A stretch of DNA of 64,000 bases from Apostichopus japonicus (lineage: Eukaryota; Echinodermata; Holothuroidea; Aspidochirotida; Stichopodidae). Numbering within the stretch: position 1 is the stretch's first letter; each line of letters starts with the position of its first letter. The notes under the pieces are model-generated. The model made no database searches, had not been told where the DNA came from, and saw only the letters and a list, made by a program, of their open reading frames with translations. Position numbers and translations under genes: made by a program. Below, piece by piece: positions 1-64,000 of the stretch. The DNA lies in the NCBI RefSeq assembly GCF_037975245.1, contig NC_092564.1, forward strand, positions 17,409,484 to 17,473,483. The letters are read 5' to 3'.

Positions 1-436
1 AACAACTGCAGCTCCTCCCCCCCCCCCCCCTCCATCCAAAATAAATCACTCTGTCTATAAACTTGCCAGTTTTGAGGAAGGGCTGACACTTAACAAACTC
101 ACTTGAGTTTTCTCTCAAGTTACTTCAAAGTCAGTAAGGGGAACTTTGCTAGGTATATTTCAAGCTGTCACACATACGATGAAATATTACCGATCGTGTC
201 ATTTTTGACAGAAACCTACCAAAATCCAGATGAAAAACACATTAGACTATTTTCCATCTTGAATTTCACCTTGAGCCCTTCCAAAAAAAATTGAAAAAAA
301 TAAATAAATAAATTCATACTTGACATTGACTTCTGAATGACTCGCACACATACACCCATACACACGGACACCTTTAAATTCAAAGACTGCTACAAGGCAA
401 TTGCCAGGATTGTAACAGCATATCAACCTAACTTAC

Positions 437-492
437 TTGTCTGGCTTCTTGAGTCTGAAGGAAGCATTGAGATTCTTCAGTCTGGAATCTTG
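437..492 (-). CDS. SNX4: SNX4 exon 5 (56-nt linker exon)
   Basis: The sequence is TTTGCAG, then 56 nt, then GTAAGT. It reads QDSRLKNLNASFRLKKPD plus two bases of a Lys codon. This matches the SNX4 segment right after the PX domain (DSRLK, NATF, PDK in vertebrates). The exon is too short to stand out as an open frame; it was found by searching the minus strand for the expected segment. The next exon is not visible to its left. Confidence 0.85.
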
Positions 493-3400
493 CTGCAAAC
501 ACGAGAAATATCACCCCAAAGAGAAAAAAGAGGAGAGAAAAAAATAATTATTCAAGTGAGGTACGATGGTTGGAAATTTGATCCATATTGTAAATAAATA
601 TTGTTTCATCTATCTAAACACCAGAGGATATGCGCAATCTAATATATACTAGAAGGCTTATTGGGCTGTCTCGCCTCTGATGACGTCTGGCTGATTAACT
701 TTCACTGATGGAGAAAGTGTCTCAAAGAACAGAGCACATCAGTGACACTCCCAAGTGAGATGGATTCCTTTTATAAAGTTCAAAGAACTGACAGTACAAA
801 CCAAAAAGCTGCACATTTTTTACTAGTACTGTTACAAATCCCTCTGGTTTGCCATTTTGAGGTTTAGACACCCCCTTTTCCCAGTCCCACTCACCCCCCC
901 CCCCCCCCACACATTGTCTTATTCCATTGATCCCTCACTTTAAACCTGGACATTGCCTTGTTAATGTAAAGTCTCCCGCAATGCAAACGTGTGAGCAACG
1001 AAACATAATAAGTGTTTTTTTTATTCTTCCTTTTTTTGAAGTATGTAGTGGTTCACAGCATGTGTGTAAAAGTTTTAGAAAAGACTGTTACAAACTACGT
1101 TCTTTTGTTACATGAGCTGTCAAAACAACAACTGTTTAGTACTTCAGACAGTATTTCAGATATATATTAATTTGTTTTTAAACAAATAACATAAAACCTA
1201 GCCTTGCAACACTTTAACAGGGCTCCAATGGATCTGAAATTGGCCTTGACTACTTTACATATTCATGAAATCCCTCAGCTTAAGTTTACATCTTCACCAA
1301 ACGATTGGAATATCAGCGTAGCTAGCCAATTGAACCATTGTATATTAGATAAAAGTTCAAAATTTATACAATACTCTGGAAAGCCTCCTCCAGGTAAATT
1401 AGACACAACCCTTTGTCCTTCCTGGGCTCTATTATTTACATACGTGTGTGATGGGCAATTCTGTCTTTTAAAATACAGCCCTCACCTCGTTGTGCATAAC
1501 ACGACCGGACGCGGCTTACCTTAGACTGAAATCCTGTTCCCACTATCGTCTCCCTCCAATTTTCATCTTGGAGCATAAACGTATGAAAGAGATGGTCGCG
1601 ACCCATTTCTTCGTGGGAGGCCACCCTCTGAAGGAAAGTCTCCAACCCGACCCTCCGCCTCTCGATGAAGTCCGCATCAAAATGGTCGACAGTGGACATC
1701 TGTTGCCACATGATGGTCATCTAATATCAGAGAGAGAGACAGAGAGAGAGAATGATACACAGGGGTAGGATTTATAATTCAATCAACCACGTTCATCTTA
1801 TACAGGAAACGCAGAGACCTGACACCTCAAAAAAGTTTGGTAAAAGGTAAAGAGGGAAAGGAAAGGAAAGGAAAAAAGAAGTTTTGTGAAAGTACTTATT
1901 ACTGGATTTGCAAGACAAGACCGGGCCTGGAAATCGGATATAATTTTGGCTGAGGGCCATCTAAACTGATACCATTTCATATTTTTTTTCCAACTTCACA
2001 AGCTCACTTTGTAACATCATATACACTGAATTTCAAATTCCTAATAAAAATATGACTCTAAGAACATTTCAAAGAAAATGAGTTCTATGACATTTTGAAG
2101 CCTCCTGAAGTTTAACTACTGTACCCTAACCAATAGACCTACGGACAACCCCAGACGGGTCATATGATGAGAAAACAAAGTCTCACAGACTACTGTATAT
2201 TAGTAGAAGTAGTAGTTTGAGTCTCGTCTATCCGACATGCTCAGTGATTAACCTCCGCCACGTATCACGATCTTGCGCAAGGTTTATTGCTTCCTCAAAA
2301 TTGTTAATATTAACGTCCTTAATTTCCGACTTTATTTTTCCAAGCAGGGTAGTCACGGGCCTTCCTACTGGTTTAGCAGTATGTCTCAGTGCTTCTCGTA
2401 AAGCAACCTTTGCTGGAGCGTCCTCCTGGAGCCTTGCTACATGACCAAAAAATCCCAATCTTCTATGTGCGACTATGGATGACCAAGGTGTTTGGTTGGT
2501 TTCATTGTAGAGCTCATCGTTTGATAACCAATTGTTATTGGTCCATCTAATGTTGAGAATATTACACAGTAGTCTCCATTGAAATATATTCCATTATCAT
2601 ATAAACCATACCAGTATATTAAACCATGATAATTAAAGCCTAGACATCGTGTAAACATGGTTTCAAAAGTATTTATTTATTTTCTATTTATTTCTCTCAG
2701 TGACTGACACTTCATGCATACATCAAAGGCAAAAGAACTCTTCATCAAACTTTTGCAGTTTCTGTCTTTGAATTGGTTGTATTTTTTATATTAAATCTAC
2801 AATGAGTTAAATAAGAGACACTATTTGTATTACTGTACATATACACTGTAGTAGAAAATGTTACCAATTATCAGAAAGGTTAGAAAATATAGAAAAATAC
2901 AGAAAATATAGAAAAGTTACCAATTATCACATAAAGTCAGGGATTGTGACATAAAAAAAAAAGGCTGGATTTCCTTAAACTATTCTTTGGTGTCTATTTT
3001 CAGTTGTTTTTTATAATCAGTACAGGTATATAACAGATCAGTCCAACATGGTTTGAGCATGATTTATCCAAGAAAAGGGAAAGGTCATTATTCTTTAAAC
3101 AATAGAAAAGTTCTGTAGTACTGCAGTTGACAACCTATTCCATCAAGAGTAATTTAATTTAATTAATTTATAACACAAATTATGATAAAGAGATGTTATG
3201 TAGATAGTCATGTTGCATAAAAATCATTTGATGTTGTATGATACTGGCTCATACTAGCTACATAGATTATACCACACATATCCATGTACTTCTAACAATT
3301 TCAACCGATTCCTTAAAAAGTAAGTAAAAAAACAAAAAAACATTAAGACAAGTTTCCTTGTCAATAAAGAGCCATTTTTTCAAGATTGGAATTTGGAAAT

Positions 3401-6400
3401 TGGAAAAGCAAAATACGATGTAAATCTTTCTCACTCTTTTCTCGGGCAAGGGAGGCACAATGACATATGGGAACGTCACCACCAAGTAATTTCTGAGCAT
3501 CTCAAATTCACTGTACCTCCTCCAGAGCGATGAAGGATTTCCAGCCACCTGCCTCTTCCTGCCATTTTCTTCTCGAATTCTGAAAGTGAAAAAAATTATG
3601 ATGTGGTGAGCGAACTGTCGACAAAATCATCGTCAAGACGCGAGTGTCGATTGTCCCCCACATGAAAGGAAGAATGTATCTAAATTCACTTACTCTTAGC
3701 TCTAGAAGAAATCACAGAATTCTGTTTAAAGTCACAGGTGACAGATGTCTCCAATGCAGCTTATTACTGTACTGAACTGATGTTTGGAGCGTGCACCATT
3801 AGTCTTGGCATCCTGATAAATCCCATTCAGTCATGTTTTCAACAGTAATATTGAGATCTGTTGTGACATCTTCATAAAGCAACTCCTCCGAATATTTAAC
3901 CCCCCTGCCAATTTTCACCCAATTTTCTTCCCAACTTTACACCATCTTTAACATTCCCTGTGTATCCTGTAGTACATTTGAGTTAGTCAAGACAAATATC
4001 AGTTTTGTAAACATGTATAGTACCTTGAGATACTGTATACCGAGCTATACATAACAACAAAATGTGCAGTAAAAGTTTATCAAGCCTTGACGAGGTATTG
4101 CTCTTGCCACTAAAATGAATTTAGGGATGCATTTCTCAAATCTACAATGAGACGAACTCTCTGAATCACTGTGAGGGTGTGGAACGGATACCAGGTCCCT
4201 CTAGACATGCTAGAACAAGAGTGCAGAGGCTATGAGGAGACAGGTAAGTCAGGACGCAAAACAGATCAGACGGTGTTCTTCAGAACTGTTATTTTCAGGT
4301 CCTTTTTCAAGTGAAAATTTTCACCGTCCTGCAAAACTGAGGTCTTTTATACATTGTTAAGTCCTTAATGTACAGTAATTTTATATCTTGTCTGTACTTC
4401 CTACAATTCTTTCCAAGTCACAAAACCTTCATACATTCGCATTTTCATAACAAATAATTCAATTTTGTTATTTACTAAAAAAGACAAAAATACTATTTGT
4501 AAAAGTAGTACATGTTACCAAACATCAACTGATGTCACTAGACAATGTGTGTAATTATTTCTTATAAACACAATCTGTTCAAGACTTCTACAAACTCATG
4601 TGTATCTTCTTCTTCTGTGTAAATTAAATTCAGCTCGACACGTCTCAACTTCCCCAAAAAGTGCAAAGTAACAGTACGTCCAGTGCAGTAGCTCAAACAC
4701 TGGCTAATTATACAGTATAACGCTGTTTTTGTACAGTTATGTCACATTGGCTTGTCACATTGACTGTTCAATTAAAGATTTAAGCATCTGGTGACTCATG
4801 GAATACAAATTAGGCCTCTTATTTCTTTTTTATTATAACTTTTAAACAAAGATATTGTTTGAGAATCTTGAGTTCTCAGAGACATCAACTTTGACAGCTA
4901 AGTGTCTGAATTTATGTTCAAGTCAGACCCACCACCCACGATGATTAACAGTGGCATTAAGTTGTTCGAAATAGGCCTACAAGAAAAGCTTGTCTTCCTG
5001 TGACTACAGAGGAGCCTGGCTGTGTGATGGAATGAATGTGAGTAATTGAGTATGATCTATAGTACACAGTACGATGATGGTAATATGCATGTACGGTACA
5101 CTATGAATAGACTGATGACTGTACAGTACAGGTGTGTGATTCTATCAAGTGCACAAAATACTATACAGTATGATTGGAAAGGTGTGATTCTAATTGAAAA
5201 CACATGTTTATGTCAAAACACATGTTACAGTATGTGTCCAAACCCATGTTACATTTCAATGATAATGTTCCATTCGTTAAAGCAGGGGATAATATTCCAT
5301 TAGTTACACAGGGGATACCGTTCCATTAGTGAAGCAGGGTGTACTGTAGGATAGTAAGTTAAGGTAGACAAAACTGGTAATTACAGGCAAGTGTATACCT
5401 TCAGACTTCCAAAAACGTCCATGGTGCAACGCAAAAACCCCAACAGATTTCGAGCTGACAAAATACTGTATCCTAGATATTGTAGAAACCATGTTCAGTA
5501 GAAACCATTTCTGATCATTGTTAAATTCGGATGGGAAGAGGGCTCAGAGAGAGTGTCATTGTGAGTGCAGTGCCAGATACCAATTGTTATAGGCTAAGTA
5601 GAGCAGAGTGTTTATATAGTACAGTTTGTATGGGGAGACAGGTGAGAGAGAGAGCAATGAAGTAAACAGTTATTATTTCAACTCCCTCTCTGAATGAGGG
5701 ATAAAGGTACTGTACAGTACTGTACTGTTGTTCTGAACTAACTGTAAATAGTACTCATGATTACCGATAAAGTTGTTTGCCTGGAATCAGTTACACACGA
5801 AATCACTTCAATGTCCGTTTCAACATGCCGATAAAGACTTCACGATTGTAAAACTCTAATCGAAACAATATTTGGGGATATTTAAAGTAATAAAATAATG
5901 ACTGAATTAAGGAGATGTTTTCTCCCCTCCCCCCCTCCCTCCTCAAGTTTCAGTTGTTTAAAATTGTAATGTACAGTGTGGTTAATTCTTTTTTCTTTAC
6001 TTGTTTTAAGTTGTTGTAATCAACATGAAAGTAAATGTAAGGAATTTTATCATCCTTCACTGGAAGGTTATCATAAAATAAACAAAAAATGCTTTATTAT
6101 TGTTCATTAGTAAGCCATACTGCAGCGTTACTGTTTGTCTCTGACTGAGTGTTCTGTACCAAACACATGTATTCATACTGTATGGTACGGTAATGTATAC
6201 AGGCAAGAAATTCCAGGAGATTTCTAACAATACAGCCAATTCACATGCTAGTACACAATACTATTGTACTGAAATATTAAAAAAAAATTAACAATATAAT
6301 TCATAACATTGTACTACGTAATACTATATGCAAGCATTGTGGATGTTTTATATTATATTATTATTATTATACAATATTATTGTAAGATACTATGTGAAAT

Positions 6401-9400
6401 GGGTAATACTATATGCAACAATGTTATTGTGGATGTTCTATATTATATTATTATGATACAGTGTTATTATTATGATACTATGTGAAATGGGCGAACAATG
6501 AGTAGCAAGTTACCAAATTTTGTAAAATTGTTGAATGATTATGTACGAAACAGTTGTGACAGTACGTAACAGCTAACAGAAGGATGAAATGTATTCTAAG
6601 ACCTTACTGTACAGGAATAACAGACTTACTTAAATACATACTGTTTATACTTAGTAATATACTGACATGTACTGTACTCTTAACATACAGTCTCTAGCAT
6701 AAAAAATACTAGAATTTTTCACTTTGCCATTCTGCCAAATTTTCTTTAAATGTATGTGTCTCTCAGCGAGCATGATTCTTGAAGCAAGCTGTTAAATCAA
6801 ACCGTGATACTTGCTTTTAGGACGGCTCATTGAGATTCACAAAATTCAGCAAATGCTTCATAAATAGTGATGATCCATCAGTAGTAAATGTCAAGCAGTC
6901 ATGATTTTTTCCTTTTTAACATTACATGCTGGTCTGGGTATGATGTCTGTGTTTCCCCTCGTTGCCATTTCTACTATACCATGCCTGTGTCTAGCATACT
7001 GTACTTGTGCTTAGGATTTTCACCACCCCCCCAAAATATTTCCAAAAGCGTTGTGCAGTCATCGAGAACTGGGATTTCATGCAGCATTCTTTTGTAAGTC
7101 GCTGGTGCAGTGTGTCACAACTGCTCATACATGTATAATTATTCAACGACCTACAAAAGTTTCTAAATATCACTGACATTATACTGTGCAAACACAAAAA
7201 TTCAAATATTAGCTAATTCATGTAAATTCTTAAAATCTTGGATATATATGGATGACTCTGTTCTGTATTCATGAATTGACCCCAATGTTCAACAAAATTA
7301 ACACTTAGTACTGCACAACTTGCTCTTAAATCTATTTTTCTAAAAATTCGAACCCCCCCCCCAAAGAAGGAAATACTGGTTTGGGTATGTATGAATGTCG
7401 TTATTCACGTGTCTCCATTTGACGTGCATTCAAATCTACCTACGTAGATTAATGTACAAAAGCTGGGGGAAATTTAGCAGTGCATCCCCCCCCCCCCCAT
7501 TGATCTACTGCAGTGTCAAACACCCACCTCCTCCCAAATCTACTAAATTTCACAATCTACTTACAACCATAATTCTGTTGGTTTTAAAGTTTAACTAAAG
7601 TTTCTGATGTTAGGCTCCATTGGACACTGAAGATACCATCACCTGTATCCAGCACCGATAAATATCCTTTTAATAAAATTATGAACATTTTTTAACTTCA
7701 AGATTTTGAAGATAAACACAATCATCATAATAATAATAATAATTATAATGTTGCCCTGGGCATGATGTACAGTATACTTTACCACACTGGTTGATTACAG
7801 ACTTCAGTTAAGCCTTGATGATCACTGGGTTTAATGGAGCTGAATTTTTAATAAAATCTTCCATTATGATATATGATCCTGCCTATTTGAAATGGAAATT
7901 TTATTGGTGGTATTATTTGAAGTGTGTCACAACAAGCATTTATGCCAAAATTCATACAGCAGGGAATATCACTGCTGTGTGAGCATCTGACGGTAAAAAC
8001 TGTGCTGGGAAACTTCTATAATAAACGATAAATACAGACAAACAAACTCTGCCAAAGCTCAGGACAGTACGACAGTGTACAGTGAGGCAAAGTATGCCAA
8101 AGCTAAGGACAGTATGACGGTGTACAGTGAGGCAATGTATGCCAAAGCTGAGGACAGTACAACAGTGTACAGTGAGGCAATCTATCGCCAGCCATTTTGA
8201 TGGACTACGTAACTGGCCATGACACTGTAGATCTCAAAAAACAAAAATTGTACAGTACTGCTGTACTATATACAGTGGGTATACAGTAGTTACAAACACG
8301 TATATATATCTTTGGAAGCAACGCATATATCTTTGGAAACAACACATATATCTTTGGAAACAACACATTGGGAACAACACATACATCTTTGAAATCAACA
8401 CATGTCTTTGGGAACAACATATACGTCTTTGGACACAATGCAACAACTGTTCGATGAAGATTATTATGCAACTTACATAGTGGCAGTGTATAGTAAGTAA
8501 GTGTACTTCTTTCGATGTGGATACATTAATAACTACATATACTGTAGCTATTTGGTTGTTCACAATCATGGTCCTCTGAGTAAGGTACTAACTTAGTGAA
8601 TTGTCATCCAGGGGTTTCCCCCTGGTTACAAGCTCTGTACATTAACGTGTGCATGTATTTATATTACGAACAGACAGGAACTGTTAGACCACCTGTCTGG
8701 ACGAGGCTAAGCACAGGACATGAATGCACAATTAAACGTACAAGAATACTATCATTGTCATTTGTTTTATCGTAGTTTAATGTGGATCATTTAAAAAAAA
8801 ATTGTTTTGTAATGATGTTATTATTTTCGTTCAGGAAAAAGATAACATTTTTACCCTACAATATCCAAGGAAGTTATTTGTGTTTCAAAGGAAATTCCTC
8901 ATTTGTTTTATCGTAGTTTAATGTGGATCATTTAAAAAGAAATTGTTTTGTTATGTTGTTATTATTTTCCTTCAGGAGAAAGATAACATTTTTCGCTTAC
9001 AATATCCAAGGAAGTTCTTGTGCTTCAAAGGAAATTCCTAAACGGTACAAAAATTCAGTATTAAGATCTTGCGAGACGAACCACATATACGAACAATGGT
9101 TCGTGGGTTCAAACAAAGGCATGCAGCGACGATGACACGATTCCTCACCTAACTTCAATCAGATATGTAGTGAAGACATCTTTCATCCCCATTGAACCAG
9201 TTTCACTTCTCTTTTCATGTTCTGATACCAGGATCTCCACATGGTCAGACAACTTGTTATTCTGCAAGGAACAAAGTTTAAATATCAGTAAAACGTTCTT
9301 AAATATACATATTGTTTATTAGTTGTTGTTTTTTATCTTTGGGGGAGGGAAGGGGATTATCGTTATTGATCGTGGAGCAAACAACCAGGCACTCCTGATA

Positions 9401-12400
9401 TGTACAACTGGATTTACTTTATGATGAAAAAGAAATGTCAAAATACCAGCCTGTATCTTCAACTACAGATTGTTGGCACTGAGGTTGACTTTAAACATTA
9501 CATCCTATACATGGAGTACATACATTAGGATAATTTACATCACTACAAAGTCGTTACTGTCCTAAGCCTAGAGATGGTGGAGACTTTTATTTCCATTTTT
9601 TTGGGGGCAATTCCATACTTACTAATTTTCTTCTACACATGTCCATGAACTTAGTAGCTTCAATTAATGTCATGGTTTTCAGTCATCCCTATCACAATGA
9701 GTACAAACCTATTTCCCAGTATGGAAGGCAACTGACTGAGTATAAAATGATTGTTGACAACTCAGGAGGCTACAACTGGAAAGTTCTGAATTATTGCAGT
9801 ACTGTAGGCTTACGTACAAAGCTGTCCTAAACTTGTAAATTTGCAGTTGTGTCTGAAAAAAAAGGGGTTTAGAAATTCATTGGATGATTTCTGTGAGTTG
9901 TGTTGGCAGCTACGGTGAGCAGCAATATTTTGTTAACATTAGCTCAACATTTCGAAAAGGTCTCTATGGTTGTGGTTTTTTAATTGAAAACGATATATGG
10001 TTACAAATTTGATGGTTACTGTATCAATCATGGTCCTAATTTTTAATGAATACTACTCAACAGTAGATCAAGTAAGATTATGTTCTATGCAGATCCAGAT
10101 GTCTCCTCAGATCCACTGAGGTCATAGAATCTACTGTACCATTGTGTAGGCTACAATAAGTTAATGGCTGGTACACAATTTTAAGTTTGAGTTTATTCAA
10201 TGCAGAACCAGATGTCTCCTCAGGTCCAATGAGGTCATCGAACCTTGCTTTTTCTGGGCTATAATAAGTTTATGGATGGTACACAATTTTATGTTAGAGT
10301 ATGTTCTATGCAGATCCAGATGTCTCCTCAGATCCACTGAGGTCATAGAATCTTCCATTGTGTAGGCTATAATAAGTTAATGGCTGGCACACAAGTTTAA
10401 GTTACAGTATGTTCTATGGAGGTCCAGATGTCTCCTCACTCCTCAGGTCCAATGAGGTTATCGAACCTTTCTTTTTCAGGCTATAATAAGTTAATGGATG
10501 GTACACAATTTTAAGTTACAGTATGTTCTATGCAGGTCCAGATGTCTGCTACTGAGGAGTGACTGGTTACTCCAATCTTTTTGTACTTTATCAGTACAGA
10601 AAGCGGGTTCTCTCTGAGCACTACACAGCTGCTAAAATATGAAGCAAATTAAAAATTATGAAGAATAACTGTATGTATGAGGAACCTCTGGGTCATTGTT
10701 GATCGCAATATATATATTTACAGTACTGAACAACAACTTGATGTCTTCCAGAATCAACTTAAAAACAACCAGTTTAAATGATTACCGTCTTACCTGTTTA
10801 CTGCAAGCATGAATGCACTTCATTCCACTATAGATTATCCCACTATAGACTATTTTTCCAGAGCCATCTTACACATTTTTAACCAGTGCTTTGGGTTAGA
10901 TTATTGGTCTATGGGGACCAATTTACTGTAGGCACAGTTTTTTTTTGTTTCTTGCTGTGTTGTTTTTTGGTCCAATCTTTGTACTCAATGTAACGTAGTC
11001 TTATTCGAAGGTCAATCTGTGGCCCTACATGTCTGCTACTGCTTCTTCAGTGAGGTTTGCGATGGGTTGGGTTCTAATCTCCTTTTTTACTTTTAATTTG
11101 AGGTTAGGATTTGTGAAATTTGATACTACATGTGTTTGGTCTACAGGACTGTAGGTTTGTACTCTGTATGATATAAGCTTGAATTGTGCCCTATTGCGCT
11201 GTTTACATTTAAGAAGGGATCTGTATTCTATCTGCACTATTACCTTTCCTCCATGAAACTGGAAGTAGATTATATCCCAATTATTGACCAGACAGCTCAA
11301 GAACATTTTTTAATCACCAGTATGGACCATGCAGCTCTGGAGCTTGCATGGGTCTGGAAATTCTTGCTAGTACCACCATCAATCAGTGCATAGCTTAGGT
11401 CCAGGCAACCCAAAGGCCAACAAAAAGAACTCAAACAGAGGCAAAGGACAAGTGCTTACAGCCCAAAGCAACTACTACCAATGAGAGATTTCCCTTTGAC
11501 CAAGCCTCCTTTTGCAAAGTCTCTCCACGCACCGAGAAGATGAGAGACAGATTTATGCCAACCTATAAGATCAATGGTTCCAGCAGATATAGCAGACCTA
11601 CAGTAGAAGACCTCTCTGGTCTCGGAGATGGTTACCTCTCCTGCAGAAAGAGTATTCTCCAGATTTTGATGAGGTTTTCTGGGGGAGGGGGGAGTGGGGT
11701 ATCCAGTCAAAACGTCACTTTACCAAAACGTCCCCGCTTTTTTAAGACCAAAACGTCCCCGCTTTTTACCAAAACGTCCCCGCAGTCAAAACGACCCTGT
11801 GAGTCAAAACGTCCCGCTTTTACAATCAGTTGGAATGCAAGTATGGATGTTTTTAGTTCAAATCAAAGAGTAAGGATAAGTATAGTTTAGGTTGAAAACA
11901 CAGCTTTTAGGAGTGGGAAGTTCCGGTTATGAGAGCGGAAACATTTTGAGTATAATTTTCTGAGGTAAGATAATATAAATAGAAAAGGGAATGCAAGAGG
12001 GCTGTAGGGTAATAGGATTTTTCTAAACACGAGTTGGTTTCTGAATGAATATATAACATATTGAGGGAAGGAAATAAAAAAAGATTTTGTTGTTGTTTAC
12101 GTACAACAAGTTACTTTTGGAATATGCGAGACGTGCTGGATGAAAGTGATATATATTTTCCTACAGCACATACGATTAATTTTTTTCTAAAGACACTTTA
12201 TATTTTTTATTTTCGTGATTCTTTGCTTATTTTTCTACCCTCTATTTGAACGATATAGTCCTTCATGATTTATTTAGCGCCTGTAATCCAACTTGCATGC
12301 CGATAACGTAGCCAAATTATAACTTAAAATTAATGTATATTCAAAACTGTGAATGAATGTGATAGACGGGGACGTTTTGACTTACGGGGACATTTTGACC

Positions 12401-13092
12401 AACGGGGACGTTTTGACCAAAAGCGGGGACGTTTTCGTACGGGGACGTGTTGGTTAAGGGACGTTTTGACTGGTAAGCGGGAGTGGAGTGAAGAAGATGG
12501 CTGGTGAGGGAGAGAGGTTTATAGTCACAGTAGTCCAGTTTCAGTTGCTTCTACAACAAGTGTATTAGGTTTACTTATTTCCATTCTCTTTGGAGAATTC
12601 ATCATTGGAGAATAAAGTATAATATAAGATGTCCCCAATCCGGAGTTTCATTAAATATCACATCTCCACATTGCCTGAAAGTATATGGTAAGCTTAGTGT
12701 AGCATTTTATCAGTTTGATCAAACATGGCGTTTGAAGTTGTATCATTTCGTGAAGGTATTAACGGCTTTCATTTTTTCGACCATTACCGAGTAAAGGGTG
12801 TAGCCTAGCCAAACTTAGTAAGTTATTCCGAATGGCCTAACCTAACTTAGGCCTAGGCTATAACTAATGTTGAATAATGAATGTGACTTGTTAGTGTAAC
12901 TGAGTTCTGCAAGCAATGAAGACACAATTAGGGCGATTGTCCAGTAGAAGCATATAAAATTAAACGAAATACCTTCGAAATATCTCGTACAAAATTAAAA
13001 AGATTGCTAATTTTGGAATCGTCACCGCCGATGGAGATATCATCAGAATCGTAGCGCAGGCTGTCCGAATCGTCTGGACTACTCACGGCCAT
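437..13092 (-). CDS. SNX4: Sorting nexin 4 orthologue, 5' part of gene (partial)
   Basis: Five coding exons read leftward: 12973-13092, 9149-9261, 3435-3579, 1520-1720 and 437-492. All junctions are GT-AG and every reading phase joins. They give about 211 residues. The order is an Asp/Ser-rich N-terminus (residues 1-40), then a PX domain with the family motifs SLWRRYSEFE, VPPLPEKR and FIERRRVGLETFLQR, then the short linker DSRLKNLNASF. In the SNX4 family the PX domain binds PI(3)P on early endosomes and a C-terminal BAR domain curves the membrane during recycling to the plasma membrane. The Arg in RRYSEFE is the expected PI(3)P contact. The BAR half is missing because the gene runs off the left edge; vertebrate SNX4 is about 450 residues. 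Seen: exons and motifs. Inferred: orthology and function. Confidence 0.93.
493..1519 (-). other. SNX4 intron 4
   Basis: Intronic sequence between exons 4 and 5. It holds a C-rich run at 893-909 and AT-rich DNA. I see no other feature. Confidence 0.6.
1520..1720 (-). CDS. SNX4: SNX4 exon 4 (end of PX domain)
   Basis: The exon has 67 codons between a TTAG acceptor and a GTAAGC donor (phase 0 both sides). The motif FIERRRVGLETFLQRVASH and the following QDENWRETIVGTGFQ align with the last PX helices of SNX4. Confidence 0.94.
1721..3434 (-). other. SNX4 intron 3
   Basis: The intron contains a GA-rich run (1729-1752) and the non-LTR retrotransposon remnant listed separately at 2205-2458. The rest is AT-rich with no recognised feature. 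Confidence 0.6.
2205..2458 (-). mobile_element. Non-LTR retrotransposon remnant, C-terminal tail of a reverse transcriptase ORF
   Basis: On the minus strand about 76 codons read GFFGHVARLQEDAPAK, then GRPVTTLL, then LAQDRDTWRRLI, and stop. This is the usual C-terminal signature of endonuclease/reverse-transcriptase LINEs (GHVxR, GRPxxR/T, AxDRxxWR). A TACTACTTCTACTA tail follows, compatible with a simple-repeat 3' end. The upstream catalytic part is absent, so this is a 5'-truncated, dead copy. The clade is uncertain. Confidence 0.72.
3435..3579 (-). CDS. SNX4: SNX4 exon 3 (PX core)
   Basis: A TTTCAG acceptor precedes 145 nt that complete the split Arg codon from exon 2 and end at a GTGAGA donor in phase 0. 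It carries SLWRRYSEFEMLRNYL and the PX proline loop VPPLPEKR. Both are hallmark PX motifs, and the Arg/Tyr pair forms the phosphoinositide pocket. Confidence 0.94.
6317..6491. repeat. Two-copy tandem repeat, ~85 bp
   Basis: Two adjacent copies run from ACTATATGCAA through a TATTATATTATTAT core to ACTATGTGAAATGGG. They differ by a few indels in the TTA-rich core. Confidence 0.7.
8051..8185. repeat. Three 45-bp tandem units
   Basis: Units start at 8051, 8096 and 8141 with GCCAAAGCT and contain GTGTACAGTGAGGCAA. Each differs from the next by a few substitutions. Confidence 0.8.
8298..8440. repeat. Short tandem repeat, ~23-bp unit
   Basis: About six degenerate units have the consensus CATATATCTTTGGAAACAAC. 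It translates into a periodic peptide on the minus strand, but that is a by-product of the repeat. Confidence 0.7.
8758..9041. repeat. Direct tandem duplication, ~142-bp unit, next to SNX4 exon 2
   Basis: The segments starting at 8758 and 8901 both begin TCATTTGTTTTATCGTAG and end in CAAAGGAAATTCCT. They differ by scattered substitutions. The pair lies about 110 bp 3' of exon 2, inside the intron. Confidence 0.8.
9149..9261 (-). CDS. SNX4: SNX4 exon 2 (start of PX domain)
   Basis: A TTCCTTGCAG acceptor opens 113 nt that end at a GTGAGG donor (phase 0 in, phase 2 out). The peptide contains DHVEILVSEHEKRSE and KDVFTTYLIEV. These correspond to the first beta-strands of the SNX4 PX domain, which reads similarly in vertebrates (EAEKR, then YTAYLIE). 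Confidence 0.9.
10079..10546. repeat. Tandem array of ~110-bp units in two alternating types
   Basis: Units start near 10081, 10192, 10302, 10410 and 10524 (the last is partial). Each carries TCCAGATGTCTCCTCA or a close variant and AATAAGTT. Units 1 and 3 share GATCCACTGAGGTCATAGAATC; units 2 and 4 share TCCAATGAGG and ATCGAACCTT. The alternation shows a ~220-bp dimer as the amplified unit. Confidence 0.85.
11698..12478. mobile_element. Foldback-type DNA element with opposed repeat arrays, 781 bp
   Basis: The left end carries about five copies of a CAAAACGTCCCCGC-like monomer (11703-11820). The right end carries the inverse, GGGGACGTTTTGACC (12364-12473). The outermost words CCAGTCAAAACGTC and GACGTTTTGACTGG are exact reverse complements. 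The 8-bp direct repeat GGGAGTGG flanks the element at 11690-11697 and 12479-12486. The middle is AT-rich and encodes nothing recognisable. Seen: inverted ends and direct repeats. Inferred: non-autonomous DNA transposon. Confidence 0.78.
12973..13092 (-). CDS. SNX4: SNX4 exon 1 (start codon, acidic N-terminus)
   Basis: The start codon is at 13092-13090 and 40 codons follow to a GTATTT donor (phase 0). The peptide begins MAVSSPDDSDSLRYDSDD and ends in VRDISK. It is rich in Asp and Ser, as expected for the disordered N-terminus of sorting nexins. The family itself is recognised from the downstream exons, so this exon is assigned by start codon, donor and matching phase. Confidence 0.85.
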
Positions 13093-13131
13093 GTTGACAA
13101 TTTCTGTGTTCGTTTCTGTCAGCGACGCCTC
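13093..13131 (-). promoter_or_regulatory. SNX4 proximal 5' flank, cut off by an element
   Basis: Only 39 bp separate the SNX4 start codon from the inverted-repeat element. Its last 8 bp (GACGCCTC, 13124-13131) are one copy of the target-site duplication. The ancestral upstream DNA resumes at 14962 with CTCTCCTAGATT and includes a CCAAT word near 14979. No TATA box is evident. Confidence 0.45.
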
Positions 13132-13379
13132 AACCGGTGTGAAGTTAGATGCTTATTCCGCGTTCCTCGTTGGACATTCGCGAATAAGTAACTGTAGTAC
13201 ACATGCTACTTATTCGATAATGGATTCGATATACAACTATGGAAAGCCTTTTGCTTCCGTACGAGAGTATCAATGTTTTTCGTCGAAAAAGCACATTTTA
13301 GTGTATTTTAGTGTATTTTCCAAAGATATTGAGGTTTTATCAATGGGTCATTTGAACTCTGAAGACAATGTAGAAAATT

Positions 13380-14270
13380 ACCATAATGCGTCTTCCCCGG
13401 TCCAAACAGTGCTTGACCAATTCATATGACCAATACACCATCACTTATTAGATGGATGTAACGGGGCCACGAAAAACTTTGGGCCCTAAACAAAACCAGA
13501 ACGCCTTGGACCGCCTAACCAAAGGGTCATATGAACTCTTAAGAAATTGTAGACGAGTACCACAATGCGTCTTGCCCGGTCCAGAGAGTACTTGACCAAT
13601 TTAAATGACCACTAAATAATTACTTCTTTAATGAGTGTAACGGGACCACGTAAATGCTTTGGGCCCTAATCGATGCAGCACGCCTTGGACCACCCAACCA
13701 ATGGGTCATATGAATTCTTAATACATTGTAGAAGGGTACCATAATGCGTCATGCCCGGTCCAAAGAGTGCTTGACCAATTAAAATGACCACTAAATCATC
13801 ACCTCGTAAATGAATGTAACTGGTCCTGATATTTTTAGGCCCCAGTCAAGACCAGCACGCCTTGGACCACCCAACCCATGGGTCATATGAACCATAATGA
13901 CAATGTAGAAAAGTACCATAATGCGTCTTGCTCAGTCCAAAGAGTGCTTGACCAACTAAAATGACCAATAAATCATCACTTCGTTAATGACTGTAACTGG
14001 ACCTAAATAAAATCACTTTAGACCCTAATCAAGACTAGCACGCCTTGGACCACCTAACCAATGGGTAATATGAACTCTAATGACAATCTAAAAGAGTACC
14101 ATAATGTGTCGTACCCGGTCCAAAGAGTTCTTGACCACTTAAAATGACCACTACTTCATCATTTCTTAAATGAATGTAACGGGACCTAAAAAAAATCCCA
14201 TAAGGCCCTAATCAAAACCAGAACGCCTTTGACCACCCAACCATTGGTTAGGTGGTTCAATGCGTGCAGG
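13380..14270. repeat. Tandem ~165-bp subterminal units inside the element at 13132
   Basis: Five or so units recur. Each holds a GGGTCATATGAA start, the stretch CATAATGCGTCTTGCCCGGT, TGTAACGGGACC and CACGCCTTGGACCACC. Divergence between units is mostly point changes. Confidence 0.8.
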
Positions 14271-14351
14271 TTGTGCTTGGGGCCAAAATGTTTTTTTTTT
14301 TGTTTTTTTTTCATTTCCCGTTACATTCATTTAAAAAACTTATGATTTAGT

Positions 14352-14714
14352 CAAGGGCGTAGGAACCGGGGGGCTGGGGGCGCCAGCCCCCCAGTGAAAA
14401 ATGTGGAGGGGCGGAAGTATCATTCCGCCCCCCGCTTCGCAAGTCAGAAAACCCCTTTTTCATTTCCAAATGAGAAAAAAAATCTCATTTGGAGCACCAA
14501 ATTGCATCTAAGGCCTGGTGAAAATACAAAATTAAGTTTACAAAATGGAGTGGGTGTTGAAGTGTGCTATATTGCACCAAATTGCATCTGAGGCTACCTG
14601 GAAATGCAAAAAATTCCAAAGGGGAGGGGGACACCCCCTCCCCTTACACCCCTCCCCAAGGCCGGCCATCAGTCTTCAGCCCCCCCTACTCAAAAGTACC
14701 TTCCTACGCCACTG
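14352..14714. mobile_element. hAT-like MITE, 363 bp, nested in the inverted-repeat element
   Basis: The termini are CAAGGGCGTAGGAA and TTCCTACGCCACTG (inverted, 12 of 14 matching). The 8-bp direct repeat GATTTAGT flanks it at 14344-14351 and 14715-14722. The host sequence without the insert is known from the neighbouring tandem units (ACTAAATCATC in the opposite sense). An 8-bp duplication and a 5'-CA start fit hAT-like elements. There are no coding sequences of its own. Confidence 0.88.
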
Positions 14715-14961
14715 GATTTAGTGGTCACTTTAATTGGTCAAGAACTCTTTGGACCGGGCAAGACGCATTATGGTACCCTTCTACATTGTCATCAGAGTTC
14801 ATATGACCCATTGATAAACCTCTTTCCACGACCAAATGTTGAACATCTTGTAGGAAAGCTTTTGTCTTGCCATAGGTGTTAACTGAATAGCTGTTACTCA
14901 TTCGCGAATGTCGAACGAGGAACGAGGAATAAGTATCTAACTTCACACCGGTCGACGCCTC

Positions 14962-16073
14962 CTCTCCTAGATTATTGTGTGACCAATATTAGGAAGAAGA
15001 AGTTGCTAAAGCATGAACATAGCACTTGACTAGAGTTCTTTTATAGAGAGTTCTCTATACACTGAGTTCTGTTTAAGGAACTCTAATGACATGACGCAGC
15101 ACGCAGCACACCATTTCCTTTCCTTTTCACATAACCCGTTGAATTCTGTATTTCCTTTTTTCCTACAAATTTCGACAACAGTTTTGAATTTTGCAGTGAA
15201 GATCAAAATTTCGATGAAACACTGGAATTTGTACAGTTTTATATGAAAATTTCGCCCTTAAAAGTCACAAGGCCAAAATTGAAAAAAACAATAACAAAAA
15301 ACGTGAAAGTATAACCGGTATAAGCCAGCCCAGATGTTCCATGTGAAATTTCTTAAATTTTTCAAGAAAAAAAATCCATTTAGTGAAATTAAGGTGAGCT
15401 AATAGAAACAAGTCGCTTGATGGTACCATCTTTCAGTATACTAACGTCAGTGTTTGGTAAGGTAAGTTATTTTAAGTGTACAAAAAAACCTAAATTGCAG
15501 TATAAGTTAAATGTGGCGCAACTTTGTGTCACCGTATAAAACCGCTCTAAAACCATCGCAAATGATCCAAGCTAACAATGCTTGCTAGGGAGTGAAATAA
15601 TGGTCACTCATTCTCAAACTTGAACAACTTGCATGTTGTATTTCACTGCCAAATTGTATTCTTATCAGCACTGTATATGAAAGCAGGTCGGTATAGGTGC
15701 AGAAAAGCAAAGTTTTTTAATTAAGTCTTTAACAGTTTTGGCTTTGCTAAATTTTGGGGTCAATATCAAAGACGGTTCTTGTTGAATGTAAAAATCTCTC
15801 CTTTTTATTGGGGGGGGGGGGGTACTATTCGGTAGTAAATAACCCACACAATCGCGACGATATTCCTTCTTTTTCCTATGAAAAGCAATGTAACCTACAC
15901 AGTGAACAATTTTCGCATGACTAAGTACAGTCATGGATTCAACTGCCAGTAGAGTAATAGTTATGGTACGTCCTATAGATGTGTCCATCGAACGACTCGC
16001 TCTGTTATGGTCACACAACGATATTCTGAGACAATAATGCACCACATTTTAGGCAATGCTTACCTCATTTACT
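14962..16073. other. Intergenic DNA upstream of SNX4
   Basis: AT-rich sequence with a G-run near 15809-15821. I see no gene or element. The open frame at 15665-16045 (minus) has no recognisable content. Confidence 0.4.
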
Positions 16074-16231
16074 TTTTAAGAAAAGTCACCCAGGAAAGAA
16101 CCTGGGCACGAAAATCAAACTACCGAACGACTGATCCACTCTCAACCCCAGTCCCATTGCATCGAGACTGTGACTGTGTGATCATCGTCTGGTGTGTATC
16201 ACCATTCCACTCGAAAGGGAACAGATATACT
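16074..16231 (-). mobile_element. U2-headed SINE copy 1, 3' part (split by a MITE)
   Basis: Same family as the copies at 19362 and 43952. The minus-strand body from CCTGGGTGACTTTTCTTAAA back to ATATCTGTTCCC is here. The 5' head continues at 17012-17040 after the inserted element (GATCATGTGTAGCATATC across the junction). The head is mutated (TTGGTTAAGATC), so this is an old copy. Confidence 0.8.
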
Positions 16232-17003
16232 CAAGGGCGGCGGAACCGGGGGGGGGGCACAGGGGGCACGTGCCCCCCCCACTTTTCCTCAGGTTAAAAA
16301 TGTGCCCTTTTTCTACATAAAAATTTCTAAATAAAAAAAGAGTTTACAAAGCGAAACCCACGTCGAATGAAATATTTCGGGAAGTTTTAAATGTTTACTA
16401 CCACAGGCGTAGGAGCCCAATTTGATTTGGGGGGGCTGTAACGACTTGCCCGAAAAATATTACAGAAATTTTTCGCGCGCTACGCGCGCGTTCAACATCT
16501 CAATGTGCATATCATATAGGCATGCGTTGGTTATTACATCGCATGCCAATAGCATGCAATCATTTGCCGTGTTATAACCCTTCCAAATTGGTTATAATTA
16601 TTCGGAAAGTCGTTACAATAATAATGATCATAATAATATCAGTTTAACCATTGAAAAACACATGGAAAATTTTTTTTCTTTCAGTATTTTGACATATTTC
16701 ATTTGCTCTCATGCATGTATCGATCGCGTGTGCAGGGACTTGGACTTTATAATGATTTCACCTCATTGTGTCTTTTTCCTTCTTTCCCAATTTGCACATT
16801 AGATATTGCAGTGCTAGTATGCATTGTTCCCTTGAGAGGGGGGGGGGGTGGCGTTGATGGAGTGATGTGTATACGCAAATAAGATAATACAATAAGAGTT
16901 ATAAAGGGTACTAAATATCAGGCTGCATCAATCCAATCGAATTTCTGCAAAGTGCCCTTCGACTTTGGTGCCCCCCAGATTAAAAGTGCTTCCGCCACCC
17001 TTG
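16232..17003. mobile_element. hAT-like MITE, 772 bp, inserted into a U2-headed SINE
   Basis: The ends CAAGGGCGGCGGAACC and GCTTCCGCCACCCTTG are inverted repeats (14 of 16). The flanking 8-mers GATATACT (16224-16231) and GATATGCT (17004-17011) match 7 of 8. The G-run plus GCACAGGGGGCACGTGCCCC near the left end is shared with the element at 27541. An extra internal segment (16404-16680, from CAGGCGTAGGAGCCC) is related to the right half of the element at 35613-36649. Confidence 0.85.
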
Positions 17004-17011
17004 GATATGCT

Positions 17012-17040
17012 ACACATGATCTTAACCAAATGGCCAAAAT
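17012..17040 (-). mobile_element. U2-headed SINE copy 1, 5' head remnant
   Basis: Continuation of the copy at 16074-16231 beyond the MITE insertion. On the minus strand it reads TTTTGGCCATTTGGTTAAGA then TCATGTGT, a decayed version of the U2 5' end. Confidence 0.65.
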
Positions 17041-17292
17041 AGTATATTGCAGCTGTAGCTCACTGATACGTATCATTAACTGGGCTGGTAACACTTAACG
17101 AAGAATGCTTGTTGTTGCACCTTATAACCGCTGTTGATTTTTCGTTAGACCTTCATCTCTATATTGTATGCATGTCTTGCTAAGTTGTTGTTATAAACAT
17201 ATATATCTGACCACTGGCGGATCCAGGGCCTTTGTTTGGGAGGGGCCAAAGTGGAATTAGAGTGATATGGGGGAGGGGTCTAAGGGGAGGGG

Positions 17293-18368
17293 CAGGCGCG
17301 GCGGAACGGAAAAATTATTGGGGGGGCTAATGTGTGGACACTATCTAAGCGGAGCGCCACCATCGGTTGGCGCGGAGCGTACAAGAAAATTTTGGGTTTT
17401 TTCAAACCCCCAGATGGCCGGAAACGGCACTTCCCGAGTGTTTTATGCTTCGAATACCTACCCCTAGAATATGGGTCTCAAGCCTGTAATTTCTCAGATT
17501 GCACGAAAGTCTGTAAAAACATTGTCATTTGTATATTCGATGGTGTTTTAATAAGAGAGTAGCTATTACTCGAAGTGTACTCGCAAAGATGTTTTTTAGT
17601 GTAGTAAGGGCAGTGGCGGGGCTAGGGGTATTGGTCAGGGGGGGGCAAGAATAGTCTGTAGGGGCGCTTTCTACACTATCTAAGCGGAGCGCCACCACAG
17701 GTTGGCGCGGAGCGGTCAGAAAAATTTTGAGTAAAGACACTCCCTAGATTGCAGGAAATCACCCTTTCGGGCCTTACTAATTTGCAGATAAACGGAGAAT
17801 AAATAGGTGTCGTCGCCATTTTGTCGGAAAATTACACCAACAGAATATGACAAATGTCAATAGGTATATGAGAGCGCAATAAAAGTCAATAATCGCGAAT
17901 AAGTAAAAAAGTAGTGAAAAGCTGAAAAGGGCGCCAGCAGTCCATTTGAGTCCGTCAGGGGGGGGGGGATCCGCCCCTGACTGTATATATGGACGCTCCG
18001 CCACTAAGTAAGGGGATGTTGGAGAACTGGCTGAAATGAGGCAAGTCATTGGCCTAAGACGAAGTTGTGTTACGCTTACCGGTACTCACACTAACTTCTT
18101 CCACTTTTCACGGGGTGTGAAGACGCGGTTGGGGTGACAATGTGGTCTATAGCCAGGGGACGGGCCGAGGGTCCCCCAGCAATTACTAAAATTATTACAC
18201 CTATATAGTATACGTGTGCATCGGACAGATCGACAAGTATGCATTGAAAAATGGGCAGATGCACGTTTCGGAACCTTGGTAAATATTGGGGGGGCTTATC
18301 ATGCATTTGCCCCCTCAACTTTTCATTGGGGGGCTGAGCCCCCAAGCCCCCCGGTTCCGCCGCCACTG
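17293..18368. mobile_element. hAT-like composite element, 1076 bp, middle layer
   Basis: The ends are CAGGCGCGGCGGAACGG and CGGTTCCGCCGCCACTG (inverted, 14 of 17). The flanking 8-mers GGGAGGGG (17285-17292) and GGGAGGTG (18369-18376) differ at one base. A close second copy with its own, different target duplication is at 39887-40974. Confidence 0.87.
17611..18006. mobile_element. hAT-like MITE, 396 bp, inner layer
   Basis: It starts CAGTGGCGGGGC and ends GCTCCGCCACTA. The 8-bp direct repeat AGTAAGGG is exact at 17603-17610 and 18007-18014. The same MITE is at 40200-40596 at the same position in the second composite, and inverted at 35969-36358. Confidence 0.9.
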
Positions 18369-19361
18369 GGGAGGTGGAGCCCCCCTCCCCTTTGGAAAAT
18401 TTTCTATTGCTGAATGCCCTCAGATGCATTTGGTGCGACAAAAGTGTACAATGGTGATGTTAATTTACTTCTAATAAAAATGTTTCCCAGGTGTAATTTT
18501 CTAAAATATTTATGAAACAAAGTTGGGATCATCTTTCTCAAGAAATTTTATTTCTCATAGGTTATAAATTTCTTACAACCAGCCTGTAACTGCAAAATGG
18601 TGTTAAACTGTAAATCCTCATGCTCATACATTTACATAGCTCCCAACTCTTGAGAAGGCAAATGCTGGTCATGCCACGAATCGCTGTCCTGGGGGTGGGG
18701 TATTAGGGGAGGGGGGTGTCCCCCTCCCCTTTTGATTTTTTTTTGGGAATCCTGGTGATGCCTACATGTAAAATAGTGGCACTTAGAAAGGCTTTTGTCA
18801 CCCAAAATGTTCTGAGAAATATGCATTTTTCTGTGTGTAACATCAATAAATTGAATAGTAGGTGATAATTCATTCTTTCCCGTGGCATGAAAATGTTCGC
18901 TGCTCGCCCCATTGAAAAGAAATATAGGCTAATTTGAGGTTCAAATGATGCTGTAAAGGAGGTTTAATACTCTATTATGCTAAATGTTAAAGAAATGATG
19001 GTTGCTAAGTCAAAATTTGATGCAAATTTTTTTATGTATACTTGACAATTACAATGCGGTTTTTTCGGACGCTTGTGCGGGTCAGCGGGTTTGGGTGTTA
19101 GAATGCGGGTCTAATTCCCGCGAATTGCGGGTCAGTTGGGAGCTCTGCATTTAATTTTAAACCAGAAAACGAAAAGGTTTAGACTAGTCTACCACTGCTA
19201 TTCCTCTCGATTTTTTAAATTTCCAATCATATGATTTAGCGGATGTTCGGAAACACTTTTCGGCTCACCTTTGGGGGGGCCATGGCCCCCCTTGGTCCCC
19301 CCCTTGGATCCGCCAGTGTATCTGACTTGTAATTTGACTTGTAAATAAACTGAAGATACTT

Positions 19362-19549
19362 TTTAAGAAAAAGTCGCCCAAGAAAGAACCTGTGCACGAA
19401 AACCAAACTACCAAACGACTGATCCGCTCTCAGCCCCACTCCCCTTGCATCGGGACTGTGACTGTGTGATCATCGTCGGGTGTGCATCACCATTCCCCTC
19501 GAAAGGGAACATATACTACACATGATCTTAGCCAAAAGGCCGATAAGCG
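19362..19549 (-). mobile_element. U2-headed SINE copy 2
   Basis: On the minus strand the 5' end reads CGCTTATCGGCCTTTTGGCT and continues AAGATCATGTGTAGTATATG. This is the first ~45 nt of U2 snRNA with few changes. An unrelated ~145-nt body follows, ending GACTTTTTCTTAAAA. The flanking 13-mers ACTGAAGATACTT (19349-19361) and ACTGAAGAGACTT (19550-19562) match 12 of 13, as expected for LINE-mediated retroposition. Confidence 0.87.
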
Positions 19550-19553
19550 ACTG

Positions 19554-19648
19554 AAGAGACTTGACTTGACTTGACTAGAATTGCAATAACATCAAGTACT
19601 TTGTGATTTGATTCACTCGACTTGAAGAAAATTGACTTGGAACTTGAC
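19554..19648. repeat. GACTTGACTTG-type low-complexity stretch
   Basis: Repeated CTTGACTTGA words abut the SINE. Similar words occur at 47322-47410 and 47890-47950, so this may be part of a dispersed repeat family. Confidence 0.4.
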
Positions 19649-19904
19649 TTCGTTACAGCAATATGGTATTTTCTTTGAAACTGATATAGACAACATTATA
19701 TAGAAATTGGGGTAAAATAATTAGTTGGAATCCATTCAACATCCCCTTAAGAGTTTGTAACCGGTTTATTCAATACAGACTAAGGTTTTGTCCAACAAAA
19801 TTAGTTCATTGCTCCTGTTGCAATTTTACTAAAACAGCTGACATAATATGTCCGTATAGGCATACCTCATCTTTCTTGTAACAATCAGTGAATATAGACT
19901 ATAC

Positions 19905-20212
19905 CAGGCACGTAGCCAGGAATTTGCCAAGGGAGGGGCGAAACTGTAGGCAAATTATCAGAGCCGTATAGGATTCGGCATTGCAAACTATCTAAGCGTA
20001 GCGCTACCATGTTGGCGCGAAGCGTATAGGAAAATTTTGGCTGAAAATGCCTCCCAGATCGCTGGAAATGACCCTTCCCAGGCCTTGTAAGTTGCATCTT
20101 AGCATTTTCTCGTTTGAAATTACTAGCGATATCATAAAAAAATTTAAAAAAAAAATTAAATGCTCAAGGGGGGGCGGCTGCCCCTTCACCCCCCCCCTTG
20201 GCTACGCGCCTG
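19905..20212. mobile_element. hAT-like MITE, 308 bp
   Basis: The ends CAGGCACGTAGCCA and TGGCTACGCGCCTG are inverted (13 of 14). The 8-bp direct repeat GACTATAC is exact at 19897-19904 and 20213-20220. It is non-coding. Confidence 0.92.
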
Positions 20213-20220
20213 GACTATAC

Positions 20221-21776
20221 CACTATATAAACCGTGATTTATTAAACACACAATGAAGATTTGAACTATATATCTTGTTGCGTCGAGGCTTGATCATCTT
20301 ACTGATGCTTTTCATTATCTATATATACTAAAATCCCAAAACCATGAAACCTTCGATTCACTTCAAATAATGAAGGAGAATTAAAATTTGATTTGATTTA
20401 AATTAAACAAGAACAAGAAAAAGTGTGTTATTCAAATGTGTTGTCGTTAAAAAATGTGTTTTATATTATGTGACGTGGCCGGGCAGCGATTTTTTTTCCC
20501 CCAAACTGAACTGACACTGAAATTATTTCCTCGATTCCATGCAGGAAAAAATTAGCGGCCGGGCAACGAACTTAGGCCTATATTGCGGATTGACTATAAG
20601 TAATTGATTAATCGCTTATATAGTTAACCATCGTTTTCTAAAAAAAATAAACAGGTCATGACAATTATTTTGGTCCATATCCCTGCCCCACCCACCCCTC
20701 GCCCCTTCAGTGTCGGTCGCCGAAGATTGTCCGGTCCCCCTCCAGGCATGCATCTCCCTTGCACAAAGATCATGCTTATCTCGCAGTGATTGGCATATCT
20801 GTAGGCCTACTACATTGAGTGCTGTAGTAGTGCAATGACAAGATCGATTTTTTATTGATCCATTTCTATGACGTCATGCAAAATCAATGCGTAGCGGAAA
20901 GGGAGTATACATCATTTATTAACGCTGTATGCATTTGCCGGGCTTGAGTTCGCAACATTGTGGTGGTATACGATGTATACAGAGTAGTTGAATGCGGAGA
21001 GATTCTATGTATACCCTGCTATCATTTTATCTGTTACACTATAGCATGGGGTCAGCGGAGAGCCAAGTCTGCAGGCCACTGAGACAAATATAGTAACTAG
21101 GCCTCCTTTCAAAGTCTTCCTTTTCCTTTAGTACGGCTGTGAAGGAATGAGAATGCATTATACCATATTTCCCCGGGCCCCAACCCAGAATCCCGGTTTG
21201 TATACCTACCCTTACCCATAACCCATACCCCTACCGCCTACCCCGCCCCTACCCCATACCATCTACCCCGGCCCCTTCTTCCCTGGCAGGCCGACACACC
21301 AAAATCCCACTTGGAACGCCGGTAAAACTACTCAAAAACTTCGATTTACTTCAAGTTGTGACATGAAATGTTCTGCATTGAACAGTTGGATTAAGAATCA
21401 TTAAACGGATCGTAATTTGGAAACAGAAGAGCGGTATGAACAAATGTAATGGTTAGATTTGGTATCTCATTAATGACGTTTAATCATTACATGCATGCCA
21501 TGGTCACAGTGATACAAACAATTTCAACTTCAATTACACAGAAATGTATCTTGAAGTCTCGTTACATATAGACATATTTACCTGTACAAAAAAAGAAACA
21601 AGTATATAGGCCTAACCAACATATAGCAGATCCAAGTTCAAAGACAGAGTTTTTTGACAATAATAACATTATTTTTCATTTCTCTCTCAGTTTTCTGAGC
21701 TTAACATCAAAATAAAGTTACTACATTTAGTCGCATAGAATCGAGATGATCGGGACATATATAGATTTGGTATATT
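20221..21776. other. Intergenic DNA 3' of the first CTHRC1-like gene
   Basis: No gene is seen. 21195-21285 is a C-rich tract of TACCC/CCCTA-like words. The rest is AT-rich. Confidence 0.4.
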
Positions 21777-24572
21777 TCAATATGTAGTTGCTGGCACTTC
21801 TCGAACGATTAGCCGAGATGCGCTATTCCATCCGGTCGAAGCATCATAGTTTCCAAAACCGGAACAGTCTCCAACGGCTAACCGAACGTGAATCTCGCCA
21901 GCTCCGACGTTATGGCAGTATCCTATCAAGATAATAATAATAATAAGCAAAGAAATGTACGCGGTAGTTTATTAGATGTAATACTTTGTTTTTAAATTTG
22001 ACAGGCTAGATAAGTTGAAGCTGATGCGCATCTTCAAATACAGAGGACGTGTGATCCACTTCTACGAACAATGTTCGTGGAGTGATATAGTTACCGTACT
22101 CAGCGGCGAAAGTATCGTTAGTAGTATATTATGACGTCATCATATGTAGTATATGTTTCTTTTCGAAGGGATAGTTCACTTGAAATTGACGAAACATTGT
22201 CATGGTTTTACAGCATCTTGTTGGCGTTCCATAATGTATACATACTGTTCCAGTCGCGTCTTAAGGGGATTGTGGTTGAGAGTGGATCAACTTAAATTTG
22301 TTTGGTTTTCGTACCCAGGCTCTACTAGTATCTTGAGTGACTTTTCTTAAACGCAGACACATTAGTTTTCAGCGTTATCATTTTCATGACTCATGAATCA
22401 GGCACAGACAGGCATCATTTCGCAGTTTAGAAATACATTTTCACAAGCAAACGAATGCTATACTATTTCTACTATACTATTTCTCATCAGTTTGTAGAAT
22501 CTCTTACTTTTTGCCGAGAGGGTCGGGGGGCAGGGAGGTACAGTCATGGCAGTAATTGTTGGGGTCTTCAACATCACACAATTAATTTAGTGCCTATGTA
22601 TAGTCACTCTTTAAGGTTATAGGGTGAAACAGATACAGAATTGTGATTATTATTCCTTATAATTGCTTACCTTCGAAACTTCTATGTCTGTGTAGATTCA
22701 TTTCATTAGTGTTTTCCTGGTAGACTACCGCGTCTATCACTGTCGGAGAGCTACATTCGTTACCATTGAAGGTAATGTACCATCTCTTGCAACATCCACT
22801 ACATCCATAGACTCGTAGGTTACCACCATAGTAAACCCAAAGAGCGGTGTCACTGTACTGCTTAGTGAAGACGCAGTCCTTCGAGGCAAATCAAAGAGAA
22901 GACATGTATTTTATAGGCATAAATATACTTTCTGTTTCTATCCTCTTTGTTTGGTTTCAATGATCATATTACTGTCAATGATTTGGATAGGGCCTTAATT
23001 TCAACGTACTAGGGGTACTTGTCTATCCACGGCTCCAGTCAACTATGTGCCGCCCCCCCCCCGGCCCTGACCCCAAAAGGAACAACTATTGGAGCCCCTG
23101 GGCTTCTGGGATACATTTCAATAAATTTTCCAATCTAACATGTTTTTTGAGCTTGAAATCGCTATATTAAAGAATAAGAAATATCTGACAATGTTGCGGC
23201 TTTCCGCGGGTCTCCCTGGACACTAATCACGAGAAGCTCTTCTCTATACCTCAGTGCCATCTCAATCAGAGACAGAGCCCCCATCCCCAAAACGAATACC
23301 CTCTTGTGTCTCTGCTGATAAATTATCCCTCTGTTCAATGTCCCTTTGTACTAATCTGCACCCGCCACTCCCCCCCCCCCTCTCCGTGCCTCCCTCTCCT
23401 CCAACCAATTGTGAATTCTGGTTTTCAATATAAGTCAATTATGTAGGACTTACATATATGTTGGTATCGTAGTCGTTACCATTTCCAGAATACCAGGCGC
23501 ATTGTCTCCAGTTATTGTAGTCCAAGAATTCTCCCTGACCGGGGTCACCTGTCAGTCCAACATTTCCTTTATCTCCCTTTAGTCCAGCTTCACCTCTCGA
23601 ACAACCCTATTAAATTGGACATGATTTGTTTGTTTGTTGTTGTTTCTTTATCGAAATTTTGAAAGAAATCTGACATATTGAAACTTTTTTTGACATATTG
23701 AAACATTTTGAAACATTTCTGACATATTGAAACATTTTTTTGTCAGTTTTATTTTGCAGTATAGGTCACACTATACCATACAGGCTACTTTGAATCGTTG
23801 TGGTTGTTACAATTTTATGGAGATATGAAACTGTTGAAACCAAAATAAAGATGTTTTTTTTTTTTTTTTGGTGTTGCAAAAATTTAATTTCATATTTTAT
23901 TCTTAAAGCCAAATGCATATATATTCGTGATCGATTTAACACTTTTCTGACAATTGAATTGGTTTAACTGTCGTACTTTTACTTGTTTTGGGGCAAAAAA
24001 ATTTACTCAACGTTGGTTGGATATAAATACACCTATATATATATACATACCCAGTGTTGGGTAAAATAAGTTGCCCGACGTCTTTAAACACCAATGTCTT
24101 ATTCGTGTTACCTGGTTTATGTGTTGGGGAAGGGAGGAGGGGAGAGGGGTTCAATGCGGTATATAGGCTTTACTGTTGTTTTCTACTTCGCGATGGAAAT
24201 GGCTGATCGAAAATATGGCAGAGGGACGGGGTAGGTGAGGAAGAGGAGCGCTTATAGAATAGCGGTTTCACCTATTTGGAAATGAATCCATTTTAGAAGA
24301 TTGATTAAAGCGTACATGTAATTTTTCGGGTTTTACACTCGGATACTGCATTACGTGGACACTCCTCTATATAGGACATATAACAAGTGCAGACTGAAAG
24401 GTCTATGTATAGTTGTTCGAGTTTTTTTTCAGTTTTCAACGAACGTGTAAATTATTAAAATATAAGCAAGAATTAAGCCACTTACCGAATACGATGCACT
24501 TTCTATTAACTTGTCGATGATTAGAAGACTAAATAAAACTAAAGTCAACTTTATCCAGTAATATGAATACAT
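21777..24572 (-). CDS. CTHRC1-like secreted collagen-repeat protein, gene A (197 aa)
   Basis: Four exons: 24486-24572, 23454-23606, 22671-22878 and 21777-21922, with GT-AG introns in phases 0, 0 and 1. Residues 1-27 or so form a signal peptide with a hydrophobic core (LTLVLFSLLII). Residues 30-55 hold a short collagen-like Gly-X-Y run (GEAGLKGDKGNVGLTGDPG). The C-terminal domain has the CTHRC1 family motifs CVFTKQ, GCSGCCKRWYITFNGNEC, a Cys in GDCSGFGNYD, and STGWNSASRLIV. Vertebrate CTHRC1 (about 243 aa) is a secreted matrix glycoprotein linked to collagen deposition and Wnt/PCP signalling. The protein here is shorter between signal peptide and collagen run. It is the most diverged of the three copies. 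Seen: exons and motifs. Inferred: function. Confidence 0.95.
22250..22352 (+). mobile_element. U2-headed SINE copy 5, degraded 3' part, in intron 3 of gene A
   Basis: On the plus strand the 3' half of the U2-headed SINE is recognisable: GGTTGAGAGTGGATCA, then TTTGGTTTTCGTACCCAGG, then TTGAGTGACTTTTCTTAAA. The U2 head is missing or too diverged. Confidence 0.7.
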
Positions 24573-24629
24573 GATTGTTTTATACGACACTGCAATGTCC
24601 AGTCTTCACGATCTGAGTTGAGCCTCTGC

Positions 24630-24635
24630 TTTATA
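24630..24635 (-). promoter_or_regulatory. Candidate TATA box of CTHRC1-like gene A
   Basis: GATATAAAGC on the minus strand lies about 58 bp upstream of the start codon. Transcription starting about 30 bp downstream (near 24603) would give a 5' UTR of about 30 nt. A second ATAAAA word at 24578-24586 is too close to the ATG to serve. Confidence 0.4.
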
Positions 24636-24639
24636 TCTT

Positions 24640-25378
24640 TTCTCTTACTTATAGCCTTCCTGAACTTTGACGTGCATAACATCCAATCGTTGCACCGTAT
24701 ATATATATAGAGATATATATGACAACTTCTCCATAAAAGGGACTGGGCCATGTATTTCTATATAGCTACAGAAAGGTATGTACGTCGCTGCATTTCAAAA
24801 TCGACAGAGCGGTGCATTTTCGTGGATCGATCGCCATAAATAATTGAGGTGCATCTATCATGTATGACTGCGACCTTCATCCCGGGCCCGATTTGAAAAG
24901 CGACCTGGGCAAGGCCGAAAGTGGGTAATCAGATGGCAAAGAATAACAGCGGAATCACATGTGAATTTATTGATTTAGGCCTATATTGTCTTGTTAATTG
25001 GAAATGAGGATTACACACGATCACAGGCTATAGTTTAGTGATAGCATCTAATATGCTTTAAAAAAGTTGTCCCTTGAAAGGTTACACATGTTTGAACGTC
25101 AAGAACTACTTCAACTTTGCTGAAAACATTTCGAAATGGTCCTATGAACGTTAAAAGGCTAATAACTGAAATATATTGGATTGACTTCTTACAGTTTAGC
25201 ACACTCATTGTATAGAGCAAACAAGGAGAGGTTGGTGGTAGGGGGGGGGGGGGGTAGTTCGTTTCCTATATTGAGCATCGAATTTTCCAAGGATATATCC
25301 ACCAGTCTACTATGTTGCGCATGAATGGTGGTGGGCTTTGCAAAAAGTTTACAACAATCGTGTGATTTTCATATTTTG

Positions 25379-25380
<2 letters not shown>
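24640..25380. other. Intergenic DNA between CTHRC1-like gene A and the duplicated block
   Basis: Upstream flank of gene A. It contains a G-run near 25241-25254. No other feature is seen. Confidence 0.4.
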
Positions 25381-25424
<44 letters not shown>

Positions 25425-25525
25425 CCTATGTATATATATATATATATAACGATATATAACTATATAAATAACTATATATATATACCGTATATATATATAT
25501 ACTATTTATACCGTATATATATACC

Positions 25526-25568
<43 letters not shown>
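25381..25568. repeat. (AT)n microsatellite with ATACCG interruptions
   Basis: Long TA dinucleotide runs are broken by GCCTATG, ACCGTA and ACCGAAT. It lies directly before the left edge of the tandem duplication. Confidence 0.9.
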
Positions 25569-25572
<4 letters not shown>

Positions 25573-26206
25573 CATTAAAAAGCAAACGGTACCGTCTGAA
25601 TCGTTTGTAATTTCAGTTTGTAAATGCCAATACTAACAAGCCCTATACCTCTAAATAAGTAATCATTAAAAATCAAACGTGAATTAAGACAAGTAGATAG
25701 AAAGTAATGAAACACTAACGCAACATATTTACTTGTGTTTTTATATTAGACTAATTATAAACAATAGCTTGTCTGGTCATTTTCACAAAACAAAAGTATG
25801 ATTCGGGTAGTTAACAAACACAAGGGATTCTATATAAACTTGCAACAACAAAAAACAACAAAAAATGAACGATAAACGAGAAAAGACACAAACACGAAAG
25901 TTTCGAATAGGTAGTCACCAAAAATCAACTTTCATAGAATGCTTATTGTTAATTAATTTGAATTAAGTCGATAATTAAGCATTTCGGAAATCCCCAGCTG
26001 ATATAGGCAACTCGTTTGGTTCTTCAGGCTGCATGGCTTCCACGTTCATAGTTTGATCCACACTGCATACCATGCATGTATATTTCGTCGTGCGTTGGTA
26101 TATAGATAAACCTGGATCATTAAAAACAGACCTATATTCTGGATTATCGAATTCGACTACATTTATTCTTAACTCATCCTGTGTGATCGTATAAGTTTGT
26201 CAAACT

Positions 26207-26595
26207 ATATGTTTATACATATCGGATTCACACTACTATGTGTTTACACATATAATTCATACTACCATATGTTAACACATATGATTAACGCTACTACATG
26301 TTTACACATAATGATTCACACTTCTATATTTTTACACATATGATTCACACTACTTTATGTTTACACATATGATTCACACTAATATATGTGTACACATATG
26401 ATACACTACTACTATATGTTTACACATATGATGCACACTTCTATATGTTTACACATATGATTCACATTACTATATGTGTACACATATGATTCTCACTACG
26501 ATATGTTTACACATATGATTCACACTATATGTTTACACATATGATGCACACTACTATATGTTTACACATATGATTCACATCACTATATGTTTACA
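26207..26595. repeat. Minisatellite, ~29-bp palindromic unit (left block)
   Basis: About 13 units have the consensus CATATGATTCACACTACTAT plus ATGTTTACA. Each unit contains the inverted pair TATGTxxACACATA, so single strands could fold. The counterpart array at 32547-33297 is longer. Confidence 0.92.
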
Positions 26596-27418
26596 AAAAT
26601 TTCATAATTTATAGTGAACGTTTTAAGGAAAGTTGAAGATTGTATATTACAATGACACCATAACGTTTCCCGTCACATAAATATATAGTCTTAGGCCTAT
26701 AGTTCAATCACGCGTTGCGATCACGTTCCTCGCCGTCCTGCTCCCTACCATCAACCCCCCCCCCACACCCCACCCTCAGGCTTCGCCAATGTCTCGGACA
26801 GTCAGTTGAAATTCAAACTTCATACAACATGAGTCCGATTTCCGGTGGATATTCTCTGAAGTTGCAGGCCGAAAACTTAATCATATTGAAGGGGTAGGTT
26901 TCAGTCAATCGGCTAACCGTTTGGACTTATACACAAAATCTATAAATACGCCTCCCCCCCCCCTACCCAACCCCCATTTCGTTTTTGTTTTTGCTTTCTC
27001 GATTTTCTCTAGCTGATAGAAGGTCGAATATCCAGAAGGCAATGGTGGCTTTGTAACTGACTCGATAGATACCATTATCTGTTAATTGTCAGATAAATCA
27101 GCAAGCTCAATTTGAACTGTATACGATTGAACTGTTCGAACTATACAAGCAAGGCCTATATACAGACAATTATAAGCGTAAAAGACATATCAAGGGATTC
27201 TTTGAGCGGATGTTGTCTACCATAGACATGCCATATAAATATTATATATTGCAGTGATAAAACTGATGATTGAACTGACTTTGACACTATTTGTTATATT
27301 GGTTTTAAATCTTGTATTTAAAATTGACAAGAAATAAAAAAAATACAAAAAAGTAAATACAAAAATTGTCACATACCCGTTAAAGGGGGTCTCATTTGGT
27401 ATAGTGCTTACTAATTTA

Positions 27419-28337
27419 AAGGCATTGAAGACTCGCCCCAAACAGCGTGCCGCCAACTTTTAAAAGTTAACTTTCCGTTGCTTGCAAGTGAAGTTTTTCT
27501 CTTGTCGCTACAAAATGCAGACAGTAATGAAACGTGATACCAAGGGCGGCTGAACCGGGGGGGGGGGCACAGGGGGCACGTGCCCCCCCCACTTTTCCTC
27601 AGGTTAAAAATGTGCCCAGTTTCTACATAAAAATTGCGGTGTCTCAAGTTAGCAAGAGGCCAGGGAATCAGAATGAACCCTCGGGAAGGGCCGTTTCCGG
27701 CCATCTGAGGGGTTTGTAAAACCAAAAATTTTCGCCCCTGACTTTTAATGAATCTCTGTGGGTCAAACTCAAAGCTATTTCGAATGGAAAAAAATTGTTA
27801 AGATATTAACAAGAAATAATCTCTAATTCGGAAGATTCCTACATTAGCAACTAGCATGATTTCACCTCATTTTGTCTCAAAAGGAAACTTGTTCCTTGTT
27901 TCCCAATTTGCACATTGGATATTGCAGTGCTAGTATGCATATTTTTCTTGAGGGGGGGGGGGGGGGCGTTGATGGAGTGATGTGTATACGCAAATAAGAT
28001 AATACAATAAAGAGTTATAAAGGGTACTAAATATAAGCCTGCATCATTCCAATCGAATTTCTGCAAAGTGCCCTTGCGTGATACCTTGTTATCTTTAGCT
28101 GGACCTGAGATGTCCATCGCTGTATCGTTTGTACACTGTGTTGTGGGTATTGACCGCAGCTGTATATGTACTGACTGTACACTAGTGTCTAATTACCGTC
28201 AGTAGCAAGCTGTGTGTGTATTTTCTGGGATCGATGGTGGAGTCTAACACTTCTGTTACACCTCATTCGAAACTAGGTCAGATTACCGGCATTAGACGTT
28301 TCTTTTTGCGCAATTCTTCACACCCTTTAAAGAAAAT
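27419..28337. mobile_element. Dispersed repeat with CTTTAAAGG-type inverted ends, left-block copy
   Basis: The sequence from TTTAAAGGCAT to ACACCCTTTAAAG matches 43001-43579 apart from insertions private to each copy. It is absent from the right block (compare 34060-34075), so it arrived after the tandem duplication or was lost cleanly there. The near-palindromic ends TTTAAAGG/CCTTTAAA suggest a DNA element; the class is unknown. Confidence 0.7.
27541..28076. mobile_element. hAT-like MITE, 536 bp
   Basis: It starts CAAGGGCGGCTGAACC and ends GTGCCCTTG. The flanking 8-bp repeat CGTGATAC is exact at 27533-27540 and 28077-28084. The empty site, with one CGTGATAC, is preserved at 43115-43122 in the related repeat. 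It is related to the element at 16232. Confidence 0.92.
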
Positions 28338-28385
28338 TGGCAAGGACTAAGCTGACCAAACTCAGAACCAACAAATTACCGTTGT

Positions 28386-28391
28386 TTTATT
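28386..28391 (-). terminator. Candidate polyadenylation signal of gene B
   Basis: AATAAA on the minus strand lies about 110 nt after the stop codon of gene B. It lies in DNA absent from the right block, so gene C lacks it. No canonical AATAAA is seen within about 170 nt of gene C's stop. Confidence 0.35.
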
Positions 28392-28500
28392 AGTTGACGT
28401 ACATGACGCTTGTTCGGTCGAACATTTAATAACCGCAATTGCTATGGCAGATATAAGGGGTAAATAATGAACTAATATTACACAAATGGCTGTTATTTAA

Positions 28501-31171
<2,671 letters not shown>

Positions 31172-31260
31172 ATTCTTGCACGTTAATGTGTATATACTAC
31201 CTAAGTGATCGCACTGATGTCATCAATAAGGGGTCTTCAAATATTTAAAAGGTGTCATCG
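31172..31260 (-). promoter_or_regulatory. Candidate promoter of gene B
   Basis: The 5' flank shares with gene C an 11-bp odd palindrome, TGATGTCATCA (31215-31225), whose near edge is 44 bp from the ATG. A TTTAAATATT word sits at 31241-31250 on the minus strand. The palindrome resembles a bZIP (ATF/AP-1 type) site. Both assignments are weak inference. Confidence 0.3.
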
Positions 31261-32546
31261 ATTAACTCTCCCATTTATTCCTCGTACCCCGCCTTTGTAA
31301 AGCCATCGATCAACCCATTCTATACACTATGTTATACCAGGTTACTGCTTTGGTTTGGAGGGCGCTTTCTCTTTCTATGACTCGGCGCCACTCTTCAGGT
31401 GCATAGCTCTGATACGGCTCAGCACCGTACATCTACATGAACGGCTCTGCTATATACCGGCTGCTATAAACGCTCTGTGTAAAACTTTGACAACAGTCAA
31501 AGCGTTAAAAACGATATCCTATACTTCAAACACATTTCCAGCGACTGACATATGTAACAGAAACAATGCATGTGTATAAGTGAACATGTCTTTCAATCAG
31601 ATCAGCCGATATGGTTTATACCCTTCGATATAAATTTGCTTGATAGATATCAGTTTCAAAATCCATAAAATGTGCCCTTATTCCGGTTATCTTCACCACA
31701 GAACCGTCACGACGACATGGGTGCACAAGGAATGTTACGTATTTGAGCGTTTTAACTTGAAAACAGGACATTTTTAACACGTCACAATTTCATTTAATTT
31801 TTCCAACAAAAGGGCACATAAAAATTAAACAAACCATTGAAAAGCAAGTTTTCAAAAAAAAAGAAGCCTTCTCATGGGAAGCGGGTACTGCAGAAAGTAA
31901 AAACAAAAGTGATGGCGGGGGTGGGGGGGGGGCAGGGCTCCCCAGGTTCCGCAGCCCAGTTTGCTAAAAGTAAATGCCAATACTAACAAGCCCTATACCT
32001 CTAAATAAGTAATCATTAAAAATCAAACGTGAATTAAGACAAGTAGATAGAAAGTAATGAAACACTAACGCAACATATTTACTTGTGTTTTTATATTAGA
32101 TTAATAATAAACAATAGCTTGTCTGGTCATTTTCACAAAACAAAAGTATGATTCGGGAAGTTAACAAACACAAGGGATTCTATATAAACTTGCAACAACA
32201 AAAAACAACAAAAAATGAACGATAAACGAGAAATGACACAAACACGAAAGTTTCGAATAGGTAGTAACCAAATATCAATTTCATAGAATGCTTATTGTTA
32301 ATTAATTTGAATTAAGTCGATAATTAAGCATTTTGGAAATCCCCAGCTGATATAGGCAACTCGTTTGGTTCTTCAGGCTGCATGGCTTCCACGTTCATAT
32401 TTTGATCCACACTGTATACCATGCATATATCGTCGTGCGTTGGTAGATAAACCTGGATCATTAAAAACAGACCTATATTCTGGATTATCGAATTCGACTA
32501 CATTTATTCTTAACTCATCCTGTGTGATCGTATAAGTTTGTCAAAC

Positions 32547-33297
32547 TATATGTTTATACATATGATTCACACTACTATGTGTTTACACATTTAATTCACA
32601 CTACCATATGTTTACACATTTGATTCACGCTACTACATGTTTACACATAATGATTCACAATTCTATATTTTTACACATATGATTCACACTACTTTATGTT
32701 TACACATATGATTCATACTACTATACATTTTTACACATATGATTCACACTACTATATGTGTACACATATGATATACTACTACTATATGTTTACACATTTG
32801 ATGCACACTACCATATGTTTACACATATGATTCACATTTCTACATGTTTACACATATGATTCACACTACTAAATGTTTACACATAATGATTCACTCTTCT
32901 ATATTTTTTACACATATGATTCACACTACTTTATATTTACACATATGATTCACGCTACTACAAGTTTACACATATGATTCACACTTCTATGTTTTTACAC
33001 ATATCATATCACACTACTATATGTTTATTTATCTCTACTCTTAATTGTTACCTTCTTTCTTTGTTTTTTTGTTATTTTTGGTCGCTAGCTCGATAAACTA
33101 CTATTGTTTTTCTAGTTTCCTGTTTATACTATACCACTTTGTTCTATTGTTCTTATGTATAGACGAAATAAATGAAATGAAATATGATAAACTACTACTA
33201 TATGTTTACACATATGATTCACATTACTATATGTGTACACATATGATCCACACTACTATATGTTTACACATATGATTCACATCACTATATGTTTACA
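32547..33297. repeat. Minisatellite, ~29-bp palindromic unit (right block)
   Basis: Same unit as 26207-26595 but about 20 units. It is split by a ~155-bp insertion at 33028-33184. Unit variants (CTACATGTTTACACATAATG and others) recur in blocks, showing internal amplification. Confidence 0.92.
33028..33184 (+). mobile_element. Non-LTR retrotransposon 3' end inserted in the minisatellite
   Basis: About 155 bp unlike the array end in AAATAAATGAAATGAAAT, a short-repeat tail typical of LINE 3' ends. They interrupt the array between two standard units. There is no coding remnant. The left block has no such insertion. Confidence 0.6.
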
Positions 33298-34125
33298 AAA
33301 ATTTCATAATTTTATAGTGAACGTTTTAAGGAAATTTGTAGATTGTATATTACAATGTCATCATGACGTTCCCGTCACATAAATATATAGTATTGGGCCT
33401 ATAGTTCAATCACGCGTTGCGATCACGTTCCTCGCCGTCCTGCTCCCTGCTCCCTGTCATCACACCCCACCCTCAGGCTTCGCCAATGTCTCGGACAGTC
33501 AGTTGAAATTCAAACTTCATACAACATGAGTCCGATTTCCGGTGGATATTCTCTGAAGTTGCAGGCCGAAAACTTAATCATACTGAAGAGGTAGGTTTCA
33601 GTCAATCGGCTAACCGTTTGGACTTATACACAAAATCTATAAAAAAAAAAATTGTTTTTGCTTTCTCGATTTTCTCTAGGTGATAGAAGGTCGAATATCC
33701 AGAAGGCAATGGTGGCTTTGTAACTGACTCGATAGATACCATTATCTGTTGTCAGATAAATCAGCAAGCACAATTTTAACTGTATATTGAACTGTTCGAA
33801 CTATACAAGCAAGGCCTATATATACAGACAGTTATAAGCGTAAAAGACATATCAAGGGATTCTTTGAGCGGATGTTGTCCACCATAGACATGCCATATAA
33901 ATATTATATATTGCAGTGATAAAACTGATGATTGAACTGACTTTGACACTATTTGTTAAATTGGTTTTAAACCTTAGTTGTATTTAAAATTGACAAGATA
34001 TAAAAAAAAAATAAATACAAAAATTGTCACATACCCGTTAAAGGTGACTCATTTGCTATAATGATTACTATGGGAGATATAAGGGGTAAATAATGAACTA
34101 ATATTACACAAATGGCTGTTATTAA

Positions 34126-35313
34126 TTAATAAGGAGAAGCCGGCCATTCCTCTATCAGTAATCTGGAGACGGCGTTCCAACCGGAGTGTCGATCATAAGA
34201 TCCGTACCCAGCACAGTTTCCCACGTTAATGGTCACATCGATAGAACCAGCTGATAGGCCATCACAAACTCCTACACAAAAAGTACAACAATAACAACGA
34301 AAAATTACATGCATGAATGTTAAAAATTCATGTTAGAAAGTGAATAAGGTCGGCGTAGTGTCCGCATCGCGTGGTAGTTCTAAAATAAAACCTAACAAGA
34401 AAAAAATAAACGTTAACACTTTATCAATATTACATCTTATTTTTGTGTAATATCTAAGAATGCTTCTTCACTTACCCCATGTATTACACATACGAGTGCA
34501 ATTGGTCAGGCAGTGGTATAATTATGTGTGCACTGCGCATATATCTTTATATATGAACAGTCATAGGTAAAAGAGATTGTGGTAACAAAAGGGCTATTGC
34601 AGGCCCGAAGCCAGGCTGGGACACGACCCCCCCCCCGAGTGCGTACTACTGTGCCCCCACCTCCATTCATTAGTGCCACTATTATGTAAACAAACAAAAT
34701 CACACGTTACAGGACACAAATATTGGGCCGTGTTCCTTCTTAGACTTGGGTTCCCACCCCCTCCCCACCCCTTAACATTTCGAGAATTCTGGCTACGGGC
34801 CTGTTGCAAGTTGCTTTATGTCGACAATCAATATTTACCCGATATTTTCCTGTACCGATGGAGATCGGCCCCGCTGTAATGGGCCATGTACACAGTACCA
34901 TCGATAACCTGGGGGTTGCTGCATTCAGCACCATTGAATGCAAAATACCATCTACCACAGCAACCATGACATCCGTACAGTCTGGTGGTGCCTCCGTATG
35001 CCACGAATAGGGAACTGGTGCTGGACTGCTTGGTGAAGCTGCACGTCTGCAGTTTAGAGAAGCGGGATGTATACAATGTAAAGAAGATAGGTCTTCCTCA
35101 TCAGACCCTCTCCCCCCCCCCCACCCCCAGACACACCCCAACCACTCACCCATATACTTAGCAGATACAAACCTGGATCGTATAGTCTAATACAGCGGTT
35201 CGCAAACGCAAGGCGCCCACGACTCAGGAGCTTCCATGAGGACTGAGCCACCACCACCAGACACACCCATCAGAATCTATGCCCAGAAGGCAGCTGGCTT
35301 GAACTGTGAACGC

Positions 35314-35393
<80 letters not shown>

Positions 35394-37694
35394 GAATAGG
35401 AAAATCCAGAACAGTGAAAAAACTTCCAGCCTCCACCGGGATTCGAACCCAGGCCTCCCGCTTTATATGCGGACACCCTAACCACTAGGCTATATATGGA
35501 CGCTGATTGTATGTCCAGAATTTCGAAACCGGTATAAGGAAAGTCGTAATTCCACTCTAGGCGCTTGTCACCTGTATCGAACAATACTAGTTCTGTTTTG
35601 GTGACATATAAGCATAGGCGTAGGAGGCGGGGGGCTGGGGGGCTGCAGCCCCCCCCCCAACCAATTATTTTTGTGAAAATTCGGGCAATATGCTGAGAAT
35701 TTTTCGGGCACCTACTGGAAGAATAATAATTTGCAGAGTGTTTTTCATTTTTTTTTTTGTGAAAATTCGGCAATATGCTGAGAATTTTTCGGGCATCTAC
35801 AGAAAGAGTAATAATTTGCAATGTGTTTTTCAATTTTTTGGTGAAAATTCGGGCAATATGCTGAGAATTTTTCGAGCACCTACTAAAAAAAAGAATAATT
35901 TGCAATGTGTTTTTCAAATTTTTTGGTGAAAATTTGGGCAATATGCTGAGAATTTTTCGGGCATCTACCAGTGGCGGAGCGTTCATACAGTCAGAGGGGG
36001 CGGATGCCCCCCTGTCGGACTCAAATGGACTGCTAGCGCCCTTTTCAGCTTTTTTACCACTTTCTACTTATTCGGGATTATTGACTTTTTATTGCGATCT
36101 CAAATACCTATTGACATTTGTCACATTTTGTCGGTGCAATTTTCTGACAAATGGCGATGACACCTATTTATTCTTCGTTTATCTGCAAATTAGCTAGGCC
36201 TGGAAAGGGTCATTTCCGGCGATCTAGGGAGTATCTTTACTCCAAAAAATTTTCTACGCTCCGCGCCAACCAGTGGTGGCGCTCCGCTTAGATAGTGTCA
36301 GAAAACGCCCCTACAGACCATTCTCTCCCCCTGACTAATACCCCTAGCTCCGCCACTGGCACCTACTGAAAGAAGAAGAATTTGAAATGTGCTTTTTTTT
36401 CAATAGTTAAACTTATATTATTATCATTATTGTTGTAACGACTTCCCCAATAATTAAAACCAAAATGGAAGGGTAATAACACGAACAATGATTTTATGTT
36501 ATTGGCATGTGATGTAATAAGCGATGAATGCCTATATGATATGCACATTAACATGTGGAACGCGCGCGGAGCGCGCGAAAAATGTTGGTTATATTTTTCG
36601 GGCAAGTCGTTACAGCCCCCCCAAATCAAATGAGGCTCCTACGCCTATGCATATAAGCCCTTCTCTAGAGATCAAACATGATGCTAACCAACTCGAAATC
36701 ATTTATGATTCCTTAAAAGCCGGATCTAGAAAGAGATATATAGTTACGTATAGAGTTCCGCTATCTGAGCCATCAGATGACTCCCACGTGCACTCTTTCC
36801 AGTTTCTTGAAGGCGACACGTCATACCAACTATCATCGGTCCCCGTTCCGATAGGTCCATCGTCTCCTTGGACTCCAGGGAGGCCACGGGGCCCAACACA
36901 TGACTGTGGTATATGAGGACATAAAGGAATGATTTCATAAAGAGGTGGAGTGTTTAATGCTACCATTTTCGGTTAAACAGTACTTATAAGAATGATGGAT
37001 GGGTGCGTGGATTTGAACCTCCCATTTAAACTTGAAAACTGAATAGGCATATATACTTCTTAAGTCCATTAAAAGGCTTATTAAAAAATCTAGTCACATA
37101 GAAGGAGGGGAAAAAGCGTGAATGGCTCGCCAATGAAAAAATAAAAAAACATTACATTTATGTAATATTGGCCTACATACATGTAGGCCAATATAACAAT
37201 TCTATACTATAGATTAAAATGGTAGAAATCCAACATATAGTCGTATAGAAGCTTGCTAAACGGTTGCTACCACTTACGTATTCATTTATTTGTAAATATT
37301 AATTAATGAAACGGCTTGGTAAGAATGGATGGTACCGTGACCCGGTTAACACCTCCGATTTACCCTTCCCAGTTCAAGATGTGATATTATATACCAAATG
37401 TCTGGTTGCAGAACATATATATATACTTTCTATGCAGCTCATCGATTCTCATGACTATCTTGCGTGAATTATATATATATACAATAACATGACCAAAGTA
37501 TTTCAAAGTCCATTTTAAAACGTTTCTCTTTGTCTCTTAGAAATATAAATTTGGTGAAATAGTAAAGTAACAGTCATTCAATTCTTCTAGGAACAATAAT
37601 TGATTATATTTACCTGTGATCCATTCCCTGACAATACCAGGAATGATAAAAACAGGAACACATTTAGAAACGATGTTATCATCATGTCGGCCAT
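34126..37694 (-). CDS. CTHRC1-like secreted collagen-repeat protein, gene C (196 aa)
   Basis: Four exons: 37614-37694, 36748-36903, 34839-35046 and 34126-34271, with lengths and phases identical to gene B. Same architecture: signal peptide, five Gly-X-Y triplets, then the CTHRC1-type domain with [17 protein letters not shown]. Compared with gene B I count six replacements, four of them in the signal peptide (positions 11, 12, 14 and 22), plus T to S in exon 2 and N to D late in exon 3. All frames are intact, so both copies look functional. Intron 2 is enlarged by a DNA element (35613-36649). Confidence 0.95.
34600..34803. mobile_element. hAT-like MITE in intron 3 of gene C
   Basis: Orthologous to the element at 28977-29169, with the same CAGGCCCG...CGGGCCTG ends and a slightly longer C-rich interior. 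It was copied along with the duplication. Confidence 0.78.
35317..35387. repeat. (AT)n microsatellite in intron 2 of gene C
   Basis: A near-pure TA run next to the tRNA-headed SINE. It corresponds to the left-block arrays. Confidence 0.9.
35395..35495 (-). mobile_element. tRNA-headed SINE in intron 2 of gene C
   Basis: Same insertion as at 29930-30045. The A box TAGCCTAGTGGTTAGG is at 35477-35492 and the B box GGTTCGAATCC at 35439-35449 on the minus strand. Confidence 0.85.
35670..35960. repeat. Four tandem ~85-bp units inside the element at 35613
   Basis: Each unit has GTGAAAATTCGGGCAATATG, then AATTTTTCGGGCA and AATAATTTGCA. The 238-residue minus-strand open frame here is only this repeat read through. 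Confidence 0.85.
35969..36358. mobile_element. hAT-like MITE, 390 bp, nested (inverted copy of the 17611 MITE)
   Basis: The ends are CAGTGGCGGAGC and GCTCCGCCACTG, exact inverted repeats. The flanks GCATCTAC (35961-35968) and GCACCTAC (36359-36366) match 7 of 8. The interior matches 17611-18006 and 40200-40596 in the opposite orientation. Confidence 0.9.
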
Positions 37695-37780
37695 ATTCTT
37701 GCACGTTAATGTGTATATACTACACTAGTGATCGCACTGATGTCATCAACAAGGGGTCTTCAACAATTTAAAAGGTGCCA
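37695..37780 (-). promoter_or_regulatory. Candidate promoter of gene C
   Basis: TGATGTCATCA is at 37738-37748, at the same distance from the ATG as in gene B. The TTTAAA word of gene B is altered here to TTTTAAATTG, so the core promoters may differ. Confidence 0.3.
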
Positions 37781-38044
37781 TCGATTAACTCTCCCCCTTT
37801 ATTCTTCGTACCCCGCCTTTGTAAAGCCATCGATCAACCCATTCTATATACGCTACTTTACTGCCTTGAAATGTTATACCAGGTTACTGCTTTGGTTTAG
37901 AGGGCGCTTTCTTTTTCTATGACTCGGCGCCACTCTTCAGGTGTATAGCTCTGCTACGGCTCAGCACCGTACATCTATATGTCCGGCTCTGCTATATACC
38001 GGTTGCTATAAACGCTCTGTGTAAAACTTGGACAACAGTCAAAG

Positions 38045-38309
38045 CTGTATTTTTCTTTGGCATATAAGTGCATAATTCTGACAATTCTACCTTTGCATAT
38101 ACGGACAGGACTCCCGCCACAGGGGAGGGAGATGGCGGGGTTGTCCTGCATTAGTATTGTATTGATGTACACTGCAATGATGGGGGAGTGGTATAGGTTA
38201 TGCAGGTCGACAATTTCTGCACCACTGAAGATTGGTCTAACCTCTCCTACCCCCTCATCAATAAAACACCGTGTAAGTGTTCGCGTCTTTATTCTCCATG
38301 ATACAACAT
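38045..38309. other. 265-bp segment private to the right block
   Basis: It lies between CAACAGTCAAAG and CGTTAAAAAC, which are contiguous in the left block near 31500. There are no inverted ends or clear target duplication, so it is either an insertion here or a deletion in the left block. It is not recognised. Confidence 0.55.
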
Positions 38310-38776
38310 CGTTAAAAACTATATCCTATACTTCAAACACATTTCCAGCGACTGACATATGTAACAGAAACAATGCATGTGTATAAGTGAACATGTCTTT
38401 CAATCAGATCAGCCGATATGGTTTTTATCCATCGATATAAATTTGCTTGATAGATATCAGTTTCAAAATCCATAAAATGTGCCCTGATTTCTTTTATCTT
38501 CACCACAGAACCGTCCCGACGACATGGGTGCACAAGGAATATTCCGTATTTGAGTGTTTTAACTTGAAAACAGGACACTTTTCATAAGTCACAATTTCAT
38601 TTAATTTTTCCAACAAAAGGGCAAGTAAAAATTAAACAAACTATTGAAAAGCAAGTTTTCAAAAACAAGGGAGCCTTCTTATGGGAAGCGGGTACTGCAG
38701 AAAGTAAAAACAAAAGGGTGGAGGGGGTGGGGGGGGGGGGAATTACAGGGCTCTCCAGGTTACGCCGCCCTTGTGT

Positions 38777-39886
38777 AAGGGTAACAAAGAACTCTGGATT
38801 ATTTTTCTCTTTGTATGCATTTGATAAGCACGTGCTTCTGTATGACATCTTATGACATTAAACAGATTGATATTTGTGTTCTTCTATCGATTTGATACGT
38901 GAGCTTGAGTGATTAATGAGAAATCGTGTGATATAATCGCAATTGGGCAAAGAACATTTATTTTCAAGAAATATCAATACGTATCAGTAAACCTAGATGT
39001 ACTAAATGCTTTAGATGGGGTTGGTCAGTGGGTGGTATCGGTAGAGTGCACTCATATATGCTGTTTGATGCTTGTCACTAAGCTATATAGGGTACAGCTG
39101 TATAGCCGTACAAAGCTTTTCTGTACACATCTCATTATATAATCAACATAAATGTCATAATCTTCATCATCATAGGAGGAAGGTGTGCATTCTACATGTT
39201 ATAAATTTTTGCCAATGAGATATATACGGTCACGTGCTAGATCCCCCACCCCCAATGTGATACACAGTCAGATAATGGTAAGTTGGTCACTCATGCTGCA
39301 GATTCCAACAAGCATTTAAATACCATGCACTCTTAAAGCAGTTATCAGCACTGAGACATTTAATAATATATTTGAATTCTCATGATCAATAAATTCACAT
39401 TTGGGGTATAGTATTTTAGCAAACCAGATATATATAGGCTAAGTTTTGTGAACTTTTGAAGCTGATCTTTATATCTCTAAATTTGTTTTATATAGGGTAC
39501 CTTATTTTGATCTGTAACATCTACAACAATTTAATGACACATTCATATATTTCAAATTAGTCGATAATTTGGAGAAAAAAAAGACTAAACAATTGCTGAG
39601 AACTTATATATAGTGTAACGTAGGACAGACTAATTGCGTTACTTTTAATGCAAATTTTAAGCTTCAATGTAAAAAAATTTCTGTTAAACCGATGCAATAT
39701 GCGACGAACTCACGCAGTCGGTCAACTGACAGCAAAATTAAGCTGGGATTCACTATAAGTTTGAATCCCAAACCAATTTTACCAATTTTACCTATTACTT
39801 AACAAATAACGGTAGAATTTAACCGAAAGTGCATCTGAACGATCCAAATCTATAAACATGGACATGCTTTTGGATATTGTTTGGGA
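38777..39886. other. Intergenic DNA
   Basis: AT-rich; no gene or element recognised. Confidence 0.4.
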
Positions 39887-40974
39887 CAGGCGCGGCGGAA
39901 CGGAAAAATTATTGGGGGGCTAATGTGTGGAGACCATCTAAGCGGAGCGCCACCATCGGTTGACGCGGAGCGTACAAGAAAATTTTGGGTTTTTCAAACC
40001 CCCAGATGGCCGGAAACGGCACTTCCCGAGTGTTTTATGCTGCAAATACCTAGCCCTATAAAACATGGGTCTCAAGCCTGCAATTTCTCAGATTGCACGT
40101 AAAAGTCTGTGAAAACATTGTAATTTGTATATTCGATAATGTTTTAAGAGAGTAGCTATTACTCGTAGTGTACAAAGACGTTTTTGAGTGTAGTAAGGGC
40201 AGTGGCGGAGCTAGGGGTATTGGTCAGGGGGGGGGGCAAGAATGGTCTGTAGGGGCGCTTTCGACACTATCTAAGAGGAGCGCCACCACAGGTTGACGCG
40301 GAGCGTACAGAAATTTTTTGAGTAAAGATACTCCCTAGATTGCAGGAAATGACCCTTTCTGGGCCTTGCTAATTTTCAGATAAACAGTGAATAAATAGGT
40401 GTCGTCTCCATTTTGTCGGAAAATTACACCAACAGAATATGAAAAATGTCAATAGGTATATGAGAGCGCAATAAAATAGTCAATAATCGCGAATAAGTAA
40501 AAAGGAGTGCTGGAAAGGGCGCCAGCAGTCTATTTGAGTCCGTCAGGGGGGGGGGGCATCCGCCCCCTGACTGTATATATGGACGCTCCGTCACCAAGTA
40601 AGGGGATGTTTGAGAACTGGCTGAAATGAGGCAAGTCATTGGCCTAAGACGAAGTTGTGTTACGCTTACCGGTACTCACACTCACTGCTTCCACTTTTCA
40701 CGGGGCGTGAAGACGCGGTTGGGGTGACAATGTGGTCTATAGCCAGGGGACGGGCCGAGGGTCCCCCAGCATTTACTAAAATTATTACACCTATATAGTA
40801 TACGTGTGCATCGGACAGATCGACAAATATGCATTGAAAAATGGGCAGATGCACGTTTCGGAGCTTTGGTAAATATTGGGGGGGCTTAACACGCATTTGC
40901 CCCCTCAACTTTTTCATTGGGGGGGCTGAGCCCCCCCCCCCCCCCCCCAAGCCCCCCCGGTTCCGCCGCCACTG
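39887..40974. mobile_element. hAT-like composite element, 1088 bp, second insertion
   Basis: The ends are CAGGCGCGGCGGAACGG and CGGTTCCGCCGCCACTG. The 8-bp direct repeat GTTTGGGA is exact at 39879-39886 and 40975-40982. The interior matches 17293-18368 throughout, including the nested MITE (40200-40596). The different target duplication shows that this is an independent jump of an already nested element. Confidence 0.93.
40200..40596. mobile_element. hAT-like MITE nested in the composite at 39887
   Basis: The 8-bp repeat AGTAAGGG is at 40192-40199 and 40597-40604, the same site as in the first composite. The right end has decayed (GCTCCGTCACCA). Confidence 0.88.
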
Positions 40975-40982
40975 GTTTGGGA

Positions 40983-43000
40983 GTGAGGAGGCGGAGAGGC
41001 GAGGTCCGAACCGGCTTAAGGAACCCCTCCCTTATCCCCCCCCCCCACGTTACATGTCCGAGCATGTAAAATGAATTGTCAGAAAACACTTGATTATGTA
41101 GTAGGGCCTACATTGCGATATTAAGCCCATAGATAATGTGAGTGAGCCCCTCTCTGACCTCCTCTAATATCTGTTACCTCGCCCCCGCCCTTTCCCCTCC
41201 TCCGGTACTCCGAGCAACAATTTTCGAAGGTTGCAATTCGCCCCACTGTATATTTCCCAATCATGCACTGAAATATTGAATTTTCATGTACGAAATTATT
41301 TGAGAGAATGCTGTCGAGGGTTAAAAAAGAGTACGTTGAATATATTTGAGTTTCATCTCTCAATGTTTAGCAAACTTAAATGTCGGAGCCAAATAAATAC
41401 GATCAATATTATATTGAGTGGGCTGGTCTTACTCTAAATTGACAAGAACTTAGACAGCAATCACGTGAACACAATGGTTGGGCCATTTTTCAACGTACCG
41501 TAGTTTCAGTGCTATAACCCGCGGGAAAAAAATATATGAGAAATTACATGTAAAAGAGCTTAAAAGCCTTCCAATGTGTAATGCATGCGATTTAAACAGT
41601 TAATTAGGAAATTTGACAATAGATTTGTTGGCAATGTTTTCTTTATTGCAATTTCCAGAGACTCGTCCCCTGACTCTAGCCGCCTATAGCGGTATCATTA
41701 GCGAAGCTGACGGACAACTCCAGTTACTCCACTCATGTTGGGCCTACGTGCATAGACTAAGGTGAAACTGCCGCTGTTATCATCTCATATTTCATGAATG
41801 TGGGTTTACCTGCTTAGTTTCATCAACTCACGAAACAAAATATTTTCTTTGATTTGATTTCGTGGATAACCTTGCTAAAGGGCAGGAACTTGTATGGATG
41901 TCCGTGTGTCCTCTGGACTCAGAAAGTAATGTTTGGTGACGAGACTCGGTAAAGTGAGTTTGGAGTATCACTATCAGACCATGAAGACGAGACACCGGTG
42001 ATAGCCTAACGTTAGATAGACAGTGTTACTTATTCTGAAGTTCTGCTGCTGCCCCTCTAACTTTGTAGGACTGTGGACATTGGAAATAGGATCGGACTCT
42101 AGGACTGGCAGGAGGCCGCAACTCGAGCCACATCTTGTGGTCTAGCTATTCGGTATGTCATTGTCATAGATTTATGTAAACACGAGGAGTGGTAGTGTTG
42201 GGGATCCATTCTGTTAACTACTATTATTGTAACTTAAAGTGTTTCGCAATTAATTTGAAAAGTAAAGCCTAGCCTACCTATAAGATGTATAGCATTAATA
42301 AGTAGGCATAACTCTATAGAGGCTAACTTTAAAATAAGGTTTGTACAGACCCACAATACAGACAATACTAGAATAGGGTGAATCACATATTACTTTAAAA
42401 AAAAACAGTGTGAATTAATTTGGCATCTCATTTTCAAAAAGAATCTGATACGTTCAGATAAATTCAGGGAAAGAAATTGGGGTGTGGGGAGGGACAATGG
42501 GTGGGAGTTTGAAAGAGGTAATTGTGCATAGGCCTAGGTGAAATCATGATCAGTATGTACTACCCGAAAGTGTTCCACAGCTGGGTTCAGCACATACAGT
42601 ACAATTCCATGGTTTGTATTTTACCAAAAAGAAGTTCTATATCTTGTGTAATAATATCAATATTCCCTGAAAACGTTATCAAAGGAGCACAACAAAGAGT
42701 GAAATACCCTTATACCTTGTTAATAGGCTTCAGAAATCCAACTTTTCAAATTAATGCGCAAATTGATAGTCCTTAGGCGAAAAAATATGAGTTCCTCACT
42801 TATGTTGATAAATAAAGTTTGATCCTTGAGTATAATCAATACATGTACATTAATTGGGATTTTCCTATTGTTTGTTTGTTAATGTGCAGTAGTCCAATTT
42901 GTTTCATCATAGTAAACCAAAATCCAATTTAAAAGAAAATATTCCACTTAGACCTCACAATTCACAGTGTATTACTTGACCTAGTAACAGGTAGACCCTT
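40983..43000. other. Intergenic DNA
   Basis: C/G-rich to about 41060, then mostly AT-rich. 41880-42160 is less AT-rich and ends in a GTATGT word, so a non-coding 5' exon of the plus-strand gene is possible but unsupported. Confidence 0.3.
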
Positions 43001-43579
43001 TAAAGGCATGATGACTCGCCCCAAACCGCGTGCGGCCATCTGAAAAAGTTAACTTTCTGTTGCTTGCAAGTGACGTTTTGTTCGTGTCGCTACAAAATGC
43101 AGACAGTAATGAAGCGTGATACCTTGTTATCGTTAGGTGGACCTGAGATGTCCATCGCTTATCGTTTATTCAATTCAATTTTCAATTCTTTATTTCCAGT
43201 ATAAATCATTAAAAATTTATAAATAGGAAAATAAATAAAATTATGATAAAGATATAAAATAGTAAATACTAGACAAAACACTGAAAAACAAAATCACAAC
43301 AATGGTTCTAGAGCACCATGCTGTATGAACATGGACGCCCTATAAACAAAAGAATTCCTATAAAGTTCAATACACAGTTTATACACTGTGCTGTGGGTTT
43401 TGACCACAGCTGTATGTACTGACTGTACACTAGTGTCTAATTACCCACGGTAGCAAGCTGTCTGTGTATTTTCTGGGAACAATGGTGGTGTCTAACACTT
43501 CTGTTACACCTCATTCGAAACTAGGTCAGATTACCGGCATTAGACGTTTCTTTTGTGCGAGTTTCACACCCTTTAAAAA
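43001..43579. mobile_element. Dispersed repeat with CTTTAAAGG-type ends, second copy
   Basis: It matches 27419-28337 but lacks the MITE (empty CGTGATAC at 43115-43122). It carries its own insertion at 43169-43381. Outside the shared ends the flanks are unrelated, so the ends mark element borders. Confidence 0.72.
43169..43381 (-). mobile_element. 5'-truncated non-LTR retrotransposon 3' end
   Basis: On the minus strand it ends GAAATAAAGAATTGAAAATT then GAATTGAAT, an (AATTG)n-type tail. The left-block copy lacks this segment. GTTTA flanks both sides as a possible short target duplication. Confidence 0.65.
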
Positions 43580-43951
43580 GCATTGTATGTAAGTCAGGGA
43601 ATAATTTAACAATTTGTGTAGCAGTTTTGAAGTCACAGAACTTGTCTCTTATGAAATGTTAAGGTTCCTGTGTGAAAAATTGCTATACATCTTTGGACTA
43701 TGATAGCAGTTTGATCATTTTGCATGACATTTTGCGATGCGATAAAGGATAAATTATTCCCTGTATTGACTTCAGATTACAATATGCAATTCAACATAAC
43801 ATTACAGTATATGTGCAGTATATATACATGTATGTATGTACAGTATTATGAAAATAATTGGGGCCATTATAAACAAGGATAGACAATAGAAGTTTCGTAG
43901 TCATTAGTTTATTGCTATTCCAGCAAAATGAATTGAGTAAATCTGGTACTT

Positions 43952-44142
43952 TTTATAAGGAAAAGTAGCCCAGGAAAGAACCTGGGCACGAAAACCAAAC
44001 TACCGAACGACTGATCCGCTCTCAACCCCAGTCCCCTTGCATCGGGGCTGTGACTGTGTGATCATCGTCGCGTATGTATCACCATTCCCCTCAAAAGGGA
44101 ACATATATACTACACATGATCTTAGCCAAAAGGCCGAGAAGC
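43952..44142 (-). mobile_element. U2-headed SINE copy 3, best preserved
   Basis: The minus strand starts CGCTTCTCGGCCTTTTGGCT, identical to U2 snRNA, followed by AAGATCATGTGTAGTATATA. The body ends near CTTTTCCTTATAAAAA. The flanking 17-mers GAGTAAATCTGGTACTT (43935-43951) and GAGTAAATCTGATACTT (44143-44159) match 16 of 17. Confidence 0.92.
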
Positions 44143-44159
44143 GAGTAAATCTGATACTT

Positions 44160-44833
44160 CTCACCATAAGTCATCTTCTCATCCTAGCTGTAGTAATTTT
44201 TTTTCTTTTTTTTTGGCATTTGTCATTGGATCTGTCTCTCATAGTAAAAGACTTGTGGTTCCGGAAGATAATCTAGCATCAAAAGCAGCCAGTCAATCTG
44301 TGTTTTGTTGTGAAGAGAAGAAAAGATAAATTGCACAATGAAAACTGTGCACTGTTATTTGCTAGCCTGGGCTTTTTCATCACCTCCCCCAACCCCCCCT
44401 CTTAATTCCTATTTGGGGAACCAACCAGCTGGGACAAGTACCTATTCAATTGAATTGTGGATGATGACAATTAGATCTACTGTGAACTATTCAGGTGACA
44501 CAGATACAGCTCAATAAGAAAAGAGGATGGCTCATGTATTGCAATGCATTCTTGAGAGGCTTTAGCTGGAGAGAAAATCCTCTTAACTGTGGTTTGCTTA
44601 TAACACTTAGCTTTAGTTGGAACTGACTCATAGACAGTCCTGTGTTGAATGGATTTTTTGGTAATATATTTGTGTTGCTGGTACTGTTTATTGGGTGCTG
44701 CATGCATGACCATCTCCTTTAACATGATGATATATGGAAGAGGGGGGGGGAGAAAAAAAGAGGGAACAAGGGAAATGTCTTAAAGAAGCCAAGAACTGTA
44801 TGGAATCAATACCTCAAGACCTTGAGTACAATA
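44160..44833. other. Intergenic DNA between two SINEs
   Basis: No feature is seen beyond a G-run at 44741-44750. Confidence 0.35.
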
Positions 44834-44840
44834 TATGTGT

Positions 44841-45019
44841 TGCTTCTCTGCCTTTTGGCGAAGATCATGTGTTCCTTTTGAGGGGAATGGTGATACACAC
44901 CTGACGATGATCACACAGTCACAGTCCCAATGGAAGGGGACTGGGATTGAGAGCGGATCGGTCGTTCGGTTGTTTGGTTTCGTGCCCAGGTTCTTTCTTG
45001 GGTGACTTTTCTTAAAAAG
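44841..45019 (+). mobile_element. U2-headed SINE copy 4
   Basis: The plus strand starts TGCTTCTCTGCCTTTTGGCG and continues AAGATCATGTG. The body has GGGAATGGTGATACACACC, TGAGAGCGGATCGGTCG and the end GACTTTTCTTAAAAAG. TATGTGT flanks at 44834-44840 and 45020-45026. The branch-recognition part (GTAGTATATG) is deleted. Confidence 0.85.
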
Positions 45020-45026
45020 TATGTGT

Positions 45027-48000
45027 AATTGCTTAGATATTTTCATACAATAGCCTACAGTACTTGTACAGACCTGTCTCTAATTTGAATGTTGGAATTT
45101 GTGAAATGGGGATCGAGGTTGTTAAAAGTTATGAGATATTAATCCTCATTTAGGTCTTGTTCTATTGAGTGGGGATTATTTGGGGTGCTAAATTGTCGTG
45201 CATTTTGTCACAGTACAAAAGCTATGTTAACCAGTGCTAATGCTTTAGTAAAGCTGTCGTTTTTGTGTTTGTACGTTAAAGATGACGTTTCATGTTTGTC
45301 CGTTAAGCCGTCGTAAATGTGTTTGTACGTGTTTGGTCGTAATGTTCCGTAATTTTTTGTGTAATATCCCTACGTAACTGTAGATGGAATTATGGAGTAC
45401 TGCACTTTTAATTGCCAAGTTAACATTAGCACAATGCCAGTATATCTAGTAGTACTACTAAGTTGTACCACACAAATTTACTGAATTCTTTATAGTTTAA
45501 TGTGCCAAAAAATATTTTAGTTTCATTCCTTATTTAGTTTTTGAAAAAAAATTGACACATTTGCCTCTGGATAATACCATAACTTCAAATTAGCTTCTTT
45601 CCTTCGTTAGTACAGTACTGGGCCTGTACATATTGACTTAGAAGTTAGAACCTATAGATGTCATGTCACCCTCGGTCTCTCTCAGATGAGAAGGAGATAC
45701 CATAGGGAAGGTTGCCCAAGCTCAAAACATGAGTTAACATTGCCGGGTTGAAGATAATAATGTTTATGAGTGTTTTTTTATTGATTTACATAGTGTCTGT
45801 TGTAAGTCTTTCAGAAATTTTCTTCATGATAATGTTGCCTGTACTATTGTCACTCAGGATGTTATGTTATCATAAAAGTTTCTTGTTGCAAAATTGGTGA
45901 TACTTGTTTGCAATCATACTTTGTGGATGGGTTGGGGGGGGGGGGTTCTTTCTCTCCTTTATAAGTACTGTAGTTTACTTTCTAAAAACACACACATAAA
46001 CAAAAGACAAGTGATAGCAGAATATATGACTATACATCCCACAGTTAAGAGAGTTTATTTTCAGCCTTTCAGTAAAAATACATACTTGTGTGTGTGTGTG
46101 TGTGTGGGGGGGGGGCTGGGATTTGCAGCCCAAGTAGCAGAAGAAACAAACAACCCAGTTGTGCCAGTTGTTTATTATGGTTGACCTCAGTTGGTCAGTG
46201 ATTGGGAGAGGTCATGTTTTATGATCTTGATGGAGGCTGGACAGAATTAATTTCAGACCTTCCACTCTATACAGTAATTGATGGGCAATACAATATTCAG
46301 AATGAATTATCACTCAGAGATGAGAGGAGTGGCAACCAGCCTGAAGACATTAGTTCCGTTGACCTCAGGTTTAGGGTTCTATAGTACTATTAAGCAGACT
46401 GGTATGTAGTTGTAGGCCACTTAGGGAAGTAAAGACTTACACAGTAGGGCTAAGCTTCTAAATGAAAGATTGTTACAGTATGTGTGTACATCATACATGT
46501 AGTCCAAAGTTGCTGGTTTTGTGGTGGATTTGCAACATGTGGGGCGGGGGGGGGGGGGGGAGGATGGGGACATAATTTTTCCCGGTAGCAAATCCCCAAA
46601 ATGTTTTGTGAAAAGTAGCTCCTACAGTAACAGTTCACAGGCTGTTTGATGGAACCAAGAGCCACTTGAGTGCAACCAGGGACCATTTTACATTTTCATA
46701 AGATCTACGTAACACTTCAAGCCAAGAATTTGCTAAAATTGCATATTTGGATAAAACATCTACTGGCTAAAATCGAATTCCCAATTTTCCTTGAATTAGA
46801 TACAGAAAGCAACATAAATTTTTATACAAGTTTGTAGAAATAGTTGTTTCCCCCATAAATACTGGTTAATGCCCAAAATCCACAGGCATTTAGCCAGTAG
46901 ATATCCTGAAGTTTCAGGACCACTATAAATAATTCTTTGGGCCATGTACAGAACTATCATGCAACAATATAAGGATATAGATATGCCCATGATACATTCT
47001 TGCCGTTTGCCTTTGCTTGAAAAGCAAACTATTGGGAATGGTTCATAAACTTGGCACCCCAGAAGCTCATTTTATCAGAGATACAATATGGAGCTGTTTA
47101 ATAAATACTGTAATGGAATCCCTCATTCCACTCTTGGGTCATGCTTCTTTTCACCCTTAGCAAGGCTTGCATACATACATGTATGAACTTACTATGTACA
47201 GGTAGAACTTGCATGGAGTGAAAATTCATTGGTTTTGTTAGGTTGATGGGTACAGTCATCATATATATCAATACAGTTTGGTATGTACTGCACCTTCACT
47301 GTGGTAATGTTGTAACGGAACAAATCAAGTCAATTCACAAGTCAGAGCTTGTCATGCGACACACGTAAGTCAATGTTTCTCAAATCAAGTCACCAAGTCC
47401 AGTCATGTCGCAGTTCAAATATAAAAACAACTTTACAATGTGGGAGTTTCTTAATAATATTTTGACCAATGCTAGTATTGATTTAAATATTAATAAGGAA
47501 AGAAAGGGTATTATTTGGTTGTAGTCATGACAGTATGTTTAATTTGATTGTTAATCTAGTGAAATATTATACTTTTAATTGTAAACAGAAAACAAATTCC
47601 ATCTGTGTTGGGTTGCTTGACTTTTTGAAAGGTTGTTAACTTTAGCTTACAGAAATGCATATTTAGATCTAATATGAAGAATGATTGGGAATGATATTGG
47701 GAGCCTTGGGTAAACTTATTGGGGATTAACATTGAACATTACTAAAAGATATACTTTCCCAATGCATGGGATTATATGGATTTGGAATTTATTTTTGTGT
47801 TTACAAAGCAAGATGATACATGTTGATTGTCGTTTTTGTTTGTACTAAAATGAGAGTTTAATAAAAAAAAATTTAAAAAATAAAAATAAAAAAATTTACA
47901 AGTCAAGTGACATGTCAAATTGGATGTGACTTGAATGTGACTTCGAGTCCAATCCATTGTTGACTGTCCCTCGCTGCATTATAGTATTGAAAGTTTGCAA

Positions 48001-51000
48001 AGTGAAGTAAATACAGCTTTAAAAGACTAATCTTGCATTGATCATCCTGACTGTGTGCGTGTACGAACCTGATGTGTGTGCCCAGGAGAGGAAAACCCTC
48101 ATAGCAGCAGAGAATAGGAGGAACTCTTGTGGAGACATAGGTCAGAGTTCACATACCTTGCAAAGAACAACTTTTTGGTGGCTTTTAAAGTTTATAATAG
48201 AAATGTGTGTCTTGAAGATAAGCAAAACTAATAATAGTAAAAGCTGAAAAACTTGGCCTGTATAAAGTAACAACATCAGAAGATGGTTTTCTCAAAAGAC
48301 TGAATGAGTGAAATGTCAGTGGGTCATAAAAGGTAGTCTTGAACTCCCAAATACCTGTTCAGTGAGTATTGAGTTGGGCAGGAAGAAAAGTCTGTTTAGG
48401 AGGGAACAGTGAATGGGATGAGGTTTAGTTAGACAGCCAGGTATGTTCTTCATACCCCAGGTATGTTCTTCATGAAGTTGTGAATGTTCAGTAGAACAGT
48501 GACGGATCAAGTAGTCTACAGTCTTCCTCAATGGATGCCATACAGTAGGAGGTAAATCCTGAACTGAATTTATATAAGGATTACAAGTTTGTGGAAGTAT
48601 CAATTGATAAAGCGGAGATTCATGAGTGATATGGGAATACATGCAAATTATGATGTACTTGTGAATAGTATGTAGTTTTAAAGTAATGAATGATCTTGGT
48701 ATATTGGTACATTTATTATTATGTTTATTAAAGAAAATGGACATTTAGATTAAAGTGGATGAGTAGTCAGGGATAGGTATGAACATAACAGTACAGCAGG
48801 GGGGGGGGGGGTAGGTGGAGGAGGGGGTAGAGGGGTAGGGGATGGGAGTGCATCACAATGAGAGCAACATTCTGGGGCGAGACTGGTGGTTTGTGGTTTT
48901 CACCGCTTCGAATCAACAGTATTTTGGAGGTAGACGTACAGTACAGTAAATAAATTATAATTATGATCAAAATGTTGTGTATCATCTTGCCTGTGTCTGT
49001 TTGGATGTGGCACTAATTTCTATAGAGCAGGGGTACCAGGGAGGCACAGAACATTTTTTGGGGGAGCAAGTGCCCCCATGCCCTCCCCTCTTTTTTGTGG
49101 TAAAAGTAATGTAGCTCACTGTTAGTAAATTGAGAATTCTGTCAAAACTGAAGATGATTAGGATTTATGCAGTTCAATGAGACTTTTATCAGCTTACATT
49201 GCACATACTGTAGCATCCATGCACAGATGTATCAGTTTATGGTTAAAGACTATACACAGGTAGCCTTGATGTTTGATTAAATGTAATAGGTGTTGATTAC
49301 TCTAAAAGCTTCAGAAAAACCTGGTTCATTTTGTGGGAGAGATTTGACCTTCCCTCCGATATTTGATAGTGCCACCTGAGGGGTTGGTTTGCTTTTTAAA
49401 GGCACCGCTGTTTGTAGCATTGTTTGCCAGGGGACTGTGTGTAAGTCATATAACTTAACCACATTTAATACCGTTAGTACAATAAACTGTGAGTGTGATG
49501 AGTCAGTTGTCACCCATTTATCACATGGATTGTTGTGGCAGTCAATCTTCAAAAAGTGAAACTGTGACACTTTCTCTGGTAGCTAGCTCCCATGCATGTT
49601 GGTGAATACAGTAGCAACTGTTTGTAGTGTACAAGAACAGTATCACTGGACATATTTACCACTTACCATTGGAATTTGAAGGGTATCAGGTAAGCTCGTA
49701 GACAGGCAATCTTATAGTTGCCATGAATGTTTTCTTTTTGGAATGCACAAAGTAGAAGCAGATAGTTAATCAGTGGAATAGATATATAGTTAATTGAATT
49801 GTCTGTGTGTCTGATCTCCAATCCTCTAATATATCAGTTATTGCTGACACAGTTCCATCAATGTGTGTGTTGTTCTACTGTATTTGTACTTTTGTATTGG
49901 AGTGATACAGCAGACATTCTAGTATGTACAGTGTATAGTTTATTAATGTGGCTTGTGGGAACATAAAGAAATCCTGAGAGAACACTGTCTCTATTTATTT
50001 TATGTGGAGGACAGTTTAAGGGAGAACAAAATGATTACAGAGAGCAGTGCAAATATATAAACGGGTATAGTATAGTTTGTATTGTAATGTAAAGTACTTG
50101 TACTTCTTTGTCTGGTGTTGTATGTACACAAGCTTTTTTTTTAATTTACAGTACGGTGGTTATAAATTATAGAGGCCAGTATTTTGTGCCACTTGAAAAG
50201 ATAGGACAAGATGGCATTGGTGAGGTACATTACTTAACATATTATATATGTTGAATGAAGAATTCCACTTGGTATAGACTAGTCTGAGTACAACAAGCAC
50301 AAGGCTTAAAGCCTGGAGTACCAGTACTAAGTGTATGCTGGAGTACTTAAGAGCGAGTACTCCATGAGTACTCAAAAACTGTTGGAATATTTTGGACTGA
50401 AAGAATCAAATATTAATATCCTATAAAAAAGTACTTAAACTGTTTGGAACTGTCCTGTCAGAACCCTACTTGTATCCAGGTATTATTATAACATGTGGCG
50501 AGTTTGTTTTGCAAATTTCTCTTTCTTCAGGGAAGAATTGGAACAGGCAAGGAATGTTGTGAAGAAAACTGTGTATACCTTTTTTTTTTGTTATTACTTT
50601 TGACAAGTCTCTGACAAAATGTTTTGGGATAAATTTATATAACTTGGAATCTCAGGTTACAGTGCAGCAAGTCTGGAAGATAGATAAACTGGATTGGTCT
50701 TGTGCTGATGACTAATGTAGGAATTGAAGCCATGTGTTCAAGTAGTTTAGAGCTGTGTTCACGAATGATTTTGGTAATTAATTTATTAGTAAATAATTTG
50801 ACTAAAATCATGCTTGAATGTGTTAAATGTCATTGACATCAGGTATTAGTACGATGTTTTATTTACAGTAAGTTTGTTAGGGTAAAGGTATCACTGTTTT
50901 TTCAAGGTTAGCGGTGATGACAATTTTACTGATTTTCCTTAGTGGTTAGGTTTTAACCCTTCATCTATGTGATTTTGTTGATGGTGGCAGATTCTGCCAG

Positions 51001-51490
51001 AAATAGAAAGACTAAAACTGAATTTGTAAAGGTCGGAATGCTTGAAGAAATGAAGAAATATCCATAACTTTGCGGACATAGTTTATACATATGATTCTGC
51101 TACGTAAAGTTGGTGCATGGAATAATCCACGAAAGTGTCTCAAAATATAAAAGTTGGGGACCAAGCACAAACTTTGGGGACACACCAAGTTATTGTACAC
51201 CACCCTGCCTAACAGTATCACTCTATGATAGGCCTATTGACTTTTAAGCACATAATTTAATATACACATTTCCATTTACATAATCAATTTTGCACTCTAC
51301 TCCTCAGTAAAGAAACAATGTCACAATCCAGTCTACGATTCTTCGTACAGTAGATAATATGGCAACAACGTTCCAATGGAATAAATTGAAGTTTACAGAC
51401 TGAGTGACTATTAAAATACTCTAAATCACAAACAGAGTCTCAGTACATACATGTACTTTTACAAATAAAATGTTATCTTCTCTTCCACAG
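45027..51490. other. Intergenic or 5' intronic DNA of the plus-strand gene
   Basis: AT-rich and sparse. It contains homopolymer G tracts (45937-45949, 46546-46560, 48800-48812), a (TG)n run near 46088-46106, and GACTTG/CAAGTC words at 47322-47410 and 47890-47950. No exon can be supported. 5' untranslated exons of the gene at 51491 may lie here. Confidence 0.35.
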
Positions 51491-51628
51491 AAGCGACTCG
51501 GCCTGCCATGTTAGGAGGATGTCCATGACTGCATCCTCGACAGATCATGTCTAGATTGTCGCCAAATGTCCGTCACGGGGAGGTTGAGAAGCCGGTCGCA
51601 ATGAAACCTCCTCATGCCAAGGCAAAAG
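51491..51628 (+). CDS. First coding exon of the plus-strand gene
   Basis: Coding starts at 51547; 51491-51546 would be 5' untranslated sequence. Acceptor, start context, upstream stop and donor all agree. The 27 codons are basic and proline-containing. Confidence 0.6.
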
Positions 51629-54600
51629 GTAAGGAATGAAGTCCATGACATTCTTTAAATCATATAAGATCTGTAAACATTTCAGATGAAACAGTACAGC
51701 ATGCCGTTAACTCATGACTTGTGGGAATTGTTTAGATTTCACATTAACAACATTCATTGAGCGTGTATTTTGTTGCTGTTGTAAACATTACAGTGTGTGT
51801 TTGCTGCCCACAATAGCAGTTTGCCTTGACAAATGAAACCCAACATGCCATATTCAAAATTGGTATGTCCATGCTGCCCAAAATATGATTTTTGTTTGAG
51901 GGAGGGAGGGGGGGGGGTTGTTTTGTCACCATATATGCATGGTACAAAATATGAAGAAGTGGATCGATTGTGCATATTTTATCAGTCCTTAAAATTGTAT
52001 GAATTTTTGTTATGGTATGTTGCAAAGTTTTGAAATATATACGTTCATTCTGATTTAGTTTACTCGGTTGGTATTAACTTATAATATAAATGTTCATCAG
52101 TATGGGCTTTCCATATGCTTGAATGTTAGGTAGATTGTAACTCATGCTCCAGATTCAAGAAGCATTTTAATGAGTACCACCCTCAAAAGTACAACATCTA
52201 TTTGGCTTAACTGACGCATTTAATTACTGTATATTGATTTAAAATGTTCTCCTCAAAATTCCTCAATGTCAAGAAGTATTGTGGAGATCCTACAGAATTA
52301 CTACCACTGGTCACGAAAGTTCTTGGAAAACTGATAGCAAATTTTTAGCACATGTGCTAACATTTTTGGCCAATAGATGGTCTTTTATGAAGACCTACAA
52401 ATTGTTATGGCATATTTAGGGGGACAATAGGGGCAACTAAACTGGACAATAAGTTTTGACTCTTTCTGATATACTTTTAAGTGTTGTTTCAATCCGTTTA
52501 TGGTAATTTTGTGCAGAAAAAGATCCTATTAATCCACACTTGATTTTAATAATTTAAAACTTCACTAAAACACTTCACTAAAAAACTTCAGTTAAAACTT
52601 CACAGCTCATTGAACATAAAGCAAGGAAAAAACAGCTCAATAAAAGTAAACAGAACAAAAACAAAAGCAAGAGAAGTCAAAAAGAAAAGGAAAAAAAAGA
52701 ATAAAAAAGGAAAAAAAAACATTCTTCTGTAATGAATTTGTGGCTTACCCAACACAAACTATAATAAAGTCCTTAATTGTTCCACGTATTTAAAAGATTA
52801 ATAATCTACCTTCAACTTCAAGTAAAATGGCTTATGAAAGGTTTGATTATTCAAACAAACAAACTCCAAAGAGTATTTTATTGAGAAGGCCATGTGAGTT
52901 TGATGACCTGATTATCTCCAGAGACCCACACCCCCCCCCCCCCTTTCTCTCTCTGCCTGCTATTTGGTCTTCCTCTTATCATGGAGCTGCGACTCACTAT
53001 ATACTAAGTATATACACACATAAGACGGGGCATGTATACCCAGTATGCTAAAACTTGTAATGTAGTGGGGGTAATGAATATTGAATGGACTCTTGGGTCA
53101 GCCAGATAATTAGCTTTGAGACCTACTAGATCTCTATTGTTCCTTGTGTCTAAGGTTGGCAGGGTAATAGCCAGCCAGGCCTATCCTTCACTCACCAATA
53201 ACACTCACCATAGTCTTCTTCCTTGGGAGGTAAACATCAGAAGTGAACAAAATCATCAAGTCAGTTTGTTTGTCAGGGCGAAATTGATAAAAGGGTTCCC
53301 CCCCATTGAATGGTGGTCGGAATGTCGTTAAGTCCCACAAATTGTTTGCAAGGATCCACTTCACACCAGGCAAAGATGTTGTCTGAAGATGATTAGAGGT
53401 ACTGTAGGACAAGATTGGTTATTAAGCAGTTGAGGTGTATATGGGGTCTTCATAGGTGCATTTATCAACCTGTGCTTGCTCACTAAATTTGATATAACAG
53501 GAACCTATATATCAGTGTGCATTTAATATTAGAAAGTGGCAGTCCGCACTTTTCGTTGGACCGTAGCCCCCCTGGAAGGACTTACTTTCGTTCAGACAAT
53601 CGACATGTAGATACCTGTTATTATTCTGTGACCAGTTCCTCTCTTTTCCTAGATGTCGTCGATTCAAGCCGTTGCGTTATTAATTGCATTTTGTATCTCG
53701 GGTACGGAGTCTTCGTTCAGGAAGTCGCAGGGGTTAGAAAAAGTTGGATTAGCCAGTTGATTGGGATTTTGTATTTAAACTAACTTTCTCCGGATGTAGT
53801 GACTGTACATAGAATGTATTTTGTTAATACATCCAACTATATTCTTGGGTGAAATTTAACATTTCCATGGCAATCACTCATTACCGAAGAAGAAGATGGA
53901 AATAACTGAAGTTTTATAAAACCTCAGTTTTCTTGTTAAGGTATGATATTTACAGTAGTTTTTATGCTAATTTATTTTTTATTTTCACTTCAGTTAGTAA
54001 GTTGGAATTGATTCATAGCTCAGCTGATTTCAAGTATCAAATGCTATTATAAGCACAAAAAGTGTCCCGAGTTGTGAAGCAGTTGGCTTTCCTTGTAGTC
54101 TTGGTGTTATCATCCAGTCCTGAAGAAACTGTCAGTCAAATACATTGAACATATCTCGCAAAATGTTACTAACTGATATTGTATTAAAATTCACTGACTG
54201 ATATAAGCACTATATACTTCAAGGTCGTCTAATGTTTACGAATTCATTTGCGATCAAAACTTTGTTGCCGTTGACTTTAAAAGGGTCACAGTGTGGCAGT
54301 TAGATATTTTGGGCATTCTAGTTTGGAGAAAGTTGTCTCAAATAATAAATGTTTTGTGATGAGTTTTTGATGACCAACTTCTCTAAATTACATCTCCATC
54401 CATCACCCCCTAAAAAAAAAAAATTTAACTTACATGATTTATCCCTCTATGTAATTGTACCAAAATTTGTATGTAATCACATACTGCAGTGTAGATGGGT
54501 CCAGCTATCTAAAAAGAAAAAATAAATAAATAAATAAAAGGCTCCTATGTTGAATAGTTGCAATCATTTCCTTTCATTCTTTAAATAGGTCTACATCAGT

Positions 54601-57600
54601 TCATGATAAATCACTCACCCACAGCTGCTAGTAGTACAGTAGTAATCAAACTATGTTTTAATAAAGATCCACAAACTTAAGTAGGGCTTAAATAGTTAAA
54701 TTTAAACACCACACTAGAGTTGTAACCCAAATTAACGCAATGATAAACATTCCCATGGTAACAGGACATTACATCCCCCATTTGAAAACATTAGAGTAGC
54801 TTTGAACAACATTTTATATTTTCTTCTGAAATCCAAGAATGTGCAGGTGGTAGGTTTTAACATGAAGATTATCTACTGACAAAAAGACTTGTGACTTCAT
54901 CCCCTTGTACAGCATCTAATATACAGAGTATGGCCTAGGCTACATGTAGGTACACCAAAAGTCTGGTAGTTAGAGCTACTGGAAAGTGTGGCTGTCTGCC
55001 TCGAAAATGAATCTTTGAAGTGACATTTGTTTCAACTCAACTAGCCATTTAGTTGCACTGTGTATGATATTTGGTTGCACCTATCATATATGGTTGCACT
55101 ATAAAGTATATGGTTGCACAATATGATATATGGTTGCACCGTATAATATATGGTTGCACTATATAATATATGGTTGCACCATATTATATATGGTTGCTAT
55201 ATTCAAACAGTTGATATCTAAGGAGATAAGTTTAAGAGATGGAGAGCTATTAAGGAAATACCTATCTGCTATAAACAAAGCCCATGTAGATAATACAATT
55301 AAGTAAAAGTTAGAGGGCTTAATTGCCAGCTTTGATCATCCTGTAGCAAGATCTTCAGCTGTACAGATGGGAGATAAACTACTACATTGTAAACACCACC
55401 CTAAAGTCTGCCCTAAACACAAGCATTCCAGATCCTACTGAGGATAATCCCTATTGATTTCAAATAGCTGCTTACTGTCACTTCGCAAGTATCTGTGAAA
55501 GTAGTCCATCCTTGCAATGATTACTGCTGATACATTGTTTGGAGTCTTAATGTTATAGTTGTTGATAAGAACAGTTGGGACAGGAGGGGGGGGGGGGGGG
55601 GGGTGAGGTAGCACCATCATGGTTTGTGTGATAAAGTTAACTATCCAATAATGGCCATGCACAGGTATCAGCAGTAAGCTGGCTCATTACCACATGTGGC
55701 ATCTAGATGTCATTTGTGGTTAGTATTTTTTTTCTTTCTGTCAGATCTGTGTCTGGTTGTTCTTAAGAAATTTTGTGGTCATATTGTCTGTTGTTTGCAA
55801 CTCGGGTTGGTTAATTGGCATAAAACTACCAACTTTTTCACTGCCAGAATTGATGGGGTGAATATAATGCAATAACATTTAATGCTACTAAGTTGTCAGT
55901 AATGTATGTTATGGTGTGTGAATTTCTCTGTCAGCCATCAACTGTATTTGAACATCCTTAAAACGTCACGCTCCACATTGGACAATGATCAAAATTTTCT
56001 TCCAAATTAGATAATAATCAGATCTGATAATCTTATATAGATATTGTACTCTCAAGTTGCCACACTTCAGCTAACACTTGAGATCTGCTGCCCTCATATA
56101 TTTAAGAACAAATTTAAGCTGTTTAAGTCATCGATAATCTGTGTAAGTTCACACACACTACACACACACTGCGTCCACTCATTGGTTGTGTTCGTACATG
56201 TATACAGGTCTTTGTCTTTTCGTTTCATTTCATGTCAATTCTTGAGTGACTTTACAAAAGTTATTTTTTTTCCTTCCCCCTCCGCATGTTTCTCTGGTAT
56301 CCTAAAATTATTTTTAAATACTTGTATCCATGAGGACACTCTCTGGAAGTGAAACTTATTCCCAAGTAAATGAGGAAAACATTCCCTCTGCAAATCAGCA
56401 AAAAATGACCCGTATTTATACATGCAATTATTTACAAATATCTCTAGGGAGATTTTAAGCTTTTTCCCTCGGGGACTTACAAGGAACTGTCAGTAATACT
56501 ATTGTACCTCTGTCATCTCTAAGACCCAACAATTCCCATGGTTTCATCGTTCCCATATATATCCCTTAAATCATGGTATTACCATTACTATAACTTAATG
56601 TCCATGATGCATGTATAGGCACGCATCATAAATATGTATGACTCAGTAACTTATTTTATATATTACCATCAATAGTTTTTTATGTTTCTTAAATCAACTT
56701 TCCACTTGGGTATTTTTTTTTTTATTTCTCTCTCTCTCTCTTTCTGTCTGATCAAATTGCCTACCTGTGATTGGTTTGTTGTCTGAGCATACCAGAGGTT
56801 ATGACTCCTGCAAATTTTCAAACACAGGGCCTCATCTGTCTTTGAAGAGGGTGACTGTATCCAAAAAGCCTTCTGTCTTTCTTTTTCTCCCTCCCTCTCT
56901 CTCTCTCTTAGATAATATGTCATCTTGGGTGGTCCAGATGAATTTTAACTGTCTGTGTGTGTGAGTGTGTCACTGGTCTGGAATCAATACATATATACTT
57001 CCATTGCATTTGGCATAGTAGCACCAGTTAGAGGTGGTACTGCAGTAATAGTACTAGTATTGTACCTCAACATTCATTCGATTGAAGATACAGACTGTAT
57101 CAAACTTCATTTTCTTTCAAATTCAATTTCTTGGATTTTATCTCGGATTTTATCTCGGATTTTATCTCGGATTTATCACGGATTTGTTACCAACTATGTG
57201 ACGTTTATTTTTTACTTTTGTTGGCTAAATAAAGGGATAACTGCCAACTTTAGATCAATATTTGAAAGTCTTGGAATTTTGTGTTCTAACATTTATTAAG
57301 CAGACAGTTGGGGAATTTATTTGGAATAAATCACCTTAATTCCTTGTTTGTTTGTGTTTGGGAACTGGTACTGTACAGTTTTTATCTCAGTGTGCAATGG
57401 ATGGAAAACTTAAATTATTCAAGTGGATCATACTGTATGAGGTAAAATATAAAAAATAAGAAAAACTTGGCAAAATTTGGATTTCAGAATAAATATTGTT
57501 AGAACTCTTGATATTGTTGAATGAATTGTTGGATGTTGCTATGTTATTAATTAGTAAGTAGGTCGTTATCTCTCTGTGTAATTGATTTTTTGATATCTGT

Positions 57601-60600
57601 CGTCACCAGAAAATTCTTGGATCTGTATAATTTGTTATTCATAAGTTTTCAAGGTTTGTAGCTCTGATGTTGATGTTGATCATCTGCATATTAATTGCTA
57701 ATCCACACTCACTGGGTAGGTCGTGAACAAAGCCCAGGAACTTGAAATTAAATAGTTATGATATGTGTCATCTTTGACATTGTAAACAGAGCCTACACAG
57801 GACAGGGGTAACTGTCAATGTTAAAACATTTTACCTAAATATTTATCAATTGCCAAAGTGAATAATGTATTTTTGTTTACATGTTTTTCTAGGCACAAAT
57901 GGTACAAAAGTTCCTCCCTATTTTGTTTTCTCTCCAATTTTAACTTATTTTTGTTATGCATTGATGCCATATATGTCAGTTAATCAAAGTTGCCTGTTTT
58001 TGTACACAATACATTCATTATGTATTAATCAGTGCGCTAAGAAAATTTTGACAGATCCGCTAGTTCATTTCTGAACGTTCAAGGCAGTTGCCGTAGGTCT
58101 CTTAGTTAAATTGCCAAATGATGAGGAAGGTTTAAATTTGAGAATTAGATGGTCCCAGTAAGTGGAAATGTTGTGAGAGTGATTATAATATCAATTGGTG
58201 GTGACCAGTTGTGATCCCTCTTAATATGTTTTTATGGAAATACTGATGACTTTTAAAGCTAGTGGTCATCAAATATTGAGGCCCACAACCTAAGAACAGC
58301 TGTGAGATACCCCCCCCCTCCCGCACCCCTCAGAATGGATAAAAAGCTATCTTGTTCCATGGACTTGGTGTTAAAACAAAAATTTTTTAAATCAATCACC
58401 ATCGGCAAGCTCCTAAAATTTTCGAAATTTCCGTCTGGCCAAAATCCCATGACCCACACTGATAAGTTTGTGTGACTCACTTTTGGCACATTCTTTTGTC
58501 TCCATAGTTTGCAGCCTGTCATTCTAGACTTCATTCCAAGTATCTCTGCAAAGTCCAGTAGCTTATTTTCATACTTACGAGATGTATATATACCTTGTTC
58601 TCCTCCTCTGTTCGTATACACATATGTGCATTTACAATGTATACGATAAAGCTGTACAGTAGGTAGCTTCAGCGAATAATTTTAATGTTCAAATTTTGTG
58701 TAGCAGTTTTGAAAGCTCTTAAAACTACCACACGTTCGAAAACTGCTATATATTTGCATTTGTTCATTTTGCTATTCATTTTGCAAATTTGATTTTGGAC
58801 AAATTCTTTGAGACAAAAATGCCATGATGTTATATCACAGTGCGGAGGTTGCTTCACAACGAGAATTGAGCAAGCCTACCTACAGTATGATGTAAAATCT
58901 TGAAAGTTTCTGGGTTTTGGTTATTTATTGCAATGTTTGTTTCCTTTAACAAGGATGGGTTTTGCATATATATATTTGCTGAACTAAAATGCTGTTCAGT
59001 TCCTAGTCTTAACTATTAATACTAAGTTGACAAGTTTCATGTTGACATTCTACTTACTTGGTAATTTCTCACAACACGTTGACTAAATGGGCAACCCTCC
59101 TGACACAGGGCTGAATGGAAGTCCCCCCTTCCCCCTGCCCCTGGAATACAGCTTTTAAACTTTGAGGGCTCTTCTGGAAAGCAGTGCTTCTGCACTGAGC
59201 AGGGCTACCCTCATTAATAAAGATGACAATAATAAAAAAAATAACAAAAAAATACCCTGACAAAGGTCTCCTAAACATGTGTTAAGATATTCATGAGTAT
59301 TTTGGGCAAGTTGTTTGACATCTCTATCACATTGATGGATGATGGTGTTTGGGTTCACTTAAAATTCCTTCAACCAGGGAGCTGCTATGTACATAGCTCT
59401 CTGTGTTTCAACCAAGGAGCAACAGTACAGTATACCCAACACAGGGCTTAATTTTTTTGTGTTCAGAATTTGTTTACATAGTTTTGAGGAATCTAAACTT
59501 TGTCTCATTTTATAAAATACAATGGTTACAATGTAAAACTAATCTGCTATGTACATCTTTAGACTTGTTTAGCGGTTTGACCATTTTGCAATTGCATTTT
59601 GCGATTCAATATTTAATACTGGATAGGATATTCCCAGTAATTGTGTTCAATGCCATTACCATTGGTCAATCCCCGAAATAGCTACTTAAGTTGGAAATCT
59701 GCAGCGCCGGTGTGAATTTTAGGTAGCAATATCTCTCTCTCCTTGTGTACAGTTAGTCCTGATGTTTCCTCAAGCAGGGAGCTAGCCCTGTTCTCAACTT
59801 CTGAAGTACCATCTCCTTGGTGCATGGAGGTTTACCTCCATGCTTGGTGTACACACTCGTAACACAGATATTGTACAACTCTTGTTTCCTAAGTCCTGTG
59901 ATGCTCCAAGGCTACTACAACAGAGAAGCCTTGAATTAGAAATCTTCATCATTTTATCCCAGGAGCTGCTACTGAACTGTTTATCCTCCTCCTCCTCCTC
60001 CCAAGGATGGACATTATAGATAAACATTATAATATTTGTACTTGTCTGGGGTGTTAAGGAGAGAGGCCTTGATATCATTGCCCAAACCATGCTGTGGTGA
60101 GTTAATATTTGTAGAGAAGCTCTGTCAACACTCCCTGAAGTGTGTCCAAACACTGGGAGTGATCCTACACTGTGTAGTGTTAGTCCGGCTGTGCTGGGAG
60201 CTGGACAGAGATAAAATAAATTGGAAGATTAGATTACTAACTGTAAGAGAGTTTAATGAGGGGGGAAAACAGCAAGATTTCGTAATAACAATAATAATTG
60301 TAATAATAACCATAATAATAATAACAATAATTAACAGACTTCTCCCTCCTTTTCCCCCTATCCCACATTCATTACTGTACATATGTCTGGTAGATTACCA
60401 TATATATCAAAATGCTACTGACACTGCCTTGGAGTTTACTAGACTGACAAACATGCAGAAAATGGTACATGGTCTAGCATACATGCATTTTGTATTTATT
60501 GCCAAACTCAACCCACATTAAGTCGTACTGTAGGGACAAATTAAATTCAGTAATTGTCCTTCAAGATGACCGTTTTGATTGATTTTTATGCTAAATTTTT

Positions 60601-61318
60601 ATCTTAAAGTCTGTGAAACATTTTATAATCATGGCTTTCAGCCAGAACCATCTATAGTCATGATAAGTCATAGTCCAAGAAAATAGAAAATACTTGTAAG
60701 TGTTCTTATACATGTATGCAATAATAATGTTTCTATAGTTGTTTTTGTGTTCTGTAGATATTCAAATGCATTAAAATGTTGAGTTTCCAGTACATGCCCC
60801 TTAAAGGCCAAGGGAACTGACTCACCTATTGGTCTGTGTGTGTGTGTTAGATTAAATAGTGGTACTACGCTATTTGATTTATGGACCTCAGATGTTTGAA
60901 GGGTCATTTCTCAAAAATAAAAAAGTGGGTATAAACAAACAATCTGGACTGACAGCAGTTTTTTTTTTATTTGGGGGGAGGGGAGTGTTTTTATAAGGGG
61001 GAGGGAAAGATATCTGAAATTAATTTTGTGTACTTTATAGTCATCCTTTGAATTATTGTTATTTGTGTAATTCTTCTTTTGTTTCCCCAGAGAGGGATAA
61101 AAATGACCTTTCTCCCACATTGCAACACTACCACTCTACTCCTTCAGTAGAACCAGGGTCAACCACAGATGAACGAAGCAGGGGTCAGGACCCTCGTTCT
61201 GCTCCTCCTCCTCCGCCTCCTCATCTCGTGGGCAGTCACCCAGTATCAGTGCATCACCCGCATCCGTCCATCCCGCACATCCCATACTTGTGGGATCCTC
61301 GACTAGACCCAAGGTTTG
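51491..61318 (+). CDS. Unrecognised proline/histidine-rich protein, first two coding exons (partial)
   Basis: Exon 51491-51628 follows a CTCTTCCACAG acceptor. An ATG at 51547 has A at -3 and an in-frame TGA upstream (51526-51528). It codes MSRLSPNVRHGEVEKP and on to AKAK, then splits in phase 1 at GTAAGG. Exon 61091-61318 follows TTTCCCCAG, completes the codon in phase, and codes ERDKNDLSPTLQHYH, then a six-proline run, HPVSVHHPHPSIPHIPYLWD and PRLDPRFG, to a GTAAGT donor (phase 1). The low-complexity, basic/proline/histidine-rich character suggests a disordered nuclear or scaffold protein, but I do not recognise the family. The gene runs off the right edge. Confidence 0.68.
55062..55200. repeat. 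Tandem repeat, ~23-bp TATATGGTTGCAC unit
   Basis: Seven or so units of ATATATGGTTGCAC plus a variable ATATAATAT spacer. Confidence 0.85.
57126..57182. repeat. Tandem repeat, 15-bp GGATTTTATCTCGGA-like unit
   Basis: Three or four head-to-tail copies of TCGGATTTTATC, the last shortened. Confidence 0.75.
60286..60332. repeat. (AATAAT/AAC)n microsatellite
   Basis: A run of AATAATAATAAC-type triplets in the intron of the plus-strand gene. Confidence 0.8.
61091..61318 (+). CDS. Second coding exon of the plus-strand gene
   Basis: 228 nt with strong splice sites. The Pro/His-rich open frame would be unlikely by chance in this AT-rich DNA. Codon use here is GC-richer than the flanks. Confidence 0.75.
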
Positions 61319-63579
61319 GTAAGTGGTCGTTCATTAATTCATGAATTAATTAATTAATAATAAAAGTTAATAATAATAGTAATATAATAATAGTTAATAA
61401 AAGTAATAAATAAAAGTTAGAAAATAGCCAGGTAATGTCTTCTGTTCAGTTGTCACCCAACCAGATCAAGATTGAGAAAGAGAGCGGAAGGGTGAGGCAA
61501 GGGGGGCGGGGGGGAGTTGGCATTTTCCCTCTAAATTCCATAGTTATGACATATTATTAAAAACATGCAAATTCATAAAAATATTCACTGGAATATTACT
61601 GGATCCTACACCGGACTACTTTAAATCAACTGCAGTACATATGAAGTATACAGTACTTAATGTGCAGTAGGCCTACTGTACACTTTATGAGATCACTGCA
61701 TTTGCATTAATGATTGAGGTACTTGTAAAATTGTGATGACGCAGATGTCATAACTTCATGATGCCACGTCATGTGTCAATGAATAATTAACCTAGGTAGA
61801 TAATAATAGTCCACTAGAATATTTTTATAGTTTTAACATGTTTTAATACTCCCTTCTCCCCCCTCCCACCCCCCCAATTATATACCACTATGAATATGAG
61901 AAGGCTATAGGGCTTTCAGCCAGGAATCCTGTCCCACAGGAGTGAGTGTTTGGTTCATCCTACTTCACAGCTTTTTACAATTTACTCACAAGTGCGGTTT
62001 ACTCTTAAACCTTGCTGTAGCAAAAGCTGAGATGATTTAGCGGATCCCTCCGTTCACGGTTTGAACCATGCATGTATACAATGTCGCTCGCTCTGAGATA
62101 AGACCACCTATTCTTAGAAAGGTGATTTCAATCTTCAAGTGAACAAAAAAAATCCAATGGAACTGTGGAATGTAGGCTCTGTCTACATTGATAGGGTATA
62201 CAGTAATTCATCAATGGACGGTTTGGGTCTGTTTAGACTGATGACTGCATAGATCAGTAGGACAATATGGAGTAATGCATAAAGACCATCAGTAGGACAA
62301 TATGGAGCTAGACAAGGAGGTGAACAGAGAGTCCAAAATATGAAAATTTTGTAAGTAAATATGACCGGCAGAGTATCAATGGATTTGCTACCTCATTGTT
62401 CACATAAATTTGCATAAAGTTGCTTGTTGTAGCTTTCTGTATATTGTTGTATTTTTCCTTGTAATTGGTTGGGCTGATTGTAGACTTTCATAACATTAAT
62501 TAAACCAAATAATGTTGGTTCTGTTTTCTTCCTAAAGTTACAATTTTTTTTTTTCAATATTTTTTTGGTCTCTTTTACTTTCTATTCCTTCAAGGACATA
62601 AAACTGAAGGAAATGAAAATTGGTTCTGATGGGATCACAGTATGGAAAACTTACAGTGTCTGGAGCAGAAATCTACTCTAGAACAAACTGTATGGATACA
62701 AATGAAAATTATTAACGTCAGTGCTTTAAGATACAGTATATTTCTACTGTCATGAATAGGAAACTGATACACAATCAAGGTTTCAAAACTTTGAATTCTT
62801 ACAAATAGACAATAGGCAATAATAGTTCAAGCTTAGTTGATGTTGCTTTTAGACCTTTTACAGTACCTCTGTGTTACAAGCTCTCAGTCAATAGTAAACA
62901 ACAGTCACCTGTCAAATTACAATAGTTATTACATTTTCAGATTTTTTGTTGGTTTCAAATCGATTTGATCATGTTCTAAGTTTTGTTTGGTCGCTCGAGA
63001 GACAGCAACAACATGATTTTTCCCATCTATGTAGAGAGGGGTGTTGTGTACTACTACTACTGTATGTTGTAGCTCACAACTCTCTTCAGTGTTCTGAGTT
63101 ACAACATACAGTACTGGACAAAGTACAGTAAGTATAGACTGTACTCAAACAGTGTCTCCCGCCATCAAAGTGCAAAAGAAAAACGATTTTTACAAAGTAA
63201 ATTCCTGTCAGTGTCAGTAAGCATCATCTTTGAATCACAGTGGAAGACTTGGAAGTCTCTCATTGAAAGGTACGGTTAATTCACCGCCGCCTCGGGGAGG
63301 CAGATAGAAGCTGCATAGAGAGAGAGAGAGAGACATGTGTGTTCTATTAGATCTTCCCTGCCAGTTGCGCTACTGTTGCACTGCTGTGATTGTGCTAGTA
63401 TTAACCATAGACATTTAGGTCAGTCAGCCAGTCAGGCCTGAAAGTCCCCTATCATTCGAAATGGAATGTTTGATAAACTGAAAGTTAGTGTTGCATTCCT
63501 GGGGCTTGATGAGGTCACTGTGACACTATTATACATATATAAGTAGTGATTATATTACTACAAGGGATGAAAGAAACCA
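61319..63579 (+). other. Intron or downstream DNA of the plus-strand gene
   Basis: It begins with TTAATTAATTAATAATAAAAG-like AT-rich simple repeats (61340-61430). No further exon is recognised. Confidence 0.35.
63318..63332. repeat. (GA)n microsatellite
   Basis: A short AGAGAGAGAGAG run. Confidence 0.8.
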
Positions 63580-63621
63580 TGTCAGCAGGGCCGGCTGTCA
63601 AGCCAAGCAGACAGAGCAGCA

Positions 63622-64000
63622 GTGCTCGGCACACATGGGTGGGAATGGGGTGTACAATGGGATGTACAATGGGATGATGATGGGGACATATATACAGTAT
63701 GATGAACTGGGCAGCTACTTGGCCTTGTGAAGTAAGTTATTTGCTCAGCACACACGGGTGGGAATGGGGTGTACAGTGGGATGATGATGGGGACATGATA
63801 TGATGAACTGGGCAGCTACTTGTCCTTGTGAAGTATGTAATTTGCTCAGCACACACGGGTGGGAATGGGGGGTACAATGGGATGATAATGGGAACATATA
63901 TGATGAACTGGGCAGCTAATTGTCCTTGTAAAGTATGTAATTTGCTCAGCACACACGGGTGGGAATGGGGGGTACAATGGGATGATGATGGGAACATATA
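63622..64000. repeat. Minisatellite, ~101-119-bp unit, running off the right edge
   Basis: Units start near 63624, 63743, 63844 and 63954 with GCTCAGCACACACGGGTGGG. They contain GGGATGATGATGGGGACATA and GATGAACTGGGCAGCTACTT. The repetitive minus-strand open frame here is a by-product. Confidence 0.9.

Follow-up and report, generated by a model that had tools for sequence, protein, structure and literature searches.

A SINE with a U2 snRNA head in the sea cucumber Apostichopus japonicus has copies inside U2 genes that may be its reproductive source

For SINEs headed by a small nuclear RNA, we know of no settled answer to how the head is acquired, or to how such elements are transcribed given that snRNA promoters lie upstream of the gene. 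The question is raised by a 64,000-nucleotide stretch of the Apostichopus japonicus genome (NC_092564.1, positions 17,409,484 to 17,473,483; hereafter the window), in which a first-pass annotation had proposed a SINE family whose five copies share a body and, where the head is kept, match the start of U2 snRNA. Alignment confirmed the shared body at all five places. The U2 match, far from being restricted to one copy, is found in the heads of four copies and partly in the fifth; three of these heads belong to copies with near-complete 5′ ends, and one has been split off by an insert. The copies and their flanks, in window coordinates, are as follows.

16070..16231, minus strand: SINE copy c16, body and tail
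16232..17003: later insert of about 772 bp that divides c16 and looks, by eye, like a DNA transposon
17005..17035, minus strand: remainder of the c16 U2 head, past the insert
19349-19361 and 19550-19562: 13-bp target duplications of c19, with 1 mismatch
19362..19549, minus strand: SINE copy c19, near full length (body-sharing match 19357-19550)
22139..22352, plus strand: SINE copy c22, diverged and interrupted (best pieces 22139-22171 and 22263-22352)
43935..43951: 17-bp target site duplication on the 3′ side of c44a, with 1 mismatch
43952..44142, minus strand: SINE copy c44a (body-sharing match 43947-44144), with the U2 head at the 44142 end, then the body, and a 3′ hairpin tail at the 43952 end
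44143..44159: 17-bp target site duplication on the 5′ side of c44a
44834-44840 and 45020-45026: possible 7-bp duplications of c44b
44841..45019, plus strand: SINE copy c44b (body-sharing match 44842-45021), lacking 9-10 bp at the head/body junction

The U2 match is not a chance resemblance, because the 27-mer CGCTTCTCGGCCTTTTGGCTAAGATCA occurs three times in the window (with up to three mismatches) as against no occurrence in 100 shuffles. Three of the heads score 41.5 (c44a), 36.7 (c19) and 25.3 bits with the Rfam U2 model; values below its gathering cut-off of 46 are expected, since only U2 nt 1-45 is present. With all three under that cut-off, the idea that SINE heads swell the published snRNA count was set aside as unsupported. 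Target duplications of 13-17 bp had also been described, and these hold for the copies at 43952 (17 bp) and 19362 (13 bp); none was seen at the 22250 copy. The insert in c16 has short imperfect terminal inverted repeats (CAAGGGCGGCGGAA... and ...TTCCGCCACCCTTG, by eye) and an 8-bp near-duplication (GATATACT/GATATGCT), and it is probably a non-autonomous DNA transposon. Elsewhere in the window, minus-strand pieces of a PX domain at 1439-1720 and 3270-3626 (E 4.4e-8 and 1.5e-9) are presumably exons of SNX4. Two tRNA-like stretches (29977-30048, near long TA repeats, and 35428-35499, minus strand; 38-42 bits) possibly represent a second, tRNA-headed SINE.

A genome search with one copy returned 2,385 first-look candidates. 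The best 40 of these were scored, a choice that biases completeness, full length and identity upwards: every one matches at 92-100% (the query itself is among them), 39 begin within the first six query bases, and all 40 extend to base 185 of the 194-base query. Two additional shorter matches adjoin scored copies. The consensus, built from 30 genome copies and 2 window copies, is 195 bp long and consists of U2 nt 1-45, the body and a ...GGTTTTCGTGCCCAGGTTCTTTCCTGGGCGACTTTTTCTTAAAAAGTA end. Its head is identical at 45 of 45 positions to the species' own U2, the comparison proposed in the first-pass annotation, and includes an unusual T30 where the Rfam consensus has A. Among the 30 U2 loci compared there are three forms, all agreeing over nt 1-45, and 27 loci carry a single sequence. 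A relationship between the body and the remainder of U2 (nt 46-193) was rejected (score 9, shuffled median 11). Thus the proposed family stands, with dispersed matches across the genome, a perfect head and real target duplications: the element is a non-coding SINE of about 191 bp, dispersed in many copies with target duplications of variable length, and its U2 head places it in the SINEU group of the Repbase classification (PMC5753468).

We came across no named SINE with the same body in the sources consulted outside Repbase. Exact head or body patterns had no match in IMG/VR and GTDB contigs, and no U2-headed SINE of an echinoderm was named in the titles and abstract openings returned by a literature search. 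The family was probably left unclassified in the published A. japonicus annotation, which assigns only 159,644 bp to SINEs (PMC10344927). We estimate that the genome holds several thousand copies or more. In 135,700 bases, comprising the flanks of 33 loci and four random 10-kb pieces, there are five clear bystander copies (in the flanks of L011, L015, L028 and L033, plus L064), a count that excludes a neighbour in the L022 flank, a weak 71% match in the other L028 flank and the U2 array. This density of about 37 per Mb would amount to something on the order of 25,000 copies in the whole genome (a wide Poisson range, roughly 8,000-58,000), possibly with a bias in that most of the counted bases flank other SINE copies. 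The window itself, picked for holding them, has five in 64 kb.

At the head/body junction (for example 44082-44103 of the window, minus strand), U2 nt 40-45 pair with GGGAATGG of the body and form a hairpin, whose arm varies among copies (CCCTTTCGAGGGG, CCCTTAGGG, CCCCTCGGG) yet is always palindromic. This junction may act as a recognition structure or mark a hotspot.

Inspection of the U2 genes themselves places SINE bodies within them. Among the 46 U2 matches listed, 42 lie on C16 at 31.01-31.16 Mb on the minus strand, many spaced 645 bp apart, and 4 lie on C15. The genes on C15 (G000:C15:3.62 and 6.37-6.53 Mb; L031-L033) have flanks unlike those of the C16 array and a few base changes, and are perhaps U2 variants. 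We read 87,009 bases of the array within G000:C16:31005262-31136069, and in these many U2 genes are interrupted. The SINE tail-to-U2 pattern TTAAAAAGTATCTGTTCTTTTCAGC, which by design fixes the 3′ junction, has seven exact matches in the genome, six in the C16 array and one in a U2 copy on C20. BLAST of the array bases, some of which had been fetched through that pattern, found seven SINE bodies in six U2 genes, each ending at the same 3′ junction; two of these copies were first met, independently of the pattern, in the flanks of intact U2 genes. Three LINE families in the array, A, B and C, share this junction. U2 resumes at nt 35 after the SINE and LINEs A and C, and at nt 38 after LINE B, the last bases being ambiguous. 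The SINE-bearing genes are arranged as follows.

31132509, 31133952 and 31059492 (array): promoter, U2 nt 1-45, body, U2 from nt 35 onward; the copy at 31059492 differs from U2 by one base, at nt 43
31134735 (array): U2 nt 1-53, truncated body, U2 from nt 35 onward, with a 19-bp U2 duplication
31021932 (array): U2 to about nt 40 with a truncated body, then a second body
31006848 (array): truncated body behind LINE A, with U2 nt 35-53 on both sides
C20 copy: double head, with U2 to about nt 27 and then the SINE head

The 5′ junctions are thus of at least five kinds, and therefore several insertions occurred and not one, although the three full-length array copies may be a single insertion spread by unequal exchange. 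The U2 promoter region of the SINE-bearing genes is unchanged. Over the 300 bp upstream, five of these genes are identical to the intact unit at 300, 300, 300, 299 and 298 positions, and the three in which U2 nt 1-45 run directly into the body retain 299-300 of 300. Over the 401 bp from U2 nt 35 onward, five SINE-bearing genes are identical to the intact unit at 400-401 positions.

We consider it likely that this is a U2-targeted SINE, moved by U2-specific LINEs and transcribed by the U2 promoter, from which copies spill to other sites. A rather unlikely alternative is that the head was added once, by a LINE reverse transcriptase that switched templates from SINE RNA to U2 snRNA, and that the U2-gene copies are a later side effect of U2-targeting machinery. 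The recurrent addition of U1 or U2 heads that is reported for crocodilian SINEU elements counts in its favor, as do known chimeras between LINE insertions and non-coding RNAs (PMC13174262). However, the 5′ junctions of LINEs and SINEs inserted in U2 range over nt 25-53, so that a head ending at nt 45 falls within this range and beside the 3′ junction, which on a 193-nt RNA would be a coincidence if the head came from template switching. Moreover, three genes have the U2 promoter and the body in one contiguous unit.

Recombination or gene conversion between the heads of dispersed SINEs and U2 genes, in place of retrotransposition, could also have put bodies into the array. The 45-bp head is homologous to U2, and the full-length array copies join precisely where that homology ends. 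This explanation is quite improbable in view of the truncated, headless copies at 31134735 and 31006848, which are accompanied by 19-bp duplications of U2 nt 35-53. Such duplications are a signature of target-primed insertion, from the same nick that the LINEs use.

The U2-resident copies have close relatives among the dispersed ones. The junction word CCCTTTCGAGGGG occurs in 23 of the 29 best matches other than the window's own copy, and the array copies have CCCTTAGGG, CCCCTCGGG or CCCCTAGGG instead. A 19-mer spanning the junction variant of array copy 31132509 (CTGTTCCCTTAGGGAATGG) has 59 matches, 58 of them outside the array. Twelve loci, covering 14 of these 58 and selected by the 19-mer itself, are 97.1-100% identical to that array copy (mean 99.3%), four of them being 100% identical over the aligned part; the mean for 29 other copies is 94.1%. 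The array haplotype at five further sites, all of them outside the 19-mer, is ATCTT; nine of ten typed young loci carry it, and the tenth agrees at its four scorable sites. A plausible intermediate haplotype, ACCTT, is found in 3 of the 29 other copies. Judged by sequence, the U2-resident copies belong to one lineage with the youngest dispersed subfamily, and we infer that the array copies are the source of the dispersed ones, although an unseen source could be ancestral to both. Most of the family consists of older copies, and because the array now holds only the youngest haplotype (in the bases read), its role as the source of old copies is an argument by analogy.

Some dispersed copies have compound structures. 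In L004, which carries two heads, the target duplicates enclose the entire double-headed unit (by eye), as would be expected of RNA from a double-headed U2 gene. L078, L079 and L081 are dispersed dimers, with two bodies joined by AGTATCTGTTC; the junction words are 153 bp apart in L078 and L079, and the two bodies of L081 belong to different subfamilies. These three dimers can be explained by a second insertion at the U2 site, either in a SINE head or in a U2 gene. We dropped them as proof of a U2-gene source, since insertion into the SINE's own head gives the same structure.

A more conventional SINE would be propagated by dispersed copies that carry an internal Pol III promoter, with the U2-gene copies as irrelevant insertions. 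The many dispersed copies agree with this, as does a weak A-box-like word in the head (TGGCTAAGATC, 6 of 8 positions, the best A-box match in the consensus). The best B-box match in the consensus, in contrast, reaches 6 of 10 positions and none is acceptable, so that the pair of A and B boxes that defines an internal Pol III promoter in a SINE head is not present. U2 genes have their promoters upstream, so that a U2 head alone does not supply an internal one. For these reasons copies in U2 genes have a promoter, which dispersed copies probably lack. The near-identity of the young dispersed subfamily to a U2-array copy is likewise at odds with sources scattered among the dispersed copies, and we give this explanation little credence.

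Which enzyme would move a U2-targeted SINE is suggested by the LINEs beside it. Each of LINEs A, B and C has two long ORFs, and full-length copies of LINE C are 99.9-100% alike. ORF1 of LINE C contains a zinc knuckle, and ORF2 contains an APE-type endonuclease (Exo_endo_phos, 3.5e-19) and a reverse transcriptase (RVT_1, 3.6e-38) plus a zinc finger, its nearest PDB chain being human L1 ORF2p; by eye, ORF2 of LINEs A and B also starts APE-like. According to PMC4640811, Keno has an APE-type endonuclease, Keno and Utopia share the U2 insertion site and its 3′ flanking U2 sequence (from nt 39 in print), the named hosts of Keno are frogs, fish, lancelet and hydra, and those of Utopia include two sea urchins and a starfish. 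The sea cucumber elements are followed by U2 from nt 35 or 38, a position close to the printed one once the ambiguous last bases are considered. Because LINE C, one of three families, combines an APE-type endonuclease with reverse transcriptase, and because the U2 site is common to these LINEs and Keno, we call the U2-resident LINEs Keno-like; they may extend Keno to echinoderms. Mobilization by Utopia, which shares the site and is reported from echinoderms, is very improbable, given that Utopia has a C-terminal restriction-like endonuclease and no APE domain, that LINE C has an N-terminal APE-type domain, that LINEs A and B by eye begin APE-like, and that LINEs of the A-C kind were the only ones noticed on reading through the 87,009 array bases.

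The insertion sites of the dispersed copies have a limited resemblance to U2. Of 32 copies, 22 have target duplications that score above the 95% level of mismatched pairings. Among copies that end in AGTA, the next base is T in 16 of 23 older and 11 of 11 young ones (background 0.31), as at U2 nt 39. The 5′ flanks match the AGTATC of U2 at 50 of 132 bases as against a null of 35.6 +/- 4.9 (11 of 5000 draws), a test possibly helped by how the duplications were found. The resemblance is located in the AGTA part; the TCTG part agrees at 24 of 88 bases, which is about background, and T stands at the first TCTG position in 8 of 22 copies in the TCTG registration. The T after AGTA could partly be copied from U2 sequence in the RNA. 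It is also present, by eye, in the 5′ duplicate of L079, L084, L085, L086, L088 and L089, and the insertion site of L086, AAGTATCAGTTTCTG, is very like U2. A safe statement is that dispersed insertion prefers sites of the type TA^T.

It had been suggested that the TTTTCTTAAAA end of the SINE would match the 3′ end of a partner LINE. A short terminal motif is indeed shared (CTTAAAAAGTA and CTTGAAAGAAAGTA), but nothing longer: outside the U2 part, no match between the SINE and LINEs A, B and C is better than E 0.003. Hence the usual arrangement, in which the SINE tail is copied from the LINE, is without support in these three families. None of the dispersed copies has the exact TTAAAAAGTATCTGTTCTTTTCAGC continuation into U2, all seven exact genome matches being in U2 genes.

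A life cycle can be proposed in which the reproductive SINE copies live inside U2 snRNA genes. The body sits in U2 at the site of U2-specific Keno-type LINEs, directly behind an unchanged U2 promoter, and the U2 promoter would transcribe U2 nt 1-45 together with the body, so that the U2 head would be nothing other than the transcribed 5′ part of the target gene. A Keno-like LINE protein would reverse-transcribe this RNA from its ...AAAAAGTA end, at a nick that, from the junctions, probably resembles the AGTA^TCTG of U2. Because exact continuation of the tail into U2 is seen only in U2 genes, either priming inside a longer primary transcript or an RNA that ends at the tail has to be assumed. 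Insertion into another U2 gene would renew a promoter-bearing copy, and here the head of the incoming cDNA may pair with the target U2 and restore the register, which we infer because full-length copies in U2 genes have no duplicated head. Insertion elsewhere, at TA^T-type sites, would yield dispersed copies that carry no recognizable internal promoter and are probably dead on arrival. A stricter version, to which we give about an even chance, is that the element is a promoter-less SINE obliged to cycle through the U2 gene: it would insert with LINE aid, borrow the U2 promoter and start, acquire U2 nt 1-45 as its head and re-enter in register through head pairing, and its dispersed copies would scatter thousands of extra U2-type target sites.

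U2-headed SINEs are a known class, and what appears new is the life cycle through the U2 gene. The crocodilian SINEU elements that Kojima reportedly described in 2015 have heads from U1 or U2 snRNA and are said to be moved by a target-preferring LINE of the Tx1 clade, Tx1-Mar, with a Mariner element as their specific target. The sea cucumber SINE is like them in its snRNA-derived head. It differs in coming from another animal phylum, in having a head that equals the host's own U2 as far as the LINE target site, in having source-like copies in U2 genes, and in having the U2 site as its specific target. Keno is likewise a Tx1-clade LINE, and the sea cucumber LINEs resemble it in their U2 site, their two ORFs and, for one family of three, their APE endonuclease and reverse transcriptase. 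In contrast, the SINE is non-coding with a body of about 150 bp, and echinoderms are not among the Keno hosts named in the available part of PMC4640811. A further parallel is found in ribosomal RNA genes. R2 and its short internally deleted relatives (SIDEs) reside in 28S rRNA genes and use the promoter of the gene, much as the sea cucumber SINE resides in a multicopy RNA gene whose promoter it would use. Unlike these elements, its RNA would keep the 5′ part of the target gene as a head, and it also spreads widely outside the gene.

A likely intermediate in the making of an snRNA-headed SINE is visible in this genome: a SINE within a U2 gene, behind the U2 promoter and beside LINEs inserted at the same site, to which young copies in other places are nearly identical. 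The U2-gene copies suggest how snRNA-headed SINEs could obtain both head and promoter, a question that becomes testable in a cultured animal. They also suggest that a large repeat family can have its nursery in U2 genes.
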